Shown in pieces: positions 1 to 64,000 of a stretch of 64,000 nucleotides of DNA. Source of the stretch: Gemmatimonadota bacterium (lineage in GTDB: Bacteria > Gemmatimonadota > Gemmatimonadetes > Gemmatimonadales > Gemmatimonadaceae). The position numbers were made by a program, and so were the translations under genes. The notes beneath the pieces are model-generated. The model ran no database searches. It saw only the letters and a list, made by a program, of their open reading frames with translations, and was not told the origin of the DNA. Where the stretch lies: contig JAQBPX010000014.1 in the NCBI GenBank assembly GCA_028287305.1, positions 124,001 through 188,000 of the forward strand. The letters are read 5' to 3'. The first letter of the stretch is position 1, and every line of letters starts with the position of its first letter.

Positions 1-1
1 T

Positions 2-289
2 CGGCTTACCGATGGTTGTTTCTGCGCCGTTCTGGCCGCGGGCCGGCCAGTGCATCGTGTTCTTCCCGGTGAGCTTCTTTTCCTCCGCGCCGTGTCGTTT
101 CCAAGCCAGGTGCTCCCGGTCTCCTTCCCTCAAGGGATCCGGGATACGCCCAGGACAGTTCTCTATACGGTCCTCAACACAATCGTGTGGTTCAGCATGA
201 TTTGCATTGCCGCCCTCGCTATGCGCCATCTGCGTCGACCAGGCAAGCAGGATGGCCCGAGTTCACATACGTCAGTGAATGCTGGCTAA
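2..289 (+). CDS. Partial hypothetical membrane protein (C-terminal part)
   Basis: The reading frame is open at the left edge of the window and closes at 289, so only the C-terminus would be visible. Near the end is a hydrophobic stretch (NTIVWFSMICIAALAMRHL) followed by basic residues, which fits a single or last transmembrane helix with a cytoplasmic tail. I do not recognise a family. The upstream part is less hydrophobic and the frame could be spurious, so this call is weak. Confidence 0.35.
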   Translation, partial: RLTDGCFCAVLAAGRPVHRVLPGELLFLRAVSFPSQVLPVSFPQGIRDTPRTVLYTVLNTIVWFSMICIAALAMRHLRRPGKQDGPSSHTSVNAG

Positions 290-338
290 CGAACGCTGAA
301 GCTGCCGAACGATCAGCGGTTCCTTAACTCGTCGCCAC

Positions 339-629
339 ATGTCAAAGGCCTCACGGGGACAGCTCTGGCGCGACAGCATGACAGGCCTCTCACCGACGAC
401 CGTGGCCAGCCTGATTGTGTTTGGCCTCGTTGTGCTCACCGGCGCCGTTCTTATCGCGCGGCGTGGCGCGGAGCTACCGACTCGCCAAACGGATATCTGC
501 GTCCACGCATACTCGCGTGCTCGCACGGCAATGGACACGTCTGTGGCCGACCAGCGAATCATTGGCGGATCGCGCTCCCCGGCGCCATGGACATGTGGCA
601 ACGAGCGAGCGGTGCTGCGACATCGCTAA
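339..629 (+). CDS. Small single-pass membrane protein, paralogue of the gene at 9556
   Basis: Predicted 96 aa. One transmembrane helix (about residues 20-41) is followed by a short outer domain. That domain has a pattern of a Cys, then YSRARTAMD, then a second Cys about 30 residues on. The protein at 9556-9843 has the same layout (LC..GYARARNATDSAV, then a Cys), so the two look like divergent paralogues. The two cysteines could form a disulphide outside the membrane. It belongs to the + strand run of orphan genes. Function unknown. Confidence 0.5.
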   Translation: MSKASRGQLWRDSMTGLSPTTVASLIVFGLVVLTGAVLIARRGAELPTRQTDICVHAYSRARTAMDTSVADQRIIGGSRSPAPWTCGNERAVLRHR

Positions 630-735
630 GAAGAGACGACTCGTTACCCCGATAGCAGGCGCCGTACAATAGACTTGCTCACGGAATCCAGGAAACGATA
701 ACCAAGCAACCTAGCGAAGTGTTGCAGCCGACATC

Positions 736-1482
736 ATGTCAGCAGTCATCAAACCCGTTAAGATCGCGCTCGCACTCATCGTCTGGGGATATGGTCTATA
801 CTGTATCCTCAAGGCGGGCCAGTTCCGCACGGGCCACCCCCGCTCGCGGGTGTCTCAACGAATCGTCTGGAGCGAGTTGACTCCGCTCGGCCGGCAATGG
901 GCTCTCCGCGCCATCAGCGCGTGGGTCACGTTCGCGCTCCTCATCTTTGCACTGACGGCGTGCGGTCGCGTCGATCGTTCCACCCGTTCAGACTCAACGA
1001 TCACGAATGGTGGCAGCGCCGACTCAATCGCCTGGCTGCCTTTTTCGTTCGGTCCGGTGCGCGGTCAGCGGCCCAGCGGTGGGGTTATCGATTCTCTACC
1101 GACGGATTACCGTGGAACGAAGACACTGGTGATTCGCGCCTTCGATGCGCTCCCGGAAGGGAAATATTCGGCAGCTTTGTCGCTGTGGACGAAACGAAGG
1201 GGGGAGAGCCTGGCGCATCTGATCGCACGCGTCTCTGAAGATGACGTAGACGACCCTTGCACAGTGGATGGCTCTCCACCGCCCCTCGCGTTGCCTCGCG
1301 TGCGTTGGATCGGACATCGTTCCCGGTGCCCCGGCAGCCTCACGGTGGACTACTGGATTGACCTCGACACGTTGGCCCTAGGGATTGCCTACGAGGTGGA
1401 CTCTGCGGCCGGTCCTTCCTCGATGTCCCGTAAGGTCCCTGCGCACATTATTTCAAGCTTGCGCGTTCGAGATTCGCGCTAG
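736..1482 (+). CDS. Hypothetical protein with two membrane helices and an outer domain
   Basis: Predicted 248 aa. A transmembrane segment lies at about residues 8-25 and a second at about 60-76, the latter ending in LTACG, which resembles a lipoprotein cleavage site. After it comes a Ser/Thr-rich linker and a soluble domain with three Cys. One reading is a two-pass protein. Another is that the true start lies near the second helix and the product is a lipoprotein of about 185 aa. No family recognised. The next gene starts 40 nt downstream on the same strand. Confidence 0.6.
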   Translation: MSAVIKPVKIALALIVWGYGLYCILKAGQFRTGHPRSRVSQRIVWSELTPLGRQWALRAISAWVTFALLIFALTACGRVDRSTRSDSTITNGGSADSIAWLPFSFGPVRGQRPSGGVIDSLPTDYRGTKTLVIRAFDALPEGKYSAALSLWTKRRGESLAHLIARVSEDDVDDPCTVDGSPPPLALPRVRWIGHRSRCPGSLTVDYWIDLDTLALGIAYEVDSAAGPSSMSRKVPAHIISSLRVRDSR

Positions 1483-1522
1483 CTCCGCAACTGGGCTTTG
1501 GCGTTGACCACACGAGACTCTC

Positions 1523-2005
1523 ATGAGACACCTCCTTAGCAATCGCGACCGCACGTTCTCCTATGCCCGCGTTGGCGCGTCGGAAGAAGTCCCAGCACTC
1601 CTGGTCCCGCAAGGCACGTTCGGTTGCCTACTCTGGGACAGTGCGGGCGACTGGTCCATCGAGCAGCGCGAAGCGTTAGTTTCGCATTTGATCCAGTCGG
1701 GCTGTCGAACGCTTGCATGTGGTGGTCATGACTGCGAAGTGTGGCATGATCTGGCTGACGAGACCCTCGCGTTCCTGAACGCTACCCAGTGGCGCACAGC
1801 GGAGCAGGAGGTCATGACCACCTGGCACACAGAGGAGACGGCGCAGGAGGTCGTATTCTTCGTGACCACCACGGCGGAGGTCGAAGAGCCGTCGTTCGGC
1901 GAGTATCTAATCCTGGAAGTTGGCCCGGCCCCCCATTTCGCAGGCGAGCTGACTGACGCGCTCAAGCGCTATGGCGGCGAAGCCTCCGATACTGCCGCGG
2001 ACTAA
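1523..2005 (+). CDS. Cytosolic hypothetical protein with VMTTWH motif
   Basis: Predicted 160 aa, acidic, with no signal peptide or membrane helix. Two features suggest an established but uncharacterised family. The first is the stretch around residues 62-80 with CRTLACGGHDCEVWHD. The second is EVMTTWH (about residues 94-100), followed by a short acidic/Glu-Val segment. I recall similar small proteins (possibly DUF7684) in comparable arrays of orphan genes, but cannot confirm this without a search. No enzymatic motif is evident. Confidence 0.7.
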   Translation: MRHLLSNRDRTFSYARVGASEEVPALLVPQGTFGCLLWDSAGDWSIEQREALVSHLIQSGCRTLACGGHDCEVWHDLADETLAFLNATQWRTAEQEVMTTWHTEETAQEVVFFVTTTAEVEEPSFGEYLILEVGPAPHFAGELTDALKRYGGEASDTAAD

Positions 2006-2063
2006 CGACGTGTTATGGTCGACGGGCGATACGCTGCAACGTGCATCAATGAGGAGGCCGGCT

Positions 2064-2372
2064 GTGATCGACCTGGACAAGCTGCGCACTGAAATGCTGA
2101 GCGCGGGTGGGGAGGACTACACCGGCCTGTACGAAGTCATTTGGTCGCTCAATGCAACGTACCCGGCGGTGGGCCGGGCGGAGAAGCTGCGAGCCGCGCA
2201 AGCGGTCGTCAGTCAGCTGCTGGCAGAGGGGCGCGTGGGGCTCTACACAACGACCTGGTTGTCACGTCAGTTCGAGGATGTGCCTGCCCGAGAAGCCGAG
2301 GCGCTCGTCCACGACCCGTCAGTGTGGAGCGAGCCAAACGAGAAGCCCTACTACTGCTATGCTGCGGCCTGA
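2064..2372 (+). CDS. Small hypothetical cytosolic protein
   Basis: Predicted 102 aa from a GTG start. I chose this start because AGGAGG sits 6 nt upstream of it; the frame is open further upstream to 1971, but that part overlaps the previous gene. The protein is mostly helical by composition and ends in EKPYYCYAAA. It resembles the small two-helix-bundle immunity-like proteins common in such arrays, but no family is recognised. The following gene begins within about 60 nt. Confidence 0.55.
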   Translation: MIDLDKLRTEMLSAGGEDYTGLYEVIWSLNATYPAVGRAEKLRAAQAVVSQLLAEGRVGLYTTTWLSRQFEDVPAREAEALVHDPSVWSEPNEKPYYCYAAA

Positions 2373-2430
2373 GGAGGCGTTCAAGCTGAGCCGGACGTTG
2401 CTTGGACAGGATGGTTTTCAGAGGGGCCGC

Positions 2431-2751
2431 ATGAGCAATGAGGACCGCGAGCATCCGGTGCTTCCAGAGGCTTGGCGCTACGAGATCGTGGGGCTCTTCC
2501 TCGACCTCTCGCCTGAGGACGGCGAGGAGGCGTATCTCGATCTTCATCTCCGACGAGACGGCATGCGCAGAGTGCTGCGATTCTGGAGTCCGCAAGATCT
2601 TGAAATCCAACGCGGCGGTCCGGTTAGCGGCGGGCTGCAGCTTTTCGACGTATCGGACCGCCAGTTCGCGGGGCTCGGGGTGCGCGTTGATGACGGTGAG
2701 GCGTCGACGGGCTCGCTACGATTCTTGGCTCGCGATGTGGCGCCTATCTGA
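2431..2751 (+). CDS. Small hypothetical cytosolic protein
   Basis: Predicted 106 aa from the ATG at 2431, which has a GAGGGG stretch just upstream. An earlier in-frame ATG near 2359 would add 24 residues but overlap the preceding stop. The composition suggests a small beta-rich fold (alternating EIVGLFLDL, AYLDLHLRR, RVLRFWSP). No membrane segment and no known motif. Function unknown. Confidence 0.55.
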   Translation: MSNEDREHPVLPEAWRYEIVGLFLDLSPEDGEEAYLDLHLRRDGMRRVLRFWSPQDLEIQRGGPVSGGLQLFDVSDRQFAGLGVRVDDGEASTGSLRFLARDVAPI

Positions 2752-2796
2752 TGTGTGCTGCAGCCAAGCTCTGACGTTCAGTCGGAACTCTCACCT

Positions 2797-3258
2797 ATGC
2801 CCGGTCTGAAAGAACAAGCTGAGGTGCTTCGAGTCGGGCTCGTCGCCGGCATTCGAACGACGAGCGACGCAGTAGCGTGGGCGGACCACGTCGTTGCGGC
2901 GCACGCGAATGCACACATATCGCTGCTCAATATTTCCTTGGCTGGCTCCCGGTCGGCCGCGGACATGTGCTCACTTCTCACCGAGGTGCCCGGCGATTGC
3001 GACAGGGTTAAGGTCATGCGCGCTGTACTCGCGGACCTGCTGCTCGTCGCGGAACGCGAGCCAAGGCGCGCCGAGGATATTGCACGCTGGCTATACCAGT
3101 GGTCGATCAACGGGGATCTTCCCGACGAGCATTTTGGTTGGCAAGCGAGAGTCATCGACGACACATTCGAGCTGGCTCGCCAAACTATTGTCTCACGCGA
3201 CGCAGCGATGGACGAGCTTCTGTCATTCCTGCGCCTGCAATCTCGCCCTACAACGTAG
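2797..3258 (+). CDS. Hypothetical all-helical cytosolic protein
   Basis: Predicted 153 aa starting at ATG 2797. It looks alpha-helical throughout (long Ala/Leu/Arg-rich stretches) and lacks a signal peptide. The central WADHVVAAH and the later RWLYQWSING/WQARVIDDTFELA segments are typical of small helical orphan proteins of unknown role. Flanking genes are co-directional with short gaps (about 45 and 80 nt). No family recognised. Confidence 0.6.
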   Translation: MPGLKEQAEVLRVGLVAGIRTTSDAVAWADHVVAAHANAHISLLNISLAGSRSAADMCSLLTEVPGDCDRVKVMRAVLADLLLVAEREPRRAEDIARWLYQWSINGDLPDEHFGWQARVIDDTFELARQTIVSRDAAMDELLSFLRLQSRPTT

Positions 3259-3340
3259 CAAACGTTGAGGCCGACTTTCGAATAAAGGAGCACTCGTTGT
3301 CAGACTGTCTCGACGTCATGCGATAACGACTTTCAAGTAC

Positions 3341-3688
3341 ATGGCCAACCCAGATCCGCAGACAACAAACCGTGCGAAGCTCGTTTCAGCGGCGCGTGCA
3401 GTCGTCACCTATCAAATCGGCTTCCCGCAGGGCTGCGTGCGTCTCACTCGTGCGGCGGCGTGGCTGCGGGCGCACGAACCGGTCGACCTGCCCGCCGTCG
3501 AGGCCTATGTCGCGGCAGTGCGGGAGCTGCCGATTGGAACGGAGCGGCTTGCGTGGGACCGAGTCGCATTGCGTCAGCTCGACGTTCAGCTCGAGGCGGC
3601 GAACCGCAGGTTTCGTGATCCCGTCTTCGAAGCGTGCTTCCGTATCATCGACGAATTGGGGGTCGGCGGTGATGTCGATGACTCTTAG
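3341..3688 (+). CDS. Hypothetical protein, DUF2489-like helical family (tentative)
   Basis: Predicted 115 aa. The arrangement SAARAVVTYQIGFPQGCVRLTRAAAWL, then a Leu-Pro-rich middle and an EAANRRFRDPVFEACF end, resembles the helical DUF2489-type proteins often found beside polymorphic toxins. This is from memory of the pattern and is not firm. Cytosolic, no membrane helices. Same strand and spacing as its neighbours. Confidence 0.6.
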   Translation: MANPDPQTTNRAKLVSAARAVVTYQIGFPQGCVRLTRAAAWLRAHEPVDLPAVEAYVAAVRELPIGTERLAWDRVALRQLDVQLEAANRRFRDPVFEACFRIIDELGVGGDVDDS

Positions 3689-3743
3689 CGCGCTCTTGCG
3701 TGCCACACGTTAAGCTCCTCAAGCCCCCGATTCCGCTTTCGCC

Positions 3744-4142
3744 ATGTATGTCCGCTTCGTCACCACAAGGCAGCATCCTGACACGGGCGTGCAGATGGGA
3801 ATCTTCCAGACGTCGCTCCTGTTGCACCCGGTCGGCCAGTTGGCAGATTGGGACGAGGCTCGGCTGGTCGCGCTCAGGGCCTGGTTCAACGACAACCTGG
3901 AGAAGCCAGAGCGGGTCGCTCGCTCGAGGCGCCCGAATGGCCATCATGCCGCCGTGAGTTGGTTCAAGGCATCTGCGAGCGAACACATCGCTCGCGCGCG
4001 AGAATTGGCGTCGCTCCTGGAAGCGTACGGAGTGCCAACGCTCATGCTGACGACGGATCGGCCCGGATACATCGTCTATGAGGACGAGTTCCAGGTGGCT
4101 GCGGAGCCCTTTCGCGGCGATCATCTCGACCGCGGCGTCTGA
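3744..4142 (+). CDS. Conserved hypothetical protein (YEDEFQV family)
   Basis: Predicted 132 aa starting MYVRFVTTRQHPDTG. Three features recur in a widespread unnamed family of small cytosolic proteins: this N-terminus, AVSWFKASASEHIARARELASLLE in the centre, and a C-terminal IVYEDEFQV strand. In other genomes such proteins occur in arrays of the same kind. No catalytic motif is visible; one guess is a small alpha/beta adaptor or immunity protein. The 3' flank has no gene for about 310 bp. Confidence 0.75.
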   Translation: MYVRFVTTRQHPDTGVQMGIFQTSLLLHPVGQLADWDEARLVALRAWFNDNLEKPERVARSRRPNGHHAAVSWFKASASEHIARARELASLLEAYGVPTLMLTTDRPGYIVYEDEFQVAAEPFRGDHLDRGV

Positions 4143-4456
4143 CCTGTCGCGAGGGACAACGGACCGCAGCATCACGCGGGGTTACGTAGCGTCTCAATCG
4201 CGCAGGCTGACGCTTGCGCTCGCGCGCTCCTCGGCTCAACGTCCCCGACAGTGTCCCACGTGCCTGCAAGAGAAGCCAGAAGGATTGGTATCGCGAGACT
4301 GATGCCTGATTCATTCAGGGACCACGCATTCACTGCAGTCACACCCGCGCGGGAGCGACCATTTCGGTAATCCTGAAATCGCGACAGCCAAGCTTTCTCA
4401 TCGAGCGCACCTTCGAGGCGTGGCTGGCGCGCGCCGCACTGCTTGGAAGCATTTGC
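4143..4456 (+). other. Gene-poor stretch
   Basis: About 310 bp without a convincing gene. It holds one copy of the 17-nt repeat TTACGTAGCGTCTCAAT (4182-4198). A frame that continues into the next gene is open from 4310, but it contains no ATG, GTG or TTG before 4457. Nothing else recognised. Confidence 0.5.
4182..4198 (+). promoter_or_regulatory. Copy 1 of the ACGyAGCGTCTCA element
   Basis: The sequence TTACGTAGCGTCTCAAT is identical to the copy at 11992 and closely matches copies at 28168, 32948 and (reverse) 41053. All follow a G- or C-run and lie upstream of a co-directional gene. The role is inferred only from recurrence and position. Here the downstream start codon is uncertain. Confidence 0.35.
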
Positions 4457-4732
4457 TTGCTGTTGCTCGCCTGGATGCCAGATGGCTCCGGGCCGAATGT
4501 GCCACCGCCACCATTGGAAGCAGCTCGAATGGTTCTGACCGGCCTTCCGCTCGTGCCAGGCGCTGTTGCGTACATGCTTATGGGCGGTGTCCACGGCAGC
4601 ACCCTCTCCGAAGAGGCCGTCTTCGCCGTGTTCTGTGGCGTGTCGGGGGGATTCTGGGCCCTCCTCCTCCCGTATGCCTGGAGCTTTCGCCATCCGATTC
4701 GTCGCCTGCGCGAGTGGCGCGACAGCTTCTAG
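4457..4732 (+). CDS. Small hypothetical membrane protein
   Basis: Predicted 91 aa from a TTG at 4457. Hydrophobic segments at the very start and around residues 25-45 and 55-75 suggest two to three transmembrane helices, and a basic C-terminus (RHPIRRLREWR) suggests a cytoplasmic tail. The first helix (LLGSICLLLLAW) begins upstream of the TTG. The true start may therefore be further 5' with an unusual codon, or the gene may be truncated. No family recognised. Confidence 0.45.
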   Translation: MLLLAWMPDGSGPNVPPPPLEAARMVLTGLPLVPGAVAYMLMGGVHGSTLSEEAVFAVFCGVSGGFWALLLPYAWSFRHPIRRLREWRDSF

Positions 4733-4821
4733 CGGAGCTTGGCGAACATGGATCGCGTTCCAGCCGGGAGCACAGGAGGAATGACGAATGCGTAGGGAGG
4801 CGTCCGGTCCTCGTTCCTTGG

Positions 4822-5260
4822 ATTCCGAAACTCCAATGGGTCATTCAATGACAGAGATGCACGGCAAGTCATCAACAGCAATGACCTGGACGTTCGCAGG
4901 GGCTGGACTCTGGTTTGCTGCCGTGATTCTGACGGTGACTAATCTCACCGTTTCCTCGCGCTACCCCGTCTTTTCGCCAGTGATACTCGCTATCCCGGCA
5001 CTCCTGCTTCTGCCTCTTGCGTTGGTCGCGGCGCTACACGCGCGATCACGCCCTGTGAGCCTCTTGGCGTTCGCAATCTGCACCCTAACGATGTTTATCC
5101 TCCTTGCCGAGCGAGACGTCTCCTCTAGGCTCGTCCTGTGGCGCAGCTGCGCGACGGTCAGTATCGCGGCATCGATGGTAATGATTTTTGCTGTTAGGCC
5201 CGATGCTGCGACGCGCACACGCGCGCTATCCTTGACCAGCGGCATGACGAGCGCGGCACC
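4822..5260 (+). repeat. Direct duplication, copy 1 (with 8571-9008)
   Basis: About 439 bp here matches 8571-9008 closely, with a single 1-nt length difference. The match begins upstream of the start codon (GAAACTCCAATgGGTCATTC) and runs past the end of the short version of the reading frame. Both copies carry a four-helix membrane protein gene. Confidence 0.85.
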
Positions 5261-5336
5261 CGGACCGGTGCCTACGGGCACGGCGCACGCGACCACGATT
5301 GCTGGCGACCTCCCGTGGCTCATGCGCTGCCAATGA
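4848..5336 (+). CDS. Four-helix membrane protein, C-terminus extended by a frameshift
   Basis: Predicted 162 aa from ATG 4848. Four hydrophobic segments are visible (WTFAGAGLWFAAVILTV, PVILAIPALLLLPLALVAA, LLAFAICTLTMFILL and SIAASMVMIFAV). Up to the fourth helix it is nearly identical to the 120-aa protein at 8597. There the frame ends in LLLGPML-stop. Here one extra T in a T-run near 5185 shifts the frame, which reads on for about 45 unrelated residues. The tail is probably not functional, and this may be a decaying copy. Role unknown. Confidence 0.55.
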   Translation: MTEMHGKSSTAMTWTFAGAGLWFAAVILTVTNLTVSSRYPVFSPVILAIPALLLLPLALVAALHARSRPVSLLAFAICTLTMFILLAERDVSSRLVLWRSCATVSIAASMVMIFAVRPDAATRTRALSLTSGMTSAAPGPVPTGTAHATTIAGDLPWLMRCQ

Positions 5337-5342
5337 ATAGCC

Positions 5343-5738
5343 ATGCACATCGAGCTCAGTGAGCCGATGAGCCAATCACCTGCCTGGACATCGCGGCGAC
5401 GGAGGATGGCCATCAGCGGCGGCTTGCTGGTGTTGGGACTATGGGTAGCGTTCAGCTGGGTCACACGGCGGCGCGTGTATCGAACGGTCGCTACGAGCGA
5501 AGCGGCACTGGATTCTGCGGGCCTTGTGCCGGGAACTTCGATCACCCGCGTAGCCGCCGTCCTCGACTCGATGCATGCGATCCATGGAGCGCTCGGACCG
5601 GATCAAGTCATCGGCGCGCGGATCGGGCCCTCGTTCCAGGATTTCATTCTCTCCGGTGATATCCACGCCGAGTTCAAGTTTGATTCGACGGGACGCCTGG
5701 TGTCGCGCCACGTTAGAGAACGTCTCACCGGGCCCTGA
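5343..5738 (+). CDS. Membrane-anchored hypothetical protein
   Basis: Predicted 131 aa. A basic N-terminus (SRRRRMA) precedes one transmembrane helix (GGLLVLGLWVAFSWV, about residues 25-40). An outer domain of about 90 residues follows, with the pattern ATSEAALDSAGLVPGTS, VLDSMHAIHG and AEFKFDSTGRL. It is probably an inner-membrane protein with its bulk in the periplasm. The stop is immediately followed by the next ATG. Family not recognised. Confidence 0.6.
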   Translation: MHIELSEPMSQSPAWTSRRRRMAISGGLLVLGLWVAFSWVTRRRVYRTVATSEAALDSAGLVPGTSITRVAAVLDSMHAIHGALGPDQVIGARIGPSFQDFILSGDIHAEFKFDSTGRLVSRHVRERLTGP

Positions 5739-6275
5739 ATGACAAACCCGACTAGACGGTATCGTAACCTCCGGCTCCCTGTCGAACTATCGTTGCAACT
5801 CACCGGACATCCCGTGAGTCGTCTGGCGTGCTTCGCTTTCGCGTTATTGCTCATAACGGCGCCTTCATCCATTGTCGTGGCTCAGGCGCCATCGACAGCC
5901 GCGGCCGTAGATCCATCCGTCGAGCAAGTCGTCTCCGGCGGCCGGTGGCAGTCGCATGGAACGTCCGGTTCCTACCGCGTCGTCGTAACGCGGCTCGGCT
6001 GGGAGGAGCTTCGGCGCGTTGCCGTCCTGGAATGGATCGCCGAGGCGCCCTTGGCCGGCTCGAACGTCAGGCGTGCGACCATCCGGCTCAATGAGCGAGC
6101 TGATAGCTATTCGCTGGCGTCCCCGGTCATTATTCGTCGTGGCACTTCCTGGATCCTAAGACTCAGCGCCGCCTCCCGACCGCTTGCACCGTACGACCGG
6201 CGGGTCGAGTTCCTGCTTGGAGGTCCAGATTCGGTGAAGCTCGCTCGACCTGTGCCAACTGCCAGGCATCGTTGA
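5739..6275 (+). CDS. Secreted hypothetical protein
   Basis: Predicted 178 aa from ATG 5739. An internal GTG at 5817 would give a classic signal peptide at the very N-terminus (MSRLACFAFALLLITAPSSIVVAQA, cut after AQA) and may be the true start. The mature part is a small beta-rich domain with no Cys. It abuts the previous gene directly and overlaps the next by 4 nt (6272-6275), so the three are probably co-transcribed. Function unknown. Confidence 0.6.
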   Translation: MTNPTRRYRNLRLPVELSLQLTGHPVSRLACFAFALLLITAPSSIVVAQAPSTAAAVDPSVEQVVSGGRWQSHGTSGSYRVVVTRLGWEELRRVAVLEWIAEAPLAGSNVRRATIRLNERADSYSLASPVIIRRGTSWILRLSAASRPLAPYDRRVEFLLGGPDSVKLARPVPTARHR

Positions 6276-6973
6276 GCGAGGATGGCAAGCCGTTTCCGGC
6301 AGCTCGCAATGGAGGACGTCTGCTTTTTAGAACCCTGAGGTTCCTCGCGAGTGTCGCCCTGTTCCTGGGCGCAAGCTCAGAGCTGTACGCGCAGTCGAGC
6401 CTTCCTGCCAAGGACACCCTACCGTCGGCGGTTCGTCAAATCATGGGCGAAGCGGCATTTGCTGACGCGGTCCTCTCGACCGGCGCGACGCCACGTTCAA
6501 AGGAATTGGAGCTGATAAGCAGCATGGACCACGCGCGCCAGATGCGCGATGAAGGGACGTTCGATCGCGGTCGCTGGCGCGCGCCGGGTCTCGCTGTCTG
6601 GTCCGCCTTTCCAGAGAACTGGGATCACTGGCATCGGTACACCGTGGCGCGAGCAGGACGAGGACTCTTTCGCGCCGGCGGCTTCGCCGCTCCAGAGTTG
6701 CTGGCGCTCGACGCTGCGCTCGGACCGAGTCACGCCACGGAGCTCCAGCGCGCGATGCTGCTGGCGGCCCTTGCCGATCCCAACGGAGGGGAACGGCTGA
6801 CCGTCGCGGATACCGTGCGGACTGTCCTGAAGGACGGGCGTGCTCTGGTTCTGTTGCTCACGCGCTCCTTGCAGTCGCACGCCTACGCGCCGTACTGGAC
6901 CGCGCTGCGGTATTCGTTCGTCTTCGGTGCGGACGGTGTCCTTCTGGCGTGGGAGTCGCGCGAGGCCAAGTGA
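6272..6973 (+). CDS. Secreted hypothetical protein
   Basis: Predicted 233 aa from a TTG at 6272 that overlaps the previous stop. A signal peptide ends at about residue 40 (LASVALFLGASSELYAQSS). The mature region is mostly helical at first (RSKELELISSMDHARQMRDEG), with several Trp (AVWSAFPENWDHWHRY), and ends in a beta segment (YSFVFGADGVLLAWESR). No catalytic signature or family recognised. Likely periplasmic. Confidence 0.6.
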   Translation: MSEDGKPFPAARNGGRLLFRTLRFLASVALFLGASSELYAQSSLPAKDTLPSAVRQIMGEAAFADAVLSTGATPRSKELELISSMDHARQMRDEGTFDRGRWRAPGLAVWSAFPENWDHWHRYTVARAGRGLFRAGGFAAPELLALDAALGPSHATELQRAMLLAALADPNGGERLTVADTVRTVLKDGRALVLLLTRSLQSHAYAPYWTALRYSFVFGADGVLLAWESREAK

Positions 6974-6990
6974 GCAGGTATCCTCGCAAC

Positions 6991-7401
6991 GTGCCGGAGT
7001 CGGCGCTATCACCGGAACTCAAGGCACTCATTCACGAGCTCACGTCGCGCCTGTTGAGCGGCGACTCTCCGACACACGCTCTACTTCGCGAGCAGTTTGC
7101 CAAGGCTCGCATCCGGGAAGTAGAGCTTACGGGGGTCGGCCTCTTCGCTCATTTCGATGTGCCGAAGACGACGCCGCTCGCCTCGCCCGCGCGCATGATT
7201 GGCGGTAACGTCCCGATGGACGTCGTGGGATTGGAAGGCGGCGCCGGCTGCCTGCTCTGCGTCTCCGATGGGCGCCTCGACTTTCTCGAGATATATGTCA
7301 ATGGCACGGAGGAGTTCCCGGAGCGGCCCGTCGTTCGCTTCGGCCCGGTCATTCCCCTGGGCGTCGGCTCTCCAGCCGGCAACGAACGAACGGAGCGGTG
7401 A
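6991..7401 (+). CDS. Conserved hypothetical protein, beta-rich
   Basis: Predicted 136 aa using the GTG at 6991 (VPESALSPELKALIHEL). Further upstream the frame overlaps the previous gene. The core GVGLFAHFDVP, then MDVVGLEGGAGCLLCVSDGRLDFLEIY, is a pattern I have seen in unnamed small cytosolic proteins of similar size. The stop is at 7399-7401 and touches the ATG of the next gene, so the two are translationally coupled. Function unknown. Confidence 0.65.
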   Translation: MPESALSPELKALIHELTSRLLSGDSPTHALLREQFAKARIREVELTGVGLFAHFDVPKTTPLASPARMIGGNVPMDVVGLEGGAGCLLCVSDGRLDFLEIYVNGTEEFPERPVVRFGPVIPLGVGSPAGNERTER

Positions 7402-7844
7402 TGGATCGACCCTTCGAGAAGGTCTACACGGTGACGGATTTCTACGACGGTCCGCGAGCTGGGATTGCCGACCTGGACGGCGCTCCGCACGCCTACATGT
7501 CGATGTATCCCAGTGCGTCGGAGTCGGAGGAGAATGACAACCTCTACGACCTGAGCCCAATCACGCCGGAAGTGCTCGCCCTGGCACTCGAGGATTGGGC
7601 GATCTGGCTCCGCTGGTCTCAGGCGTACGACGCCGGGATCACCACGCTGGAGACGCATCCCGCCCTGCCGCAGGACTCCGAGCGCCACGCACAGCTGATG
7701 GCGACGTTGGAGAAGGCCCTCGCCATTGACCCCGAACGCCGACGCGAGGCGCGAGGTGAGTTTCGCGCTGTCCGGCCGCTCCCGGAGAGCGACTCGCCCG
7801 ACTGGAGCTGTGCGCGCGAGGTTCGCTGGACGCTGGTTCCCTGA
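7401..7844 (+). CDS. Conserved hypothetical protein (YDGPR...ALEDWAIWLRW family)
   Basis: Predicted 147 aa from ATG 7401 (TGATG overlap with the gene before). The motifs VTDFYDGPRAGIADLDGAPHAY, then LALEDWAIWLRW, TTLETHPALPQD and REARGEFRAV, form a pattern that recurs in an unnamed family widely seen in arrays of orphan genes. Cytosolic, acidic, no membrane segment. No enzymatic residues can be argued; an immunity-like role is a guess. The short 3' gap (about 125 bp) holds nothing recognised. Confidence 0.75.
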   Translation: MDRPFEKVYTVTDFYDGPRAGIADLDGAPHAYMSMYPSASESEENDNLYDLSPITPEVLALALEDWAIWLRWSQAYDAGITTLETHPALPQDSERHAQLMATLEKALAIDPERRREARGEFRAVRPLPESDSPDWSCAREVRWTLVP

Positions 7845-7971
7845 CACCGCGCCGAGGATGTGTCGCAAAACTGAGCTCACCAAGCCACGGGAGAAGGAGC
7901 GCACACTTGAATAGCGCCTGATCTCCGAGTCCAACCCATGACCCTCCGCGACCTGCCACCGAGAACACCGC

Positions 7972-8424
7972 ATGATCGAGTTCGCTCCCTCTGATTTCGA
8001 CTCACTCGAGCGGTTCTCGCGCGGATGGCGGTTCTCCGCAGAACGGATCGGCGATACTTCGGTCGATACCATTGCCCGGATTCGACCGCTCACACCTGAA
8101 CGTGCGGCGGATATCGCCCAGATCGCCGTCGCTCGCCGCGACGAAAACGCCAGCTTCGGCACGACCTTCCGCAGCGACGATTCTCCGGGGCTCGTTCGCG
8201 AGAAGTTGACAGCCTTGCCTATTGTGGGCTCCATTCCCGTCTTGGTGAGCTGGGACCGGAGAACGGCGGTCGTAACTGATTGGGAAACGTTCATCGTCCT
8301 GTGGGATGACCTCTGCTATCCCTCATCCGACGACGTGACCATCTGGCCATTCGACGGCCAGTGGACACTGTGCTACCGTCACTACGAGATCTTTCAATTC
8401 GATTCGCACGAGCGGGTTATCTAG
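7972..8424 (+). CDS. Hypothetical cytosolic protein
   Basis: Predicted 150 aa. The C-terminal half is beta-rich and Trp-rich (VLVSWDRRTAVVTDWETFIVLWDD, then YRHYEIFQFD). This resembles small proteins that protect against toxins, but no family can be named. Cytosolic, no signal peptide. The stop codon lies within the left arm of a possible weak attC-like site (8419-8521). Confidence 0.65.
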   Translation: MIEFAPSDFDSLERFSRGWRFSAERIGDTSVDTIARIRPLTPERAADIAQIAVARRDENASFGTTFRSDDSPGLVREKLTALPIVGSIPVLVSWDRRTAVVTDWETFIVLWDDLCYPSSDDVTIWPFDGQWTLCYRHYEIFQFDSHERVI

Positions 8425-8521
8425 CGCGCATTTCGCGGCAACAGCCGGAGGCTGCCCAGGCCGTCGCGCTTGCAGCACTTTCCAGAAGGCCATGTGAAGG
8501 CCACTTCCGAGTGCGCCTAAG
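8419..8521 (+). repeat. Weak attC-like candidate
   Basis: ATCTAGC at 8419 overlaps the stop codon of the preceding gene. It can pair with GCCTAAG at 8515-8521, allowing mismatches, across 103 bp. The layout resembles the better sites at 14.4-20.6 kb, but neither arm carries the expected AAC/GTT core, so this is only a candidate. Confidence 0.25.
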
Positions 8522-8570
8522 GTGAATGCGCTGCCCGGCAAGCTCGCGTGACGAGGCGGTTTCTCCCGGA

Positions 8571-9008
8571 ATTGCGAAACTCCAATCGGTCATTCAATGA
8601 CAAGAATGGAAGGCAAGTCGTTAACAGCAATAACGTGGACGTTCGCGGGGGCCGGACTCTGGTTTGCTGCCGTGATTCTGACGGTGACGAATCTCACCGT
8701 TACCTCACGCTACCCCGTGTTCTCGCCAGTGATACTCGCTATCCCGGCACTCCTGCTTCTGCCGCTTGCGTTGGTCGCAGCCCTGCACGCGCGCTCCCGC
8801 CCTGTGAGCCTCCTGGCGTTCGCAATCTGCACCTCAATGATGTTTATCCTCCTTGCCGAGCGAGACGTCTCCTCTCGGCTCGTCCTTTGGCGTACCTGCG
8901 CGACGCTCAGTATCGTGGCATCGATGGTCATGGTTCTGCTGTTAGGCCCGATGCTGTGACGCGCACACGCGCGCCAGCCTTGACCAGCAGCATGACGAAC
9001 GAGGCATC
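8571..9008 (+). repeat. Direct duplication, copy 2 (with 4822-5260)
   Basis: Near-identical to 4822-5260 apart from scattered substitutions and a one-base difference. The matching block extends about 25 bp before the start codon and about 50 bp after the stop, so a DNA segment rather than just a gene was copied. Confidence 0.85.
8597..8959 (+). CDS. Four-helix membrane protein
   Basis: Predicted 120 aa from ATG 8597. It has four clear hydrophobic segments and little else, so it is likely an integral inner-membrane protein. It is a close paralogue of the protein at 4848 and ends cleanly in LLLGPML. This version probably represents the intact form. No known family; the DVSSRLVLWR loop between helices 3 and 4 is shared by both copies. 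The roughly 230 bp that follow hold the tail of the duplication and nothing else recognised. Confidence 0.65.
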   Translation: MTRMEGKSLTAITWTFAGAGLWFAAVILTVTNLTVTSRYPVFSPVILAIPALLLLPLALVAALHARSRPVSLLAFAICTSMMFILLAERDVSSRLVLWRTCATLSIVASMVMVLLLGPML

Positions 9009-9187
9009 TGGACGTCGCCTGCTTACAGGGCACGCGCGACCACGCTTGTCGACGACGTCCCTAACCTCGCGTCCAACGTGGTCGCAATCCGCGATGCTTC
9101 CCTTTTTGTGATCCCCACGACTCCTCACGGGCGCTGTTGTGATTGCTTGCGGTCGCCCGATCAACTTCTCCTCCGATAGCCTACCAC

Positions 9188-9559
9188 GTGCTCGAGTTCC
9201 TCCTACCCGCCGGCTTCCTCGACGCCGAACCGCCCTATTGGTATGCCGTCGTCAGGCCTTCCGATTTGTCGTTCGCCTCGTATGACGGCGAGCCGCGACG
9301 CGCACCGCCCGACGCCGAGACTCGTGTGGTTGTCTTCGAGCCGGCAGGCGAAGGAATCGAGGGCGGCGTCTTCGTCTCCCGCTACGCCGCATCGCTCGGC
9401 TACATCACGGATTCCTGGTACCCAACGCGCGAAGCCGCCATCACCGACGTGTCGCACGAGCTCGGAGAGGAGCTGGGACCGTGGACGCCTGTTCCCGAGA
9501 GTGAGGACCACCCGGAGAGCTATGTCTTGCACCTGCTGGCACGAAATCGTTTAGAATGA
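9188..9559 (+). CDS. Hypothetical cytosolic protein
   Basis: Predicted 123 aa from the GTG at 9188 (VLEFLLPAGFLDAEPPYWY). An in-frame TTG at 9143 is an alternative. The protein is beta-rich with PPYWYAVVRP, RVVVFEPAGEG and YITDSWYPTREAAITDVSHELGEELGPW, a mix seen in small immunity-like proteins. The stop overlaps the next start (ATGA at 9556-9559), which indicates translational coupling. No family assigned. Confidence 0.6.
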   Translation: MLEFLLPAGFLDAEPPYWYAVVRPSDLSFASYDGEPRRAPPDAETRVVVFEPAGEGIEGGVFVSRYAASLGYITDSWYPTREAAITDVSHELGEELGPWTPVPESEDHPESYVLHLLARNRLE

Positions 9560-9843
9560 AATCCTCCCCGTCCAGATCCTGGAGTCAGCGCATTCGCTCG
9601 GGACTCGCCACTGCCCTGCTGGCTGTGCTTGCCGCCAGCTCAACTGCTGTTTGGCTCTGGCACTTGAGTCGCGGCGAGGGATCCGATTCGACGGCCATTG
9701 AGCTGTGTCGCGGCGGCTACGCACGCGCACGCAATGCTACGGACAGCGCAGTCGTCGATGTTCAGGTCCCCGTAATTTCCCGAGGTCAGGCGTCAGTCGC
9801 GGTGTCCTGCTCGGCACTCAAGGCCGCTGGGCGACTCAAATAG
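9556..9843 (+). CDS. Small single-pass membrane protein, paralogue of the gene at 339
   Basis: Predicted 95 aa. A basic N-terminus precedes one helix (TALLAVLAASSTAVWLWHL). An outer domain follows with Cys, GYARARNATDSAVVD and a second Cys about 30 residues on. The same order of features occurs in the protein at 339-629. The paired Cys may form a disulphide. Coupled to the preceding gene by a 4-nt overlap. Role unknown. Confidence 0.6.
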   Translation: MKSSPSRSWSQRIRSGLATALLAVLAASSTAVWLWHLSRGEGSDSTAIELCRGGYARARNATDSAVVDVQVPVISRGQASVAVSCSALKAAGRLK

Positions 9844-9886
9844 CCGCGATGCAGGTACCCCTACGCAGGCATCCCATGCATTCGCG

Positions 9887-10153
9887 ATGACAAACGATAC
9901 AGACCTGCCCGACGATCCCGCTGAACTCGAGCTCCTCCTCGAGAAGCAACTGTCACAGATCCTCGCGCAGTATCCGCCCGAGATGCGAGAGCACGCCGAG
10001 CGGACCTTTCGTCATGCGAACACTCGAATGTGGCGCAGTTCGCGAGACGAACGCTTCACCGCCGACGTCGCGGAGTTCTATCGCATTCGGCGCAAGCGGT
10101 CGAGGCTCGCCCGCCAGGCGAAAGTGGATGCGCTCATCCGTCGGGCGCCTTGA
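9887..10153 (+). CDS. Small charged helical protein
   Basis: Predicted 88 aa, highly charged and probably all-helical: acidic at the start (DTDLPDDPAELELLLEKQL) and basic at the end (RIRRKRSRLARQAKVDAL). It has no membrane segment or motif. It is the last + strand gene before two - strand genes that converge on it. Function unknown. Confidence 0.5.
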   Translation: MTNDTDLPDDPAELELLLEKQLSQILAQYPPEMREHAERTFRHANTRMWRSSRDERFTADVAEFYRIRRKRSRLARQAKVDALIRRAP

Positions 10154-10240
10154 ATCCCCCGTCCCAACTGCTACGCTGAGCTCACACGGCCGAAGCACGC
10201 CTTCATTGCGACGCCAGAATCGGGGTCCGACCTTCGAGAG

Positions 10241-10837
10241 TCAAGTAACCCACGCCTGCAACTCCTCAACGATCCTCCATCGCCGACTTCGGCGCCGCAG
10301 GATGACCCACTCGCCGCCGCCGCAGAGCATTCCGCACGTACGCTCGACGTACACGACGGCCGTGCGTCGCTCGCCTGAGAACCCGATCACTGACACTCTC
10401 ATCAGCGAGCGAGCACCCGGATAGGCCTGCCGGTACCGCTCGAAGCCTGACCGAAACTCTCCATGACGAAGGAGAGAATCGCGAACAGCTTTCGAGAAGG
10501 GCGGAAAGCTGTCGAACGCGATGGGTACTCGAGTTGGCAATGGTCCCAGCTCGTAAGGCGCTCGGCGTAGCGACGCGACGAGGCTCGGCACGATCACTCC
10601 GGGAAGTCCTACGCTGTCAATCAGCACGTGCGAGAGCGCCGCATCGCTGAGGGAGGTATCCGCCATCCACGGCTGAACCATCTTATGCGACAGCAAGATC
10701 AGTGAAGCTGAATCGCGCACGGCCAGACTGTCGAGCAGGCCAGCGTAGACCATGTCTCGGTCCGCACGCGTAATAGGGGGCGCTTTGCAGCCGAGCAGGC
10801 TCAGGGCCAGCATCGGAAGAATTCGTCGCATCATCAT
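10241..10837 (-). CDS. Predicted lipoprotein of unknown function
   Basis: Predicted 198 aa. Of three consecutive ATG codons I take the first (10837). The N-terminus RRILPMLALSLLGC ends in a standard lipobox (LLGC), so the product is probably an outer- or inner-membrane lipoprotein. The mature part is helical in the middle. It ends in a beta segment with a Cys pair (RTCGMLCGGGEWVILRR) and a C-terminal EELQAWVT. It lies 48 nt downstream of the stop of the next gene on the same strand, so they may be co-transcribed. Confidence 0.7.
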   Translation of the reverse strand: MMMRRILPMLALSLLGCKAPPITRADRDMVYAGLLDSLAVRDSASLILLSHKMVQPWMADTSLSDAALSHVLIDSVGLPGVIVPSLVASLRRAPYELGPLPTRVPIAFDSFPPFSKAVRDSLLRHGEFRSGFERYRQAYPGARSLMRVSVIGFSGERRTAVVYVERTCGMLCGGGEWVILRRRSRRWRIVEELQAWVT

Positions 10838-10885
10838 CCAAACCCCCATTCGCTCCGTCTCCAGCGAGTCCCGCAACATGGCTCT

Positions 10886-11935
10886 CTAGCGCCCCGGATC
10901 GACATACTGGCCCATCCCGTCCAGCCGCCATCCCGTGAGCACGAACGCCTCCTGATAGTACCAGTCACGCCCACCGAGCTTGCGCCAGAACACCGTGCGC
11001 ACGGGAACGAGCATGCGACGGCCTGGCCAGGTGGACGTCGCCAGCGTCAGCTGGCCGCCGGCATCCTCGCGCGGCTTGGGCGTGTGGAACAGGTACTCGA
11101 TTCCCGTCATCACCGAGTCGCCGTCGGTGTGGATGGTGCCCTCGAGGTAGGGTGCGCCGCGCTCACGCCCGCAGAATCGAATCACCGATTCACCAGTCCG
11201 TTCTCGGTCGCGACTGAACTGCTGGGCGTCGGAGAACGTCGACGTCAGGAAATGCGGGAAGTCGCTCTGCCCGAGATCGGCGTAGCGCCAATGCCATTCG
11301 CTCTCGCTGAGCGGCCGATAGTCGAGGCGATCCGAGGGGAGGCGCTTCGCGTAGGGATACCTGCCCTGCGCATCGATCGCCTTCGGAAAAGCCCATCCCC
11401 ACCACGTCTCGGCCATACGACTGTCATCGACGAACCCCACGTCAGCGGCAGGCAGATCGCCTGTCGACCGATGCCCGTGCATCCATGGGCCCACGAACCG
11501 ACCGTCCGATCCGAACGTGAAGTAAGACCGCGCCAGCTTGACGTAGGCGGCTCGCGCCGCAGGGTCATCCGGTCGCGAGCAGCCTGGCGCGCTCGCGCTG
11601 ACCACGTACTCCGGAAGCGACGCAGGCAGCGCCGAGAGCACCACGTGAATAGTATCCGCCCCGACTGACGCGACTGAGTGGCGCGCCGGCAGGAAGCCGA
11701 GTCGTCGCACGAGTACCGTGGCGGCGACGCCGGGGATTGCGCGCGGGATCACGAAGCGTCCGTCCACGCTGGTGTGGGCGGAGCCTCGCGAGCTGTCGCG
11801 TTGCCAGACCTCGACCGTCGCGCTGTAGACGGGGACGCCGTGGGAGTCCTGGACCGTGCCGCGGAGCTGGGCCGAGAGCCCTCTCAACGGGAGGGCAAGA
11901 AACACCGCCAAGGCTAGTGCCAAGCGTGGAGCCAT
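10886..11935 (-). CDS. Secreted carboxypeptidase-regulatory-like (CarbopepD_reg) domain protein
   Basis: Predicted 349 aa from the ATG at 11935, which gives a clean signal peptide (MAPRLALALAVFLALPLRGLSAQ). Upstream codons in the frame would spoil it. Residues 24-105 fit the seven-stranded carboxypeptidase-regulatory-like fold (LRGTVQDSHGVPVYSATVEVW, VDGRFVIPRAI, VLVRRLGFLPAR). This fold is frequent at the N-termini of TonB-dependent receptors and secreted proteins in Gemmatimonadota, Acidobacteriota and Bacteroidota. The remaining 240 residues are not recognised and contain no TonB barrel. Probably periplasmic or surface-exposed. Confidence 0.75.
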   Translation of the reverse strand: MAPRLALALAVFLALPLRGLSAQLRGTVQDSHGVPVYSATVEVWQRDSSRGSAHTSVDGRFVIPRAIPGVAATVLVRRLGFLPARHSVASVGADTIHVVLSALPASLPEYVVSASAPGCSRPDDPAARAAYVKLARSYFTFGSDGRFVGPWMHGHRSTGDLPAADVGFVDDSRMAETWWGWAFPKAIDAQGRYPYAKRLPSDRLDYRPLSESEWHWRYADLGQSDFPHFLTSTFSDAQQFSRDRERTGESVIRFCGRERGAPYLEGTIHTDGDSVMTGIEYLFHTPKPREDAGGQLTLATSTWPGRRMLVPVRTVFWRKLGGRDWYYQEAFVLTGWRLDGMGQYVDPGR

Positions 11936-11991
11936 GGGGCTCAATGTCCTCGCTCGGACATCGCGATGGAAGAGGCTCAACCGGCTGGGGG

Positions 11992-12008
11992 TTACGTAGC
12001 GTCTCAAT
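11992..12008 (+). promoter_or_regulatory. Copy 2 of the ACGyAGCGTCTCA element
   Basis: TTACGTAGCGTCTCAAT after a G-run lies between divergent genes, and its end is 88 nt before the SIMPL gene start at 12097. The distance matches copies 3 and 4 (91 nt each), which suggests a promoter or leader element of the + strand gene. Confidence 0.4.
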
Positions 12009-12096
12009 TTTTCGGGAGGGGTTCACAGGCCATCACGCGCGATGCATCGTAGGCGTCGAGACTTTCCCGTAGCGCACTCTCCTCCACCCCAGAACG

Positions 12097-12786
12097 ATGC
12101 GACTCCGACTCCTCCTGCTTGCCGTCCTGCCGATGCCGCTCCTGGCCCAGATGCCGCGCGACACCGTCGTGAGCGTGACCGCGACGCGCACGTCACGAAT
12201 CCCGCCCGACCGTGCCTCGTTCTATGTGATCGTGGAGGGAACGGCAGAGACGCCAGCCGACGCGAACGCGCGGGTCGATGGGAAGCTCAAGACGGTCGTC
12301 GAAGCGTTGAAGGGATTCGGGTCGCGCGTGCGACTGGATCAGCCGATCGCGTATGGTGTCGGCCCGAGCCCGTCGCCGAACGGATTCCCTGTCGCGGCCC
12401 CGGGGACGAACTTGGCGCGCTCGGTGATCCGCGTGCAACTCGATCGCCCCGAACAGACCGCGCAGGTCATCGCAGCAGCCATCGGAGCCGGCGCGGCGAG
12501 CAGCTCGTCGCTCGCGTTCGAGTCCTCCAGCGCGGATTCGGTGCGCCGCGTGCGCATCAGCGAGGCCCTCGCGGCGGCGCGTCTCGACGCGGAGGCAGTC
12601 GCTGCCGCGCTCGGCGCCCGGCTAGGCGCGCTCGTCAGCGTGTCGACGAACAGCGGCGGCAACACCTTCGGTTTCCAAACGTCGTCGACGCTGACCTTTG
12701 ATACGCGGTTTTCCAGTCAGCAGGCGCAGACGCCGGATGTCGTCGTCACCACGACGGTGACTGTGCAGTATCGAATCATTCGGTAG
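12097..12786 (+). CDS. SIMPL-domain (DUF541) periplasmic protein
   Basis: Predicted 229 aa with a signal peptide (MRLRLLLLAVLPMPLLAQ). The mature protein shows the SIMPL layout. First comes VVSVTATRTSRIPPDRASFYVIVEGTAETPADA, the usual oscillating-interaction domain opening. A long Ala-rich helix follows (RISEALAAARLDAEAVAAALGARLG), and the protein ends in VVVTTTVTVQYRI. Family members form oligomeric periplasmic assemblies and are poorly characterised. The length is normal. It sits alone, about 90 nt after a copy of the ACGyAGCGTCTCA element. Confidence 0.9.
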   Translation: MRLRLLLLAVLPMPLLAQMPRDTVVSVTATRTSRIPPDRASFYVIVEGTAETPADANARVDGKLKTVVEALKGFGSRVRLDQPIAYGVGPSPSPNGFPVAAPGTNLARSVIRVQLDRPEQTAQVIAAAIGAGAASSSSLAFESSSADSVRRVRISEALAAARLDAEAVAAALGARLGALVSVSTNSGGNTFGFQTSSTLTFDTRFSSQQAQTPDVVVTTTVTVQYRIIR

Positions 12787-12818
12787 GGCGTGGCCCTTAC
12801 GCGCGCGAGGCGAGTATA

Positions 12819-13208
12819 ATGGAAGGCCTGGGGGGCGCACTCGGCGAGGCTCTCGATCTGGCGGGCGAGTTTTTCCACTCGCTCGCGGGGGAGCCGAGCG
12901 TGCCGTCGGTTGGTACCTATCTCAGGGCGAGCCGAGAGCTTCGCCTCTCGGGCCGCGACCGTCGATCGGCGGGGGACGCGCATGGATTCGTTGTTGATCT
13001 TCCCCGCGAAAGCGAGGTGCGGGTCGTGCACCTGACAGGTATCGGGGGCGATGGGCTCTGGGTCCAACCCACCAGACCGGATGCAATCGAGCTCGTGCCG
13101 GAGGAGAGTCGCAGGTTTGCGGCGGCGTACGGGTTTGCGCTCGAGGTTTCGCCTGGACTTCTCATGGATGGCTTTGAGATCGTGTCCGAGAGCCCTAATT
13201 CGCGTTAG
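12819..13208 (+). CDS. Hypothetical protein
   Basis: Predicted 129 aa. There is no signal peptide or membrane helix. It contains a run of charged residues (SRELRLSGRDRRSAGD), a beta segment (VRVVHLTGIGGDGLWVQP) and an acidic C-terminus. The stop lies inside GCGTTAGGCC, which looks like the right end of an attC site, but no matching left arm was found. Function unknown. Confidence 0.5.
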   Translation: MEGLGGALGEALDLAGEFFHSLAGEPSVPSVGTYLRASRELRLSGRDRRSAGDAHGFVVDLPRESEVRVVHLTGIGGDGLWVQPTRPDAIELVPEESRRFAAAYGFALEVSPGLLMDGFEIVSESPNSR

Positions 13209-13270
13209 GCCACAACGAAGTACCCGTAGCTTCCCACAAGACTCCTCCACGACACTGGTCAGGCACCGAC

Positions 13271-14380
13271 ATGCTACTACAACGCACTAGACGCACGGCG
13301 TACTCGAACGTGCTGTTGTTCAGCGCCGCAGCAGCTTTAGGAAGCTCGAGTCTCGGCGCGCAGTCGCCCGTTTCGGTGGCCACTGCCTCGACCCAGCCAC
13401 TAAGCAATCAAGAGCGAATCGCGATCCGTCAGGCTGCTCGCAAGCACAGCGTGCTCGTACAAACGCAGGTCACAGAGACTACCGGAAAGCGAGGAAGTGG
13501 TTTTGTCGTTTGGCGTTCAGGAGTGGTTGCGGTCGTTCTGACGAACGATCACGTAATTCAGGGTGAAGGCGGACCCGCGCGGGCAATAACCGTCCAGCCG
13601 TTTAAGGGAACTCCACTGCTCGCTTATCCACTGACCGGAGTCCAGGACAAGGCACTTGGAGTCGACTATGCCTTTCTCGTGGTGCACGATTCTACTGGGT
13701 CGCTCGGAGAAGCTGTGGAGGTGGTCGGAGCGCCCGAAGCTGGGCAAAGGGTCATAGCAGTCGGGAACCCGCTTGACGAGGATTTCTTGATTGATGAGGG
13801 AGTCGTAAAGCGGACCGAACGCACGGCTACCGGTCAGGCGATTTATCATTCCGCTCTTATCGAGCATGGGTCAAGCGGCGGAGGGCTGTTTGATACGCAA
13901 GGACGGCTCATTGGCATCAACACGTACATCACACCGGAGCAGGATGGTATTGCTTTGGCTGTGCAGCCTCTCCTGACGCTCATAAGGTTTCATTCGGTCG
14001 TCGTCAATGCGAAGGACGATTGGCAGGATAGTGGTGTTCTGCTCACGCCAAACAGCACGGTGTATCTGATCGCAACCGGAAAGTGGAAAGTGAGCCCCTT
14101 TCTTGCCGCGTTTGAGGCGCCTGGCGTTGCAGGCTTGGAGAAATTCTCCTTCGACCGACGATTCGCCCATGGTGCTCTTCTCATGCGTGTCGGACCGAAC
14201 GGCGAAGTAGACGGCGTGACGCGTTGGTGGCAGAACAACAGCGCCCGAGCCGGGATTTTAACCTTGCAAGCACCACCAAGCACGAGCAGTCTGCGTTTTC
14301 GCATCAATGATGCGGACCTCGCCAATAACAGCGGTCGCATTACCGTTACGGTACTTGAGTGGCGCGCGCCTCCTCAGTAG
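13271..14380 (+). CDS. Secreted trypsin-like serine protease (S1-type fold)
   Basis: Predicted 369 aa with a signal peptide ending near residue 31 (AAAALGSSSLGAQS). All three catalytic positions are visible: His94 in TNDHVI, Asp132 in VDYAFLVV and Ser202 in HGSSGGGLFD, the usual GxSGG context. GSGFVVW and AVGNPL are the expected flanking strands. No PDZ domain is present; the C-terminal 130 residues form an unrecognised beta-rich domain. Base composition is lower in GC than the left flank. An attC-like site starts 35 nt after the stop, so it may be a cassette gene. Substrate unknown. Confidence 0.85.
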   Translation: MLLQRTRRTAYSNVLLFSAAAALGSSSLGAQSPVSVATASTQPLSNQERIAIRQAARKHSVLVQTQVTETTGKRGSGFVVWRSGVVAVVLTNDHVIQGEGGPARAITVQPFKGTPLLAYPLTGVQDKALGVDYAFLVVHDSTGSLGEAVEVVGAPEAGQRVIAVGNPLDEDFLIDEGVVKRTERTATGQAIYHSALIEHGSSGGGLFDTQGRLIGINTYITPEQDGIALAVQPLLTLIRFHSVVVNAKDDWQDSGVLLTPNSTVYLIATGKWKVSPFLAAFEAPGVAGLEKFSFDRRFAHGALLMRVGPNGEVDGVTRWWQNNSARAGILTLQAPPSTSSLRFRINDADLANNSGRITVTVLEWRAPPQ

Positions 14381-14414
14381 ACACTGGCGCACCCATGCTT
14401 TCTGCGCGCTTGTG

Positions 14415-14507
14415 GCATGACGTGCGTTGCACCGTCAGGCGATTTACGGAGTGCTCGCTTCGCTCGCTCCTGTTTGATTCGCCCGCAGGTAAACTTGGGC
14501 GCTAGAT
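14415..14507 (+). repeat. attC-like site A
   Basis: Right arm GGGCGCTAGAT, left arm weak (GCATGAC). The inner part GGCGATTTACGGAG...CTCGCTTCGCTCGC...TTTGATTCGCC can fold on itself and is shared almost word for word with sites D and F. The next gene starts 28 nt later. Confidence 0.6.
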
Positions 14508-14535
14508 GGCTACATGATCTCTCTTCTTCCCTCCA

Positions 14536-14826
14536 ATGATCCCTCTCGATCAAGCGATCGCAGCAGCTCAGCATTTCGTGCAATCATTCTACTCCGCCGA
14601 CGAGATCAAAACCCTCCGCCTCGAAGAGGTTGAGCTCAGCGACGATAGCCGCTTCTGGAAAATAACGCTGGGGTGGGTCGAGCCAGCCAGCCGCACGACG
14701 CAGGCCGGAGGCAACATCTTCGCGGCTGCCAGAGCCGACATAGTGCCGCTGCCTAGGGTTTACAAACAGTTCTTGGTAAACGGCGAGACCGGCCAAGTGG
14801 CGTCAATGAAGATCCGAGAGCCATAG
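14536..14826 (+). CDS. Small hypothetical protein, first gene of a two-gene cassette
   Basis: Predicted 96 aa. The opening IPLDQAIAAAQHFVQSFY and the EEVELSDDSRFWKITLGW strand pair, with an ending in NGETGQVASMKIREP, resemble a PepSY/cystatin-like small fold, but this is tentative. The stop is only 4 nt before the PIN-domain gene, so the two are coupled. It could be an antitoxin, although no DNA-binding motif is visible. Confidence 0.65.
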   Translation: MIPLDQAIAAAQHFVQSFYSADEIKTLRLEEVELSDDSRFWKITLGWVEPASRTTQAGGNIFAAARADIVPLPRVYKQFLVNGETGQVASMKIREP

Positions 14827-14830
14827 TCTG

Positions 14831-15304
14831 ATGTGGACGCGGGCCGCGCTCGTTGATACCAGTCTTCTGCTGGTTCTTATCGTAGGATTGGTGGAGCGAT
14901 CCCTAATCGGGCGCTTTAAACGAACCGATACCTACTCCGAGGGTGACCTCGACCTCCTCGTAGGAGAGCTCCGTGACTTTGATCGTCTCATAACCACCCC
15001 GACTATTCTCGCGGAGGTGAGCAACCATCTCGGTCAGCTTCGCCAACCCGCTCGCGAAGAGGCTCGTCTGCGACTGGCCTCGATGGTTTTCAATTGGCAC
15101 GAACAATACGAAGTGAGCTCCGCGCTGATGACAGACGCTGAGTTCACTCGAATCGGGCTAACGGATGTCGCCATCTGTGATGCGGCGGCTCGCGCGCACA
15201 CGGTCTTTACGGCCGACTTTGATCTATACACGACCCTAGCACGCCGCGGATTCACAGTTGTCAATTTCAACCATCTCCGATCGGCCCGGTTCGGTCTCCA
15301 GTAG
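14831..15304 (+). CDS. PIN-domain protein (predicted RNase toxin)
   Basis: Predicted 157 aa. The four acidic positions of the PIN nuclease fold can be placed: Asp9 (ALVDTSLL), Glu62 (TPTILAEVSNHL), Asp112/Asp117 (LTDVAICDAA) and Asp129 or 131 (FTADFDLY). The length is usual for VapC-like proteins, though the N-terminal insertion (residues 20-50) is longer than typical. PIN proteins are mostly ribonuclease toxins paired with a small upstream antitoxin, and the gene at 14536 is the only candidate. An attC-like site begins 5 nt after the stop. Confidence 0.85.
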   Translation: MWTRAALVDTSLLLVLIVGLVERSLIGRFKRTDTYSEGDLDLLVGELRDFDRLITTPTILAEVSNHLGQLRQPAREEARLRLASMVFNWHEQYEVSSALMTDAEFTRIGLTDVAICDAAARAHTVFTADFDLYTTLARRGFTVVNFNHLRSARFGLQ

Positions 15305-15309
15305 CGGCC

Positions 15310-15405
15310 ATCTAACCAAGGCTGAAGCTGGCAGGAATTTGTTGAGTTATCGCGGGTGCTCCGCCACCTTTGAGACGTCACTGCAGCATAGCTGGGGCGT
15401 TGGCG
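15310..15405 (+). repeat. attC-like site B
   Basis: Left arm ATCTAAC fits the RYYYAAC consensus and begins 5 nt after the previous stop codon. Right arm GCGTTGGC. Total 96 bp. The next start (GTG 15454) is 48 nt downstream. Confidence 0.6.
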
Positions 15406-15453
15406 AGCTACGGGCCATTCTCCCTCACAGACATTCACCCAGTCGGGTTCCTA

Positions 15454-16365
15454 GTGGCTGACGACGTGCTGGCGAACGACGTAGAGGGCGCGGCGAACCG
15501 CCCGGCCTGTTTCGTTATCATGCCGATATCGGATCCGGAGTCGTACTCCGCTGGCCATTTCCGACGCGTGTATGAGTTTCTGATCAAGCCCGCGTGCAAT
15601 CGAGCGGGGTTTCAACCGATACGTGCAGACGATGTCTATCAGGCTAACCACATCGTGTTGGATGTCCTCCAGCGACTGCTTCACGCGGATATGGCAATCT
15701 GCGACCTAAGCGCTCGCAATCCCAATGTGTTTTATGAGCTTGGGATGCGTCAGGCGTTCAATAGACCTGTCACGCTAATCAAGGACCTGCGCAGTCCGCG
15801 GGTATTTGACATTCAGGGCCTACGCGACATCGAATACGATGAGGGGCTGCGGGTTGATACTATTGAGCCAACAATAGAAGCCGTCGCGGAATCTCTGGCG
15901 AACACCTGGAGGTCTGCCGCGGAGGCGGGCGGCCAGGTCAACTCGCTAGTACAGCTGCTCGGGCTGCATGCGGCGACTCCTCCCCAACTCAAGGCGCTGT
16001 CCCCAGAGGGCAGTCTTGTGCTCGCGGCCGTTTCGGACTTGTCGAAGCGGATGTCTCTGCTTGAACGCGCGGTTCGCGAACCGAACCTCAGGCAGGGTGG
16101 ATTGCTGCAGATGTCCGACGCCGCCATGGCGGCCGTGCGAAGCGAATCGATCGCTTCGATCGCCGAAGCACTCCAGGAGCTGTCTGCTACTCCAAGCTTC
16201 ACGGAGGGTCAACGCATCTGTCACCGGAAATTCGGCAACGGGACAGTCCTAGGTTCGTCTGGTTTCGGTCGTGACGAAAAAGTCAAAATAGACTTCGACG
16301 ACGAGCCCACCGGTCGGAAGACACTGATTGTGCAACACGCACATTTACAGCTACTCAACGAGTGA
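15454..16365 (+). CDS. Nucleoside-deoxyribosyltransferase/TIR-like protein with C-terminal tudor-like domain
   Basis: Predicted 303 aa from GTG 15454. Residues 18-130 carry the hallmarks of the nucleoside-deoxyribosyltransferase-like/TIR-like Rossmannoid fold: FVIMPISD, a helix pair, ADMAICDLSARNPNVFYELG (residues about 78-97) and PVTLIKD. Such domains occur in nucleotide-metabolising defence effectors. A helical linker follows. Residues about 258-303 (FGNGTVLGSSGFGRDEKVKIDFDD) match the small SH3/tudor-like domain found at the C-terminus of UvrD-type helicases. Fusing the two is unusual. Sits as a cassette between attC-like sites B and C, with one further gene downstream. Confidence 0.75.
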   Translation: MADDVLANDVEGAANRPACFVIMPISDPESYSAGHFRRVYEFLIKPACNRAGFQPIRADDVYQANHIVLDVLQRLLHADMAICDLSARNPNVFYELGMRQAFNRPVTLIKDLRSPRVFDIQGLRDIEYDEGLRVDTIEPTIEAVAESLANTWRSAAEAGGQVNSLVQLLGLHAATPPQLKALSPEGSLVLAAVSDLSKRMSLLERAVREPNLRQGGLLQMSDAAMAAVRSESIASIAEALQELSATPSFTEGQRICHRKFGNGTVLGSSGFGRDEKVKIDFDDEPTGRKTLIVQHAHLQLLNE

Positions 16366-16407
16366 GATGACATCGACGCGGGACTACGCGGTGCAGCCCG
16401 CCAACGA

Positions 16408-16872
16408 ATGCTGAAACTGACAAGGCCTTCGCTTGAGGGCGTTATCCATCCGAGCCTAAGTGAAGGCCCTATTGAGCCCAATCTCCCGATCTCATTGTCG
16501 GGTTATGAGTTTCGTGCATACCGAGATGGCGCCGGTTTCGTGGTCATGCATCATCGGTCGCTTCTGCTCATTTCGTCCACCGTTGGTTTCAGCCTAGACG
16601 GTTACTTCCAGGGCCTGACAGGATCACTGCTATTGCCAGAGCAGGCGCCATACGTGGTGGAAGAACTCGCCTTTTCGGTGGACCTAGCATTCCCCTACGA
16701 CAACAACACGATGGTACATGACTTCTGGATTACGCTGCGGCCAGGTCTTCGCGATATCCCGCCTTGTGTAGGTCGCCTGCAACTTCAGATCGATCTCAAC
16801 ATTCACGGTGCTCCATTCCGTGGCAGGCTTGATCATGCGGCCACAGTCGTGCGTCGATACAGAAGATACTAG
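16408..16872 (+). CDS. Hypothetical protein, second gene of cassette
   Basis: Predicted 154 aa. Cytosolic by composition and strongly beta-rich (YEFRAYRDGAGFVVMHHRSLLLISSTVGFSLDGYF, then HDFWITLRP, RLQLQIDLNIHG). It follows the TIR/deoxyribosyltransferase-like gene by 42 nt with no attC-like site between, so the two probably move together and may act together. No family recognised. Confidence 0.6.
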   Translation: MLKLTRPSLEGVIHPSLSEGPIEPNLPISLSGYEFRAYRDGAGFVVMHHRSLLLISSTVGFSLDGYFQGLTGSLLLPEQAPYVVEELAFSVDLAFPYDNNTMVHDFWITLRPGLRDIPPCVGRLQLQIDLNIHGAPFRGRLDHAATVVRRYRRY

Positions 16873-16906
16873 GTAAGCCGCGCTGAGCATGCTTCGCCGT
16901 CGTGCT

Positions 16907-16998
16907 GCCAAACTTGCGCTGAAGCAGACAGGGCGCGGCGGAAGCGCGCTGCGCGCGCTACCTATTTGATGTTCTGCAGGTGAACTCTGGCGTTATGT
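16907..16998 (+). repeat. attC-like site C
   Basis: Left arm GCCAAAC (consensus RYYYAAC), right arm GCGTTATGT, 92 bp. The right half TTTGAT...CTGCAGGTGAACTCTGGCGTTATGTGGC parallels that of site A. The following GTG start is 31 nt downstream. Confidence 0.6.
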
Positions 16999-17029
16999 GG
17001 CTACGGGCATCGCGGAACGGAGAGATTAT

Positions 17030-17620
17030 GTGCTGAACTACTCTCAACTGTATTCTGCGGACCCCACGCAGGAATATTCCGCCGTTGCAGCCCGGCTCGC
17101 GTCCGAATTTCCAGCGCCGTGGCTGGATCAGTACTACGAGATGTGTACGCACTCGCCCAACGTCCTTCAGTTTGAAGTGGATGGGTTCGAACACCTGTTC
17201 GACTTCACGTCCGATGCTAGCGCGAGTTCCAATGCGGCGCAGATTGAGGATCGCCTCGTGGCTGTCTTCGGCTATTCCCGGCAACCGCCGGCATCCCGCG
17301 ATGCATCAAGAATGCGCGGATTCCTCGGTGGCGGCCTGACGGCGGCCGATGGCGACTCCGTAGACAAGGGTCACTTTATCGGCCATTCTCTGGGAGGAAG
17401 CACCGATGTGAACCTCTTTCCCCAGCGTCCAGAGCTCAATCGTGGATGGTCAGATCCCGGAAGGGTGTTTCGCAGTATGGAGCGCACCGCTGCTGGCCGG
17501 CCGGGAACCTTCGTCTTCGCGCGCCCACTCTACTCCGATACAATGTGGCACCCAACTGGGCTCGAGTACGGTCTGCTCAAGCCGGACTTGCAACTCTGGG
17601 TTGAGCGTTTTTCAAATTGA
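17030..17620 (+). CDS. DNA/RNA non-specific endonuclease-like protein
   Basis: Predicted 196 aa from GTG 17030, which has GGAGAG 5 nt upstream. The C-terminal half contains DKGHFIGHSLGGSTDVNLFP followed by QRPELNRGW and, further on, TFVFARPLY. This is the layout of the NS/Endonuclease_NS_2 nucleases: a (D)xGH catalytic His plus a metal-binding Asn in NLFPQ..ELN. The first 100 residues (SQLYSADPTQEYSAVAARLASEFP) are not recognised. There is no signal peptide. It could be a toxin domain that has been captured as a cassette. No obvious immunity gene is adjacent unless the next membrane protein serves. Confidence 0.7.
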   Translation: MLNYSQLYSADPTQEYSAVAARLASEFPAPWLDQYYEMCTHSPNVLQFEVDGFEHLFDFTSDASASSNAAQIEDRLVAVFGYSRQPPASRDASRMRGFLGGGLTAADGDSVDKGHFIGHSLGGSTDVNLFPQRPELNRGWSDPGRVFRSMERTAAGRPGTFVFARPLYSDTMWHPTGLEYGLLKPDLQLWVERFSN

Positions 17621-17631
17621 TCGCGGCGGCC

Positions 17632-17724
17632 AAATAACGTTCGCTTGGAGTAGTCGGCGAGCTGATGATTGCTCCCTTCGCTCGCGTTATTTGATTCGCC
17701 CATAGCTGACCTTGGGCGTTAGAC
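17632..17724 (+). repeat. attC-like site D
   Basis: Left arm AATAACG, right arm GCGTTAGAC (GTTAGAC fits GTTRRRY exactly). 93 bp. The inner TTCGCTCGC...TTTGATTCGCCC is shared with sites A and F. Starts 12 nt after the nuclease stop and ends 26 nt before the next ATG. Confidence 0.7.
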
Positions 17725-17750
17725 CATTCCCGGATCAATCCCCGCGCACC

Positions 17751-18116
17751 ATGACGGACCATTCGATCACAGTCCCGGAGCTCCTCCTTCTGCTGCTCAT
17801 CTTTGGCGGACCGATTTACGTCGCAGGGTCTGCCGTGGTGCTCGCAATCTTGGCCAGGCGCCGTCCACCACTGCGGCTCCCACTCAGTCGGGCAAGCTTG
17901 ATCACCCGCGGTTGGTTGCTCGTCGTACCCCTGACGCTAGTCGTCTGGTGGGCGATGGCGTTCGTGCCAGAGGGATGGATGGATGCATTGATACCCGGAC
18001 CGGATTGGGCCGCGTTCGCAGTGACCGTTGGTCTGCCGGCAGTTATCGCCTCAACCCTCGGGTTTGGGGTCCTGACCTGGTGGGCGATCCGGGCAGGATC
18101 GCGACCAGCATCCTAG
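17751..18116 (+). CDS. Three-helix membrane protein
   Basis: Predicted 121 aa. Three hydrophobic segments (LLLLLLIFGGPIYVAGSAVV, GWLLVVPLTLVVWWAMAFV and VTVGLPAVIASTLGFGVLTWW) separated by short polar loops. Small integral membrane protein of unknown function. As a cassette it follows the NS-like nuclease, so an immunity role is possible but unsupported. Its stop codon lies inside the left arm of attC-like site E. Confidence 0.65.
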   Translation: MTDHSITVPELLLLLLIFGGPIYVAGSAVVLAILARRRPPLRLPLSRASLITRGWLLVVPLTLVVWWAMAFVPEGWMDALIPGPDWAAFAVTVGLPAVIASTLGFGVLTWWAIRAGSRPAS

Positions 18117-18204
18117 CGATCGCTGGAGCTGACAAAGCGCCATTGCTGATACTCGCGCTCGCATCCATGAGGCGCGCTTTGCGTCCTGGCGCAGGCGTTA
18201 GCGG
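18113..18204 (+). repeat. attC-like site E
   Basis: CCTAGCG (left) and GCGTTAGCG (right), 92 bp. The inner arms ACAAAGCGCC and GGCGCGCTTTG pair well around a TGATACTCGC-type loop. It overlaps the preceding stop codon and ends 22 nt before the next ATG. Confidence 0.6.
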
Positions 18205-18226
18205 TTTCACAACCACATAGGAAAGG

Positions 18227-18634
18227 ATGCCTTTCGGCTCTAGCGCACTGGGCGCCGTGTACTTCGGCGCGGTCAAGTTGATCGGCTATTCTGCGGCTGG
18301 GTACTACGTCAACCGCCGGGAAGGCTTGCCCGCACCGCGTCCTCTGATCTTTGGGGCTACGCGCGCAATCATCGGAGTCGTAGTCGGCTCCTCCTATGGG
18401 TACGCCTACGAGCGCTTCGCACCCTACAGCTCACCCCTGCCGTTCTATCTCGGATTAATTCCGATTCGCATCCTGGAGTGGCTCTTCGTATTCTGGCTGT
18501 TCTATCGCCACGTTTCACCGCTTCGCCAGCGGCTGCCGGGATACACCGTCGCTGGCATTCTGTGGTCGTTCGTACTCGACATTCCAGCGATGGCGACGCT
18601 GTTCGTACTGCCGGGCGGGTTTTGGATTTGTTAG
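18227..18634 (+). CDS. Four-helix membrane protein
   Basis: Predicted 135 aa with four hydrophobic segments (about residues 6-27, 40-60, 75-95 and 108-130). A short positively charged loop (VNRREGLPAPRP) lies after the first helix. No family recognised. Single-gene cassette between attC-like sites E and F. Confidence 0.65.
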   Translation: MPFGSSALGAVYFGAVKLIGYSAAGYYVNRREGLPAPRPLIFGATRAIIGVVVGSSYGYAYERFAPYSSPLPFYLGLIPIRILEWLFVFWLFYRHVSPLRQRLPGYTVAGILWSFVLDIPAMATLFVLPGGFWIC

Positions 18635-18656
18635 TGCAGGCTCGCGTTACCGCAAC

Positions 18657-18751
18657 ATCTAACGCGCTTTTCTGTCGTCGGGCGATTTACTGGTGGCTCC
18701 CTTCGCTCGCTTTTACTTGATTCGCCCCAAGTAGAACCTTGTTCGTAGACC
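18657..18751 (+). repeat. attC-like site F
   Basis: Left arm ATCTAAC (exact RYYYAAC) at 18657, right arm degenerate (CGTAGAC), 95 bp. The inner GGCGATTTAC...GGCTCCCTTCGCTCGC...TTGATTCGCCC closely matches sites A and D. The next start is 27 nt downstream. Confidence 0.7.
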
Positions 18752-18778
18752 GCCACCAACATCTGTCCAAGGACGTGT

Positions 18779-20455
18779 TTGCTCCAGACGCCATTTCTGG
18801 TGATCGGCATTCTCGCTGTGGCGGCACTCGGTGTGCTGGCCCCGCATCTGTTCACACGATTTCGACTCACCTGGGCCATCCAGCGAGGGCTCGCTCAGGA
18901 GCAGAGGAACTCACGTGTCGACGTCGACCTGTCACGCGTCGCGGCCTACCACAATGGCCTCGGTGGTCGCGCGAGTGCGGACACCGTGGACGACGCTACG
19001 TGGAATGACCTGGACCTCGATGCCGTGTTCCTCGCCGTCGATCGTACCGCGAGCCAGGTCGGGCGCCAGTGCTTGTACCATTTGCTCAGGCAGCCGCGGT
19101 TTACCGTCGAACCACTCGAGCGACTCGAGGCGGCGACGAAGCGATTCACTACCGCGCCCGCCGACGCCGCGCGCGTTCGCCGAGTCTTGAAGCCCCTCGC
19201 CGACCCACGGTCGGGGTACCTGTCGGACCTGATGTACGGCGAGCTCCCCGCGAGACCTGCACTCTGGTGGGCCTTCCCCCTCCTGACCGCGATCTCGTGC
19301 TTGTGCCTCGCGCTGCTCGCCATCTGGCCGAAGGTGCTTGTCGTCTGGCTCGTCGTGTGCATGACGAACATCGTCATTCAACTCGCCTACCGCCCACGCG
19401 TGCGACGGCTCGTCGTCGCCTTTCAGTCGGTGCCAGCCTTCGTCCGCGCAGCGGAACAACTCTCTCGCCTCAGTCCCGCTGGAATCGAGCACGAGATCGC
19501 GATGCTCCGAACAGATGCCCCGCAGCTTGCATCGCTCCGACGTGCGACTACCTGGCTCCTCTTCGAGCCGGGGTCGGCCAGCGAGCCGTGGTCGACAATC
19601 TACGAATACGTGAACCTGCTTTTCCTCCTGGACATCAACGCATTCGTCTTCAGCATACAGCGCGCGGCGGATGCGCGCGCACTCCTGCGTCGCGTCTTCG
19701 AAGCAGTCGGACAGGTCGATACCGCGCAGTCACTCGCAGAGTGGCGGCAAACGCTATCCCACTGGACGGTCCCGGAGTATTCGACGCCCGGCAAGGAGTT
19801 GCACACGACGGAAGTGTTTCACCCACTGCTCGCGCAACCGGTCGCGAACACCCTCCGAGTTCGCGATGCGAGCATCCTGATAACCGGCTCGAACATGGCA
19901 GGCAAGACCACGTTCATGCGCACGCTCGGCGTGAATGCGATCCTCGCCCAGACACTGCACACCGTGTGCGCACACACATGGCAGGCGCCGCTTCTGCACG
20001 TCCGGTCGTCGATCGCTCGTACTGACAGCCTCCTGGAGGGGAGAAGCCACTATCTGGCCGAGGTGGAGTCGGTGCATTCGCTCCTCCGGGCCAAGCAGCC
20101 AGGTCGACAGCACCTGTTCCTGCTCGACGAGATGTTTCGAGGGACCAACACGGCCGAGCGCGTTGCTGCTGCCTATGCGGTGCTGGCGTACCTGACACAG
20201 GGGATCGACGTCGTGGTGGTCGCGACGCACGATCTCGAGCTGGTGGCCCTGCTCGGCGACTCGTACGAGTCGTATCACTTTCGGGAGCGTATTGCAGAGG
20301 ACACCTTGTCCTTCGACTATCGGCTGAGGGAGGGGGTATCGTCGACGCGCAACGCCATCGCGTTGCTCCAGTTGCAGCAGTATCCCGACGAGATCATCGC
20401 AAATGCCATGGCCGTGCTGAACCGGGCGCAGGCGCTCGACACACAGGACACGTAA
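18779..20455 (+). CDS. Membrane-anchored MutS-like ATPase
   Basis: Predicted 558 aa from a TTG start. One hydrophobic segment lies at the N-terminus (about residues 5-25) and a helical pair at about 163-205. The C-terminal 200 residues are the MutS ABC-type ATPase: Walker A TGSNMAGKTT (about 369-378), Walker B FLLDEMFRGTN (about 446-456), a following VVVATHDLEL switch and the ENAIALLQL-like end. The mismatch-binding and connector domains of true MutS are absent. This architecture matches the short MutS-related membrane proteins of unknown function rather than mismatch repair. It is the largest cassette here, with attC-like sites F and G close on both sides. Confidence 0.85.
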   Translation: MLQTPFLVIGILAVAALGVLAPHLFTRFRLTWAIQRGLAQEQRNSRVDVDLSRVAAYHNGLGGRASADTVDDATWNDLDLDAVFLAVDRTASQVGRQCLYHLLRQPRFTVEPLERLEAATKRFTTAPADAARVRRVLKPLADPRSGYLSDLMYGELPARPALWWAFPLLTAISCLCLALLAIWPKVLVVWLVVCMTNIVIQLAYRPRVRRLVVAFQSVPAFVRAAEQLSRLSPAGIEHEIAMLRTDAPQLASLRRATTWLLFEPGSASEPWSTIYEYVNLLFLLDINAFVFSIQRAADARALLRRVFEAVGQVDTAQSLAEWRQTLSHWTVPEYSTPGKELHTTEVFHPLLAQPVANTLRVRDASILITGSNMAGKTTFMRTLGVNAILAQTLHTVCAHTWQAPLLHVRSSIARTDSLLEGRSHYLAEVESVHSLLRAKQPGRQHLFLLDEMFRGTNTAERVAAAYAVLAYLTQGIDVVVVATHDLELVALLGDSYESYHFRERIAEDTLSFDYRLREGVSSTRNAIALLQLQQYPDEIIANAMAVLNRAQALDTQDT

Positions 20456-20538
20456 CGGCAGGCGCGCTGGCGGTCTACCTTTTTACCCCAATCATGCTTT
20501 GCTCGCTTTGGGTTTCCGCCGACACGCAACGGCTAACA
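20450..20538 (+). repeat. attC-like site G
   Basis: ACGTAAC overlaps the stop codon of the MutS-like gene, and GGCTAACA forms the other end. 89 bp. The inner GGCGG/CCGCC and ACCCCAA/TTTGGGT pairs give a plausible folded arm around CATGCTTTGCTCGC. The next ATG is 40 nt downstream. Confidence 0.5.
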
Positions 20539-20578
20539 CTTTTCGACACTACCAGCCAGTTATCGTCGTAAGGAGAGC

Positions 20579-20980
20579 ATGCGCACTGTTCCTGTCTCGA
20601 GAGTCGGCTCAGTTCCAGAATCGACGGTCGATCGCGCCCAGGCGGGCCTTGGAGAGCGGAGAACGCTTGCTGACGTCCTGCAATGGGGCCGCGAGCAATC
20701 GCCGACTCGTGACGTCGTGGAGATCGTCACCCAAGACGAGTACACGCACGACGTCGTGATCCCGTTCGAGGCCGGCCATTTCCTGGTCTTCGACGCGACG
20801 TGACTCGGCTCCATCACGGCGGTCGCCGTGTGGGATCATCAGCCGACGTCGGCGGAAATCCTTGCGGAGCGCTTGCGCCGAGGGTGGAAGCCAACGGCGT
20901 CGCAGCTCAAGGGCGGCGATCGCGTCCTGGGCTACGCCGCGTGCATGGTCACGGGCGAGCATCCTGCAGCCGACAGGTGA
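20579..20980 (+). pseudogene. Small hypothetical gene interrupted by an in-frame TGA
   Basis: The frame opens at ATG 20579 and meets TGA at 20801-20803 after 74 codons. It then continues, still in frame and protein-like, for 58 codons to TGA at 20978-20980 (including ITAVAVWDHQPTSAEILAERL). The first part ends in VIPFEAGHFLVFDAT and the second begins LGSITAVAVWD, which read naturally as adjoining strands. This suggests a recent nonsense mutation, or a short protein that is complete as it stands. Family not recognised. Confidence 0.5.
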
Positions 20981-21018
20981 CGCACGCTGCGCGTTCGACC
21001 TCCGGCGACGCTTAGCTC

Positions 21019-21552
21019 GTGGCTGCTCCTCTGAAGCGCTTTGGCTGCGCGATCCTCGGCCTCACTGCACTTGGGTTCGCCGTGTACCTCGTCGTGACCG
21101 TGCCGATGGCTCGCTTTGGTCTCCTTGCCATCGTGCTCGGCATTCTATTGTCGCGCATCGGCGCCTGGTGGCAACTGCGAAGGGCGGTGACCGCCTTTCG
21201 CCAAGCCCCCGGATCGTCCGGCCGCGACCTTCTGATCGTCTATTCGGCCAGCCCACATTGGCAGGAGTACATCGAGAGCACATGGCTCCGCAAATGGGAC
21301 AAGCGCGCCGTCGCCTTGAACCGCTCGGAGCCAGACTGGCAACGTCGACCTGAAGTGAAGCTGTGGAAGCAGCTCGCCAGAGACAATGAACGTTCGCCAG
21401 TCGCTATCGTGGTGCCGCTGCGCGGCCGGCCGGAGATCTTCCGGTTCCACGCCGCCTTCAAGGATTTCAAGCATGGCAAGCGGAGCACACTGGAGGGTAT
21501 GGAGCGCGAGCTCGAGAGTGCTCTTGCCCGATCTTCGCCCGGTGGCGCTTAG
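21019..21552 (+). CDS. Membrane protein with cytosolic C-terminal domain
   Basis: Predicted 177 aa from GTG 21019. Two hydrophobic segments lie within the first 50 residues (AILGLTALGFAVYLVVTV and FGLLAIVLGILLSRIGAWW). A soluble domain of about 125 residues follows, with DLLIVYSASPHWQEYIE, LRKWDKRAVALNRSEPDW and SPVAIVVPLRGRPEIFRF. The soluble part looks like an alpha/beta fold with a thioredoxin-like order of strands, but no CxxC is present. Function unknown. Confidence 0.65.
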   Translation: MAAPLKRFGCAILGLTALGFAVYLVVTVPMARFGLLAIVLGILLSRIGAWWQLRRAVTAFRQAPGSSGRDLLIVYSASPHWQEYIESTWLRKWDKRAVALNRSEPDWQRRPEVKLWKQLARDNERSPVAIVVPLRGRPEIFRFHAAFKDFKHGKRSTLEGMERELESALARSSPGGA

Positions 21553-21669
21553 CGTGCGTGGCAATGGCGGCTTCAGCCTTGGTGCCACCTTGCTGCCGCG
21601 AGCTTTCGCTTCGCGAATGGGCTACGAAAGCTCCAGGCCTTTGTCGTCACTGAATAAACTGAGTACTGA

Positions 21670-21936
21670 GTGCGCATAACTCGGCAAGTTCCTCCCACAT
21701 GGCCGGCGCTGGCGCTTCTGCTCCTTGGCACCTGTTCCTTCGCGGTAGGAGCGGTGCCGAACGGGCTCGACGTCGGGGTTATTAATGTGCTGGCGGGACT
21801 CGTGCTCGCGCCGATCGGGGCGTTTGCGGTAGTGCTGCTGTCGCACCGGCCGCGGCATCTTGGACTGCGTCTCCTTCTGGCGCTGGCGGCGTCCGGAGCC
21901 ACTGCAGGTGCGCTGCTTGGCCTTCTATTCCTTTAG
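21670..21936 (+). CDS. Small membrane protein
   Basis: Predicted 88 aa from a GTG start at 21670. Nearly all of it is hydrophobic, in three segments (TWPALALLLLGTCSFAVGAV, VINVLAGLVLAPIGAFAVVLL and GLRLLLALAASGATAGALLGLLF). Short integral membrane protein with no known family. Confidence 0.5.
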   Translation: MRITRQVPPTWPALALLLLGTCSFAVGAVPNGLDVGVINVLAGLVLAPIGAFAVVLLSHRPRHLGLRLLLALAASGATAGALLGLLFL

Positions 21937-21987
21937 ACAAGAGAACGACACAGATCTACGTGCCGCTAAACGCAATCGCCTTCGACC

Positions 21988-22407
21988 ATGCATCGCTATT
22001 TTCGAAATCTTCGCTTCGCCCTAGTTTCCGGACTTGCTCTCGCAGCCGCATGCAGTGCATTGGTACTTCTGATCAGTCTAGTCACCGGGTCAGCCAGGCT
22101 CGGAAGCGGAGACGGCGTCGACGTTCTCGCGTTGATACTCGCCTATTTCATTGGCGGCGCATCCGCCGGACTCGTGGCTGGGCTCCTACTGCCGCTCGCC
22201 CGCTCGGCCGCAGGGGCGGCTCTTGTGGGAGCGCTGACGGCGCTTCCTCTTTATGGCGCCATGATCGTCAGTCAACACGGCCTGCGCTCAGTGCGAGCCG
22301 ATCACGCAATCGGCCTGGGACTCGCGGCGTTGTTCGTCGGAGCTCCTGCAGGGCTGATCTGGCGAGAGATTTTCACGGACGATCAAGCCGCGAAGCCTGA
22401 TGACTGA
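21988..22407 (+). CDS. Four-helix membrane protein
   Basis: Predicted 139 aa from ATG 21988. Four hydrophobic segments with Gly/Ala-rich faces (FALVSGLALAAACSALVLLI, ALILAYFIGGASAGLVAGLL, GAALVGALTALPLYGAMIV and GLGLAALFVGAPAGLIW) and an acidic C-terminus. No family recognised; follows the previous small membrane gene by about 50 nt. Confidence 0.6.
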   Translation: MHRYFRNLRFALVSGLALAAACSALVLLISLVTGSARLGSGDGVDVLALILAYFIGGASAGLVAGLLLPLARSAAGAALVGALTALPLYGAMIVSQHGLRSVRADHAIGLGLAALFVGAPAGLIWREIFTDDQAAKPDD

Positions 22408-22525
22408 GGTCCAGCTCGCCTTGGCAAGTCCCTAAATGCTTCTTCGGCCGGAACCAATTGCACTTGAGGCAGCCAGGCCCGGACGGCCGACATTATTGGC
22501 TGGAGAGTCCGCGGCGCGCAGCTGA

Positions 22526-23356
22526 ATGGAGCCTGAGACCCGCGACTGGAACGACTACTGGAGAGGGCTCCGCGAGCGGCGCGTGATTGCCGCCGTGGCT
22601 CTCGTAGCATTTGTCCCCCTCTGGATCGCGCTGGGCGCACTCGGCCTGCTGCTCGGGTTTGGGCTCGCGTTCGCCGCCTACTGGTACCTGCGTGACTGGC
22701 GATGCCCGCGCTGCCACCTCCCGATCGTCGGCGCGCGATTCCGCACCTTTCCGCTTCGCTGCGTCTGCTGCGGCCTCCTCGTGTTCGGCCATGTCCTCGA
22801 CATCCAGCAGCCTGCCACGCTCGACCCCGATGCGTTCGTACTTCCTGCGGCGCGGCGGCGATTCGTCGCATGGTACCAGCTCCTCGCCGCAACCGCGCTC
22901 ATCCTCATCAGTCCATTCCTTGGCGGGACCTGGTGGGAGGTGCTGATGATGGAGACGCTCGGCGCCTTGTCGTGTGCCGCCGGCCTCTGGCTGCTGCGCG
23001 ACGAGGGCCGCGGCTACACACTGACCCGCATGCTCCAGTTCCTGCAGCTGGTGCAGCTTCAGTCGCCGTGGTTCACCTTCGCGGCAATGAGCGGCGTCGG
23101 CATCGAGCTCACCGACATCGAGGGAGGGATTACGGTCGGCCCAGCCTTCCAGGCGAAGTTCCAGTTGCTCGCGATGCCCGGGCTGTCCTTCGGGGTCGCG
23201 GTGAACCTGTGGTCCGCCTTGCTACTGCTGGTACTGCTTCAGGCGAAGCCGCGCCCTCGTACACACGCCGCGGATCCGGATGCGCCAGAAGGAATGGGAT
23301 CATCCGACGCCAGCGTCGAGGTGATTGCCGGTAGTGACGATCGACTTCCACAATGA
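22526..23356 (+). CDS. Membrane protein with a zinc-ribbon-like CxxC pair
   Basis: Predicted 276 aa. Two adjacent hydrophobic segments at the N-terminus (AAVALVAFVPLWIALGAL and LLLGFGLAFAAYWYL) are followed by CPRCHLPI and, 20 residues on, CVCCGL. The two CxxC knuckles probably bind zinc. Further helices lie at about residues 115-160 and 215-240. The C-terminal tail is acidic and disordered. It overlaps the next gene by 4 nt (ATGA at 23353), so the two are coupled. Function unknown. Confidence 0.7.
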   Translation: MEPETRDWNDYWRGLRERRVIAAVALVAFVPLWIALGALGLLLGFGLAFAAYWYLRDWRCPRCHLPIVGARFRTFPLRCVCCGLLVFGHVLDIQQPATLDPDAFVLPAARRRFVAWYQLLAATALILISPFLGGTWWEVLMMETLGALSCAAGLWLLRDEGRGYTLTRMLQFLQLVQLQSPWFTFAAMSGVGIELTDIEGGITVGPAFQAKFQLLAMPGLSFGVAVNLWSALLLLVLLQAKPRPRTHAADPDAPEGMGSSDASVEVIAGSDDRLPQ

Positions 23357-24225
23357 AGCGCACGCCACCCCCACGCCTGGCGCTCCTGCAAGCTCGGGAG
23401 GCACCCGTCGCAGTCATCTTTCGGCGCGGACCGTCCAAGCTCGTCGAGGTCATTCGCTGGGACACCAGCCGCGACGAATTCCTGCGCGGCCACTGGCTGC
23501 GTGGACGCATCTACGAGAAGCGCTCGGACTTGTCGCCTGATGGTGAGCTGTTGGTCTGCTTCATCAGTCAATTCAACGCGCATTCGGTCGCAGACAGCGA
23601 CTATACCTACGCGTGGACCGCGGTGAGCAAGGCGCCCTGGCTGACGGCACTCGCGCTGTGGCCAAAGGGGGATTGCTGGTTTGGAGGCGGACTCTTTCTC
23701 ACGAATCGTCATCTTTGGCTCAACCATCGGCCCGAGCAGGCAGTGGCCCACCCAGCACATCCCCCTCGGGGACTCCGCGTCGAGCCAAACCCGGAGGCGC
23801 GCGGCGAGAACGAGCCAATTTACCGGCGGCGTCTCGAGCGAGACGGCTGGACGCTGAGGCAGGAATGGGAATGGGAATTTGTCGCCATGCCGTCAGGATA
23901 TCGAACAGTTAAGCCGGACCTGCGGGTCAAGCGTGCGCCGCGAGCTGATGATGGCACCGCGATTGTGTTGGCTCGTCGCATTGATGGTTTCCGGTACAGT
24001 GAATCATTCGCACTCGAGGACGCCCCCGGTGCGGTCGAGTTGCCACCTGGGCCCGTCGATTGGATGGACTGGGATTACCGCGGCCGCCTGATCGCCCTGG
24101 CCAGTGGACGAGTGTGGGTTGCGCAACCCATGACTGGCGACACCATTCGATTTCAGGAATTGATCGACCTGCGCGACGATCGCTTCGAGGAGCGAGAACC
24201 ACCCGCGAGCGCGCGGGTCTGGTAA
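23353..24225 (+). CDS. Conserved hypothetical cytosolic protein
   Basis: Predicted 290 aa, rich in Trp and Arg. The patterns AVIFRRGPSKLVEVIRWDTSRDEFLRG, WTAVSKAPWLTALALWPKGDCWFGGG and MDWDYRGRLIALASGRVW recur in an unnamed family that I associate with the same kind of orphan-gene arrays. Beta-strand-rich, possibly a propeller-like or repeated sheet fold. No enzyme motif. Translationally coupled to the zinc-ribbon membrane protein before it, which suggests a shared function. Confidence 0.7.
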   Translation: MKRTPPPRLALLQAREAPVAVIFRRGPSKLVEVIRWDTSRDEFLRGHWLRGRIYEKRSDLSPDGELLVCFISQFNAHSVADSDYTYAWTAVSKAPWLTALALWPKGDCWFGGGLFLTNRHLWLNHRPEQAVAHPAHPPRGLRVEPNPEARGENEPIYRRRLERDGWTLRQEWEWEFVAMPSGYRTVKPDLRVKRAPRADDGTAIVLARRIDGFRYSESFALEDAPGAVELPPGPVDWMDWDYRGRLIALASGRVWVAQPMTGDTIRFQELIDLRDDRFEEREPPASARVW

Positions 24226-24274
24226 TGACGTCTTGCGACGACAATGAACACCCGCGCCCCCAACCAGCATCCAC

Positions 24275-24805
24275 ATGATTGACAACACCACGCACCCTCA
24301 GGCCCGATGGAACGCCCTCAGCGCCTACGGAGCCACAGGCTTCCTGACGGCGGCCGTAGTGCACGTGGCGAGCTACACCGCAAATGGGATGACCCCGAGC
24401 AATCCGCTCTTCTGGATCCTGCACGTCGCCATTTTTCCGCTCTTCTTCGCCTTCGTGTTTCGTCTTCGCGCCTGGCAGAAGCCATCCTCGGGATCCACCA
24501 TGTTTCGGGGCTCGCAGCTCCAGTGGAAGCCGCTACTCCGGTATTTCCCACCGTGGATGCCGGCGGTGGTGGCAGTGTTGTTTGCCTACGTGATGCTCAA
24601 CTTCTTCCTCGCGTCCGGCATGCTCTCGAACCAGGCAGCGGACCACGACACACATCGTACGACACTCGATCCTGCAAGCACAGTCAGGGCCTTCTCGGGC
24701 CATTGGCTGATCTTCTACGCCCTCCCCACGCTCTTCTTCCTGTACGTGCCTGCGAAGGCTCGCGCGTCCGATCAGGATGCGATCGGCTCCGACCCCGCGC
24801 AGTAG
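24275..24805 (+). CDS. Four-helix membrane protein
   Basis: Predicted 176 aa with four transmembrane segments (GFLTAAVVHVASYTANG, LFWILHVAIFPLFFAFVFRL, WMPAVVAVLFAYVMLNFFL and WLIFYALPTLFFLYVP). A polar His/Asp/Thr-rich loop lies between the third and fourth. Integral inner-membrane protein of unknown role. No family recognised. Confidence 0.65.
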   Translation: MIDNTTHPQARWNALSAYGATGFLTAAVVHVASYTANGMTPSNPLFWILHVAIFPLFFAFVFRLRAWQKPSSGSTMFRGSQLQWKPLLRYFPPWMPAVVAVLFAYVMLNFFLASGMLSNQAADHDTHRTTLDPASTVRAFSGHWLIFYALPTLFFLYVPAKARASDQDAIGSDPAQ

Positions 24806-24853
24806 CAGTCAGGAGCCGAGCTCTCCGAAGTCGACAGCAACCCTCATTCATTC

Positions 24854-25145
24854 ATGGACAATCGCGAAGTCCGTGCGCAGGCCGATCGTGCGGATTGGCA
24901 GGTCATGCTTGGGGTGATAGCTGCCGTGGTCCTGGTCGCCATGCGCATGCTGGCGGCTGAATGGCGGGAGCGTAGTTGCTGCCGCGTTGCTACTGGTAAT
25001 CTGGTTCGGCGGCTTCCTGAACTCCTGGTACACCAGCGAGACAACCATACCGCCGTTCTTTCTGATGTCTCTCGTGATCGCTGCCGGCCTGTTGCAGGGC
25101 CTTCTCGGAGCGCTCGCCCGCCGCAAGCTCCTCCCTCGCCCATGA
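24854..25145 (+). pseudogene. Frameshifted small membrane protein gene
   Basis: The frame from ATG 24854 gives a plausible start (DWQVMLGVIAAVVLVAM) but then turns into Arg/Cys-rich sequence. From about 24960 the next frame reads NGGSVVAAALLLVIWFGGF, then PPFFLMSLVIAAGLLQG and LGALARRKLLPRP, ending at TGA 25143-25145. Joining the two near 24950 yields a normal three-helix protein of about 95 aa. A single-base deletion or insertion is therefore likely, either in the genome or in the assembly. Confidence 0.55.
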
Positions 25146-25226
25146 ACTCCACGCCTGCCCTGGACCGGAAACACGTTGGCCTTTGGCTGAGCGGCGATTG
25201 CAGAACCAGGTTCAGGCAGCGGCGAT

Positions 25227-25871
25227 CTACGCTCGTCGGCGGATGGAAGACCGAGACGACACGATGGGTAGCCTGTCGGCCTTCTCGCGCGCGAGCCGCC
25301 TGGTGGCGCTCAGGCTGGCGTGAAAAGGATGCCGCTTGTTTTCGCTGAGGTTAAGAGGAAGGATCAGGCTTTCGATCAGTTCCGACTCCAGTTTCCAGGG
25401 TTCGGGATGCTCCACCCACGTCACGCGCGCATTCCGCGCCATCCAATCCGTCAGCGTTGCCTCGCCCTCGGCAAAGGTGTAGCGCGAGCCGCTCCCTACG
25501 CGACGAAGCTCGATTCTCAGCTCCTCGGCCAAGAGGCAGCCGAGCGTCAGGCGCAACGTCGACCCAGCAGCATTTCCGCGTAGATGATAACGAATGCGAT
25601 GCCAGAGGCGCTGACCACTCGGGGGTTTGCCGTTCGTCGGGGCGCGCTTGGGTGAAATCCCCACATAAAGAAGTGTGAGATCCCGAACTCGAATGCAGCC
25701 GTCGACTGGAACTCCTGCGGGAGCCTCTCGGAAGTACCACGCGTACACGCCCGGGAGCTTCGGAACCGGGCAGTGCTGAACGAGGATCTCATTCCGGCTC
25801 CAAAGTGTCGTGGGCGCTAGCAGGGGCGCTCCTGCGTCGAACAGTGCGCTCGAGCTTCCCCTCGCTGTCAT
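25227..25871 (-). CDS. GIY-YIG nuclease family protein
   Basis: Predicted 214 aa. The GIY-YIG core is visible: PGVYAWYFR (GVY at residues 41-43), LLYVGIS (YVG at 69-71), Arg88/Arg92 in GQRLWHRIRYHL, and a later Glu (ESELIESLI, 163-168) with Asn174 in LPLNLSENKR. Members cut DNA in repair, homing or restriction. This form is a stand-alone cytosolic version. The start codon ATG at 25871 overlaps the stop of the HNH gene (ATGA), so the two nucleases are co-translated. Confidence 0.85.
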   Translation of the reverse strand: MTARGSSSALFDAGAPLLAPTTLWSRNEILVQHCPVPKLPGVYAWYFREAPAGVPVDGCIRVRDLTLLYVGISPKRAPTNGKPPSGQRLWHRIRYHLRGNAAGSTLRLTLGCLLAEELRIELRRVGSGSRYTFAEGEATLTDWMARNARVTWVEHPEPWKLESELIESLILPLNLSENKRHPFHASLSATRRLAREKADRLPIVSSRSSIRRRA

Positions 25872-26560
25872 CGCCTTGCCTGCGCGACTCGTTTCCGCAG
25901 GTCGCTCACGCTGAGTGGCGGTTCCTCACGATGCAGCATTGCGTGGCAGTTGGGGCAAACAGGCACCAGATCCGTTTGCGGATCGACCTTGTATCCCGCA
26001 CTTACGGATGCCAGCGGTCGTAGGTGATGGACGTGAATGAAGTCGGTGCCAATCTCGCCGTAGACCTCGGTGAAGGAGACCTCACAGACCAGGCATCGCC
26101 GGCCATGATGCTTCAGGCAAGCCTTCCTGGCGGCGGCATTGCGTTCAACCGCATTCACTCGCACCTGCCGTCGAGTTCCTTCCGGATACTGTAAGCCCGG
26201 CTCCAGCTCATCTGGAAAAAGCCGTTCCCTGCCTGCCTTTATTTCGGCGGAGGACTTCCGAAACCTGCCCAGCCTCGTTCTAGCCTCCTTCAGTTCCTCG
26301 ACAGTGAACAACGGCGCGAAACGAGCCCTGAGAACGAGTGCCTCAAAGGTCAACTCCGGCCTGCCAGCGGCGAGCAGCGCATCGAGTCCGCTTCGCTGAC
26401 TCGCGGTGCGTGGCTTGAGCATTTCCTTGGCACGAAGCAGCCCTCCCTTTCGGCGGACCGCTTGCAGATAACGCGTGCCCCAATAGCCCGTTGCCTCTCC
26501 CGCCTTCTGGAAGAGATCAATCATGGAGTCGTGAAGTGCCTGCTCAAGTGCCTTTGACAT
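25868..26560 (-). CDS. HNH endonuclease
   Basis: Predicted 230 aa from ATG 26560 (a GTG directly before is the alternative). The C-terminal 75 residues are an McrA-type HNH module: CLVC (about 156-159), IHVHHLRPL (His-His catalytic pair about 178-179), DLVPVCPNCHAMLH (zinc Cys about 202/205, final His). The N-terminal 130 residues, helical and charged (ALVLRARFAPLFTVEELKEARTRLGRF), are not recognised and may bind DNA or sense a target. It starts 6 nt after the stop of the BIG-domain lipoprotein and overlaps the GIY-YIG gene. Confidence 0.9.
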   Translation of the reverse strand: MSKALEQALHDSMIDLFQKAGEATGYWGTRYLQAVRRKGGLLRAKEMLKPRTASQRSGLDALLAAGRPELTFEALVLRARFAPLFTVEELKEARTRLGRFRKSSAEIKAGRERLFPDELEPGLQYPEGTRRQVRVNAVERNAAARKACLKHHGRRCLVCEVSFTEVYGEIGTDFIHVHHLRPLASVSAGYKVDPQTDLVPVCPNCHAMLHREEPPLSVSDLRKRVAQARR

Positions 26561-26566
26561 CACACG

Positions 26567-28072
26567 CTAGAAGTTGCAGGTACGCAATGCCGCGGGATCC
26601 ACCCGCGGCACCTTGATCGTGTTCTTGGTCACGAACGCGGCAAAGTTGCCGTTGACGAATAGCAACGGTGGGGTCGCGGTCAGTGTGTTAAAGGCGGAGA
26701 GCGCGCTGAAGGCAGATCCGTATTGCCCAAATGTGTTGTACATGCTGTACGTGCCGAACTGTCCGCCGTACGACCCGAACTGATTCAGGATGGACTCGGC
26801 GTCGAACTGATTCGTGAGCCTCCCCAGATACACACCATCGTTTCCATATATCCTGCCGCCAGCGACGCCCGCGCAGGTTAACTGGATTCCTCCCCCAGAG
26901 GTAGCGACCACACTCACCGTCGCCGAGCCTGTCACGCCCTCGCTTGTCGCGTTAATTGTTGCGATTCCCTGAGCCACTCCCGCGATCGTTGCGAATGCGT
27001 TCACGAAGGACCCCGACGCTATCGTAGGCGCCGAGCTGGTCCAGGTAACGATTCGATCGGTGAGGGCGTTTCCGTTCGCATCGCGGAGGGTGGCGATCAT
27101 CGGTGTTGATCCCCCGACCGCGATCTGCGCGCTGGCGGGAGTGATGGTTACGGACGCGACTCTTACCGGCGTGCTTGCCAGAACTTGGACCGTGGTTCTT
27201 CCGGTAACTCCATCGACCACCGCGCTCACGGTGGCTGAACCTGCGCCTCCGCCTAATAGCTCGACGGAGTTGCCGTTCACCGATCCTCCGACGATCGATC
27301 CGTCTGAGGTGAACCAGCTTACGATTTTTGACGGAAGTGCATTGCCGGAGGCATCGCGAGGAATAGCGCTGATGGTCAGTTTCTGCCCCGAGTTAAGGAC
27401 AACTGCGGCCGAAGACATGTCCACCCGCGCAACAGCCGCAGCTGTCGGAGCGGGGATCGTTACGACCGTCGTGCTGGTCACCGCATCTATCGTCGCGACC
27501 ACAGATACAACTGAAGCCGTGTGTGCCGTCACCGTAAGCTTGTTGCCATCCACAGTTCCGCTGAGCGCGTTGATGTCGCTGCCAGACCAGCTCACTGTTT
27601 TGCCGACCAACTCGATGCCGGCCGCGTCCCGCACGATGGCAGTGATCACGAGCGAGCCTCCGACCTGGAGCACGGCAGACAGTGGCGTCAGATCGATCCT
27701 CGCGGGCGGCCCCGTGGTGACCAGCACCGAAGCCTCCCCAACCTTCCCCTCGACGCTGGCGACCACCGATGTCTGTCCAGGGCTCAGCGCCTTAAGCTCG
27801 CCGGCGCTGGAAATGGTGGCGATTGAAGTGTTCGTTGTTGACCACTGAACAGCTCGGCCCAGCAAAGTCGCGCCATTCTGATCGAGCACCTTGGCGCTGG
27901 CAGTTGCCGACTGACCGGCAAGTATCGAAGACGCTGAAAGCGAGACTTGAACGGTCGTGACCACTGGCGCTGGAACCACTGGCTGAGTCGGCGCATCACC
28001 CGACGCACCCCCGCAGCTGCCCAGAGCGAGCAACGCGAGAGACGAGAAGAGCCAGCGGAGATTGATGTTCAT
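26567..28072 (-). CDS. BIG-domain lipoprotein with C-terminal YGS-repeat domain
   Basis: Predicted 501 aa from ATG 28072. Lipoprotein signal NLRWLFSSLALLALGSC (lipobox ALGSC). Four or more bacterial Ig-like (BIG_2) repeats follow, with the usual VTITPASAQIAVGGS, RDANGNAL and VTWTSSAPTIAS patterns, spread over about residues 40-390. The C-terminus holds a separate module of tandem short repeats (SILNQFGSYGGQFGTYSMYN, then TFGQYGSAFSALSAFN, TATPPLLF). The same module occurs in the protein at 32307. Likely surface-exposed adhesion or wall-associated protein. Its stop lies just before the HNH gene. Confidence 0.85.
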   Translation of the reverse strand: MNINLRWLFSSLALLALGSCGGASGDAPTQPVVPAPVVTTVQVSLSASSILAGQSATASAKVLDQNGATLLGRAVQWSTTNTSIATISSAGELKALSPGQTSVVASVEGKVGEASVLVTTGPPARIDLTPLSAVLQVGGSLVITAIVRDAAGIELVGKTVSWSGSDINALSGTVDGNKLTVTAHTASVVSVVATIDAVTSTTVVTIPAPTAAAVARVDMSSAAVVLNSGQKLTISAIPRDASGNALPSKIVSWFTSDGSIVGGSVNGNSVELLGGGAGSATVSAVVDGVTGRTTVQVLASTPVRVASVTITPASAQIAVGGSTPMIATLRDANGNALTDRIVTWTSSAPTIASGSFVNAFATIAGVAQGIATINATSEGVTGSATVSVVATSGGGIQLTCAGVAGGRIYGNDGVYLGRLTNQFDAESILNQFGSYGGQFGTYSMYNTFGQYGSAFSALSAFNTLTATPPLLFVNGNFAAFVTKNTIKVPRVDPAALRTCNF

Positions 28073-28167
28073 TTGTTGGGTACGAGGGGGGAGATGACCG
28101 GCCCCTAATAGTGTGAGCGGGGGTCTGACAACGTAAGACAATCGATTGGACGATCATCACTTGGGGG

Positions 28168-28225
28168 TCACGCAGCGTCTCATTGCTCCCGCTTCTGGCC
28201 CCACTCACTCTCGATCCTCATATTG
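28168..28225 (+). promoter_or_regulatory. Copy 3 of the ACGyAGCGTCTCA element with downstream CATATTG
   Basis: TCACGCAGCGTCTCATT is followed by GCTTCTGGCCCC and, 51 nt from the motif start, CATATTG (28219-28225). The copy at 32948 has the same three blocks at the same distances. CATATTG could be a -10 element. The motif ends 91 nt before the start codon at 28276. Confidence 0.45.
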
Positions 28226-28275
28226 GCCTCGCGAGCTCCGACGGCTTCTGGCGCGTCCCTTTTCTCTCCCTGACA

Positions 28276-28752
28276 ATGACTGCCTCTCCTGAAGTCATCC
28301 GACAGCTCGATGCGATCCAATGGAAGTTCGCGGAATCTGATCTCGCTGCGCGAGCAGATATCGCTGAGCGAATCGCTCGTACGGGTGAGAGAAGCGTTCT
28401 GATCACGTACTCCGATCTAGTCGCTGGAGTGACCTTTCGTCTGCCAACAGTCAGCGGCGGCGACCCATTCCAGATAGACACCCAGGATTGGCGCGACCTT
28501 GACAGAGCGATCCTGGGCGAGTTTCTCGGCCACATTTCTTCCGAGACCTATCGACAGCACGGCTTCTTTGCGAGCGCGCTAGTCGTCGGCAAGGACGATC
28601 GCCGGCCGAGCGGCCCGTTCTTCAAGTGGATACGGGATCTCGGCCTGATTCGTTCGCGGGGTTCCGACGCTGAAGATCGGTTCTGGTGGGACGAGACGAG
28701 CAAAGCGCACACGTTTTATTCACAAGCAGGGACACCTCGCGAGCCGCTCTGA
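28276..28752 (+). CDS. Hypothetical cytosolic protein (ALVVGKDDRRPSGPFF motif)
   Basis: Predicted 158 aa from ATG 28276. The first half is helical (EVIRQLDAIQWKFAESDLAARADIAERIARTG). The second half has FASALVVGKDDRRPSGPFFKWIRDLGLI, a pattern I recall from unnamed proteins near restriction or defence genes (ALVV.K...PG.GFF). An ordinary cytosolic protein with no catalytic signature. It precedes the PD-(D/E)XK-like gene by 61 nt on the same strand, so the two may be co-transcribed. Confidence 0.7.
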   Translation: MTASPEVIRQLDAIQWKFAESDLAARADIAERIARTGERSVLITYSDLVAGVTFRLPTVSGGDPFQIDTQDWRDLDRAILGEFLGHISSETYRQHGFFASALVVGKDDRRPSGPFFKWIRDLGLIRSRGSDAEDRFWWDETSKAHTFYSQAGTPREPL

Positions 28753-28813
28753 GCGCGACTCTACTCGCCAACGTATCAGGTGATACCCAGCACATCAATG
28801 CAACCGAAGGTCA

Positions 28814-29536
28814 ATGAAAAGACTATTCGTTCCAACCCTTGGTCCTTCCGACTGGCGGCGCCTTCTCGCCGATCCCGATAAGCATTGGAAAGCGAACTAC
28901 TCTGCTTACGAGTCAGCCGTGGCCTGGGAGGCCGCTCGCTCCACGCCGCGAGGCTTACCGTACGAGATCGCGCAAGTGCTCGACTCTCATCCTCGCTTCC
29001 GCAACTGTAGCCTCGTGTTTGGGGTTCCAGAGCATCGGGTTGCGCTCGAGGGGGGTGGGCATGCGTCCCAGACAGACTTGTGGGCACTCCTGTCGACGGC
29101 AGCCGGGCTTGTCTCTACCTCGATCGAAGCGAAGGCGGGCGAATCCTTCGACACTACTGTCGAGGAGTGGTTGTCGAAGGCCAAGGTTGGATCGGGAAAG
29201 CCCGATCGTCTTCGAGCACTATGCAAGCTGTGGAACGTGAGCGAAGACAAGATTTCCGGATGTCGCTATCAGCTCATGCACCGACCAGCAACTGCTATCC
29301 TGGAGGCAAAACGTTTCCACGCGAACACAGCGTTGTTCCTCGTCCACGCGTTTGAGCGTATGCCTGAGATAAACCGATCGTCGCACGACGACTATTCGAT
29401 CTGGCGTCGTGCGCTCGGCATTGACGCTTCGCACGCCGGCCTCCAGTGTGCCGGGACGTTTGACGGAATTGAGTTGTGGATGGCGTGGGTTTCCGCGCCG
29501 ACTGCCGACGAAAGAACCGTGCGCGCTGCGGTTTGA
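28814..29536 (+). CDS. Predicted PD-(D/E)XK nuclease-fold protein
   Basis: Predicted 240 aa. The sequence GHASQTDLWALL followed after about 12 residues by TSIEAKAGESFD fits the D...ExK active site of PD-(D/E)XK nucleases: a β-strand Asp, then EAK on the next strand. The flanking order (helix, strand with VFGVPEHRV, helix with EEWLSKAKVG) is also consistent. A long helical C-terminal part includes CRYQLMHRPATAILEAKRF and TALFLVHAFERM. Related proteins are mostly hypothetical and occur in genomic islands. Activity on DNA is inferred. Confidence 0.7.
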   Translation: MKRLFVPTLGPSDWRRLLADPDKHWKANYSAYESAVAWEAARSTPRGLPYEIAQVLDSHPRFRNCSLVFGVPEHRVALEGGGHASQTDLWALLSTAAGLVSTSIEAKAGESFDTTVEEWLSKAKVGSGKPDRLRALCKLWNVSEDKISGCRYQLMHRPATAILEAKRFHANTALFLVHAFERMPEINRSSHDDYSIWRRALGIDASHAGLQCAGTFDGIELWMAWVSAPTADERTVRAAV

Positions 29537-29614
29537 CTTCGGCTGTTACCTCGCAGGATGAACTCCTCAAGAACGGCGTCGAGATCGTGACTCTGCAATC
29601 TGATCCGCGCTAGA

Positions 29615-30307
29615 ATGATGCGCGCAAGTACGTCAATCTGGGCAACGCGCTCTGCATCACTCGCGGCGATTGAATCTTCGCTCGCAGAAGAAGCGCGCCT
29701 CATCGAGGAACTCATCGACGTACTTGCGGAGTGCGCCACCCGATTAGAGAGCGCAAACAATCCGTTGGCTCGCGTGTCGGCTATCTGCACCATAAAGGCC
29801 CGGAATCTTGCGCTCGCGTCCTATAGTCTCGCACTCGACGCGCTGGCGCAGGAGGCTGGTGCCGTGTTTCGACCGCTGATCGAGACGCTGGAATTGCTAG
29901 CCTATCTCCGCGACGATCCTAGTCGAGTCGACGAGGCCATTGAGGGCCGCTTACCGAGCGCTGGAAAAAGAGCACAGGTAATCGGCGGGCAGTTTCAGAA
30001 ATGGCGAGAGTACCTGAATTCGCATTCCTCGCATTTTGGCTTCACTCTCCAGTCGGTTCGCCATCTGCTAGTCGGCAACACTCTCGAGTTACGCGTAACG
30101 CAACCATTCAGCGAGGCGGTCCTTCGCGAAAACCTGAAATCCCTTTTCGCGGTTCTATTCTTTTGTGCGGCGGAGGCCATACTCACGCTGGCTGCTGTGG
30201 TTCCAGGCGCAGCCGTTGACCTCGCGACGCGAGCGGAATCGGTTCGTACTAGCGGCGCGCGCCTTTACAGCATTCGCCCATCCGACTCCGATCCACCGTC
30301 GGGTTAG
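29615..30307 (+). CDS. Hypothetical helical protein
   Basis: Predicted 230 aa, almost all alpha-helical. RVSAICTIKARNLALASYSLALDALAQEAGAVFRPLIETLELLAYLRDD and LKSLFAVLFFCAAEAILTLAAVV are amphipathic or mildly hydrophobic helices. The overall pattern resembles helical cytosolic proteins of unknown role seen in genomic islands. Follows the PD-(D/E)XK-like gene by about 80 nt. No family assigned. Confidence 0.65.
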   Translation: MMRASTSIWATRSASLAAIESSLAEEARLIEELIDVLAECATRLESANNPLARVSAICTIKARNLALASYSLALDALAQEAGAVFRPLIETLELLAYLRDDPSRVDEAIEGRLPSAGKRAQVIGGQFQKWREYLNSHSSHFGFTLQSVRHLLVGNTLELRVTQPFSEAVLRENLKSLFAVLFFCAAEAILTLAAVVPGAAVDLATRAESVRTSGARLYSIRPSDSDPPSG

Positions 30308-30503
30308 TTGAGCTGCCACTAGCGGCCGATCTGATCGTTGTCATTCCCCTTCACGCGATGATCTCCTTCGTTCGGCCGCAGGCTCGGCAATGGCATCAGC
30401 GAACGTCCGCCCCTCCTTCGCGGCCTCGTGATTCGACCTTAGTGGCAGCGTCGCTAGGGTGGCTTGGATGCGAAAGTACGACTAGCAGCTTTATTAGATA
30501 TAC

Positions 30504-30532
30504 TTGCGTTACTGAAGTAACTTCAGTATAGT
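30504..30532 (+). promoter_or_regulatory. Promoter with embedded 19-bp palindromic operator
   Basis: TTGCGT (30504-30509) and TATAGT (30527-30532) are 17 bp apart, a standard sigma-70 layout in an AT-rich stretch. The perfect palindrome TACTGAAGTAACTTCAGTA (30510-30528) fills the whole spacer and touches the -10 box. Binding there would block RNA polymerase. The gene that begins 26 nt downstream encodes a probable DNA-binding protein, so autorepression is likely. Confidence 0.7.
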
Positions 30533-30557
30533 CGGTAATCGCCTTCCGGATTGCCTA

Positions 30558-31040
30558 ATGCCCTCAATAGAGATCGATGCTGACGTATGGGCGGAACTCG
30601 CGCGACGAGCCGAAGATCTACGCCGGCGCAATGGTCCCCTCCAGGACACGAGCCCAAACGCCATTCTGCGTCAGCTACTTTTGGCGGAGAATGAGCAGGA
30701 GCATGCCGTAACCGAGGTGAGTGTTAGGTACGATCCGTGGGGACTTCCCCAGTTTCCAATTGGCACTTCGGCAGCACTCCAGCAGATACTTGAGGTCGCG
30801 TACCTGGCGCGCAACACGCGCAGGTCCAGATCAGAGGCAACTCATGAAGTAGCGCGGCGGCACCGGGTAGCGCCGCAGACAGTTTTGGATAAGTACTGTC
30901 GACAGCTCGGGCTTACTGCAAGTTCGTTTGACCGACTTGTGTCTCAGCCGGACGCAAAGGAGTTGCGGTCGTTACTCCTGAAGCGGTTTCCGGGGGACGC
31001 AGAAACTATTGATCGACTGCTCGATCTGAAGTCTCCCTAA
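30558..31040 (+). CDS. Putative DNA-binding regulator (SeqA-N/ribbon-helix-helix-like)
   Basis: Predicted 160 aa. The N-terminus PSIEIDADVWAELARRAEDL, then TSPNAILRQLLL, follows the strand-helix-helix pattern of SeqA N-terminal and ribbon-helix-helix proteins. The middle contains SEATHEVARRHRVAPQTVLDKYCRQLGLT, which looks like a second, helix-turn-helix-like segment. The protein is small, basic and cytosolic. A palindrome inside its promoter fits autoregulation by a dimer. It is followed 39 nt later by a gene for a tail-anchored protein, and the two may form an operon. Confidence 0.7.
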   Translation: MPSIEIDADVWAELARRAEDLRRRNGPLQDTSPNAILRQLLLAENEQEHAVTEVSVRYDPWGLPQFPIGTSAALQQILEVAYLARNTRRSRSEATHEVARRHRVAPQTVLDKYCRQLGLTASSFDRLVSQPDAKELRSLLLKRFPGDAETIDRLLDLKSP

Positions 31041-31079
31041 TTGCTGGTTAGGAACGTCTCGCTGAGCTGGAGCCGATGA

Positions 31080-32183
31080 ATGGGACGGGGATATCATCGC
31101 CGAAAGTGGGACGGGCGCGATTGGGCACGCTGGCACGACCAGCAGCGGTCGCGCGTGAGTTCGAGGTTTTTTGGCTTGGACGAGGACGTTAAGCGCATCT
31201 TCTTCGAACTAACTCCAGACCAGCTGAACAGAGTCATCCGCTCCTACTCCAACAAGTACGGAGCGTCTGCAGCCTCGTACGCGGCCCGGACCTATCCCCG
31301 CTGGCGAGGCGGAGATGTCAGCCCGAGCGCGGATACCTTGGAGCGACTCTTGGAATCCGTTCCGGAGGTAATACCTCTCCCGCAAAAAGTTCGACTTCTT
31401 GCCGAACTTCGAAAGCGCTCGCGCAAGATTCCCCAGAAACAGATCCGATGCCTGCCGGACACGGCGGAACGGCTCGTCTCGACCGAGCTGACCATCTTGC
31501 TCGCGCAGGGCCTGCGCCACGAAATACCTCCACATGTCCGTGCTGCTCTCGACTGGCTCTCGTGCAACTCGATGAAAACAGCCGAGACCATCCTTCGGGT
31601 AGCTGAGGTGCTCGAGGCACGGGTACTCGCGGAGGCCGCCTCCGTCGAAATCGTGCGCCTCAGACTTGCGCTCGAGCGCACCATCATGATGAAAGGAGCC
31701 TCCGCTGGGCGCTTTTCACATCGAGTCGAGACGCCCTACGCTGTGCTTGACGTCCAGGTAGCTCCGCCTTCACTTCTCGGCAAGTTGATCAAATCCTCCT
31801 CAACCCCTCCTCCCGTGAGCGACCTAACTCCTCGCAATCCCAACGACCTGATCGGCGAGCTCACCAGTCAACTGTCCGAGTCAGACAAGGAGCAGCTTCG
31901 AATTGTTGCCGCTCAGGAGAAGCTCACGCTCGACGTGAAGGCTCGAGAGGCATCGCTGCGCCATGGCGCCTCCGGCGCTGAGATCGAGCGTACCCTCGAC
32001 GCAGCGGAGAGGCTTCAATACGGCGATAAATCGTCCTCCTTCGCGGTCAGCGGAGCCTACAAAGGCGCTAGTGGTGTCACCAATATCGAGGTCAAGCGAA
32101 GCGAACCAGCCGCAGCGATGATAAAGTGGATTGCTGTTGGCGGCGCAATCGTTGGTTTGCTGTATATGTGTGCCAAGAAATAG
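31080..32183 (+). CDS. Hypothetical protein with C-terminal membrane anchor
   Basis: Predicted 367 aa. A charged, helical cytosolic body (FFGLDEDVKRIFFELTPDQLNRVI, SPSADTLERLLESVP, EIPPHVRAALDWLSCNSMKTAETILRVAEVLEARVLAEAAS) leads to a Glu/Lys-rich probable coiled coil (about residues 255-310). One hydrophobic segment lies at the extreme C-terminus (AMIKWIAVGGAIVGLLYMC), giving a tail-anchored protein facing the cytosol. No family recognised. Same strand and only 39 nt after the putative regulator. Confidence 0.65.
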   Translation: MGRGYHRRKWDGRDWARWHDQQRSRVSSRFFGLDEDVKRIFFELTPDQLNRVIRSYSNKYGASAASYAARTYPRWRGGDVSPSADTLERLLESVPEVIPLPQKVRLLAELRKRSRKIPQKQIRCLPDTAERLVSTELTILLAQGLRHEIPPHVRAALDWLSCNSMKTAETILRVAEVLEARVLAEAASVEIVRLRLALERTIMMKGASAGRFSHRVETPYAVLDVQVAPPSLLGKLIKSSSTPPPVSDLTPRNPNDLIGELTSQLSESDKEQLRIVAAQEKLTLDVKAREASLRHGASGAEIERTLDAAERLQYGDKSSSFAVSGAYKGASGVTNIEVKRSEPAAAMIKWIAVGGAIVGLLYMCAKK

Positions 32184-32306
32184 CGCACCCCGCCAGGAGC
32201 TCTTCACCCCTCGCCAGATCACGCTAAGAATTCCCCGGAGAGTTGCATCAGCCCCGGAGTCGACATCACTCGGGGCGCCGGTATCACGCGGCGAACGAGC
32301 ATCGAG

Positions 32307-32831
32307 TTGTTGAGGTTGAAAAGGATTGTCGCCTTTCACCGAGGTCCAAATGCGAGTTCGAAGGATCAGCTTGGCCTTTGGCTTGCTCTATTCGCAGGAG
32401 CAGTTGGATCCGGCTGCTCGCAGAGCACGTGGCAAACTATTGGGGCCATTGCTACGGCGGCCTCCCAGGCTTCGGCGGCACAAGGAGGCACCAGCGCATT
32501 CGCTCCTGGAACTGAGCTGCTGATCTTCGGCGGTCAGGATCACAAGACTTTTCTTGGTTGCCTTAACTGCTCGGCTTCGAGCACTTCCTCCGTTCTTAAT
32601 CAATACTCGCAATACGGCTCCTCCTATTCGGCATCAAGCATTTTCAACAAGTACGGCATTTTCGGATCAGCGTATTCCAACTACGGGGTGTGTTCGACCT
32701 ACGCCACCGATCCTCCGGTGATCGTAAATCGAGCTGGAGGCTACTTCGGGCGCCTTACGCTTAATACCTCCCTTTCCGATGCCGTGCGAGATGACCGCGT
32801 GCATGCGTGGCTACTCGGAGTCTGTCACTGA
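32307..32831 (+). CDS. Predicted lipoprotein with YGS-repeat domain
   Basis: Predicted 174 aa from a TTG start (uncertain). A hydrophobic segment ending in LFAGAVGSGCSQS suggests a lipoprotein signal. The mature half carries SSVLNQYSQYGSSYSASSIFN, then KYGIFGSAYSNYGVC, DPPVIV and GGYFGRLTLN. This is the same module as the C-terminus of the BIG-domain lipoprotein at 26567. Such tandem Y-G-S/N-rich segments with a closing PP..V and G.Y.G.LT.N occur in surface proteins of several phyla. Function unknown. Confidence 0.65.
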   Translation: MLRLKRIVAFHRGPNASSKDQLGLWLALFAGAVGSGCSQSTWQTIGAIATAASQASAAQGGTSAFAPGTELLIFGGQDHKTFLGCLNCSASSTSSVLNQYSQYGSSYSASSIFNKYGIFGSAYSNYGVCSTYATDPPVIVNRAGGYFGRLTLNTSLSDAVRDDRVHAWLLGVCH

Positions 32832-32947
32832 GCCTCTCAGCTCGAGTGGCACCCGCCGTATGGTGACTTCCCGCCTCGCTCGACGCGACGGCACCACAAC
32901 GAGAGACACCCATCTGGGGGTTGGTAGCTGCGCTCATTGCGCCCCCC

Positions 32948-33006
32948 TCACGCAGCGTCTCACAATTCTTGCTTCTGGCCCCCACGCCCTCCCGCACTTC
33001 ATATTG
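32948..33006 (+). promoter_or_regulatory. Copy 4 of the ACGyAGCGTCTCA element with downstream CATATTG
   Basis: TCACGCAGCGTCTCACA, then GCTTCTGGCCCCC and CATATTG (33000-33006), 52 nt from the motif start. The motif ends 91 nt before the TTG start of the HD-GYP gene at 33056, the same spacing as copy 3. Together they suggest a shared promoter architecture. Confidence 0.5.
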
Positions 33007-33055
33007 TAGCGTTCAGATCGCCCCCCGCCCTCCCCTCCCCGCCGCACCGCCGCCG

Positions 33056-35014
33056 TTGAAGCCTCTCCTCATCGTCGCCCTCGGCCGCACCATCTCGGCT
33101 GCCCCCTTGGGGCGCCGGGGGGATGACGTCGAAGTCCGGCACGTGCCCGTGCTGCCCACTGCCTCGACGCTCGACAACGAGCGCCCCACGGTCATCGCGC
33201 TCGACGCCGGACTGCTGGCGAGCATTGGGGACGACCGGCCGCGTCTCGAGGACCTGGCGCGCTGCGCGGCGATCGTCGGCATCGGCTCGGCCGGTGAGAC
33301 GGAGCCTGCGTCGAACTTTCCCCTGGATCTGCTGTCTGGTTGGGTCCCCGGCGACGCGCCCACCGGTGCGATCCTTGCGCAGCTGCGCGGAGGGTTCCGT
33401 CATGCGGCTTCGCTGGTGGCGGAGCGGCGCGCCAAGCATGAGGAGGCGCTGCGACATGGGGAGCTGAACGAGCTCTCGCGCGTGGGCGTGGCGCTCAGCA
33501 CGGAGCGCGACCTCACGACGCTGCTCGAGATGATCGTCACGCAGGCGCGTCGCATCACCTGCGCCGATGCGGGGTCGCTGCTGCTGGTGGATCGCAAGAC
33601 GGATCCATCTGCGCCCGAGGGCACGCTCCGCTTCAAGATCTCGCAGAACTTCTCGCTGCCCAACCTGCCGTTCAGCGAGTTCACGGTGCCGATCACGCAC
33701 TCGTCGCTCAGTGGCTACGCCGCGAGCACGGGTGAACCGCTGGTGATCGCCGACGTCTACCTGCTGCCGGACAACGTCAGCTACAAGCAGAACCGCAGCT
33801 TCGACGAGAAGTTCGGCTACCGCACCAAGAGCATGCTCGTGATCCCGATGAAGACGCACCGGGACGAGGTGGTCGGCGTGCTGCAGCTGATCAATCGCAA
33901 GAAGGACGACGACGTCGTGCTGGCGACCGCCGAGATCGTGGACCGCGAGGTGGAGAGCTTCAACAAGCGCTCCATCGAGATGGTGACGGCGCTCGCGAGC
34001 CAGGCGGCTGTGGCGATCGAGAATTCCTTCCTCTATGAGGACATCGAGCGCCTCTTCGAGGGATTCGTCACCGCGGCGGTGACGGCCATCGAAAGTCGCG
34101 ACCCCACCACCAGTGGTCACTCGAGCCGAGTGGCGCTGTTGACGGTGGGGTTGGCGGAGGCGGTAGATCGCGCGGGTGAGGGGAGCTACAAGCTGCAGAC
34201 CTTCACGCGTGAGCAGCTGAAGGAGCTACGCTACGCGAGCCTGCTGCACGACTTCGGGAAGGTGGGCGTGCGCGAGCAGGTGCTGGTCAAGCAGAAGAAG
34301 CTATATGGTCCCGACCTGGACCTGATCAAGCATCGCTTTGCGTACCTGCTGCAGGCGAGCGACCTCCAGTTCGAGCGTGAGCGCGCGAACTACGTGCTGA
34401 CGCACGGCCTTGGGACGTATGAGCCGCACGTGAAGCGCCTGGACGAGATGCGCATGGCGAAGCGTGAGGAGCTGCAGCGCTTCATGGATGCGATCGTCAA
34501 GGCGAACGAGCCGACCGTGCTGCCTGAGGGGAGCTTCGAGGCGCTGAGCGAGATCAACCAGCGCACCTATCTCGACTTCGACGGCGTGACGCGTCCGCTG
34601 CTGCATGACGACGAGCTCAAGTTCCTGATGATCCGGAAGGGCAACCTGGATGACCAGGAGCGCCGGGAGATCGAGAGCCACGTGACGCACACGTTCCGGT
34701 TCCTGGAGCAGATCCCGTGGACGGGCGAGCTGCGCAATATCCCGAGCATCGCGCACGCGCACCATGAGAAGCTGAACGGGAAGGGCTATCCTCGGCAGAT
34801 CGGTGCGGAGGAGATCCCGGTGCAGGCGAAGATGATGACCATTTCGGACATCTTTGACGCTCTCACGGCGACGGATCGGCCTTACAAGAGGGCTGTGCCG
34901 ACGGAGCGGGCGTTGGATATTCTCGGGATGGAGGCGAAGGACGGGATGTTGGATAAGGAGTTACTCGAGACGTTTGTGAAGGCGGGGGTGTTTCGGGTGG
35001 TGGGTGGGGAGTGA
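33056..35014 (+). CDS. GAF-HD-GYP protein (predicted cyclic-di-GMP phosphodiesterase)
   Basis: Predicted 652 aa from TTG 33056; the frame is open further upstream, but that part would be proline-rich and lies in the promoter region. Residues about 5-110 resemble a degenerate receiver-like domain (MKPLLIVALGRTI, TVIALDAGLL). A GAF domain follows (about 130-320). The HD-GYP domain starts with SGHSSRVALLT and HDFGKVGV (metal-binding HD) and ends with HHEKLNGKGYP and DIFDALTATDRPYK. About 180 residues separate the HD and GYP motifs, much more than the usual 60 or so, owing to a helical insertion. Expected role: hydrolysis of cyclic di-GMP under GAF control. Confidence 0.9.
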   Translation: MKPLLIVALGRTISAAPLGRRGDDVEVRHVPVLPTASTLDNERPTVIALDAGLLASIGDDRPRLEDLARCAAIVGIGSAGETEPASNFPLDLLSGWVPGDAPTGAILAQLRGGFRHAASLVAERRAKHEEALRHGELNELSRVGVALSTERDLTTLLEMIVTQARRITCADAGSLLLVDRKTDPSAPEGTLRFKISQNFSLPNLPFSEFTVPITHSSLSGYAASTGEPLVIADVYLLPDNVSYKQNRSFDEKFGYRTKSMLVIPMKTHRDEVVGVLQLINRKKDDDVVLATAEIVDREVESFNKRSIEMVTALASQAAVAIENSFLYEDIERLFEGFVTAAVTAIESRDPTTSGHSSRVALLTVGLAEAVDRAGEGSYKLQTFTREQLKELRYASLLHDFGKVGVREQVLVKQKKLYGPDLDLIKHRFAYLLQASDLQFERERANYVLTHGLGTYEPHVKRLDEMRMAKREELQRFMDAIVKANEPTVLPEGSFEALSEINQRTYLDFDGVTRPLLHDDELKFLMIRKGNLDDQERREIESHVTHTFRFLEQIPWTGELRNIPSIAHAHHEKLNGKGYPRQIGAEEIPVQAKMMTISDIFDALTATDRPYKRAVPTERALDILGMEAKDGMLDKELLETFVKAGVFRVVGGE

Positions 35015-35163
35015 GGGAGATCTCAGGTTGATGACCGTATCGCGCCGACCGATGCCTCGGAACCGAACAATGCCCTGCGCTGAGTTCAAATGATTGCCCT
35101 CATATCGCGACGATGTGCTAGGAAGGGGGTAACCGCTCCTTCCCTTCGACTCAATCTCTTCTC

Positions 35164-37362
35164 ATGACCAGCAATTCGAAGAAGTACTATTTTCGCGTCG
35201 ATGCTCGCACAATTTTGCAGCTGGGGCGCCAGAGCATTAAGGATCACATCACCGCGCTAATTGAGCTGGTAAAGAACGCCTATGATGCCGATGCTGGTAG
35301 AGTCGAGATCGACCTGCAGTCGCGTAAGGGCGTTCTGCGTGTCACGGACGACGGTAGCGGCATGGATGAGGACACTTTTCACAAGACCTGGCTGCGGATT
35401 GGCTACTCAGCGAAACGACGCGCAACCAAAAGCCCTAGCGGCCGTCGACGTGTCGTAGGTGAGAAGGGCGTCGGCAGAATATCTGCCGACCGACTTGGCG
35501 GGGAGCTTGAGCTTCGAACTCTCGCTCGCGGAAAGACTCCCTTCTCCGCGGTGGTCTCATGGGATGCGTTTGACGTCGACGACCGGGACCTCGGACAAGT
35601 TCCTGTGCTACTTCGGCAGGGCGTGACGCCAGATCTGCCGAAAAAGGAAGAAGCAGTCTCCTCCGATCGACCTAGTGGCACAGAGCTTATCGTACGGAAC
35701 CTTCGCCAAGCATGGCACGCATCCGACATTGAGAATCTCGTTCAGGAACTCGAGACTCTTGTTTCGCCCTTTGATCAGGACGGGGACTTTGCTGTCTGGC
35801 TAAAGACAGACATTGCACAAGCATTCGAAGGGGAAATACAATCGAGTCTCCCTGAGCAGGCAGAGCTAGAGCTACGTGCTAAACTTTTTAGAAACGTCAT
35901 CACCTACGAGCTGATTGACCGAGCTCCAGGGAGAGCCAAGCCCCTTCGGCGTAGCGGTAAGTTGAAATGGGCTGACGTCGGCACGGGGCCAGATTCCGGT
36001 AGGCAGGGCACCAGAACGCGAAGCGCACGCACCGGCCCGGTAGAGCTTCGCCTATACTACTTTCCCCAGCGCTTCTTTCGCGAGCACGCCTCTGTGCTTA
36101 AAGCATCGGAATTGCGTGACCGCACGGTCGGCATTCGCATCTATCGAGACAAGGTGCGCGTCCGACCCTATGGCGACTCGCGGGACGCTGCCGGAGATTG
36201 GCTGTCTCTTGCTGCGCGAAAAGCAAGAGAGCCGGCGGGCGTGTCAAGAACCGCTTACCGCATTCCGCCTACCGAACTCGCGGGCGCAGTATTTATCGGT
36301 CGCGACAGAAACCGCAAGCTTTACGACAGCGCTGGTCGCGAAGGATTAGTTCATAACGAGGCCTTTGCCGACCTTCGCGCACTGGTTCTACGCTGCCTGC
36401 GAATCATGGAAGGACACAGACACAAGGTTCACACTGATCGTGCGCCCGTGCGTGATGTGATTCCAGCGCTTCAGGCAGTGGAGTCCTTCTCTACCCGGCT
36501 CGGTTCCATCGAGAAGGAGTGGCGAACCATTCAGGCGGAAGCAATCACAAATCCGCGCCGCGCGCTCGACCGAGCAGGGGAGATCATTCTCTCTTCAATC
36601 GACACGGTAAAATCGACGCGCGAATCCGTATCAGCATTGGTAGACCAAACGAGGCTGTTCCGGGGCTTGTCGAGCCTCGGCATCGCGGCATCCGTGTTCG
36701 GCCACGAGACGCAGGTGCTTATTTCACTCTGTCTTGGCAATCTCGCTGAAGCGGGTGACGAGCTTCGAAGCGCTCAACCCGATCTAAAGCTGGCGTGTGC
36801 CGCAATTGATGAGGCGCTTGTCAACGCCCGCAAAGTCTCCGCGTGGGGAGCGTTCGCCGTCGCAAGAGTTAAACCGGATAAGAGACGGCCGAAGCTGCTG
36901 CGAATCGACACGCTTGTCCAAAAGCTAGCCGAAGAACTTCGTCCAGCCTACACCGCAATCCGAACTCCTCTAGAGGTCAACGTAGAGCCTGTCGAGCTGA
37001 AGGCCCATGCGATGGATATTGAGGCAATCGCCCTAAACCTCTTGACCAACGCCTACTCCTTTTCTCAGGAAGGAAAACGCCGCGGTGTTCGCGTCACCGT
37101 CAAATATGATTCGCGAGACGGAAGGAAGGGGGCGGTGATTGTGGTAGCTGACTCAGGACCTGGCGTTGCTGCCGAGGCGCGCGAAGTAGTGTGGGAGCCC
37201 TTGTACACGACAAAACGGGACGCGGCTGGCAACGAGTCCGGCACGGGCCTCGGCTTGTCAATCATCGATTCCATCGTCCAAGATAGAAAAGGGAGCCGCT
37301 CGCTTGATTCCGACCCCGATCTCAAGGGTGCTCGCTTCACGATCTGGCTGCCGATTTCCTAA
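35164..37362 (+). CDS. Dual-GHKL-ATPase histidine kinase of a four-gene operon
   Basis: Predicted 732 aa. The N-terminal 200 residues are a MORC/Hsp90/MutL-like GHKL ATPase: ALIELVKNAYDAD (Glu34, Asn38), TDDGSGMD (62-68) and GEKGVGR (99-105). A middle region of about 300 residues is unassigned. An H-box-like ASVFGHETQ carries His514, and a second GHKL domain of histidine-kinase type follows: NLLTNAYSFS (Asn629), DSGPGV (663-668) and GTGLGLS (693-699). There is no signal peptide, membrane helix or other sensor domain, so it is cytosolic and the N-terminal ATPase may be the sensor. Its stop overlaps the next ATG by one base. Likely partner: the receiver protein that follows. Confidence 0.85.
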   Translation: MTSNSKKYYFRVDARTILQLGRQSIKDHITALIELVKNAYDADAGRVEIDLQSRKGVLRVTDDGSGMDEDTFHKTWLRIGYSAKRRATKSPSGRRRVVGEKGVGRISADRLGGELELRTLARGKTPFSAVVSWDAFDVDDRDLGQVPVLLRQGVTPDLPKKEEAVSSDRPSGTELIVRNLRQAWHASDIENLVQELETLVSPFDQDGDFAVWLKTDIAQAFEGEIQSSLPEQAELELRAKLFRNVITYELIDRAPGRAKPLRRSGKLKWADVGTGPDSGRQGTRTRSARTGPVELRLYYFPQRFFREHASVLKASELRDRTVGIRIYRDKVRVRPYGDSRDAAGDWLSLAARKAREPAGVSRTAYRIPPTELAGAVFIGRDRNRKLYDSAGREGLVHNEAFADLRALVLRCLRIMEGHRHKVHTDRAPVRDVIPALQAVESFSTRLGSIEKEWRTIQAEAITNPRRALDRAGEIILSSIDTVKSTRESVSALVDQTRLFRGLSSLGIAASVFGHETQVLISLCLGNLAEAGDELRSAQPDLKLACAAIDEALVNARKVSAWGAFAVARVKPDKRRPKLLRIDTLVQKLAEELRPAYTAIRTPLEVNVEPVELKAHAMDIEAIALNLLTNAYSFSQEGKRRGVRVTVKYDSRDGRKGAVIVVADSGPGVAAEAREVVWEPLYTTKRDAAGNESGTGLGLSIIDSIVQDRKGSRSLDSDPDLKGARFTIWLPIS

Positions 37363-38063
37363 TGAGCACACTCGCTGTGGTCGACGACCGCCCTGAGGTG
37401 CGGGATCTAGTGGGGAGGAGGCTTACACGTGCGCTCAAGGACGAGGGCGTTTTCGATCAGTGGGAGTTAGTACTCTCTCCACCGCTGGCGACCCTCTCTC
37501 TATATCCGGGATGGGTCGCGGAGCAGGAGGTGTCTGTCCTTTTGCTAGATCAGCGATTGAATGAGGCGGCAGATCTCGAGCCTCCTTATACCGGTCACGA
37601 TATTCTGAACCTGCTGAGACCGAGGGAGTTCGACCTCCCAATCTATTACGTCACCGAGATTCCCAACGATGCACTCCTGGAGGCCGATAGCCCTCGCGTG
37701 AGTGGGATTCTCTCTAGAAGCAAGCTCACAGCAACGCTGGAGGATACTCGCTTCTTCGTGCGTGAATTTATTCGAGAAGGACAGCGCTACGATGCGCGAG
37801 TCGCCCGTAAGCTGGCCCGGCTTTCGCAGATCGCATCGCTCATCGTTGCAGGAACTGCCAACGAGGAGGAGCTGAAGGAAGCGGCAGCCATTCGGGAGGA
37901 GTTTCAATTGCCGTTTGCCAGCTCAGACGCGCAAATCGACCGCGCACAGTCAGCGCGATTTGATCTGCTGAATGTGTTCGAAGAAGAAATCAGCTCCCTA
38001 GAATCACTCGCAACAGAGTTGCGTGGCTTGATCGCGGAGTCCGCGCCGGAGGAGGAGGAGTAG
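37362..38063 (+). CDS. Stand-alone receiver-domain protein
   Basis: Predicted 233 aa. Residues 1-125 are a receiver domain with all key positions intact: Asp8/Asp9 (VVDDRPEV), Asp63 as phospho-acceptor (LLLDQRLN), Thr98 (YYVTE) and Lys121 (SRSKL). The remaining 110 residues are helical and acidic, ending in four Glu. They contain no DNA-binding or enzymatic output domain. It may signal by protein contact, for instance with the HNH or methyltransferase proteins. It overlaps the kinase gene by 1 nt and is 2 nt before the HNH gene, so tight coupling is expected. Confidence 0.85.
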   Translation: MSTLAVVDDRPEVRDLVGRRLTRALKDEGVFDQWELVLSPPLATLSLYPGWVAEQEVSVLLLDQRLNEAADLEPPYTGHDILNLLRPREFDLPIYYVTEIPNDALLEADSPRVSGILSRSKLTATLEDTRFFVREFIREGQRYDARVARKLARLSQIASLIVAGTANEEELKEAAAIREEFQLPFASSDAQIDRAQSARFDLLNVFEEEISSLESLATELRGLIAESAPEEEE

Positions 38064-38065
38064 GG

Positions 38066-38692
38066 ATGCAATGGTTCCTCGTTCCGAAGGTTCCTCCCGA
38101 GCAAGTACGGGCTGGCTCATACAAGGATTGGAAGCCCGAGCTAGCCGTGGAAGGAAGGGAACAATGCGTGTACTGCGCGATTCCCGATCGAAGAATGGGT
38201 GGACTGTACGTATTTCACGTCGAGCATTTCGTTCCGAAGTCGAGGGACTCAAACCTTACGAACGAGTGGGGCAATCTCTTCTACTCTTGCCCTATCTGCA
38301 ATGTGTTTAAGGGCGCGGACTGGCCCGAGCCGGGCTCACCCATATCATATGTTGATCCGAGCAAGGTCGACTACAGCACCATTCTGTTAGTCCAACAGGA
38401 TGCGAGCGTGATCGGGCTAACCACGAATGCTCGGTACATGATCGAGCGCCTAAACCTTAATCGTGCACAGCTTCGCCTCGAACGACGCGACGCTTTCCTT
38501 TGGATACGGTACCATGAGGCAGCACGCGCCATCGACGCAATGAGACCGAAGCTCAGACTATTGCCGGCACAGGATCGTAGCAACATCGTCGACCGAGTCC
38601 TTGAGATATCCGGTCGAGTACGAGAGGCGTCCGAGCGCGTGCGTACTTCCAGTCTTTATGGCCCTGGCGATACGAGAAGGGCGGCGCGATGA
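38066..38692 (+). CDS. HNH endonuclease of the four-gene operon
   Basis: Predicted 208 aa. An HNH module with zinc knuckles occupies residues 34-82: CVYC (34/37), FHVEHFVPKS (His51, His54), the Asn of NEWGNLF (70) and SCPICNVFKG (75/78). This is the HVEHF/CN..KG subtype seen in restriction enzymes and Septu-like effectors. The C-terminal 110 residues are helical (TTNARYMIERLNLNRAQLRLERRDAFL). Placed between the receiver and the DNA methyltransferase genes, it is the likely DNA-cutting component. It starts 2 nt after the receiver stop. Confidence 0.9.
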   Translation: MQWFLVPKVPPEQVRAGSYKDWKPELAVEGREQCVYCAIPDRRMGGLYVFHVEHFVPKSRDSNLTNEWGNLFYSCPICNVFKGADWPEPGSPISYVDPSKVDYSTILLVQQDASVIGLTTNARYMIERLNLNRAQLRLERRDAFLWIRYHEAARAIDAMRPKLRLLPAQDRSNIVDRVLEISGRVREASERVRTSSLYGPGDTRRAAR

Positions 38693-38735
38693 TCTCGATC
38701 AGGTATTCTAATCCCGTCATGAGGCGTTCTCGTAG

Positions 38736-40007
38736 ATGAATTTTGGCACAGCTGCCATAGCGATGGAGCGCCTAGCGAGTAACGGGCTGCGCGGAAACCT
38801 CGGCTCCAGCTTTATCGACAGTAATGCCGCAGAACTCGCGTCACTATTCCGGCGAACAGTGTCCTTGTCGGAGAGGCGCGCCTCTGGTGCGTTCTTCACG
38901 GCTCCTGGTCTCGCCGCCCAAATGGCTCGAGGGGTTCCGAGTACCGCCACGGTGTGCGATCCGACCTGCGGAATTGGAGACCTGCTATTGTCTCATGTTC
39001 GACGCTTGCCCGTGGAGCGTTCGCTCGATGAGACACTAGACGAGTGGGGCGAACGAATCTCTGGGTTCGAATTGCACGGGCATCTACTGAGAGTCGCACG
39101 AGCAAGGATCGCATTGGCGGCGATCGCCCGGTTCGAACGTCTCCGCAAGAAGCCCGGCCGATCGACAAGACTCTTAAAGGAGCTTTTCCCATCCTTAATT
39201 GTGGGCGATGGACGTGATTCCGGCCCGGCCATTCGCAACGCGACTCATGTTTGGCTCAATCCGCCGTACAACAGAGTACAAGCTCCGCCTGAATGCACTT
39301 GGAGTTCCGGGCTGGTGTCGCAGGCAGCGTTATTTGTCGAATCCACTTTGCTGCACTCTCGAGCCGGCACTTCCCTAACAGCCATTCTCCCGGATGTGCT
39401 CCGATCTGGTTCGCGATATCAACGCTGGAGAATGCGGATCGAGGAACTCGCTAGGGTGCAATCCGTAGAGATTGCTGGGCTATTCGATCAGCACACTCAC
39501 GTCGACGTTTTCGTTCTTCGAGCAACTCGGCTTGCTGTTTTGAAGCGCGAGCCAGGGGCGGGCATGTGGACGGCCGTGGTTTCCAATGCGACCGTTGGCT
39601 CTCTCGTGCAGATATCCGTCGGGCCAGTTGTGCCCTATCGCGAGCCGAATCTCGGGCCATGGAGACCATATGTCGATGTGAAATCGTGCCCGCGGGACGG
39701 AGTTCTCTTGGACTCATTGGCCTCACGACGCTTCCGGGGGCGTGTCTTTGAGCCCCCGCTAGTTCTAATTCGTCGCACATCTAGTCCCCATGACAAGCAT
39801 CGCATCGTATCGACACTTGTAACCGACTCCAGGTCTCTTGCGGTGGAGAACCACTTGCTCGTACTCGAACCTTATGACGGAACGGTCGCCACCTGCATGG
39901 CGGTACTCGACGTACTTCGATCAGAACGGACGAATACATGGCTGAACGAGAGAATTCGCTGTCGGCATCTCACGGTGGAAGCTGTGAGGGATATTCCTCT
40001 TCGCTAG
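38736..40007 (+). CDS. N6-adenine DNA methyltransferase
   Basis: Predicted 423 aa. GAFFTAPGLAAQM (51-63, motif X-like), CDPTCGIGDLLL (motif I, 74-84), FELH (111-114, motif II) and WLNPPYNR (NPPY at 175-178, motif IV) define an amino-methyltransferase of the gamma/Eco57I-like group. Residues after about 270 are probably target-recognition sequence and end in NTWLNERIRCRHLTVEAVRDIPL, as in many type I/IIG modification subunits. No helicase or REase domain is fused. It is 43 nt after the HNH gene on the same strand and should protect host DNA. Confidence 0.9.
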   Translation: MNFGTAAIAMERLASNGLRGNLGSSFIDSNAAELASLFRRTVSLSERRASGAFFTAPGLAAQMARGVPSTATVCDPTCGIGDLLLSHVRRLPVERSLDETLDEWGERISGFELHGHLLRVARARIALAAIARFERLRKKPGRSTRLLKELFPSLIVGDGRDSGPAIRNATHVWLNPPYNRVQAPPECTWSSGLVSQAALFVESTLLHSRAGTSLTAILPDVLRSGSRYQRWRMRIEELARVQSVEIAGLFDQHTHVDVFVLRATRLAVLKREPGAGMWTAVVSNATVGSLVQISVGPVVPYREPNLGPWRPYVDVKSCPRDGVLLDSLASRRFRGRVFEPPLVLIRRTSSPHDKHRIVSTLVTDSRSLAVENHLLVLEPYDGTVATCMAVLDVLRSERTNTWLNERIRCRHLTVEAVRDIPLR

Positions 40008-40157
40008 GATGTGATCGCATCATTGTCAGAAGGGCTCAAGCTTCAGCGAACAGAGCGCAGCATGATCACACCAATACGGTTCACTCGTACTTGCGGCGCA
40101 CGAACAGGCGGAGCAGCATAAGGTAAGATTCTTGTCCTAGACTCTTACCGCACCCGC

Positions 40158-40496
40158 ATGTCCCGCCTCCCCATCCTCAAAGGCACCCTCGACGTCCTCG
40201 TCCTCAAGTCCCTCACCTAGGGTCCCATGCACGGGTTCGAGATCACCACCTGGCTCGAGGAGCAGACTCGCGAGGGGCTCGACATCGAGGACGCGGGCCT
40301 CTACCAGGCGCTCCGCCGCCTCAAGGAGCGCGGCTTCCTCGAGGCTGAGCTCGGGCTCACCCAGAACAACCGCCGCGCGCGATACTACAAGCTCACCACC
40401 ACCGGCCGCGCGCATCTGCGCGCCGAGACCACGCGCTTCACGCGATACGCCGAGATGGTCCTCGCGGTGCTGGCCACGCCGGCCGCGCGCGCCTGA
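40158..40496 (+). pseudogene. PadR-family regulator pseudogene (internal stop)
   Basis: Nearly identical to the intact PadR gene at 42717. A TAG at 40218-40220 stands where the intact copy has TGG (Trp, in LTWGPMHGFE). The rest of the frame (EITTWLEEQTREGLDIED through LATPAARA) is preserved, which suggests recent inactivation. An ATG at 40227 could still give an 89-aa fragment lacking the first helix. Confidence 0.85.
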
Positions 40497-40672
40497 ATGC
40501 TTCGCCCCGGCAGCCGCCGACTCTTCGGCCTCGACCTCCCGCACACCGACCGCATCGCGGCCGAGCTCCACGACGAAATGGAGCTCCACCTCACCGTCAC
40601 GCTGGCCTGAGGCATCGGCGCCAACACAGCGCTGTTCAGGGTGTTGAACAACCGGATCACCGATGCACTCCC
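40497..40672 (+). pseudogene. ADOP-type permease remnant
   Basis: It begins exactly as the intact permease at 43055 (MLRPG..RLFGLDLP.TDRIAAELHDEMELHL). It then jumps to TVTLA-stop and GIGANTALFRVLNN, which in the intact gene come about 90 residues later. The internal deletion, an in-frame TGA and loss of everything downstream leave only a scar of the gene. It is directly preceded by the PadR pseudogene in the same order as the intact pair. Confidence 0.8.
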
Positions 40673-40673
40673 C

Positions 40674-40991
40674 TCAGCGGGGTGGTTGCCGCATCCTCGC
40701 GCGCAGCGACCTGTCCTCTTCCATCATGATGCGCAGCTTTGCAAAGCGCTCCATCGTGCTCGCAGGGAGCTCGAGGCGAGGCCCGGGCTTCACTCTATAG
40801 AGCTTCCCCTTCTCGAGCACCATGATCGCGGTATCACGCTTCGTGGACTTGTCGGAATGGGCGATCATGAACGTGGTGTCGCCGCTGTAGATCGTATGCA
40901 TGGTAGGCGTAAAGTCGTACTCGACCCGGCCACGCTGCTGGACTGAGGCGAGCGCTGTGAGCACCAGCGCGAGCGGCAGGGCGGGCTTCAT
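40674..40991 (-). CDS. Small secreted hypothetical protein
   Basis: Predicted 105 aa from ATG 40991. A short N-terminal hydrophobic stretch (MKPALPLALVLTALASV) suggests a signal peptide. The mature part is a small beta-rich domain (RVEYDFTPTMHTIYSGDTTFMIAHSD, RDTAIMVLEKGKLYRVKPG) ending in a helical EED/Arg segment. Copy 5 of the repeated element lies 61 nt upstream on the same strand. The gene lies between the ADOP remnant and the metallopeptidase gene. Function unknown. Confidence 0.6.
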   Translation of the reverse strand: MKPALPLALVLTALASVQQRGRVEYDFTPTMHTIYSGDTTFMIAHSDKSTKRDTAIMVLEKGKLYRVKPGPRLELPASTMERFAKLRIMMEEDRSLRARMRQPPR

Positions 40992-41052
40992 ACGCTGCTC
41001 CTGAGAGTGTTCGTAGGCGACGTTATCGAGTCCGGGTCGCCGCCGCCAGCGA

Positions 41053-41069
41053 ATTGAGACGCTGCGTGA
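41053..41069 (-). promoter_or_regulatory. Copy 5 of the ACGyAGCGTCTCA element (reverse strand)
   Basis: Read on the - strand the sequence is TCACGCAGCGTCTCAAT, 61 nt upstream of the - strand gene at 40991. Same relation to the gene as in the other copies. Confidence 0.4.
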
Positions 41070-41086
41070 GGGCAATCTTTGCTGAC

Positions 41087-41190
41087 TGCGGAGCGGCAGG
41101 CCCCTCGCTTCGCTCAGGACGACAGCTTGAACGGCAGGTCCCACGCTTCGCTCAGGAAGACTGCATTCGCTTCGCTCAGGACGACTGCTA
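41087..41190 (-). repeat. Cluster of three CTGAGCGAAGCGA-type dispersed repeats
   Basis: Three tandem degenerate copies with TCGCTTCGCTCAGGA cores, spaced about 35 bp apart. They belong to the same family as the copies at 45836, 59087, 63108 and 63307. The stop codon of the metallopeptidase gene lies at the edge of the cluster. Confidence 0.85.
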
Positions 41191-42501
41191 GGGCTTCCGC
41201 ACCACCCAGCTCCCCGGCCGCTTTGCATCCGCCGCCAAGATGTAACCTGACGCCAGTGTCAGCTTCCACCCATCCCCGCTCACCACTCTCGCCCCAGCCT
41301 CCGGCGCCAGGCCGCCCGCCCCCACGATCAGCGTCCGATAGTCATTCGCCACTAACGCCCCTTTCGCCGTCACCTCCAGCGACCCCCACGACGAGTTCAG
41401 GGTGCCTGTCGGATACACTGTGTTCCGCACATCGAACCCGACCAGTTCATTCGGATTGAAGCTCCGGCCAAGGAAGTCCTGCGTCAGCGTTAGCACCGGT
41501 CCCTCCACGAATCGGCGGCGATACTCCAGCATTTTCGGCCGCCTCACCGAATCGCGCTGCGATTCCTCCTGCGCCAGCGCCTCCACTCCATAGCGCGCTG
41601 CGCGTCGATCGGACTGCTTCGCCAGGTCCTTCGGTGACACGAAGCGAAGGCCGCTCGCCAGCAGTCGCGCAGGATCGCGCGTCGCGCGCACCTCAGCCCT
41701 CCATCCCGGGGCGAACTCGTCGAGCAGCACGCCCAGCGCCGGACCGGTCGCGTAGCCGAACGACCGCACGTAGCTCGCCTGCTTCTCGAATTCCCTCAGG
41801 TGTCGCGCCACCCTCGACGGCCCTTCTCCCGTCGCGTTCATCGCCAGTCGCTCACCGGTGTACTCGGCCAGCCCTTCCTGCATCTCGAGCGCTGACTCCA
41901 GCGAGTCGGCCAGGGGATAGATCAGCCGGCGCCGCGCGCGAAACGTAAGCGCGCTCACCACGTGCTCGCGTGCTGCCTCGCGACTGGCAGGGAGCGCCTC
42001 GAGCGCGGCTGTGAGTGCCCGTAGCTCGAGCCTGAACCAGGTGCGGCCATCGCGCTCGTCGAGCTGGTTGTTGGGAGGGTCCTGTCCCGCGAGGCCGAGC
42101 GAATCCTGCTCGCGATGAAAGACCTCGTGCATCAGCAGCGTCACGCGATCGAAGCGATCCGCCGGCAGCGGGACCATGATCATCGCCCAGCGGCGGCCGG
42201 CCCAGTCGAAGCTCGTGTTCGCCACGAACTGGCCTGCCGGGAGCGACGTGACCCATGCGTCGCCAAGTGGAAGGCGGTGCCGGTTACCGGCGCTGTCCGT
42301 CGCGATCACGAGTCGCGTTGCCGGATCAACCAGCGCGATCGGTCCGCAAAGCGAGCGTTCCCAGAGGTGGCCCGCGTCCAGCGCACACGCCGCACGCGCA
42401 TCGCGAAGGCCGCCAAGCGCGGAGGCGGTGTCGAGCTGCTGCGCCCGCGCAGCGTGGGCTGCCGCAAGCAGGATCACGAGCAGGCGAGTGAGCAGCTTCA
42501 A
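41188..42501 (-). CDS. Secreted zinc metallopeptidase-like protein
   Basis: Predicted 437 aa from TTG 42501, chosen because GGAGG lies 4 nt upstream and it yields a signal peptide (KLLTRLLVILLAAAHAARA). The motif LLMHEVFHREQDSLG contains HEVFH, a HExxH zinc-binding signature, and a second helix contains EMQEGLAEYTGERLA, whose Glu could be the third ligand (gluzincin-like). The C-terminal 130 residues are beta-rich (VGFDVRNTVYPTGTLNSSWGSLEV). Probably periplasmic. Substrate unknown. Confidence 0.75.
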   Translation of the reverse strand: MKLLTRLLVILLAAAHAARAQQLDTASALGGLRDARAACALDAGHLWERSLCGPIALVDPATRLVIATDSAGNRHRLPLGDAWVTSLPAGQFVANTSFDWAGRRWAMIMVPLPADRFDRVTLLMHEVFHREQDSLGLAGQDPPNNQLDERDGRTWFRLELRALTAALEALPASREAAREHVVSALTFRARRRLIYPLADSLESALEMQEGLAEYTGERLAMNATGEGPSRVARHLREFEKQASYVRSFGYATGPALGVLLDEFAPGWRAEVRATRDPARLLASGLRFVSPKDLAKQSDRRAARYGVEALAQEESQRDSVRRPKMLEYRRRFVEGPVLTLTQDFLGRSFNPNELVGFDVRNTVYPTGTLNSSWGSLEVTAKGALVANDYRTLIVGAGGLAPEAGARVVSGDGWKLTLASGYILAADAKRPGSWVVRKP

Positions 42502-42716
42502 GATGCCTCCAAGTGTGCATGTATCGGGTGGGGCCTCCGGCAATATTCGAAACGGCCATGGACGCCACAACCCCATGACCGGGGGACGCGAGCGGTTCTT
42601 CCCGTTCCCTTACACGAGCGTTCGACGCCGGTCATTGACACTCGCCGGCCACGCCCTAGCTTCGGGATAGACACTTAGTGTAGACTCTCAGGCTAGTCTC
42701 CCAATCCTGCCGCTCC

Positions 42717-43055
42717 ATGCCTCCCCTGACGATCCTCAAGGGCACCCTCGACGTCCTCGTCCTCAAGACCCTCACCTGGGGTCCCATGCACGGGTTCGAG
42801 ATCACCACCTGGCTCGAGGAGCAGACCCGCGAGGGGCTCGACATCGAGGACGCGGCCCTCTACCAGGCACTCCGGCGCCTGGAGGAGCGCGGCTTCCTCG
42901 AGGCTGAGCTCGGGCTCACCGAGAACAACCGCCGCGCGCGGTACTACAAGCTCACCACCACCGGCCGCGCGCACCTGCGCGCCGAGACCACGCGCTTCAC
43001 CCGCTACGCCGAGATGGTCCTCGCGGTGCTGGCCACGCCGGCCGCCCGCGCCTGA
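42717..43055 (+). CDS. PadR-family transcriptional regulator (ADOP partner)
   Basis: Predicted 112 aa. Typical PadR winged helix: LTILKGTLDVLVLKTLTWGPMHGFEI, DIEDAALYQALRRLEERGFLEAELG, ARYYKLTTTGRAHL. The length is standard. The last base of its stop is the first base of the permease start (43055). PadR proteins so placed are thought to control the adjacent permease gene. It is nearly identical to the pseudogene at 40158, where a Trp codon has become a stop. Confidence 0.95.
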   Translation: MPPLTILKGTLDVLVLKTLTWGPMHGFEITTWLEEQTREGLDIEDAALYQALRRLEERGFLEAELGLTENNRRARYYKLTTTGRAHLRAETTRFTRYAEMVLAVLATPAARA

Positions 43056-45718
43056 TGCTCCGCCCCGGCATCCGCCGACTCTTCGGCCTCGACCTCCCGC
43101 GCACCGACCGCATCGCCGCCGAGCTCCACGACGAGATGGAGCTCCACCTCGAGCTCCGTACGCAGCAGCTCATCGCACGTGGGCTCTCCCCTGCCGCGGC
43201 ACGCGCGCAGGCGCGCAGGCTATTTGGTGACAGCTCCGATGCCATTCGAGACATCGCCCAGCACGCCCGTCGCCGCGAGCGCACGATCAAGCGACGATTC
43301 ACGCTCGACTCCCTGGCGCAGGACGTCCGCTTCGCGCTCCGCACGCTCGGCCGCCAGAAGGCATGGACGGCCGTCGCCATCGTCACGCTCGCACTCGGCA
43401 TCGGCGCGAACACGGCCGTGTTCAGCGTGGTGAACGACCTGATCCTCGACCCGCTCCGCTACCCGCACGCCGACCGCCTCATCCTGCTGTCGCGCGCCAT
43501 CCCGGCGTCCGGCGTCACGGTCTCGCCCTCCGTCGAGTTGCTCGACGCATGGCGCGGCGCCCGCTCGCTCGAGGGGATCGAGGGCTACGCCAACAACGAC
43601 CTCACGCTGGCCGCGGGCGGCGACCCGCGCATCGTCCATGCGACGTCTGCGTCGCGCACCTTCCCGGCTTTCTCCGGCGCGCACCTGGTCACGGGGCGCT
43701 GGTTCAACGCTGATGAGGAACGCGCCGGCGCCGCACCGGTCGCGGTGCTCGGCGAACGCCTCTGGCGCGCGCAGTTCAACGGCGACGCATCGGTGCTCGG
43801 CCGCAGCATCACGATCGAGGGCAAGCCGACCACGGTGATCGGCGTGATGCAGGACGGCGTCCGCATGCCCTCCTGGGGCTCCGACCCCACCGACCTCTGG
43901 GTGCCCTTCACCCCCGCCGTGAAGTTCCTCGGCGGCCCCGCCGTCGCGCGGCTGCGCGCCGGCATGAGCGTGACGCAGGCGCAGCAGGAGCTCGCCTCCA
44001 TCGCCACGCGACTCGACGGCCCCGCGAACCCGGCGCGGCACTCGATGGTCTTCACGATCGCCGTCGCGCGACCCGGAATAGGGGCCGAGACCAGGCAGTC
44101 GGTGTTCATGCTCGCGGGGGCGGTGTGCCTGCTGCTGCTGATCGCCTGCGCGAACGTCGCGCACCTGCTGCTCGCCCGCGGCGCCACGCGCGAGCGCGAG
44201 CTGGCCGTGCGCGCCGCGCTCGGCGCCGGACGCGGGCGCATCATGCGCCAGCTGGTGACCGAGAGCATGATGCTCGCGCTCGCGGGGTGCGTCGCGGGTC
44301 TGCTGGTGGGCGTGGCGAGTCTGAGGGTTATCGTTGCCATGCGACCGCCGAACATGAGCACGCTCGCGAACGTCCACATCGACGCGCGCGTGTTGCTCGC
44401 GACAATGTGCGTCTCGCTCCTCACGGGGCTCGCGTTCGGGCTGGTGGCCGCGCTGCAGGGCAAGGGCGATCGCACCTTCTCGATCCTCCGCAGCTCGGTG
44501 GGCGGCAGCGAGGGCGCGGGACATCATCGCCTGCGCTCGCTGCTGGTGGTCACGGAGAGCGCGATGAGCGTGGTGCTGCTCGTGGGCGCCACGCTGCTCA
44601 TCCGCACGGTGATCAACCTGCGCGACATCGACCCGGGCTTCGACGCAAGGAACGTCTACGCGATGCCAGTGACGTTGCCGGAGGGGCGCTATCCGAGCGA
44701 GGCGTCGCGCGTCCAGTACGGTTCGCAGCTGCTCGAGCAGGCGAAGCGGATACCGGGCGTAAGCCAGGCTACCATCGCTTCGAGCGTGCCCACGAAGAGC
44801 GGACTGATGATCGCCGAGTGGATGGCCGATGGCGAGCAGTTGCCCGCGGCTGCGAAGGGCAACGGGTTCACGGCCATGAACCGGGTGCGCCCTGACTACT
44901 TCGCACTGATGCGCATGCCCCTCGTGGCGGGCCGAGGCTTCGATGCGGGATCGAGCCAGCGGAATGAGGTGGTGATCAGCCGCTCGCTGGCCAAGCAGCT
45001 GTTCAGGAATGCGCAGGCGGTGGGGCGAGGGTTCAGGGCGCGCGATGCGGGGCCGAGCCCGAGCGGGCCGCCGAAGTGGATGATCGTGTCGGGAGTGGTG
45101 GAAGACGCAAGCCTCTTCTCGCTCAGCGACCTGCGCAACAGCGCAGTGGTGTACTTCCCCGAGGAGCCCACGAAGTCGAGCGACTTCACGCTGGTGCTCA
45201 AGATGCGCGACGGTGCGCCACCGCTGACCGCGGCGCTGCGGAAGGTGTCGCTGGCGCTCGACCCGGCGATGTCGCCGCCGGCAGTGCTCAAGCTCACGGA
45301 GGAGCTGATGGGCACGATCGCGCAGCAACGCTTCATCATGACGCTGCTGACGTTGTTCGCGGTGCTGGCAGTGGTGCTCTCGGCGGTGGGTCTGTACGGC
45401 GTGATCGCCTACATGGTGAGCCGCAGCACGCGCGAGATCGGGATTCGCGTGGCGCTAGGCGCCGCGCGGCGGGATGTGGCGAGGCTGGTCACGCGCCAGG
45501 GGCTGATGCTGTCGGGGATCGGGCTGGCCATCGGACTGCTGGCGTCGCTCTGGGGAACGGCGCTGCTCAAGAAGGACCTGTACGGAGTGACGGCTACGGA
45601 TCCGTTGTCTTACGTGGTGGGGGCCATGGTGTTGCTGGTGCTGGCGGCGGCGGCTTGTGTGGCGCCCACGGTGAGGGCGTTGAGGATCGATCCGATGACG
45701 GCGATGCGGAGTGAGTAA
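43055..45718 (+). CDS. ADOP-type ABC permease (MacB/FtsX-like)
   Basis: Predicted 887 aa. A short N-terminal cytoplasmic part (LDLPRTDRIAAELHDEMELHLELR) precedes the first helix, with the family hallmark VTLALGIGANTAVFSVVNDLIL. A MacB periplasmic core domain, three helices around residue 350 (FMLAGAVCLLLLIACANVAHLLLA) and a second such core follow. The C-terminal FtsX block is clear (TLFAVLAVVLSAVGLYGVIAYMV, RDVARLVTRQGL). No ATPase is encoded alongside, as usual for acidobacterial-type duplicated orphan permeases. Substrate unknown. Translationally coupled to PadR. Confidence 0.95.
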   Translation: MLRPGIRRLFGLDLPRTDRIAAELHDEMELHLELRTQQLIARGLSPAAARAQARRLFGDSSDAIRDIAQHARRRERTIKRRFTLDSLAQDVRFALRTLGRQKAWTAVAIVTLALGIGANTAVFSVVNDLILDPLRYPHADRLILLSRAIPASGVTVSPSVELLDAWRGARSLEGIEGYANNDLTLAAGGDPRIVHATSASRTFPAFSGAHLVTGRWFNADEERAGAAPVAVLGERLWRAQFNGDASVLGRSITIEGKPTTVIGVMQDGVRMPSWGSDPTDLWVPFTPAVKFLGGPAVARLRAGMSVTQAQQELASIATRLDGPANPARHSMVFTIAVARPGIGAETRQSVFMLAGAVCLLLLIACANVAHLLLARGATRERELAVRAALGAGRGRIMRQLVTESMMLALAGCVAGLLVGVASLRVIVAMRPPNMSTLANVHIDARVLLATMCVSLLTGLAFGLVAALQGKGDRTFSILRSSVGGSEGAGHHRLRSLLVVTESAMSVVLLVGATLLIRTVINLRDIDPGFDARNVYAMPVTLPEGRYPSEASRVQYGSQLLEQAKRIPGVSQATIASSVPTKSGLMIAEWMADGEQLPAAAKGNGFTAMNRVRPDYFALMRMPLVAGRGFDAGSSQRNEVVISRSLAKQLFRNAQAVGRGFRARDAGPSPSGPPKWMIVSGVVEDASLFSLSDLRNSAVVYFPEEPTKSSDFTLVLKMRDGAPPLTAALRKVSLALDPAMSPPAVLKLTEELMGTIAQQRFIMTLLTLFAVLAVVLSAVGLYGVIAYMVSRSTREIGIRVALGAARRDVARLVTRQGLMLSGIGLAIGLLASLWGTALLKKDLYGVTATDPLSYVVGAMVLLVLAAAACVAPTVRALRIDPMTAMRSE

Positions 45719-45835
45719 TGCAGCTCGCCGTTCCCCGAAGCCTCAGCCCGACGCCGGCGTTACCGCAGCCCGAGGACCGTGGCCTCAGCCGGAAGCCCCA
45801 AGCCATTCGTTACTGACGCCCCGCAGAGACAAACT

Positions 45836-45900
45836 GCAGATCCTTCGCTTCGCTCAGGATGACAACTCTAGCGGCAGGCCCCTCGCGTCGCTCAGGTTGA
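45836..45900 (-). repeat. Two CTGAGCGAAGCGA-type dispersed repeats
   Basis: Two degenerate copies about 40 bp apart (TTCGCTTCGCTCAGGATGAC and CTCGCGTCGCTCAGGTTGAC) in the intergenic space between the permease and the multicopper oxidase. Same family as at 41087. Confidence 0.85.
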
Positions 45901-47787
45901 CTACCTGACGTGAATCACCTGCGTGGCGGCTAGCCTCCCTGTCCCCCTCCTCACGCAGAGCCTGAGGTCCCGCCCAGCTTCGGGCGTGAACACCACGTCG
46001 TACGTCTCGCCCATCGACACCGTCATCCTCTGCGAGACCGTACGCTGCTGGGCGAGCGGCCATGCCATTCCATCCTTGGCGACGATCGTCCACTTCACGG
46101 GAAGCGAGTCGGCGCCCTCCAGGCCTACGGTCGCCAGCGGGTTGCCGGGCGTGATGTTGATCAAACGCAGCCGCTGCGGCGTGCCCGCCTCAACTTCCAT
46201 CGGCTCGGGCTTGCGCGTGCCGTTCACGCCGAGGCCGATGTCGGACACGTTCGTGATCATGAGCACGTGGTCGTGCTTCGCGTCCCAGCTCTCACCGGGC
46301 GGCAGCACGATGAGCGGCCCGAACAACCCACCGCCACCCTGGCGCAGCTCCATGAAGTGGGTGTGATAGATGAAGGTGCCGGCGCGCGGCGCGGTGAAGC
46401 GGACGTCGAGCGAGTCGTGCGGCTTGATGGCGTGCGTGTTCGCGCCGGGAGTTCCGCCCAGTCCGACGACGCCGTCGTAGAGGCTCTCGAGCTCGATGCC
46501 GTGCCAATGGATGCTCGTCGCCTCGCTGCTGCCGTTCAACACGCGAATGCGCACGGGCTCACCCACGTGCAGCACGATCGGCGCGCCTGGTCCTGCGCGA
46601 CGTAGCGCCGGCGTCGTGACGCTCCCCTCAGTCACGCTCGGCGCGAAGTACCTGATCGTGTCCGCCGAGGTCGAGTCGTCGGGGATCGCCAGGCGCAGCG
46701 AGCGCGTGGCCACGGCTGTCGGCAGCTTCCACCCCCGGGGCGGCGGGACGGTGATGGCCATCATCAGGCCGCCCATGCCGGTTTCCACGTGCGTGTCCGG
46801 GTCGTGCATGTGGGCGCCATTGAGCTCGCCCTGCTGCATGACCTCGAATGCCGTGGAGTCGGCACTGTCGAACCCGATGTTCGGCGTGGTATGGAAGGTC
46901 AGGTGACAGTGAAAGAGCCAGGTGCCCGGGCGCTCGGGCATCCACGCCATGCGCATGGTGGTGCCCGGGAGCATCAGTTGCGTCACTACCGCGCGCTGCT
47001 TCTCCGGCGTGAAGCTCGTGTCCTGCCTGGCATCTCCGTATGCGAGAACCCGGAAATACGTCCCGTGCAGGTGCATGGGATGCGGGTCGTTGCTCGCGTT
47101 GAACACGCGAAAGTGCATCGAGTCGCCCACCGCGCCCGTGAGTCGCTGCGTGTGCGGCCACGGACGTCCGTTGATCACGTACATCTCGAGGTCTTGCGTC
47201 AGGGCCCCGGTCGAGTCCATCGAGTGGCTCGACAGGCTGATGAGGAGCACGTGCTCATTCACCGGCTTCGCGCCCGGCGCGTCGACGATGAATACCCCAG
47301 CGAAGTGCGCATCCATCTGGCGACGCGTAGCGAGCGTGTGGCCCGGCAGCATTCCGTAGTAGAGGTGATCGCCTGCGCGGTCGGCCACGAATCGCACGTC
47401 GCGCTGTGCACCAGGCGCGAGCACGAGCGAGTCGCCAGCGTGCGCGGCGTCGGCCAGGCCATGCACCACGATCGTGGTGTCGGCGCTGTTCGTGACGCTC
47501 GCATGCACGCGCGTACCGAGCGGCATGCGCAGCAGCGGCGAGGGAATCGTCGCCGGCTTGCCACGCTCGGCGAACGTGTACATGGGAGTGCCCGCGTGAG
47601 TGGGCCCGTTCGGGCGGAACATCCCCTTGCGAATCTCGAGCTGCAGCTCGAGGGTGCCTGACACGATGCGACCGGCTGGATGGTCGTTGTCGTGACTGGC
47701 GATGTCGGGGAGGGCGTTCGTTCGCGCGTGCGGCGCCGTAGAGCCGAGCAGGAGTGCTGCGAGGCTGACTGCCACGAGGTCTTTCAT
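45901..47787 (-). CDS. Multicopper oxidase with permuted copper-site order
   Basis: Predicted 628 aa with a signal peptide at the N-terminus. Cupredoxin domain 1 (about 40-175) lacks the copper motifs. Next come HPMHLHG (His236/239/241) and WLFHCHLTFH (His293, Cys294, His295, His299), which in laccases lie at the C-terminal end. The SIHWHG (His427/429) and YHTHF (His475/477) motifs, normally N-terminal, come last. All four histidine clusters are complete, so four coppers can be bound. Likely periplasmic oxidation of metal ions or phenols. Adjacent MFS exporter on the same strand. Confidence 0.9.
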   Translation of the reverse strand: MKDLVAVSLAALLLGSTAPHARTNALPDIASHDNDHPAGRIVSGTLELQLEIRKGMFRPNGPTHAGTPMYTFAERGKPATIPSPLLRMPLGTRVHASVTNSADTTIVVHGLADAAHAGDSLVLAPGAQRDVRFVADRAGDHLYYGMLPGHTLATRRQMDAHFAGVFIVDAPGAKPVNEHVLLISLSSHSMDSTGALTQDLEMYVINGRPWPHTQRLTGAVGDSMHFRVFNASNDPHPMHLHGTYFRVLAYGDARQDTSFTPEKQRAVVTQLMLPGTTMRMAWMPERPGTWLFHCHLTFHTTPNIGFDSADSTAFEVMQQGELNGAHMHDPDTHVETGMGGLMMAITVPPPRGWKLPTAVATRSLRLAIPDDSTSADTIRYFAPSVTEGSVTTPALRRAGPGAPIVLHVGEPVRIRVLNGSSEATSIHWHGIELESLYDGVVGLGGTPGANTHAIKPHDSLDVRFTAPRAGTFIYHTHFMELRQGGGGLFGPLIVLPPGESWDAKHDHVLMITNVSDIGLGVNGTRKPEPMEVEAGTPQRLRLINITPGNPLATVGLEGADSLPVKWTIVAKDGMAWPLAQQRTVSQRMTVSMGETYDVVFTPEAGRDLRLCVRRGTGRLAATQVIHVR

Positions 47788-47796
47788 GGGGCGAAG

Positions 47797-49059
47797 CTAT
47801 GGTCGAGCTGGCCTGGGCGCGAGGCTTTCGTGAGCGCTGCTGAAGGCGAGGCCGAGCGCGACGACGACCAGCGCAGCCGCGGCGGCGAAGGTGATGCGCA
47901 TGCCTGTTACTACGCTTGTAGCGGGAGCGCTCGAGATCTCGACCGCGCCCGACGCGCTCGCGAACACGGCGCCCATCACCGACGCACCGGCAATCAGGCC
48001 GAGGTTGCGCGACAGGCTGACCAGGCCGGAGACCAGGCCGCGCTCGTCGGACCGCGCACTCGCCATGATCGAGGTGTTGTTCGCCGCCTGGAAGAGGGCG
48101 TAGCTGGCGGTGATTGCGACGAGCGGGATCAGGTAGCCGGCGACGGTTGGGGTGGAGTTTGGCGCGGCGAGGGTAAGGCACCCAATCGTCATGCCGACAA
48201 GGCCGGCCCTGACCATGGCGGTGGCGCCGAGGCGATCCACCAGGCGACCGGCTGGGATGCCGGCCAAGGCCGCCGCGAGGGGACCCACCGACAGCGCGAG
48301 CCCCATGAGCGCCGGTTGCAGGCCAAGCGCTCGACTCAGGTAGAAGGGGCCGACGACCAGCGTGGACATGATCACCGTGGAGACGATGGCAGTCATGGCG
48401 AGTGCGGAGGCCAGCGTGGGGGCGCGCAGCATGGAGAGGCGAATGAACGGCGACGCGACCCGTGGCCGATCAGCCGGCAGGAACCGATGCGCGAGCACGA
48501 GGTTGAGGATCCCCAGCGGGACGTTCACCAGGAAGAGCGACCTCCAGCCCAGCGTGGCGATCATGACGCCGCCGAGCGATGGGCCGAGGGTGGTGCCGAT
48601 TGCGGACATGGTTCCGATTAGGCCCATGGCGCTGCCCGTGCGCGCCGCGGGCACGGTGTCGCTGACCATCGCGACCGTGAGCGAGAGCATGATCGCCGCG
48701 CCGAGGCCCTGCGCCGTGCGGGCGGCTACCAGGAGGGCGAGCGTGGGCGCGAGCCCGCAGAGGAGCGACGCGACCGTGAAGGTGGCGATGCCGGCCAGCA
48801 GCAGCCGGCGACGGCCGACCAGGTCGCCGAGCCGCCCCGCGAAGACGATCAGCGCGGTGATGGCGATGAGGTAGGCGAGGATGATCCACTGCGCCGAGTG
48901 GAAGCTCGCCGAGAACGCGCGCGCCAGCGTGGGCAGCGCGGCGTTGGCGATGCTGGTGTCGAGGGACGGCATCAGCATCGAGAGGCAGAGGCTGGCCAGT
49001 GCCAAGCGTTGGGAGGTGCGGTTATCGGGCATACGTGAGGATGGCTGCTTTCGTGGCAT
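47797..49059 (-). CDS. MFS transporter (drug:proton antiporter-like)
   Basis: Predicted 420 aa from ATG 49059 (ATG at 49032 is an alternative). LSMLMPSLDTSIANAALPTLAR is the familiar TMS1 motif with a membrane Asp, and FAGRLGDLVGRRRLLLAG is the loop 2-3 motif A of MFS carriers. Later GIPAGRLVDRLGA marks the second half. About 12-14 hydrophobic segments can be counted. It resembles EmrB/QacA-type exporters. It lies between a multicopper oxidase (9 nt downstream) and a divergent LysR regulator, so an efflux function under LysR control is likely. Confidence 0.9.
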   Translation of the reverse strand: MPRKQPSSRMPDNRTSQRLALASLCLSMLMPSLDTSIANAALPTLARAFSASFHSAQWIILAYLIAITALIVFAGRLGDLVGRRRLLLAGIATFTVASLLCGLAPTLALLVAARTAQGLGAAIMLSLTVAMVSDTVPAARTGSAMGLIGTMSAIGTTLGPSLGGVMIATLGWRSLFLVNVPLGILNLVLAHRFLPADRPRVASPFIRLSMLRAPTLASALAMTAIVSTVIMSTLVVGPFYLSRALGLQPALMGLALSVGPLAAALAGIPAGRLVDRLGATAMVRAGLVGMTIGCLTLAAPNSTPTVAGYLIPLVAITASYALFQAANNTSIMASARSDERGLVSGLVSLSRNLGLIAGASVMGAVFASASGAVEISSAPATSVVTGMRITFAAAAALVVVALGLAFSSAHESLAPRPARP

Positions 49060-49078
49060 GGCGACAGGCGCATGGACC

Positions 49079-49093
49079 GCACTGTATTAGTGC
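49079..49093. promoter_or_regulatory. Likely LysR-type operator
   Basis: GCACTGTATTAGTGC is a perfect 5+5 inverted repeat with a 5-nt centre, the usual T-N11-A-like layout for LysR proteins. It lies 20 nt from the MFS start and 36 nt from the LysR start, between the two divergent genes. Confidence 0.7.
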
Positions 49094-49129
49094 ATTTGAC
49101 GCCATGTGTCGTCTGCGCTATGATCGGGG

Positions 49130-50026
49130 ATGACCGGTCCTGACCTGAACCTGCTGGCGACGCTCGACGTGCTGCTGGCGGAGGGGAGTGTCGTGGGCGC
49201 GGCGAAGCGGCTGCGTCTCAGTCCCTCGGCCATGAGCCGGCAGCTGGCGCGGCTGCGCGAGGCGACCGGGGATCCGCTGCTGGTGCGCGCGGGGCGCGGG
49301 CTGGTGCCCACCCCGCGTGCGATCCAGCTGCGCGAGCGCGTGCACACGCTGGTGGAGGATGCCGAGTCGGTGCTGCGGCCGGTCGAGCGGCTCGACCTGT
49401 CTCGGCTGGTGCGGACGTTCACGATCCGCACGCGCGATGGATTCGTCGAGTCCATGGGGCCGCGGCTGATCGCGCGGGTGGCGAAGGAAGCGCCCGGCGT
49501 GTGCGTCTCGTTCGTGCAGAAGCCCGACAAGGAGAGCGCGGGGCTGCGCGACGGCTCTGTGGACCTCGAGACGGGCGTGGTGGTCGCGACCACCAGCCCG
49601 GAGCTGCGGGCGCGGGCGCTGTTCAGGGATCGCTTCGTGGGCGTGGTGCGCAAGGGGCACGCGCTGGGGCGCGGCAAGGTGACCGCGAAGCGCTATGCGG
49701 GCGGGCGTCATGTGAGCGTGTCGCGCCGCGGCATGGGTCGCGGCCCGATCGACGGGGCGCTCGAGTCACTCGGGCTCACGCGCGAGGTCGCGGCCATCGT
49801 GGGCGGCTACTCGGCGGCGCTCGCGCTGGCACGGGCTACTGACCTGGTTGCTACGGTGCCGGAGAAGCAGGCGGGAACGCTGCACGCGGGGATGCATGTG
49901 TTCGCGCTGCCCTTCCCCACGCCGCACCTCACGATCTCGCTGTTGTGGCACCCGCGCATGGATGCGGATGCGGGTCACCGGTGGTTGCGGGGAGTGGTGT
50001 TCGAGAGTTGCAGGGTGGTTGAGTGA
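49130..50026 (+). CDS. LysR-family transcriptional regulator
   Basis: Predicted 298 aa. The N-terminal HTH is typical: LNLLATLDVLLAEGSVVGAAKRLRLSPSAMSRQLARLREATGDPLLVRAGRGL, then TPRAIQLRERV. The length and the later effector-binding domain (FTIRTRDGFVE...LIARVAKEAPGV) are normal. It probably controls the divergent MFS/multicopper oxidase operon from the palindrome at 49079. Its 3' end overlaps the amidohydrolase gene on the opposite strand by about 50 nt. Confidence 0.92.
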   Translation: MTGPDLNLLATLDVLLAEGSVVGAAKRLRLSPSAMSRQLARLREATGDPLLVRAGRGLVPTPRAIQLRERVHTLVEDAESVLRPVERLDLSRLVRTFTIRTRDGFVESMGPRLIARVAKEAPGVCVSFVQKPDKESAGLRDGSVDLETGVVVATTSPELRARALFRDRFVGVVRKGHALGRGKVTAKRYAGGRHVSVSRRGMGRGPIDGALESLGLTREVAAIVGGYSAALALARATDLVATVPEKQAGTLHAGMHVFALPFPTPHLTISLLWHPRMDADAGHRWLRGVVFESCRVVE

Positions 50027-51456
50027 GGCTCGGATGACCCCCTCACCCGCTTCTCGAGTTCCTCGCGTGAAAGCCATCGCCCATTCGCCATCACGCCGGC
50101 GGGGCGCACGAGGGCCGAAAGTGAGAGAAGTGGGTTCGCGTCGAGCAACACCAGGTCAGCGACCTTGTGGGCCTCGACGGTGCCCAGTGAATCGGCGAAC
50201 CCCATGAAGCGCGCGGGTTCGATGGTCGCAGACTGAATGGCCTCGAGGGGACTGAGACCGGCGCGCGTGAGCGCGACGAGCTCCCGCTGCAGCGATCGCC
50301 CCGGAGCAAGGCAGCCCATCGGGCCATCGGTTCCAGCCAGGATGCGGACGCCTGCCGCGTGCGCCGCGCGCACGATGTCGAATGCGGTCTCGTACGACGC
50401 CTGGCGGAGGCTGTCGGCGAGGGCACCCCAGTCATTGAGCGTGCCGGCACACTGATTCGCCGCGCTGGGCGTGAGCTCCGAGCGCTCGGCGACACTCATC
50501 AGCGAGCTATCCTGCATCCGCAGCACGAGCGTAGGCGTGAAGCCGACGCCAGCGTCCCGTAGCCCGGCGAACATCGCTGCGCAGCGTGCTGGTTCCCGGT
50601 CCGCCCAGAGCTGGCGAGTCTCCCTCACGTAGGCGGGCCATCCACCCTTGATCCACGCACCATAGAATGCATTGGCGCGCCCGGTGTCATTGCTCGTGCA
50701 CCCGGCGGCAAGCTCGATGGCGACGTGCTCGATCCCGCGCTGCCCGGCAGCAACGGCTTCCGTCACCGGCACGTTGGGACGCATGTGGCCCACGAGTGGC
50801 AAGCCATGGGTGCGGGCAGCTGCGACCGCCGCGAAGAACACGTCCCGTGCCAGCAGGTCGTGCACCTTGATGAAGTCGACCCCTGCCCGTGCCAGCGAAT
50901 CCACCGCGAACTTCGCCTGGGCGGGCGTCTCGACGATCCATGCGTGAGGGGTGGGCGGGCTCCACGGACTCTTGCCGTCCAGCAGGCTGCCCGCGACTAC
51001 CATCCTTGGCCCCAGGGTCGCTCCCGTGCGCACCTCCCGCCGCAGCTCGACTATGGAATCCAGCCAGGATCCCATGTCGCGAATGCCGGTGACGCCGGCA
51101 GCGAGCAGGCGTGGAAAGTAGGTCGACCGGGCGCGGGCGTTGAGCGATGTGGTGGAATCCGGCAGCGTGGCGACGTGCATGTGCATGTCCCACATGCCGG
51201 GCATCAGGAACTTGCCTCGACCGTCGATCACGGTGCCGGCGGCGGAGGCCTGTTCGCCGCTCGCGATCGAGACGATGCGGTTGCCACTCACCAGCACCGT
51301 GCGATCCGGCAGGACGGCGCCAGTTGCGACGTCGATGACGGCGACGTGGCGAAATTCCGTCGAGCCGTTGGTGGGAAGGCCTCCCGCAGTGGGCAGGCGA
51401 GAGCAGGACGAGGAGGCTGCGGCGAGCAATGCCGCAGCCAGGGCGTGGCGAATCAT
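49975..51456 (-). CDS. Secreted amidohydrolase-family protein
   Basis: Predicted 493 aa. A signal peptide ending in AAASSSC hints at a lipoprotein. The metal-site sequence GMWDMHMHV (HxH), FIKVHD, GHMRPN, RGIEHVA and AGTDGP follow the order of the imidazolonepropionase/dipeptidase-like amidohydrolases. The C-terminal strand VADLVLLDANPL is the typical composite domain. Substrate unknown; such exported members cleave cyclic amides or peptides. It is transcribed away from the ADOP unit and ends inside the LysR gene 3' end. Confidence 0.9.
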   Translation of the reverse strand: MIRHALAAALLAAASSSCSRLPTAGGLPTNGSTEFRHVAVIDVATGAVLPDRTVLVSGNRIVSIASGEQASAAGTVIDGRGKFLMPGMWDMHMHVATLPDSTTSLNARARSTYFPRLLAAGVTGIRDMGSWLDSIVELRREVRTGATLGPRMVVAGSLLDGKSPWSPPTPHAWIVETPAQAKFAVDSLARAGVDFIKVHDLLARDVFFAAVAAARTHGLPLVGHMRPNVPVTEAVAAGQRGIEHVAIELAAGCTSNDTGRANAFYGAWIKGGWPAYVRETRQLWADREPARCAAMFAGLRDAGVGFTPTLVLRMQDSSLMSVAERSELTPSAANQCAGTLNDWGALADSLRQASYETAFDIVRAAHAAGVRILAGTDGPMGCLAPGRSLQRELVALTRAGLSPLEAIQSATIEPARFMGFADSLGTVEAHKVADLVLLDANPLLSLSALVRPAGVMANGRWLSREELEKRVRGSSEPHSTTLQLSNTTPRNHR

Positions 51457-51561
51457 CTACCTGGCACCGGTGGAGAAGGCGGTCGGCGAGCGTGAGTGGT
51501 CGACCGTCGGACAACCGGATCGGGAAAACGGTTGAGCAGTGCCGGCGCGGGGCGTGCGCTG

Positions 51562-54249
51562 CTACTCCGGCCTCAACATCCTCCCGAGGTCCAGGGTGCC
51601 CACGCGCCGCGCAGGAATTGCGCAGGCGATCACGCCGACCGTTCCCAGCACCGCACACACGCCGAGCAGCGTCGAGAGGTCATTCGGGGCGACCCCGAAC
51701 AGCAGGCCCTGCACTGCCTGGCCGGCGAGCAATGATCCTACCACGCCCGCGAGCAGCCCGAGCGCGACCGGCGTGAGGCCCTCGCGCATCACCAGCCCCT
51801 GCACGTCCGAGGGTCGCGCGCCGAGCGCCATGCGCAGTCCGAACTCCTTCGTCCGGCCGGCGAGGGATTGCGAGATCACGCCGTAGATCCCGATGCTCGC
51901 CGTCACCAGCGCCATCAGCGCGAACAGGCCGAAGAGCAGCAGCTGGAAGCGACGCGCCGCGAGGGTCCTGGCAAGCACCTGCGACATGGTGCGGATTCGC
52001 GGCACCGGCACGGTTGCGTCGGCACGGCGCAGCGCGGAGCGGACGCTCGACTGCAGCTGCGCAGGATCTCCCGGCCCGCGCACCACCACTGACGCCTGCC
52101 ACTGCGGATTTTCCCAGCTCGGGAGGTAGATCAGCGTGCCTTCCTCGCCCTCCATGTTGGTCGTGCGTACATCTGCCGCCACTCCCACCACTTCCGCGAC
52201 CTTCTCGCCACCAATGGTCAACTGTCGCCCGATGGCGCCTTGCCCGGGCCACATTGCGCGCGCGACCTTCTCCGACACCACGACCAGCCTGCGCCCACGA
52301 TCCGCCTCCGTGAATGACGACCCGCTCCTCAGTGGCGTGCCCGCCACCGCGAAGTAGGTGGGGGTCACGAAGCGGAAGTTCGCCTCGGCGCGCTTCTCCG
52401 GGTTCTCCGGCGTGCCGATGCCATTCACCCAGCTCTCCCCCTCGAGCGGCAGCGCGCTCGTGATCGCCGCGCCGGTCACGCCCGGCAGCGTGCGCACCTC
52501 CGCCAAGGCACGATCGTAGAACTGCAGCACCATCTCCGGCGTGGTGTACGACGCATACGGCAGCGCGACCTCCGCCGCGAGCACGTGATCGGTGTCGAAG
52601 CCGCGCTCGACGCGCAGCACGCGCACGAAGCTCGACAGGAACAACCCGGCGCCCACGAGCAGCACCGTGGTGAAGCCGACCTGTGCGCCGATGAACCACG
52701 CGCGCCGGCGGGCCACGCCACGCACACCGGCGGCGGTGCGTCCACCGGCCTTGAGTGACTCACCCGGCTCGCTCTGTGCCGCGCGCCAGGCGGGCAGCGC
52801 GCCAACCATGATGCCCACGATCATCGTGAGCAGCGCCGACGCCGCGAACACGCGTCCGTCCAGGTGTACCTCCGAGAGCCGGGGGAGCGAATCGGGCGCG
52901 AGCGTCACGACCATCCGCATCCCCCACCGGGCGAAGAGCAGCCCGAGCACGCCGCCACCGAGCGCGATCACCAGGCTCTCGATGAGCGCGAGCCGCGCGA
53001 TGCGCGCGCGGCCGGCGCCGAGCGCAACGCGAATCGCGGACTCGTGCTGGCGCGATGCGTTCCGCGCGAGCGACAGGTTCGCGAGATTGACGCAGACGAT
53101 CAGCAGCACGGCACCCACCGCGCCGAGGAGCAGGAGCAGGGGACGCCCTGCGCCGCCCACGACCTGCTCACGCATGGAAACGAGCGATGCGCCCAGCGTC
53201 CCGTACCCCCTGTTCAGCTGCACGAGTCGCTGCTCGGCGGCATCGACCTGCGAGCGTGCCTGCTCCGGTGTGGCGCCGGGCTTGAGTCGCCCGATCACTG
53301 CGTAGTCGAACTCACCCTGCGCGGTGCGCTCGTGCTCGGTGAACGCGAGCGGGCGATACATGTCGAGTTGCGGTGAAAGCCCCACGAGCGCGCCGAGAGC
53401 GTCACCGGTTGGCAGCGTGAAGCTGGGCGGCATCACGCCGATGACCTCCACGGGCTGGTCGTTGAGGCGCAGCACGCGTCCCAGCACGTTCGGGTCGGCG
53501 TTGAACTCGCGACGCCAGAAGTCGTCGCTCAGGATGACGACGCCATCGCGACCTGCCTGCGACTCCTCCTCGCGAAAGTCGCGTCCGAGTTGCGGTCGCA
53601 CGCCCAGCAGGGAGAACAGGTTCGACGTGACGCGCGCGGCGCCGAGTCGTTCCGGATCGCCCCTGCCGACCAGCGTCTGGCGAGAGCGCTTCACTGCGGC
53701 GAGTCCCTCGCACGCGGTGCAGGCGCGCTGCCAGTCGAGGAAGTGGCTCGCGTTGGCGGGCATCGTCGGATACGTCGCCGACAGGCCGCCGACCACCTCG
53801 CGCACGAGCACGAGTTGCGCGGGGTCACGGTATGGGAGCGGGCGCAGCACCACGTGATCGACGAGCGAGTAGATGACCGTGGTGGTCCCCATCCCGAGTG
53901 CGAGCGTGAGTACGGCGGCAATCGTGAATCGCGGGGCGCGGCCGAGCACGCGAAGCGCGTAGCGGGCGTCCTGCCAGATGGAGTCGAGTCGTTCACGCAT
54001 GGCGATGCGATCCTCCCGGGCGCGCCCGGACTTGTGAAGGTGCTGCACGGCGTCATCCCAGGAGGGACCGAAGCGGCGTCGCGCTTCGGCTTCTGCATCG
54101 TCGCGCGACCAGCCCATGGCGACGAGCTGTTCGGCGCGCAGTTCGAGGTGCAGCGCGAGCTCAGTGTCGACGTCGCCCTCGCTGAGCCCGGGGCGACGCA
54201 GGGCGAGCCGGACGGAGCGTCGCACTCGAGGCGGCAGGAGGCCGGACAT
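51562..54249 (-). CDS. ADOP-type ABC permease (second copy)
   Basis: Predicted 895 aa from ATG 54249. N-terminal RLALRRPGLSEGDVDTELALHLELR, then the first helix with LTLALGMGTTTVIYSLVDHVVLRPLPY. A MacB core, a middle helix block (LLLLLGAVGAVLLIVCVNLANLSLARN), a second core and a C-terminal FtsX block (LFGLFALMALVTASIGIYGVISQSLAGRTKEFGLR) follow. This is the same architecture as the protein at 43055 with only moderate similarity, so they are old paralogues. It overlaps its PadR gene by 3 nt. No ATPase nearby. Confidence 0.95.
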   Translation of the reverse strand: MSGLLPPRVRRSVRLALRRPGLSEGDVDTELALHLELRAEQLVAMGWSRDDAEAEARRRFGPSWDDAVQHLHKSGRAREDRIAMRERLDSIWQDARYALRVLGRAPRFTIAAVLTLALGMGTTTVIYSLVDHVVLRPLPYRDPAQLVLVREVVGGLSATYPTMPANASHFLDWQRACTACEGLAAVKRSRQTLVGRGDPERLGAARVTSNLFSLLGVRPQLGRDFREEESQAGRDGVVILSDDFWRREFNADPNVLGRVLRLNDQPVEVIGVMPPSFTLPTGDALGALVGLSPQLDMYRPLAFTEHERTAQGEFDYAVIGRLKPGATPEQARSQVDAAEQRLVQLNRGYGTLGASLVSMREQVVGGAGRPLLLLLGAVGAVLLIVCVNLANLSLARNASRQHESAIRVALGAGRARIARLALIESLVIALGGGVLGLLFARWGMRMVVTLAPDSLPRLSEVHLDGRVFAASALLTMIVGIMVGALPAWRAAQSEPGESLKAGGRTAAGVRGVARRRAWFIGAQVGFTTVLLVGAGLFLSSFVRVLRVERGFDTDHVLAAEVALPYASYTTPEMVLQFYDRALAEVRTLPGVTGAAITSALPLEGESWVNGIGTPENPEKRAEANFRFVTPTYFAVAGTPLRSGSSFTEADRGRRLVVVSEKVARAMWPGQGAIGRQLTIGGEKVAEVVGVAADVRTTNMEGEEGTLIYLPSWENPQWQASVVVRGPGDPAQLQSSVRSALRRADATVPVPRIRTMSQVLARTLAARRFQLLLFGLFALMALVTASIGIYGVISQSLAGRTKEFGLRMALGARPSDVQGLVMREGLTPVALGLLAGVVGSLLAGQAVQGLLFGVAPNDLSTLLGVCAVLGTVGVIACAIPARRVGTLDLGRMLRPE

Positions 54250-54587
54250 CAGGCCTCCGCTGGCGCGGTGAGGATCTGCGTCACGGCTTGCGCGTAGCGG
54301 AGCCACGAGGCCGTCTCGCGCTTGAGCTGGGCGCGGCCGGACGGCGTGAGGCGGTAGTACCGCGCCTTGCGATTGTTCTCGGTGAGCCCCCACTCCGCGG
54401 CGATGAGGCCGCGTCCCTCGAGGCGGTAGAGCGACTGATAGAGGCCGCTGTCGTCGAGGGCGAGGGCGCCGCCGGAGCGGGACTCCAGCCAGGCCGCGAC
54501 CTGGAAGCCGTGCATGGGGCCCCATCCGAGGGCGCGCAGCACGAGGACGTCGAGGGTTCCCTTCACTACCGCAAGCGCGTCGGGCAT
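54249..54587 (-). CDS. PadR-family transcriptional regulator (second ADOP partner)
   Basis: Predicted 112 aa. VKGTLDVLVLRALGWGPMHGFQVAAWLES, LDDSGLYQSLYRLEGRGLIAAEWGL, ARYYRLTPSGRAQL: classic PadR winged helix with the conserved helix before the wing. The stop overlaps the permease start (54249-54251). It probably represses the downstream permease gene. Confidence 0.95.
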   Translation of the reverse strand: MPDALAVVKGTLDVLVLRALGWGPMHGFQVAAWLESRSGGALALDDSGLYQSLYRLEGRGLIAAEWGLTENNRKARYYRLTPSGRAQLKRETASWLRYAQAVTQILTAPAEA

Positions 54588-54660
54588 CGGTCTCTATCCA
54601 GAATGTAGATAGAGCCAATATGAGGGGCCGTTCGGCCCGGTCAATGGGGCTACGGAATCC

Positions 54661-55368
54661 TTACGCCGATCCTGGCCGCGCCAGGCCCCTCCACCTGTCC
54701 TCGTCTACCCCTTTCGTCACCAGCCAGAGCGCGAGCACGACCTCGCTCAGCGATGTCGCCATGATCACCGCGATGTACTTCGTCGCAAGGATCGGCGACA
54801 GGAACCCCAGCCACGCCACACCCGTGATCATCAGGAGCACGCCGAGCACTCGGGGCAGGAAGGTCGAGCGATAGATCAGGTAACCCGTCGTCAGGCAGAA
54901 GCATCCGAAGAACACCAGCGCGACGCCGTACGCCTGCGAGTAGATCTTCAGGAACATGTAGGCGAGCGCCTGCAGTTGCGGCGCGCTGAACACGCCGAGC
55001 CAGGTGCCGCCGCCGAGCACCGTGAGCGGCGCGAGCTGGAACAGCGCACTGGTGGCCTGGATGGCGCACCCCATGATGCCGAACGCCGCCGCGACCTGCG
55101 CGAGGGTCCGGCTCACCGGCGCGAACAGCCGGTAGAACAGCGCGACGACCACCACGTAGACCGCGACGACCAGCACGTCGCCGGCAAAGGCCGCGACGTA
55201 GGCGGACTGGTGCGCCATGATGTTGGCACTCGTTGCAATCGCGTCGCCGCTGACGATGATCCCCCTGCGCGCCACGGTCGCGAGGGCGGCGGCGACGAAC
55301 ATCAGGAGATAGGCGAGACCCGCGAGGCGGGCGGTCGTGCGAGGGGATCCTGAATGAGGTGCCGTCAT
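54661..55368 (-). CDS. DUF4386-type membrane protein
   Basis: Predicted 235 aa from ATG 55368. The opening TARLAGLAYLLMFVAAALAT and six hydrophobic segments, including VAAFAGDVLVVAVYVVVVALFYRLF, PQLQALAYMFLKIYSQAYGVALVFFG and RVLGVLLMITGVAWLGF, match the DUF4386 family of six-helix membrane proteins of unknown function. The start overlaps the stop of the GNAT gene (ATGA), so it is the last gene of the long - strand operon. Confidence 0.85.
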   Translation of the reverse strand: MTAPHSGSPRTTARLAGLAYLLMFVAAALATVARRGIIVSGDAIATSANIMAHQSAYVAAFAGDVLVVAVYVVVVALFYRLFAPVSRTLAQVAAAFGIMGCAIQATSALFQLAPLTVLGGGTWLGVFSAPQLQALAYMFLKIYSQAYGVALVFFGCFCLTTGYLIYRSTFLPRVLGVLLMITGVAWLGFLSPILATKYIAVIMATSLSEVVLALWLVTKGVDEDRWRGLARPGSA

Positions 55369-55829
55369 GAGAGCTCCAGCCGCATCTCGTTGGTAGGCGT
55401 GAATCCCATCGTCTCGTAAAGGTGCCGGCCTTCCGGGCTGGCATGCAAGATCACGAGGTCGAGCCCCCGCTCGCGGCAATGACTGACGCAGGCTTCCACG
55501 AGACGGCGCGCGAGCCCGCGGCGGCGATGGTCCGGCTCCGTATAGACGTTCACGATGTTGCCGCGCCTCGGGGCGGAGCCGAGCAGGTGCGGAAGCCAGT
55601 CCATCAGCCAGAGGCCGGCGCCGGCGGCTGTTTCTCCCTCGGGCGTGGTCGCGAACCACGCGAGATATTCGCCGCGCTCCATGCGCTCGGTGAGCCAGGG
55701 CTCGAACTGTGCGGTCATGCGCTGCATGGCGGCGAGGTCGGTGTGGCCCATGTCGGTGAACATCGCGCGCCGGTGGTGCAGGATCGTGGCGACATCCGCA
55801 ATCGTGGCGGCGCGAATCTCGTAGCTCAC
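55365..55829 (-). CDS. GNAT-family N-acetyltransferase
   Basis: Predicted 154 aa from GTG 55829 (SYEIRAATIADVATILHHR). The acetyl-CoA site motif VYTEPDHRRRGLARRLVEA (about residues 94-112) and the closing LYETMGFTPTNEMRLEL strand are standard GNAT features. Substrate unknown. The start overlaps the hydantoinase stop and the stop overlaps the DUF4386 start, so it is embedded in the operon. Confidence 0.9.
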   Translation of the reverse strand: MSYEIRAATIADVATILHHRRAMFTDMGHTDLAAMQRMTAQFEPWLTERMERGEYLAWFATTPEGETAAGAGLWLMDWLPHLLGSAPRRGNIVNVYTEPDHRRRGLARRLVEACVSHCRERGLDLVILHASPEGRHLYETMGFTPTNEMRLELS

Positions 55830-58800
55830 CTGCCCGAGCCTCCCCCGCCCGGCGTCTGCATGGTGACCACGTCGCCGGCCTTCAGCTCGCGCCGGCACTT
55901 GGGAGGGAGCTCGGTGTCGTTCAGCAGGTTGTGGCCCGTTGCGCCGGGTGCGCCGCCCGCGGCACCCTGCGGTGCATGACGTCGCCGCTCGGTGAGCAGT
56001 GTCACCGTGCATGGCGCGAGCACCTCGTATCGGCGCGTAAGGCCATCTCCGCCGCGATGCGCGCCCGCGCCGCCCGAGCCCGCGCGCAGTGAATACTCGG
56101 CGACGCGCATGGGATACGCGCGCTCGAGGCTCTCGATCGGCGTGTTGAGCGTGTTGCTCATCCCGACGTGCACGGCGCTGGGCGCGTCGCCCTTTTCGGA
56201 CGCGCCCTGGCCGCCGCCCAGCGTTTCGTAGAACGTCCACCCCGCGCCGCCGAAGGTGATGTTGTTCATGGTGCCCTGCCCCTGCGCGATCACGGCGACG
56301 CCGGCGTTCGCGAGCGCGAGGAAGATCGTGTCGGTGATCCGCTGGCTCATCTCGACGTTCCCCGCCGCGACCGCTGCGGGCCACTGCGCATTGACGGCCG
56401 AGCGCTCGGGGGCGATGAGACGGATGGCGCGGGCGATGCCGTCGTTGGTGGGGACGTCGTCGTCCATCAGCGTGCGCAGCACGAACACCGCCGCGGCGCG
56501 CGCGACAGCGAGGGGACAGTTCACGTTGCCGGGGACCTGCGGCGCACTGCCGGTAAGGTCGACCACGAGCGTGTCGCCATCTTCCACGCTCACTGCGCAT
56601 TTCACGGCGACGTCTCCGTCGCTCACGCCATCGCCCTCCAGGGCATCCTCGGCTGCTCCGCTGATGTCGCCGAGCGCGCGGATGCAGGCGCGAGCGCGAC
56701 GCTCGGTGTACGTGAGGACGGCGTGAATGCCCTGCTCGATCCGCTCGGCGCCCTCGCGTGCGATGAGCGCGCGCCAGCCATTGGCGCCGGCGGTGCACGC
56801 CGCGAGCTGTGCCTTGAGGTCGCCCATGCGCTCCTGCGGCGTGCGGACATTCGCAAGGACGACGCTGAGCATGTCCTGGTCGAGCCCGCCCTGGCGCACG
56901 AGGCGCACGGGCGGGAGGATGAGGCCTTCCTGGACGAGCTCCGTGGCGCCCTGCGGCATGCTGCCGGGACTCATGCCGCCGACGTCGGCGTGGTGAGCAC
57001 GTACCGCAGCGAAGCCCAGGATGGCTTGCCCGTCGTAACTAGCGATGGCCTCGATCAGTGTCAGGTCGGGCAGGTGCGACCCGCCGTGATACGGGTCGTT
57101 GAGGATGAAGACGTCGCCCGGCATCGGGTCGCGCGCCATCACCGCCGCCACCGCCTCAGGCATCGCGCCCAGGTGCACGGGAATGTGCGCGGCCTGCGCG
57201 ACCATCCGGCCCTTTGCATCGAACAGCGCGGCGCTCGCGTCCTTGCGCTCGCGGATGTTCGGGCTGAGCGCGCCGCGAGTCAACACCGCACCCATCTCCT
57301 CGGCGATCATCGAGAACGCGTTCGACATGACCGCGAGACTCAGGTTTGAGGTGCTGGGGAGCTGAGGGGCTGAGGACTGCGCGCTGCGCTCGAGGATCAT
57401 TCCGCCCGACTGGAGCTCGCGTGCGGTCCACCCGTCGGCCACGAGGACGGTCGCATGCTCGGCATCGTTCTCGGATCCGTCGCGGCTTGTGTCGATCGTG
57501 ATCGGCTCGCCGAACGCTGCATGGCGCGCACTGACGATCTCGATGTCGCGACCGAGCACGAACGCGTAGCGCGCCTCGTGCCGTTCGAGAAAGCGTGCAG
57601 CCAGCAGCTCGAGCGAGTCGCCCTCGAGCAGCGGGACGTCGATTTCATGCCCCTGCCCCACGAATCGCGCGCGCACCAGGCTCTCGCGAGTCCACTCCTC
57701 GGGCGCATCCACCATGCCGTGCAGCGACGCGCGCAGGGCAGTGAGCGCGTGATCTTCCATGTCGCCCAGTGACTTGCCGACGCTCTGCATCGCCTCGCGT
57801 CGCTCGGCCGTCACCGCCAGTCCGAGCGCGCTCAGTACGCCTGCGAACGGCGGCACGAACACCTGCGTCATGCCCAGCTGCTCGGCCAGCCCACAGGCGT
57901 GGAGCGGCCCGCCACCGCCGAAGGCGAGCAACACGCAGGAGCGCGGGTCCACGCCGCGCTCCACGCTCACGCGCCGCAGCGCGCGCGCCATGGAGGCATC
58001 GGCTGTCGCGATGATCGCACGCGCGGTGCGCTCGGGTGTCTCGCCGAGCTGCGCAGCCACGCGGCCGATCGCGGCGTGCGCGGCGGCCGCGTCGAGCTGC
58101 ACGCCGCCACTCATGCGCGACGCCGAGATGTGGCCGAGCACGACGTGCGCGTCAGTCACCGTGGCTTCGGTGCCGCCGCGCCCGAACGCCGCGGGACCAG
58201 GAACCGCACCGGCCGAGCGCGGACCGGCGCGCAGGGCGCCTCCGTCATCGACCCACGCGATGCTGCCACCGCCGGCGCTCACCGTCTCGACGAGCACGCG
58301 CGGCAGCGCGAGGGGCACGCCCGCGATGGCGCCGCCGGGCTCGACGAGGGGATGGCCATCGAGGATCAGCCCGACGTCGGCGCTCGTGCCGCCGATGTCG
58401 ATCGTGAGCGCGTTGCGAATGCCGGCGGCGCGAGCGGTCGCAGCGGCGCCGACGATTCCTCCCGCAGGACCGCTCAACGCGAGACGCGCAGCGGCGCGCG
58501 ACGCATCGGCGGCGGTGCGCATGCCGCCGCTCGACGTCATCACGCCGGGTGCGGGGAGGCCGAGCTCCATAACGCGCTCGGCCAGGTTGCGCAGGTACGT
58601 CGAGACGCGCGGGCGGAGGTAGGCCTCGGCGGCAGTGGTCGAGGTGCGCTCGTACTCGCGTATCTCTGGGAAGACCTCGTGGCTCGTGACGACGTCCACG
58701 TCCGGGAGGCGGGCGTGGATCGCGTCGGCGAGTTGCGTCTCGTGCGCGGGGTGCGCGTAGGAGTGGAGGAGCGAGATCGCGACGATGTCCGGGTTGAGCG

Positions 58801-59260
58801 CGGCGACCTGCTCGGCGACGCTGGCGGCGGCGGCACCGGAAAGCGAGACGAGGGCGCCCGAAGGAGTCATGCGCTCGGGAACGGCCACGATCATCTCGCG
58901 CGGGACCAGCGGCGCGGGGTGGTGCACTGTGAGGTCGTAGAGCGAGGCGCGGTCCTGGCGGCGGAGTTCCAGGAGGTCGGTGAAGTGCTCGGTGAGGCAG
59001 AGGACTACTCGGGCGCCGTTGCGCTCCAACAGCGTGTTCGTGGCGACCGTGGTGCCGTGGACGAAGCGGGCAACTGCAACGGCAACGGCAGATCCCTCGC
59101 TGCGCTCAGGATGATTGAGAAGTCGTATCGCTTGTTCAACCCCCACACTCTGGTCAGCCGGAGTACTGAGAACCTTGTACGCCACCGCCCTTCCCTTCGC
59201 ATCCACCGCCACGAGATCCGTGAACGTCCCCCCGACATCCACCCCGACGTGCCAGGTCAC
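55826..59260 (-). CDS. Fused hydantoinase/oxoprolinase (HyuA-HyuB)
   Basis: Predicted 1144 aa. The N-terminal HyuA half (1-630) has GVDVGGTFTDLVA, FVHGTTVATNTLLER, ALTIDIGGTSADVG and LAFGGGGPLHACGLAEQ, typical of the ATP-binding hydantoinase A/5-oxoprolinase fold. The HyuB half (from about 635) starts SLAVMSNAFSMIAEEMGA and contains FILNDPYHGGSHLPDLTLI and PGNVNCPLAVARAA. The enzyme would open 5-oxoproline or a hydantoin ring with ATP. An extra in-frame block NHPERSEGSA sits at about residue 50, where a dispersed DNA repeat lies inside the gene. It overlaps Lnt at its start (59257-59260). Confidence 0.9.
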   Translation of the reverse strand: MTWHVGVDVGGTFTDLVAVDAKGRAVAYKVLSTPADQSVGVEQAIRLLNHPERSEGSAVAVAVARFVHGTTVATNTLLERNGARVVLCLTEHFTDLLELRRQDRASLYDLTVHHPAPLVPREMIVAVPERMTPSGALVSLSGAAAASVAEQVAALNPDIVAISLLHSYAHPAHETQLADAIHARLPDVDVVTSHEVFPEIREYERTSTTAAEAYLRPRVSTYLRNLAERVMELGLPAPGVMTSSGGMRTAADASRAAARLALSGPAGGIVGAAATARAAGIRNALTIDIGGTSADVGLILDGHPLVEPGGAIAGVPLALPRVLVETVSAGGGSIAWVDDGGALRAGPRSAGAVPGPAAFGRGGTEATVTDAHVVLGHISASRMSGGVQLDAAAAHAAIGRVAAQLGETPERTARAIIATADASMARALRRVSVERGVDPRSCVLLAFGGGGPLHACGLAEQLGMTQVFVPPFAGVLSALGLAVTAERREAMQSVGKSLGDMEDHALTALRASLHGMVDAPEEWTRESLVRARFVGQGHEIDVPLLEGDSLELLAARFLERHEARYAFVLGRDIEIVSARHAAFGEPITIDTSRDGSENDAEHATVLVADGWTARELQSGGMILERSAQSSAPQLPSTSNLSLAVMSNAFSMIAEEMGAVLTRGALSPNIRERKDASAALFDAKGRMVAQAAHIPVHLGAMPEAVAAVMARDPMPGDVFILNDPYHGGSHLPDLTLIEAIASYDGQAILGFAAVRAHHADVGGMSPGSMPQGATELVQEGLILPPVRLVRQGGLDQDMLSVVLANVRTPQERMGDLKAQLAACTAGANGWRALIAREGAERIEQGIHAVLTYTERRARACIRALGDISGAAEDALEGDGVSDGDVAVKCAVSVEDGDTLVVDLTGSAPQVPGNVNCPLAVARAAAVFVLRTLMDDDVPTNDGIARAIRLIAPERSAVNAQWPAAVAAGNVEMSQRITDTIFLALANAGVAVIAQGQGTMNNITFGGAGWTFYETLGGGQGASEKGDAPSAVHVGMSNTLNTPIESLERAYPMRVAEYSLRAGSGGAGAHRGGDGLTRRYEVLAPCTVTLLTERRRHAPQGAAGGAPGATGHNLLNDTELPPKCRRELKAGDVVTMQTPGGGGSGR
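59087..59115 (-). repeat. Dispersed repeat inside the hydantoinase gene
   Basis: ATCATCCTGAGCGCAGCGAG followed by GGATCTGCC on the - strand is a full copy of the dispersed repeat. Because its length is compatible with the frame it is translated as HPERSEGSA. Confidence 0.85.
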
Positions 59261-60834
59261 GCCTCGATGCTCGGCACGCGATTCTTCCTGAATCCCATCG
59301 CGACAATCGCAACCGTTCCGATGACGCTCAGCAAGCTGACCCAGTCACCGAACCTCACGTACGGCGACACCGCGTCCGTCGTCTCCACATCGTACGTCTG
59401 CGCCGCGGGCACGAAGATGTCCGTCGCGGCCCGCACGCGTCCGAGCGGATCGATCCAGCCGCTGATTCCCGTGTTGGCCGAGCGCGCGACAGGCAGCCGG
59501 TTCTCGATCGCGCGCATGCGCAGGTGCGCCAGGTGCTGCCAGGGAGCGAGGCTGCGGCCGAACCATGCGTCGTTCGTGATGTTCACGAGCAGGTTCGCGC
59601 CCTCGCGCTTGTACTCGCGACTGACGCGGGGGAAGATCGACTCGTAGCAGATCAGCACACCGAACTTCACGTCGCCCGCGTGGAAGAGCACGGGCTCGCC
59701 GCCGCGACCGTACCCGCCGAAGTAGCGGCCGAGGAAGGTGAACCAGCGCGGGTTGAAGAAGGGCACGCGCTCGACGATCGGCACGAGCTTGCCCTTGTGG
59801 TAGATGCGCTGCGTTGCGCCGCCGGTAGAGTCGATGAGGATGGCGGCGTTCCAGTAGTCGTAATCTTCCTGCGTGCGGAACTGCAGGTCGATGATTCCCG
59901 CGAGGAGGGCCGAGTGCCCCTGCGTCGCGAGCGTCGACAGGGTGTCCTTCCACTCCGGGTGACGGAAGAGGAAGTCCGGCAGGCTCACCTCGGGCCAGAG
60001 AATCAGCGTGGGATGACTGTTCGCGAGCACCTGTCGCGTGCCGGCGGCGAGCATCCCGGAGATCTTGCCCTGGTTGGTCTCGAGCCACTTGTCCTGCTGC
60101 GGGACGTTGGGCTGGATGACCGCGATCGGGGCGAGCTTGTGGAGCTCGATGCTCGACAGGCGATGCAGGCCGTAGCCGACCACGGCCGCCACCGTGACCA
60201 CAATTCCGAGCATCTGCCGCTTGAGCACGCGGCGCGCGATGAACATGTCCGCCAACGTCCCCGCCACCGCGGCAATCCAGAAACTCACGCCGCGAATTCC
60301 CGAGATGTCCGCCAGCTGCGCAACCACCGGGAACTGCGCGGTGCTCAACCCGAGCGGCAGCCAGGGAAACGCGAGGTCGGGCAGATAGTCGATCGCGATC
60401 TCATGCGCCACCCACGTCAGGGGCAGCAGCAGCGCGAGTGCCCATCCGGTCCGGCGCCGCGTAATCACATACGCGCCACCCCACAGCGCGGTCATCACCG
60501 CCATCACCACCAGCGCGCCGAAGTAGCCGAGGATCGCGAGCTTGGTGTAGATGCTCAGGGCAGATGCTATCCAGTAGACGTTCGCGCCGTAGCCGAGAAT
60601 CCCGAACCAGAACGCGACGCGAACACCTACGCGCGCCGAAGCGCCGGCGTCAGCCTGCCGAGCCAGGAACACGGCCATCGGCACCAGGCACAGGAACGCG
60701 GGGCCGAGCAACCCGAGCGGTGGAAACGCCAGCGCGAACAGCGCAGCGCTCGCCGCCGCGGCCACCGCCTCGTCGCGCGTGGGGCGCAGGCGTCGCCCGC
60801 CCGCACGCACTACCTCGGCTTCGCCCTCGCTCAC
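59257..60834 (-). CDS. lnt: Apolipoprotein N-acyltransferase
   Basis: Predicted 525 aa from GTG 60834; this start overlaps the oxidoreductase stop (GTGA) and gives the normal Lnt length. Several transmembrane helices (AASAALFALAFPPLGLLGPAFLCL onward) precede a nitrilase domain. Catalytic residues are present: Glu in LILWPEVSLPD, Lys in YHKGKLVPIVERVPF and Cys in GVLICYESIFPR. NEIDYLPD-like and ITNDAWFG signatures also fit. It adds the third acyl chain to lipoproteins in the inner membrane. The gene is essential in most diderms. Confidence 0.95.
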   Translation of the reverse strand: MSEGEAEVVRAGGRRLRPTRDEAVAAAASAALFALAFPPLGLLGPAFLCLVPMAVFLARQADAGASARVGVRVAFWFGILGYGANVYWIASALSIYTKLAILGYFGALVVMAVMTALWGGAYVITRRRTGWALALLLPLTWVAHEIAIDYLPDLAFPWLPLGLSTAQFPVVAQLADISGIRGVSFWIAAVAGTLADMFIARRVLKRQMLGIVVTVAAVVGYGLHRLSSIELHKLAPIAVIQPNVPQQDKWLETNQGKISGMLAAGTRQVLANSHPTLILWPEVSLPDFLFRHPEWKDTLSTLATQGHSALLAGIIDLQFRTQEDYDYWNAAILIDSTGGATQRIYHKGKLVPIVERVPFFNPRWFTFLGRYFGGYGRGGEPVLFHAGDVKFGVLICYESIFPRVSREYKREGANLLVNITNDAWFGRSLAPWQHLAHLRMRAIENRLPVARSANTGISGWIDPLGRVRAATDIFVPAAQTYDVETTDAVSPYVRFGDWVSLLSVIGTVAIVAMGFRKNRVPSIEA

Positions 60835-61838
60835 AGCCGGATCTCTTTGCCGTCCTCGGCCGACTTGTACACCGCCTCGACCACGCGCGAGAGCGTCACC
60901 TGGTCCTCGGGCGGCTCGTACTCCACCTCGCCGCGCACCACTGCCACGAAGTGCGCGAGCTCGGCGCGGTAGCTCTGCAGGAACCATCCCTCGCGGCTCG
61001 TCGCGCCGCTCGGCGAGACGTTCACCGAGCGGCCACTCATCTCCTTGAACACGCGCAGCGGCGAGAGGCGCGCGCTCCCCGCGCTGGCGGTCACGTCGAA
61101 CCAGTCGCGCTCCTCGTCCGTCACCACGCCCCAGTTGACGTCGATCACCAGGTCGAAGCCCTTGGCGGTCACGAGGTGCACCAGCATGGTGTCCTCCACC
61201 GCGCTCGCGCCGCGCGCCCGCTGCATGTGCGCGTGCACGCGCTCCGGCTCGGGGAAGTCGGCGATCCACAGCGCGAGGTCGAGGATCGGCAGCCCGTATT
61301 CCATGAACGCGCCGCCGCCACTCTCGGCGCGGCGCGTGCGCCATCCCTCGATGCTCCCGCGCGGATGCGAGAGTCCCGCGCGAATGGAGACGAGCTTGCC
61401 GAGCTCGCCGCCCTGCACGAAGCGCGCGAGTCCCTGGGCGTCGGCGCGATAGCGCTGGGGGTTGTCCATCATCACGTGCTTGCCCGTCTTCTTGGCCAGC
61501 GCAATGATGCGCTCGACACCGCGCGTGCTGAGCGCGAGCGGCCGGCCGCAGAGCACATGCACACCCGCGCGAAGCGCCGAGAGGACATGTGGCTCGTGCA
61601 GGTGGTTCGGCGTCGCGATGACGACCGCGTCGAGCTCCTCGAGGTCCAGCAGCTCGTCGATGTCGGTGAAGACGTCGGGCACGCCGAAGCGGTCGGCGAG
61701 CGCGCGCGCGGAGAGTCCGTCGTTGTCGCAGAGCGCGCGCACTTCCACGCCCTTCATCTTCGTGAAGATCGGCAGGTACGCGCGCTGCGCGACCGCGCCG
61801 ACGCCCACGAGCCCGATGCGAACGCCTGAGTCTTTCAT
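60831..61838 (-). CDS. Gfo/Idh/MocA-family oxidoreductase
   Basis: Predicted 335 aa from ATG 61838. VRIGLVGVGAVAQRAYLPIF is the N-terminal NAD(P)-binding Rossmann motif. DAVVIATPNHLHEPHVLSAL and HVLCGRPLALS follow; the latter corresponds to the usual EKP motif, here with GRP. Substrate unknown, possibly a sugar or cyclitol. It overlaps Lnt (4 nt) and shares bases with the SpoIID-like stop, so this is a polycistronic unit. Confidence 0.9.
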   Translation of the reverse strand: MKDSGVRIGLVGVGAVAQRAYLPIFTKMKGVEVRALCDNDGLSARALADRFGVPDVFTDIDELLDLEELDAVVIATPNHLHEPHVLSALRAGVHVLCGRPLALSTRGVERIIALAKKTGKHVMMDNPQRYRADAQGLARFVQGGELGKLVSIRAGLSHPRGSIEGWRTRRAESGGGAFMEYGLPILDLALWIADFPEPERVHAHMQRARGASAVEDTMLVHLVTAKGFDLVIDVNWGVVTDEERDWFDVTASAGSARLSPLRVFKEMSGRSVNVSPSGATSREGWFLQSYRAELAHFVAVVRGEVEYEPPEDQVTLSRVVEAVYKSAEDGKEIRL

Positions 61839-63103
61839 CAGTTGACCGTCCCGAGCTCCGTGCCGGGGTAGTAGGCCTGAAGGATGGTGCGAACGTCCTG
61901 TCCCGCGCGCGCGCGGCCGATGGCGCCCCACTGGCACATGCCGACGCCATGCCCGTACCCGCTGCCGCGGACCACGAGGCGGGCCAGCGAGCCGTCTGGC
62001 CCCTGCTCCGCCACCGCGGAAAAATACGTGCTGTTGAGGATCTCGCCACCCAGCGTGCGCAGCACGTAGCGCGTGTCGTTGCCGCGCACCAGGAAGCTGC
62101 CGCGATCGGTCTCGACCGCCATCTGCGCGACGCGGCCGCTGGGCGTCGTGTTCAGCACGCGTATGTCGCGGACGCGCCCTGGGTGCCCGCCGGGCACCAC
62201 CGTGTACGTCTTGAGGTAGGCGTCCATGGCGGCGTTCAGCTCAGCTCCCTCGATGGTCTTCGTCCAGCGAAAGCGGGGGGCGGCGTCGCAGTAAAAGCGG
62301 TCGGCCGTGCCCGGGATCCGGTCCGAGACCCGGCGCAGGTACGGCTCCCCCACCGCGCGCCAGACCTCGGGCGCCTCGGCCGTCTGCCCGCCACAGGTCG
62401 AGTGGAAGGGCGCATTCACGACGCGGCCGGCGTAGAGGAGCACGAGGCCGCGCGTGGCGTCCACGGCGGTGTTGCTGACGACCGCCTCACCCTCGACGCC
62501 ATCGTAGACCTGGTCCTGCGTGCCGGCGGTGACGTCCCACACGCGCGCGCCCTCGACCAGGTGCGTGTACGCGTAGCTGCGGGCGGCGACAGCCTGCGCC
62601 TGGACGGCGGCCGACTCGGTGGCGGGTCGGTTGCGCCCGATCTCGGCCGGCACCACGCCGCGCAGGTAATCCTCGATTGTGACGGTGTTGACCACGACGA
62701 ATCCGCTGTCGCTCGACGACACCCGAATGTCGCCGCGATATCGGCGGTTGTTGAACGTCACGAAGCCCGCGTCGACCACGCGCGCAACGAGCGCGGACTG
62801 CCAGATGGTGACCACCCCATCAGGGCGAATCGCGCGGATGCGCCGCCCGTCGCGCTCGAGCTTCCAGGACTCGCTCGCGAGGCCGCGCGCCGAGAGGGAG
62901 ACGCCGTCGGATTCGTAGAGGCGCCAGGCGGTGCTGGCGGAGAGTCTCGGCGTGAGGCCAGGGGCGAGGAGCACGCGGATGGTGCGGTCGCCTACGTCGC
63001 GCTTGAGTTCAGGGCGCGGGGAGGTGGCGTGGCTCGGGGCAGGAGCTGCCACGGGTCGAGGCGCGGGGGAGGGCGCGCAGGCGACGATGAGCACCGCCGT
63101 CAT
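61838..63103 (-). CDS. SpoIID/LytB-domain protein
   Basis: Predicted 421 aa from ATG 63103 (upstream frame would run into a repeat). The start TAVLIVACAPSP offers a short lipobox-like VAC. The SpoIID domain is clear: VTIEDYLRGVVPAEIGRNRPATESAAVQAQAVAARSYAYTHL, later NAPFHSTCGGQTAEAPEVW and GSGYGHGVGMCQWGAIGRA. Family members are lytic transglycosylases or amidase activators that act on peptidoglycan. Outside sporulating bacteria they may act in wall remodelling. First gene of the - strand operon with the oxidoreductase and Lnt. Confidence 0.9.
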   Translation of the reverse strand: MTAVLIVACAPSPAPRPVAAPAPSHATSPRPELKRDVGDRTIRVLLAPGLTPRLSASTAWRLYESDGVSLSARGLASESWKLERDGRRIRAIRPDGVVTIWQSALVARVVDAGFVTFNNRRYRGDIRVSSSDSGFVVVNTVTIEDYLRGVVPAEIGRNRPATESAAVQAQAVAARSYAYTHLVEGARVWDVTAGTQDQVYDGVEGEAVVSNTAVDATRGLVLLYAGRVVNAPFHSTCGGQTAEAPEVWRAVGEPYLRRVSDRIPGTADRFYCDAAPRFRWTKTIEGAELNAAMDAYLKTYTVVPGGHPGRVRDIRVLNTTPSGRVAQMAVETDRGSFLVRGNDTRYVLRTLGGEILNSTYFSAVAEQGPDGSLARLVVRGSGYGHGVGMCQWGAIGRARAGQDVRTILQAYYPGTELGTVN

Positions 63104-63107
63104 CCTG

Positions 63108-63152
63108 AGCGCCCCCGCCGTCATCCTGAGCGAAGCGAGGGATCTGCCGTTA
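63108..63152 (+). repeat. Dispersed repeat, copy a (45 bp)
   Basis: GAGCGCCCCCGCCGTCATCC followed by TGAGCGAAGCGAGGGATCTG and CCGTT. It matches 63307-63351 with a single difference (CGCC versus CGCT). Both copies read in the same direction. Confidence 0.9.
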
Positions 63153-63306
63153 CGAAACGGCAGGCCCGCAGGCCCGCGGGCCCGCTGGCTCGAGCAAGGA
63201 TGCGGAAGCGCTACGCGCTCTGTCATTGGTTTGGAGGAACCGCGAGCGTTAACGACAACGTCAGGTCCCTCGCTGACGCTCAGGACGACTGCAGGCCTTC
63301 GTCGGG

Positions 63307-63351
63307 AGCGCCCCCGCTGTCATCCTGAGCGAAGCGAGGGATCTGCCGTTC
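63307..63351 (+). repeat. Dispersed repeat, copy b (45 bp)
   Basis: Second copy of the 45-bp unit, 199 bp after the first. Between them is a degenerate inverted half copy (GGTCCCTCGCTGACGCTCAG) near 63266. The hemL stop codon lies at the edge of this copy. Confidence 0.9.
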
Positions 63352-64000
63352 ACAGCGCCGCCCCCAGCGCCTCATCGAGCCGCTCGATGGTCGCCGCAAT
63401 CTCCGCATCCCCATGCGCCGCCGAGAGGAAACCCGCCTCGAACGCACTCGGCGCGAGATACACCCCACGCTCGAGCGCCGCATGGAAGAACCGCTTGAAC
63501 AGCTCGACGTCCGCCTGTTTCGCGTCCGCGAACGACCTCACCGGCTCGGCGCGAAAGAAGAACCCGAACATCGACCCCGCGTGATCCGCCGTGAACGGGA
63601 CCCCGCGACGCGCCGCGATCTCTCGCAGCCCCATCACGAGGGAAGCCGTGCGACGCTCGATGCGCGCATGCAGCTCCGGCGTCAACGCAGTGAGCGTCGC
63701 CAGCCCACCCGCCATCGCGAGCGGATTCCCGCTGAGCGTCCCCGCCTGGTACACAGGCCCGGTCGGCGCGACCTGCTCCATCAAGTCGCGTCGCCCGCCA
63801 TATGCGGCAACCGGCAGTCCCCCGCCGATCACCTTGCCGAGCGTCACGAGGTCGGGCGTCACGCCGAAGCGCTCGGTGGCGCCGCCCGGCGCGATGCGGA
63901 ATCCCGTCATCACCTCGTCGAAGATCAGCAGCGCGCCGGTCTGGTCGGCCACCTGGCGCAGCGCGGGGAGGAATCCCAGATCGGGCGGAATGAACCCGGC
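63350..64000 (-). CDS. hemL: Glutamate-1-semialdehyde 2,1-aminomutase (C-terminal part)
   Basis: Runs off the right edge; about 217 C-terminal residues are visible. [12 protein letters not shown] carries the PLP-interacting Asp, and [18 protein letters not shown] holds the Schiff-base Lys followed by GGGLPV, as in Hem[18 protein letters not shown] is another HemL signature and separates it from general class III transaminases. The enzyme makes 5-aminolevulinate for tetrapyrroles in the C5 pathway. The stop is next to a dispersed repeat. Start and first half are outside the window. Confidence 0.93.

What the first reader, a model, noticed from the sequence alone, without database searches (positions are those of the whole stretch)
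35164..40007. Four-gene operon joining a dual-GHKL histidine kinase, a lone receiver, an HNH nuclease and an N6-adenine methyltransferase
Seen: four genes with overlaps or gaps of 1, 2 and 43 nt. They encode a kinase with GHKL ATPase domains at both ends, a receiver with intact phosphorylation residues and no output domain, an HNH nuclease and a stand-alone DNA methyltransferase. Known: HNH plus methyltransferase is a restriction-modification pairing, and MORC-like GHKL ATPases and two-component-like proteins (Detocs) have been linked to defence. I know of no described system with this exact set. Inference: phosphotransfer may gate the nuclease, giving a restriction system that is switched on by a signal.
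Basis: partly seen in the sequence, partly recalled or inferred. Interest (0 to 1): 0.93.

Follow-up and report, generated by a model that had tools for sequence, protein, structure and literature searches.

The report
Restriction-modification operon with two-component relay
Four neighbouring genes that recur together in many kinds of bacteria look like a DNA-defence system in which a MORC-like ATPase fused to a histidine kinase would signal through a small receiver protein to a nuclease, while an interchangeable DNA methyltransferase marks the cell's own DNA; the function is inferred, not tested.

Summary
In detail: four genes (35164-40007, +) encode a MORC-like ATPase fused to a histidine kinase, a receiver, a PtuB-like HNH nuclease and an NPPY DNA methyltransferase. 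Counting the window, I found 49 loci with kinase-receiver-nuclease in this order, in at least six phyla besides the window's; 48 have an NPP(Y/F) methyltransferase nearby and the other ends at a contig end. Key residues are kept: kinase His514 31 of 31, receiver Asp63 34 of 34, nuclease His54/Asn70/Asn79 34 of 34. Corrections: the nuclease site is H-N-N, and the receiver's usual Lys is Arg119 here. The methyltransferases fall into four unrelated groups, yet receiver and nuclease do not change with them; methyltransferase divergence follows the MORC-like half of the kinase, receiver divergence the kinase half. The closest published idea, the HEF_HK/Response_reg_2 pair (2021), is also linked to restriction-modification, but its Pfam models match 0 of 29 kinases and 0 of 29 receivers tested. 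Most likely a restriction-modification-like defence system wired through a two-component relay: a new variant of a known kind. Phosphotransfer, the sensed signal, the nuclease's target and phage defence are all untested.

The parts
35164..37362 (+). MORC-like GHKL ATPase (about residues 1-430) fused to a histidine kinase core (about 500-732; His514)
   Evidence: Pfam; predicted model aligned to MORC3 over 17-425 and to kinase cores over the C-terminal part; His514 in 31 of 31 unbroken kinases
37362..38063 (+). Receiver protein, Asp63, with helical C-terminal region, no known output domain
   Evidence: Model and fold search; Asp63 in 34 of 34 loci
38066..38692 (+). PtuB-like HNH nuclease (H54, N70, N79)
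   Evidence: PF01844; PADLOC PtuB model in 34 of 34; solved PtuB chains
38736..40007 (+). DNA methyltransferase with NPPY motif, probably N6-adenine
   Evidence: PADLOC MTase_II; NPP in 34 of 34 loci; Pfam N6_Mtase in 29 and Eco57I in 28 of the 34 aligned methyltransferases, the window's own having no Pfam match

Best explanation
A restriction-modification-like defence system wired through a two-component relay. The methyltransferase marks host DNA. The MORC-like ATPase half of the kinase engages DNA, or the methyltransferase on DNA, and senses invading or unmarked DNA. This drives autophosphorylation of His514; the phosphoryl group passes to Asp63 of the receiver; the receiver then releases, recruits or activates the HNH nuclease, which carries no sequence specificity of its own. 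Shown here: gene order and recurrence, domain identities, conserved residues, exchange of methyltransferase class without exchange of receiver or nuclease, and the pattern of divergence. Inferred: phage defence, what is sensed, direction of signalling, phosphotransfer, receiver action on the nuclease, nuclease target.
For: 49 loci with kinase-receiver-nuclease in fixed order, 48 with a nearby NPP(Y/F) methyltransferase. Gaps of 60 nt or less: kinase-receiver 34 of 34, receiver-nuclease 33 of 34, methyltransferase 29 of 34. Both ATP sites, His514 and Asp63 conserved. N-terminal half aligned to MORC3 and sequence match to a GHKL-type restriction enzyme model, NF050001, at E 7e-23. At matched kinase identity, receiver and nuclease identities are about the same whether or not the methyltransferases are related; partial correlations tie the methyltransferase to the MORC-like half (0.27, 0 of 2000 permutations; kinase half -0.01, 1505 of 2000) and the receiver to the kinase half (0.54, 0 of 2000). 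Loci lie on plasmids and viral contigs as well as chromosomes.
Against: No functional data. The window's receiver has Arg in place of the usual Lys. Receiver and nuclease show little correlation beyond what the kinase explains (0.11, 106 of 2000), which does not support a direct receiver-nuclease contact; the nuclease correlates with both halves of the kinase (0.39 and 0.31). Defence-island context was only suggestive. Many related kinases lack this receiver-nuclease pair.
Confidence: 0.45

Rival explanations
1. An abortive or toxin-like system: the PtuB-like nuclease attacks nucleic acid of the cell in general (possibly RNA), and the relay fires when the methyltransferase is inhibited or lost, with no restriction of specific DNA.
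For: The nuclease is closest to PtuB of Septu and retrons; that some PtuB act in abortive infection is recalled. Methyltransferase nearly always present (48 of 49).
Against: Methyltransferases belong to restriction-modification type families, which points to marking of DNA; neither target is tested.
Confidence: 0.2
2. A classical type II pair: the HNH protein is a sequence-specific restriction enzyme matched to the methyltransferase, and kinase and receiver only regulate expression or activity.
For: HNH restriction enzymes exist (PacI is in the hit list); gene adjacency.
Against: Nuclease identity does not drop when the methyltransferase is of an unrelated group (e.g. 52.9 vs 47.4% at 50-60% kinase identity, n 7 and 43), and nuclease-methyltransferase correlation vanishes once the kinase is accounted for (-0.08).
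Confidence: 0.13
3. No phosphotransfer: the kinase acts as a MORC-type DNA clamp and the receiver is only a structural adaptor between it and the nuclease.
For: MORC-like fold; Arg119 in the window; pseudo-receivers are said to be common (start of abstract of PMC12632262, search listing only).
Against: His514 31 of 31, acidic neighbour 31 of 31, Asp63 34 of 34, Thr/Ser98 34 of 34, Lys 33 of 34: full retention on both partners is hard to explain without phosphotransfer.
Confidence: 0.12

Closest known systems
HEF_HK / Response_reg_2 two-component-like pair (PF19191/PF19192; PMC8011034, 2021)
   Same: Kinase with GHKL domains at both ends plus an adjacent receiver-like gene in restriction-modification neighbourhoods; the paper also reports HNH_2 as the best represented endonuclease domain there and N6/N4 methyltransferases among neighbours
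   Different: Pfam models match 0 of 29 kinases and 0 of 29 receivers here; the paper's dominant partner is a C5 cytosine methyltransferase, often with Vsr; here a fixed set with a PtuB-like HNH and an NPP(Y/F) methyltransferase
MORC / paraMORC ATPases in restriction-modification operons (PMC2292703, 2008)
   Same: N-terminal GHKL plus S5-type ATPase half, operons with methyltransferases and HNH nucleases
   Different: Paper's families have no kinase core or receiver in the parts I read (2 of 4); no SFII helicase among the four genes here
Septu / retron Ec78 PtuB nucleases
   Same: Nuclease is PtuB-like in 34 of 34
   Different: No PtuA-type ABC ATPase in the unit; the ATPase is of the GHKL class
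Detocs (recalled; no paper read)
   Same: Kinase and receiver logic in phage defence
   Different: From recall it has a receiver fused to an effector; here one receiver, a separate nuclease and a methyltransferase

Membership tests
HEF_HK / Response_reg_2 pair | HATPase_c_3 + His-bearing helix region + HATPase_c | tested here: met
   Pfam (both domains in 29 of 29); His514 in 31 of 31
HEF_HK / Response_reg_2 pair | Kinase matches PF19191 | tested here: not met
   No match for the window at E 0.1, the window's genome at E 1, 0 of 29 relatives at E 0.01. Caution: the 14 control genomes gave matches but none over the cut-off, so no true positive was seen
HEF_HK / Response_reg_2 pair | Receiver matches PF19192 | tested here: not met
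   (0 of 29); same caution on controls
MORC / paraMORC | GHKL plus S5-type ATPase fold | tested here: met
   MORC3 Z 21.3 (293 residues, rmsd 3.5), MORC4 Z 18.9; Hsp90-type chains come close (Z 19.0)
MORC / paraMORC | MORC-specific motif in the S5 domain (PMC2292703) | not tested
   Motif not scanned
Septu / retron PtuAB | PtuB-like HNH | tested here: met
Septu / retron PtuAB | PtuA ABC-type ATPase partner in the unit | tested here: not met
   The unit's ATPase is GHKL class
Type II restriction-modification | DNA methyltransferase | tested here: met
Type II restriction-modification | Nuclease cuts the site that the methyltransferase protects | not testable with these tools
   Divergence pattern speaks against a matched nuclease
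Detocs | Receiver fused to an effector (recalled) | tested here: not met
   One receiver gene, no recognised effector domain

The most novel reading that the evidence does not exclude
Phosphorelay-gated restriction as a widespread class: a bacterial MORC-like clamp directly drives a histidine kinase, so that meeting unmarked DNA becomes a phospho-signal that arms a non-specific nuclease, with self/non-self identity supplied by a swappable methyltransferase matched to the MORC-like half.
Probability: 0.35. Interest if true: 0.9.

Novelty: new variant of a known kind. Interest (0 to 1): 0.77.

Why it matters
If true, self/non-self discrimination on DNA would be relayed by phosphotransfer instead of being built into the cutting enzyme, joining two classic bacterial systems. 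It would explain how one nuclease can serve unrelated methyltransferases, and phospho-histidine would be a direct readout of what a MORC-type ATPase senses on DNA.

Tried and rejected
Considered and rejected: a chance cluster (it recurs); simply HEF_HK/Response_reg_2; Septu. Led nowhere: single-protein scan of viral contigs (no relative); window receiver against plasmids (no match); part of the Klebsiella locus against E. coli genomes by blastn (no match); Pfam for ten partner proteins of related loci (one reaches a cut-off, the L083 receiver). Foldseek's 50 listed rows for the kinase model were all kinase cores or proteins containing them; the MORC match came in the VIA-align second look, which is not an independent search. 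A scan for a kinase region that diverges when the methyltransferase group differs pointed to residues 256-295 of the window's kinase (18 such pairs against 60, nearly all involving L062, L069 or L084); I treat it as a hint. PADLOC on neighbours: 89 of 189 neighbour ORFs of the 34 loci and 81 of 225 control ORFs near ordinary kinases were scanned; 92 against 43 families at E 1e-10, no per-protein counts, so only suggestive. From the two random samples of 90 I dropped 1 kinase fragment and 9 control ORFs (L100, L113, L123, which are not ordinary-kinase loci).

Rows dropped before counts: L060 (contig ends inside the receiver) and L083 (HNH match, no match to this receiver profile) are not among the 34; L030, L055, L082 are left out of the 31 kinases because their kinase is in pieces; L030, L055, L082, L140, L141, L147 are left out of the 43-locus correlations.

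Full report
What is in the window. Four genes on the + strand, with a 1-nt overlap and gaps of 2 and 43 nt, encode a 732-aa kinase, a 233-aa receiver, a 208-aa HNH nuclease and a 423-aa methyltransferase. In 1-kb windows lying inside the operon G+C is 0.55-0.59; it is 0.64-0.72 to the right (40-47 kb) and 0.63-0.68 just to the left (32.5-35 kb), but 0.57-0.60 again at 28-33 kb, so the contrast is local on the left. The gene upstream has GAF and HD domains.

Anatomy. The kinase has HATPase_c_3 at 30-135 and HATPase_c at 617-731. Its N-terminal part also matches the model of a GHKL-type restriction enzyme family, BbrUII/HgiDII (NF050001, E 7e-23, far below that model's cut-off). A model from 29 relatives (mean pLDDT 77, pTM 0.55) aligns over residues 17-425 with mouse MORC3 (Z 21.3, 293 residues, rmsd 3.5) and human MORC4 (Z 18.9); Hsp90-type chains are close behind (Z 19.0), so 'MORC-like' means the GHKL plus S5 class with MORC3 ranked best. 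The C-terminal part aligns with histidine-kinase cores. The receiver model is a receiver fold with long C-terminal helices. The nuclease is PtuB-like. The methyltransferase has NPPY and a type II methyltransferase match at E 1e-10 but no Pfam match; a profile of 34 such methyltransferases matches solved chains including BseCI, TaqI and BrxX.

Recurrence. A plasmid search with the kinase N-part led to the same four genes in Deinococcus gobiensis and Salipiger profundus, and to a version with the kinase in pieces in Klebsiella variicola; receiver searches added Ensifer and Rhizobium plasmids. Of 107 regions then held, 34 (window included) carry kinase, receiver, nuclease and a nearby NPP(Y/F) methyltransferase. 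Gaps are 60 nt or less for kinase-receiver in 34 of 34, receiver-nuclease in 33 of 34 and methyltransferase in 29 of 34; the five others are L063 (75 nt), L073 (84), L084 (673), L055 (678) and L030, where the methyltransferase abuts the first kinase fragment. The methyltransferase is downstream in 27 and upstream in 7. A viral-contig scan gave 56 loci, 15 with kinase-receiver-nuclease, of which 14 have the methyltransferase and one (L147) ends at a contig end. Total 49 loci; 48 have a kinase piece over 450 aa and form 45 clusters at 90% kinase identity. From record titles (phylum of some names recalled) they include Verrucomicrobia, Planctomycetes (Kuenenia), Pseudomonadota, Bacteroidota, Bacillota and Deinococcota.

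Limits of the distribution. Of 298 sampled genomes of the window's phylum, 18 (its own included) had a kinase N-part match; 19 regions from the other 17 carry neither this receiver nor this nuclease. MORC-like kinases without the pair are common: 16 of 44 genome loci (one, L060, because the contig ends), 39 of 54 viral loci and 16 of 16 regions in the window's phylum. Many of those have a partner of about 360-430 aa and some a methyltransferase. The four-gene set is one stable branch of a wider group. The scans were capped or ranked lists, so prevalence is unknown.

Conserved residues. Receiver, 34 loci: Asp63 34, Thr/Ser98 34, acidic pair 34, Lys 33 (Arg in the window). Kinase, 31 unbroken: His514 31, Glu/Asp515 31, C-terminal N625, N629, D663, G665, G667, G693, G695, G697 31 each, N-terminal ATP-site residues 30 or 31. 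Nuclease, 34: C34, H54, N70, N79, K82 34 each; C37 and C78 are replaced together in the same 11 (rows). Methyltransferase, 34: NPP 34.

What varies. The methyltransferases form four BLAST groups (18, 14, 14, 2), while kinase, receiver and nuclease stay related: L084 and L149 share 63, 58 and 60% identity in these three with no methyltransferase similarity. At matched kinase identity, receiver and nuclease identities are about the same whether or not the methyltransferases are related (for example at 50-60%: receiver 42.9 vs 43.0, nuclease 52.9 vs 47.4, unrelated n 7, related n 43). Distance correlations over 43 loci are 0.92 (kinase-receiver), 0.92 (kinase-nuclease), 0.86 (receiver-nuclease) and 0.57-0.64 with the methyltransferase. 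Partial correlations: methyltransferase with the MORC-like half 0.27 (0 of 2000), with the kinase half -0.01 (1505 of 2000); receiver with the kinase half 0.54 (0 of 2000), with the MORC-like half 0.14 (26 of 2000); nuclease with both halves (0.39, 0.31); receiver-nuclease given the kinase only 0.11 (106 of 2000). Pairs are not independent, between-group methyltransferase distances are saturated, and the longest protein is measured best, so this supports the reading without proving it.

Mechanism. The most economical reading is that the nuclease has no specificity of its own, that methyltransferase and MORC-like half supply it, and that the relay connects the MORC-like half to the nuclease. 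That the signal starts at DNA, that phosphate flows from His514 to Asp63, and that the receiver acts on the nuclease are inferences; the weak direct receiver-nuclease correlation leaves room for the nuclease to be held by the kinase itself.

Relation to known systems. PMC8011034 (parts 1-4 of 7 and the Discussion read) predicted HEF_HK/Response_reg_2 pairs linked to restriction-modification, mainly with C5 methyltransferases and Vsr, and also reports HNH_2 and N6/N4 methyltransferases among neighbours. Its Pfam models match 0 of 29 kinases and 0 of 29 receivers and nothing in the window's genome, with the caution that no control genome passed their cut-offs. PMC2292703 (parts 1-2 of 4) described paraMORCs in restriction-modification operons. 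Passages only were seen of PMC12137116, PMC12839542, PMC3710099, PMC7641849 and PMC7159879. In PMC13092281 (passages, legends and one section) a legend names HATPase and REC domains in a set of predicted systems whose figure is not held, so overlap cannot be excluded. Ten searches of the open-access library showed no description of this four-gene set; most subscription papers and preprints are not in it. Hence: new variant of a known kind.

Noticed in passing
window 40158-40496 and 42717-43055: A near-identical copy of the 112-aa gene at 42717-43055 (PadR-like by recall) starts about 150 nt downstream of the operon, with an in-frame stop near its start.
   Followed up: no
L034, L040, L041, L043-L045: Related loci with a methyltransferase, a MORC-like kinase and a partner of about 377-409 aa without this receiver or nuclease: sister systems whose partner protein has no Pfam match above cut-off.
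   Followed up: partly
L154, L162, L176, L187: Viral-contig loci with a MORC-like kinase followed by a 363-365 aa receiver-type protein with an extra C-terminal part of unknown nature and no PtuB-like nuclease.
   Followed up: partly
L083:4755-10399: A Spirochaetaceae variant: HNH protein of 324 aa, an ORF with a C5-methyltransferase-like motif, kinase, and a receiver above the Response_reg cut-off.
   Followed up: no
L089 and L100: Receivers of 167 and 165 aa lack most of the helical C-terminal region while the nucleases are about 100 residues longer (303 and 296 aa).
   Followed up: no
L030 (Klebsiella variicola plasmid), L055, L082: Kinase gene in two or three pieces while receiver, nuclease and methyltransferase are present; in L030 an annotated anti-phage gene (Ppl) lies about 4.8 kb upstream.
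   Followed up: no
11 of 34 nucleases, e.g. L062, L065, L068: Two of the four Cys of the presumed zinc site (window C37 and C78) are lost together in the same 11 proteins.
   Followed up: no

Follow-up and report, generated by a model that had tools for sequence, protein, structure and literature searches.

The window, by which we mean the whole stretch of 64,000 nucleotides of a Gemmatimonadota bacterium that was analysed, contains a four-gene operon (positions 35164-40007) encoding, in this order, a kinase, a receiver, an HNH nuclease and an adenine methyltransferase, which on balance is probably a horizontally acquired defence cassette of the restriction-modification (R-M) type in which a His-Asp relay inside the cell governs the nuclease. 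The kinase and receiver genes overlap by 1 nt, the HNH gene starts 2 nt past the receiver gene, and the methyltransferase gene lies 43 nt past the HNH gene. The GC3 of the four genes is 0.58-0.63 versus 0.87-0.90 for the genes on either side, and the receiver was found in only 1 of 395 sampled genomes of the window's own phylum, namely the window's own. Because of these two observations, we conclude that the cassette was acquired horizontally from outside. The window holds no tRNA, and therefore no tRNA attachment site. PADLOC 2.0.0 contains no model for the whole kinase or for the receiver.

Some features of the surroundings can be recorded as well. At positions 40157-40592 and 42716-43150 a PadR-like regulator, together with the beginning of an ABC-permease gene, is partly duplicated (93-95%); the first of these copies, which directly adjoins the cassette's end, contains a stop codon and is shortened. 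A second stretch of low GC3 (0.58-0.67, versus 0.87 in the next gene) extends over 28183-32830 and holds a DUF6946 protein (28814-29536) and further unannotated genes; a direct repeat of 35 nt (83%), with its copies at 28168-28202 and 32948-32982, brackets it, and the proteins flanking it both end in a similar Tyr/Gly/Ser-rich region. This stretch is possibly another inserted island.

The first gene (35164-37362, forward strand) encodes a protein of 732 aa that we describe as a soluble histidine kinase of the paraMORC type on the basis of Pfam matches, motifs invariant in 61 relatives, an AlphaFold model, and fold matches to MORC3 and to histidine kinases. Its predicted layout comprises a MORC-like GHKL+S5 ATPase cassette (residues 18-423), a helical linker, a DHp region with H514 and a catalytic ATPase (577-731). 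A genome scan found two HATPase_c copies within this single frame, and the Pfam matches, to HATPase_c_3 at residues 30-135 (E 1.2e-18) and to HATPase_c at residues 617-731 (E 1.9e-26), are both far over the cut-off. In an alignment of 61 relatives, which share 22-41% identity with the window kinase, the invariant residues include motifs of the gyrase/MutL type at the first site (E34, N38, D62, G64, G66 and the loop G99/K101/G102/G104), motifs of the kinase type at the second (N625, N629, G665 and the loop G693/G695/G697), and H514, the predicted phospho-acceptor; as judged from the alignment, this degree of invariance is far above chance expectation. The structure models are of single chains, with input alignments that excluded plasmid-derived rows, and that of the kinase (mean pLDDT 83.6) shows a GHKL and S5-type domain, then a helical linker leading to a DHp hairpin that bears H514, and a catalytic ATPase. 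Its C-terminal half resembles the DHp-CA regions of CpxA and HK853 in Foldseek, which also returned MutL, Hsp90-family and DNA-bound MORC2 structures. With VIA-align, residues 18-423 align with the ATPase-CW cassette of mouse MORC3 (Z 19.6, rmsd 4.9, 293 residues) and residues 574-732 with histidine-kinase catalytic domains (Z about 20-22), while MutL, present among the Foldseek matches, was absent among the best 50 VIA-align matches.

Taken from motifs and model together, the kinase appears to carry two intact GHKL ATP sites. An earlier sequence-only reading of this DNA had placed the first two open reading frames at 35164-37362 and 37362-38063, and had proposed for the kinase two GHKL ATPase folds with an H-box-like His514 between them and no membrane segment, all of which is borne out; the maximum 19-residue Kyte-Doolittle value is 1.28, and no hydrophobic segment scores as a membrane span. 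The N-terminal ATP pocket, one of the points on which that reading had staked its proposal, is present, with the pocket residues invariant in the relatives and the MORC3 alignment described above. An N-terminal GHKL domain with intact motifs followed by an S5 domain, as seen in the HATPase_c_3 match and the MORC3 alignment, is what characterizes the ATPases of the paraMORC/MORC group. Within this group, the S5 motif of MORC proper, GhXhhpXXRhl, is not matched by GIRIYRDKVRV (residues 323-333), and because the Arg stands one position late, the kinase is classed on its sequence as a paraMORC rather than as a MORC proper.

The receiver protein (37362-38063, forward strand; 233 aa) comprises a REC domain at residues 1-119 (D8, D9, D63, T98, R119) and a class-specific helical tail at 126-227, assignments that come from the alignment, the structure model, REC fold matches and a tail HMM. 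In the alignment of 62 sequences D8 is conserved in 60, position 9 is Asp or Glu, D63 is found in all 62, and T98 in 59 with Ser in the remainder. The match of the window receiver to PF00072 is marginal (E 0.08), and 24 of the 62 relatives match it at 0.01; the model (pLDDT 90.3) and its fold matches correspond to a REC domain. With H514, N625, N629, G693, G695 and G697 in the kinase and D8, D9 and D63 in the receiver, the pair has the residues by which two-component systems are recognized. The sequence-only reading had correctly pointed to Asp8/9, Asp63 and Thr98, but its Lys121 shows no conservation; beta-5 is followed by a basic residue at position 119, which is Lys in 46 of the 62 sequences and Arg in 12, the window protein having Arg in place of the canonical Lys.

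That reading had also described the receiver as lacking any output domain and ending in an acidic helical tail. The tail is helical in the model, with three helices (126-163, 168-181 and 189-227), but its acidity is not conserved, since the net charge is -11 in the window and ranges from -11 to +15 in the family, with a median of -3. Nor does the absence of an output region hold. In a held-out test on all ORFs of about 160 loci, an HMM of the tail found 63 of the 65 receivers of the HNH class and no other ORF, unlike an HMM of the REC domain, which also matches receivers from other classes. Since the tail HMM finds the HNH-class receivers alone and the REC HMM does not discriminate, the tail appears to be a conserved, class-specific region, confined to receivers whose genes adjoin that of this HNH nuclease. 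No recognizable DNA-binding domain was found in the receiver, its Foldseek matches being limited to the REC part and to common helices.

The third gene (38066-38692, forward strand) encodes an HNH nuclease of 208 aa of the PtuB / TIGR02646 (retron-associated) type (Pfam HNH 1e-7, PADLOC PtuB 6e-20), with CVYC at 34-37, H54 and CPIC at 75-78. Among 32 relatives C34, H54, N70, C75, N79 and K82 are invariant. The fourth gene (38736-40007, forward strand) encodes an adenine-N6-type DNA methyltransferase of 423 aa, identified by its motifs I (DPTCGIG, 75) and IV (NPPY, 175) and a PADLOC match to MTase_II (1e-10). The same methyltransferase family adjoins the cassette elsewhere, for example in the closest relative, L032. 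An endonuclease gene linked in this way to a DNA methyltransferase gene is the arrangement of type II-like R-M systems. As a separate observation, in four HNH relatives (L041, L055, L064 and L111) both CxxC pairs have jointly lost their second Cys, which suggests the loss of a structural zinc.

About 160 loci were collected from scans of genome contigs, viral contigs and plasmids; in the viral contigs a single kinase sequence as query gave no match and the alignment as query did. The loci were picked by kinase similarity, so that the class frequencies given below are not a census. Kinase, receiver and HNH genes are found in that order at 65 loci in many phyla, including Bacteroidota, Elusimicrobiota, Planctomycetota, Pseudomonadota and Bacillota, with median gaps of +2 nt between kinase and receiver and -4 nt between receiver and HNH. 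An N6-methyltransferase, from one of two families and located upstream or downstream, adjoins 58 of the 59 such loci unaffected by a contig edge. In the kinase tree all 64 HNH-class kinases group together in a single set of 67 rows with an SH-like support of 98, and the other three rows (L054, L060 and L097) are truncated by a contig end or an assembly gap. Among the clustered relatives, the HNH gene comes after the kinase and receiver genes or, if the receiver is interrupted by an assembly gap, after the kinase gene. Selection by the other components rendered the same association: the four new Bacteroidota genomes picked by the receiver only (sample of 395) all keep kinase, receiver, HNH and methyltransferase, and the four plasmid loci picked by the HNH only all have it behind a kinase and a receiver. 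A relative's receiver gene had no close DNA match in E. coli genomes and one partial match in annotated phages. The kinase copy of a Klebsiella variicola plasmid (L008:4971-7241) is frameshifted, either by decay or by sequencing error.

The flanks of these loci carry type I and type II R-M, AbiE and SoFic genes, and 96 flanking proteins gave matches to 76 PADLOC families, versus a single family for 96 control proteins, where one methyltransferase can match many models and the family counts thus exceed the protein counts. The cassette loci sit in defence islands.

In a sister class the order is methyltransferase, kinase, receiver and a metallo-beta-lactamase (MBL)-fold protein, for example at L009, L124, L127 and L128. 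Seven loci with an MBL-fold protein in the position of the HNH were found (L009:4998-8777, L014, L051, L093, L124, L127 and L128), usually with the same methyltransferase family, although two of the seven are without an adjacent N6-methyltransferase. The receiver tail of this class is unrelated to that of the HNH class and apparently rich in strands. Because the methyltransferase families c3 and c8 exchange under one type of receiver tail, and c8 is found with both HNH-class and MBL-class tails, the tail appears to follow the class of nuclease and not the methyltransferase family, which suggests that it could be an effector adaptor. Of the two partners that the sequence-only reading had offered for the tail, the nuclease is thus the one that we would keep; binding to the methyltransferase is disfavoured, as its family changes freely under a single tail. 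Correlations of evolutionary distance are high among all modules (0.74-0.90), as expected from co-inheritance of the cassette. With columns equalised, distance co-evolution singled out no tail-HNH link and identified no contact, and a link between the kinase N-terminus and the HNH (mirror-distance partial r 0.43) was set aside, since most of the difference was gone after equal-column subsampling. At L123, L126, L140-L143, L148, L158 and viral loci like these there are further kinase classes, whose receiver-like proteins, 340-540 aa long, have other C-terminal regions without Pfam matches; these are possibly more effector types.

We propose that the MORC-type N-terminal cassette would bind ATP and DNA and close as a dimeric clamp, its target being either incoming DNA without the methylation of the partner enzyme or a structure of phage replication or repair. 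The first ATPase, cast as a detector by the sequence-only reading, would thereby occupy the position of the sensor. Clamp closure would re-pack the DHp helices, allowing the C-terminal ATPase to phosphorylate His514, from which the phosphoryl group would pass to Asp63 of the receiver; phosphorylation would then shift the helical tail so that the HNH nuclease is recruited or released, with self DNA marked by the methyltransferase. The relay would be in this way a licensing step, by which a generic nuclease is held inactive as long as no non-self DNA has been detected. In this full form, with a His-Asp phosphorelay switching a restriction nuclease, a MORC clamp-kinase reading non-self DNA and the receiver tail as an adaptor exchangeable between HNH and MBL effectors, the proposal is plausible rather than probable. 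The Arg119 of the window receiver, in place of the commonest Lys, counts against a relay. In the literature available to us we found no report of phosphotransfer, DNA binding, cleavage or phage protection for this cassette family, and to our knowledge there is no R-M system with a two-component relay acting directly on the nuclease. If the proposal is true, DNA immunity has taken up signalling components for a licensing step, the sensor is an ATPase of the type that gave rise to the MORC proteins of eukaryotes, and the receiver tail is a module that sets which nuclease gets armed. Our results suggest that some bacteria may switch a restriction enzyme on by means of phosphorylation.

Chief among the alternatives is that the same relay controls an effector of abortive infection, which we regard as rather unlikely. 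A phage event would trigger the relay, and the HNH would then destroy host DNA or RNA, like the effectors of retrons and Septu; DNA ends, a phage protein, or the loss or inhibition of the methyltransferase could be the trigger, in which case the methyltransferase would be a guarded self-marker and not one half of a classic R-M system. Since PtuB and the retron effectors, to which the HNH is related, do not necessarily cleave DNA, its target could be either RNA or the DNA of the host. Abortive infection is favoured by the closeness of the HNH to PtuB and to the retron-associated TIGR02646 family, by its size of about 200 aa with no matched DNA target-recognition domain, and by its replacement with an MBL-fold protein in the sister loci. 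On the other hand, the retention of an N6-methyltransferase beside nearly all uncut HNH loci, if not beside every MBL locus, fits a discrimination between self and non-self DNA. The reading that we prefer is R-M with a relay that licenses the nuclease.

The usual output of two-component relays is transcription, and the pair could act on the methyltransferase or the operon as an ordinary two-component system, regulating its expression or its activity, with no direct gating of the nuclease. The general precedent of two-component control and the speculation on signalling control of R-M systems (PMC8011034) speak for such regulation, yet it is improbable, as the receiver offers Foldseek nothing like a DNA-binding domain and its tail tracks the nuclease class instead of the methyltransferase family. 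Finally, it could be that the kinase fold is an ATP-driven conformational machine, in which the C-terminal GHKL domain and His514 are structural (dimerisation, ATP sensing) and the receiver is a phosphorylation-independent adaptor. For this there is a precedent, since MORC and MutL act by clamp closure without phosphotransfer, and the change of the receiver Lys to Arg in 12 of 62 sequences, that of the window included, points the same way, but the invariance of His514 in 61 sequences and of Asp63 in 62, with the N and G boxes intact, is what phosphotransfer predicts and makes this reading very doubtful.

Several known systems share parts of the cassette. VcSduA is a Shedu nuclease with an N-terminal GHKL ATPase, in which the substitution E27A of the ATPase Glu abolishes defence (PMC12137116); its ATPase is proposed as a gate of the nuclease in phage defence, and by analogy it may be a precedent for the gating considered here, although it is a single protein with a PD-(D/E)xK nuclease for which no kinase core, receiver or methyltransferase is described. 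The restriction enzymes of the BbrUII/HgiDII type (NF050001) have a similar N-terminal GHKL region, matched by kinase residues 8-196 (E 7e-23), but the match is limited to positions 1-183 of the 659 of the profile and scores 81 versus a cut-off of 550. The HNH effectors of retron Ec78 (PtuB) and Septu belong to the same broad family as the window HNH, but they are partnered by the PtuA ATPase or a retron instead of a kinase, a receiver and a methyltransferase; no PtuA was found among the four proteins of the window, which have only the HNH in common with those systems. HATPase and REC are also among the domain labels of the predicted systems highlighted in the part of the DefensePredictor work available to us (PMC13092281).

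The closest likenesses mean that the logic is less new than the sequence-only reading had implied, since the architecture and its link to R-M were published in 2008 and 2021 (PMC2292703, PMC8011034). Bellieny-Rabelo et al. (2021) reported kinases with the layout HATPase_c_3 + HEF_HK + HATPase_c, gene-linked to Response_reg_2 receivers in the vicinity of R-M genes, and put forward signalling control of R-M systems as a speculation (PMC8011034). Like those of HEF_HK (PF19191) and Response_reg_2 (PF19192), the window pair is a soluble kinase with HATPase_c_3, H-box and HATPase_c in an R-M context, encoded beside a REC-like protein for which no output domain is known. The neighbourhoods of the 2021 pairs contain mainly C5-cytosine methyltransferases and Vsr, with HNH domains in some (PMC8011034), whereas the window family has a PtuB-type HNH, an N6-methyltransferase and a receiver tail of its own. 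PF19191 did not match the window kinase at E 1 or any of its 61 relatives at 0.01, and neither did PF19192 match the window receiver or its 62 relatives at the same thresholds; PF19191 weakly matches a sister-class kinase (L061, E 5.6e-4), and a search with it of the window's own genome gave no match, as did its control. Because neither Pfam model matches, the family is not a member of these systems by definition, and it appears to be a sister branch with the same logic. If a relay licenses the nuclease here, the HEF_HK/Response_reg_2 pairs could likewise be direct effector switches.

The paraMORC ATPases were defined, in R-M operons, by Iyer, Abhiman and Aravind (2008), of whose work the part available to us describes paraMORC1 as having a GHKL+S5 module whose motifs are intact, followed by a C-terminal extension that is conserved, and as sharing its operon in some cases with HNH endonucleases and methylases (PMC2292703). 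The window kinase is alike in all of these: the module, the motifs, the extension and the operon partners. The terms "receiver" and "two-component system" have no occurrence in the text of that paper, and no description of the extension as a histidine-kinase core was found in the part available (PMC2292703). The paraMORC1 members are possibly the same proteins as the window kinase family. With paraMORC plus HNH (PMC2292703) and the HEF_HK/Response_reg_2 pairs (PMC8011034) as its precedents, the cassette would be, as far as its sequences indicate, a distinct HNH branch of a kind that had been predicted.
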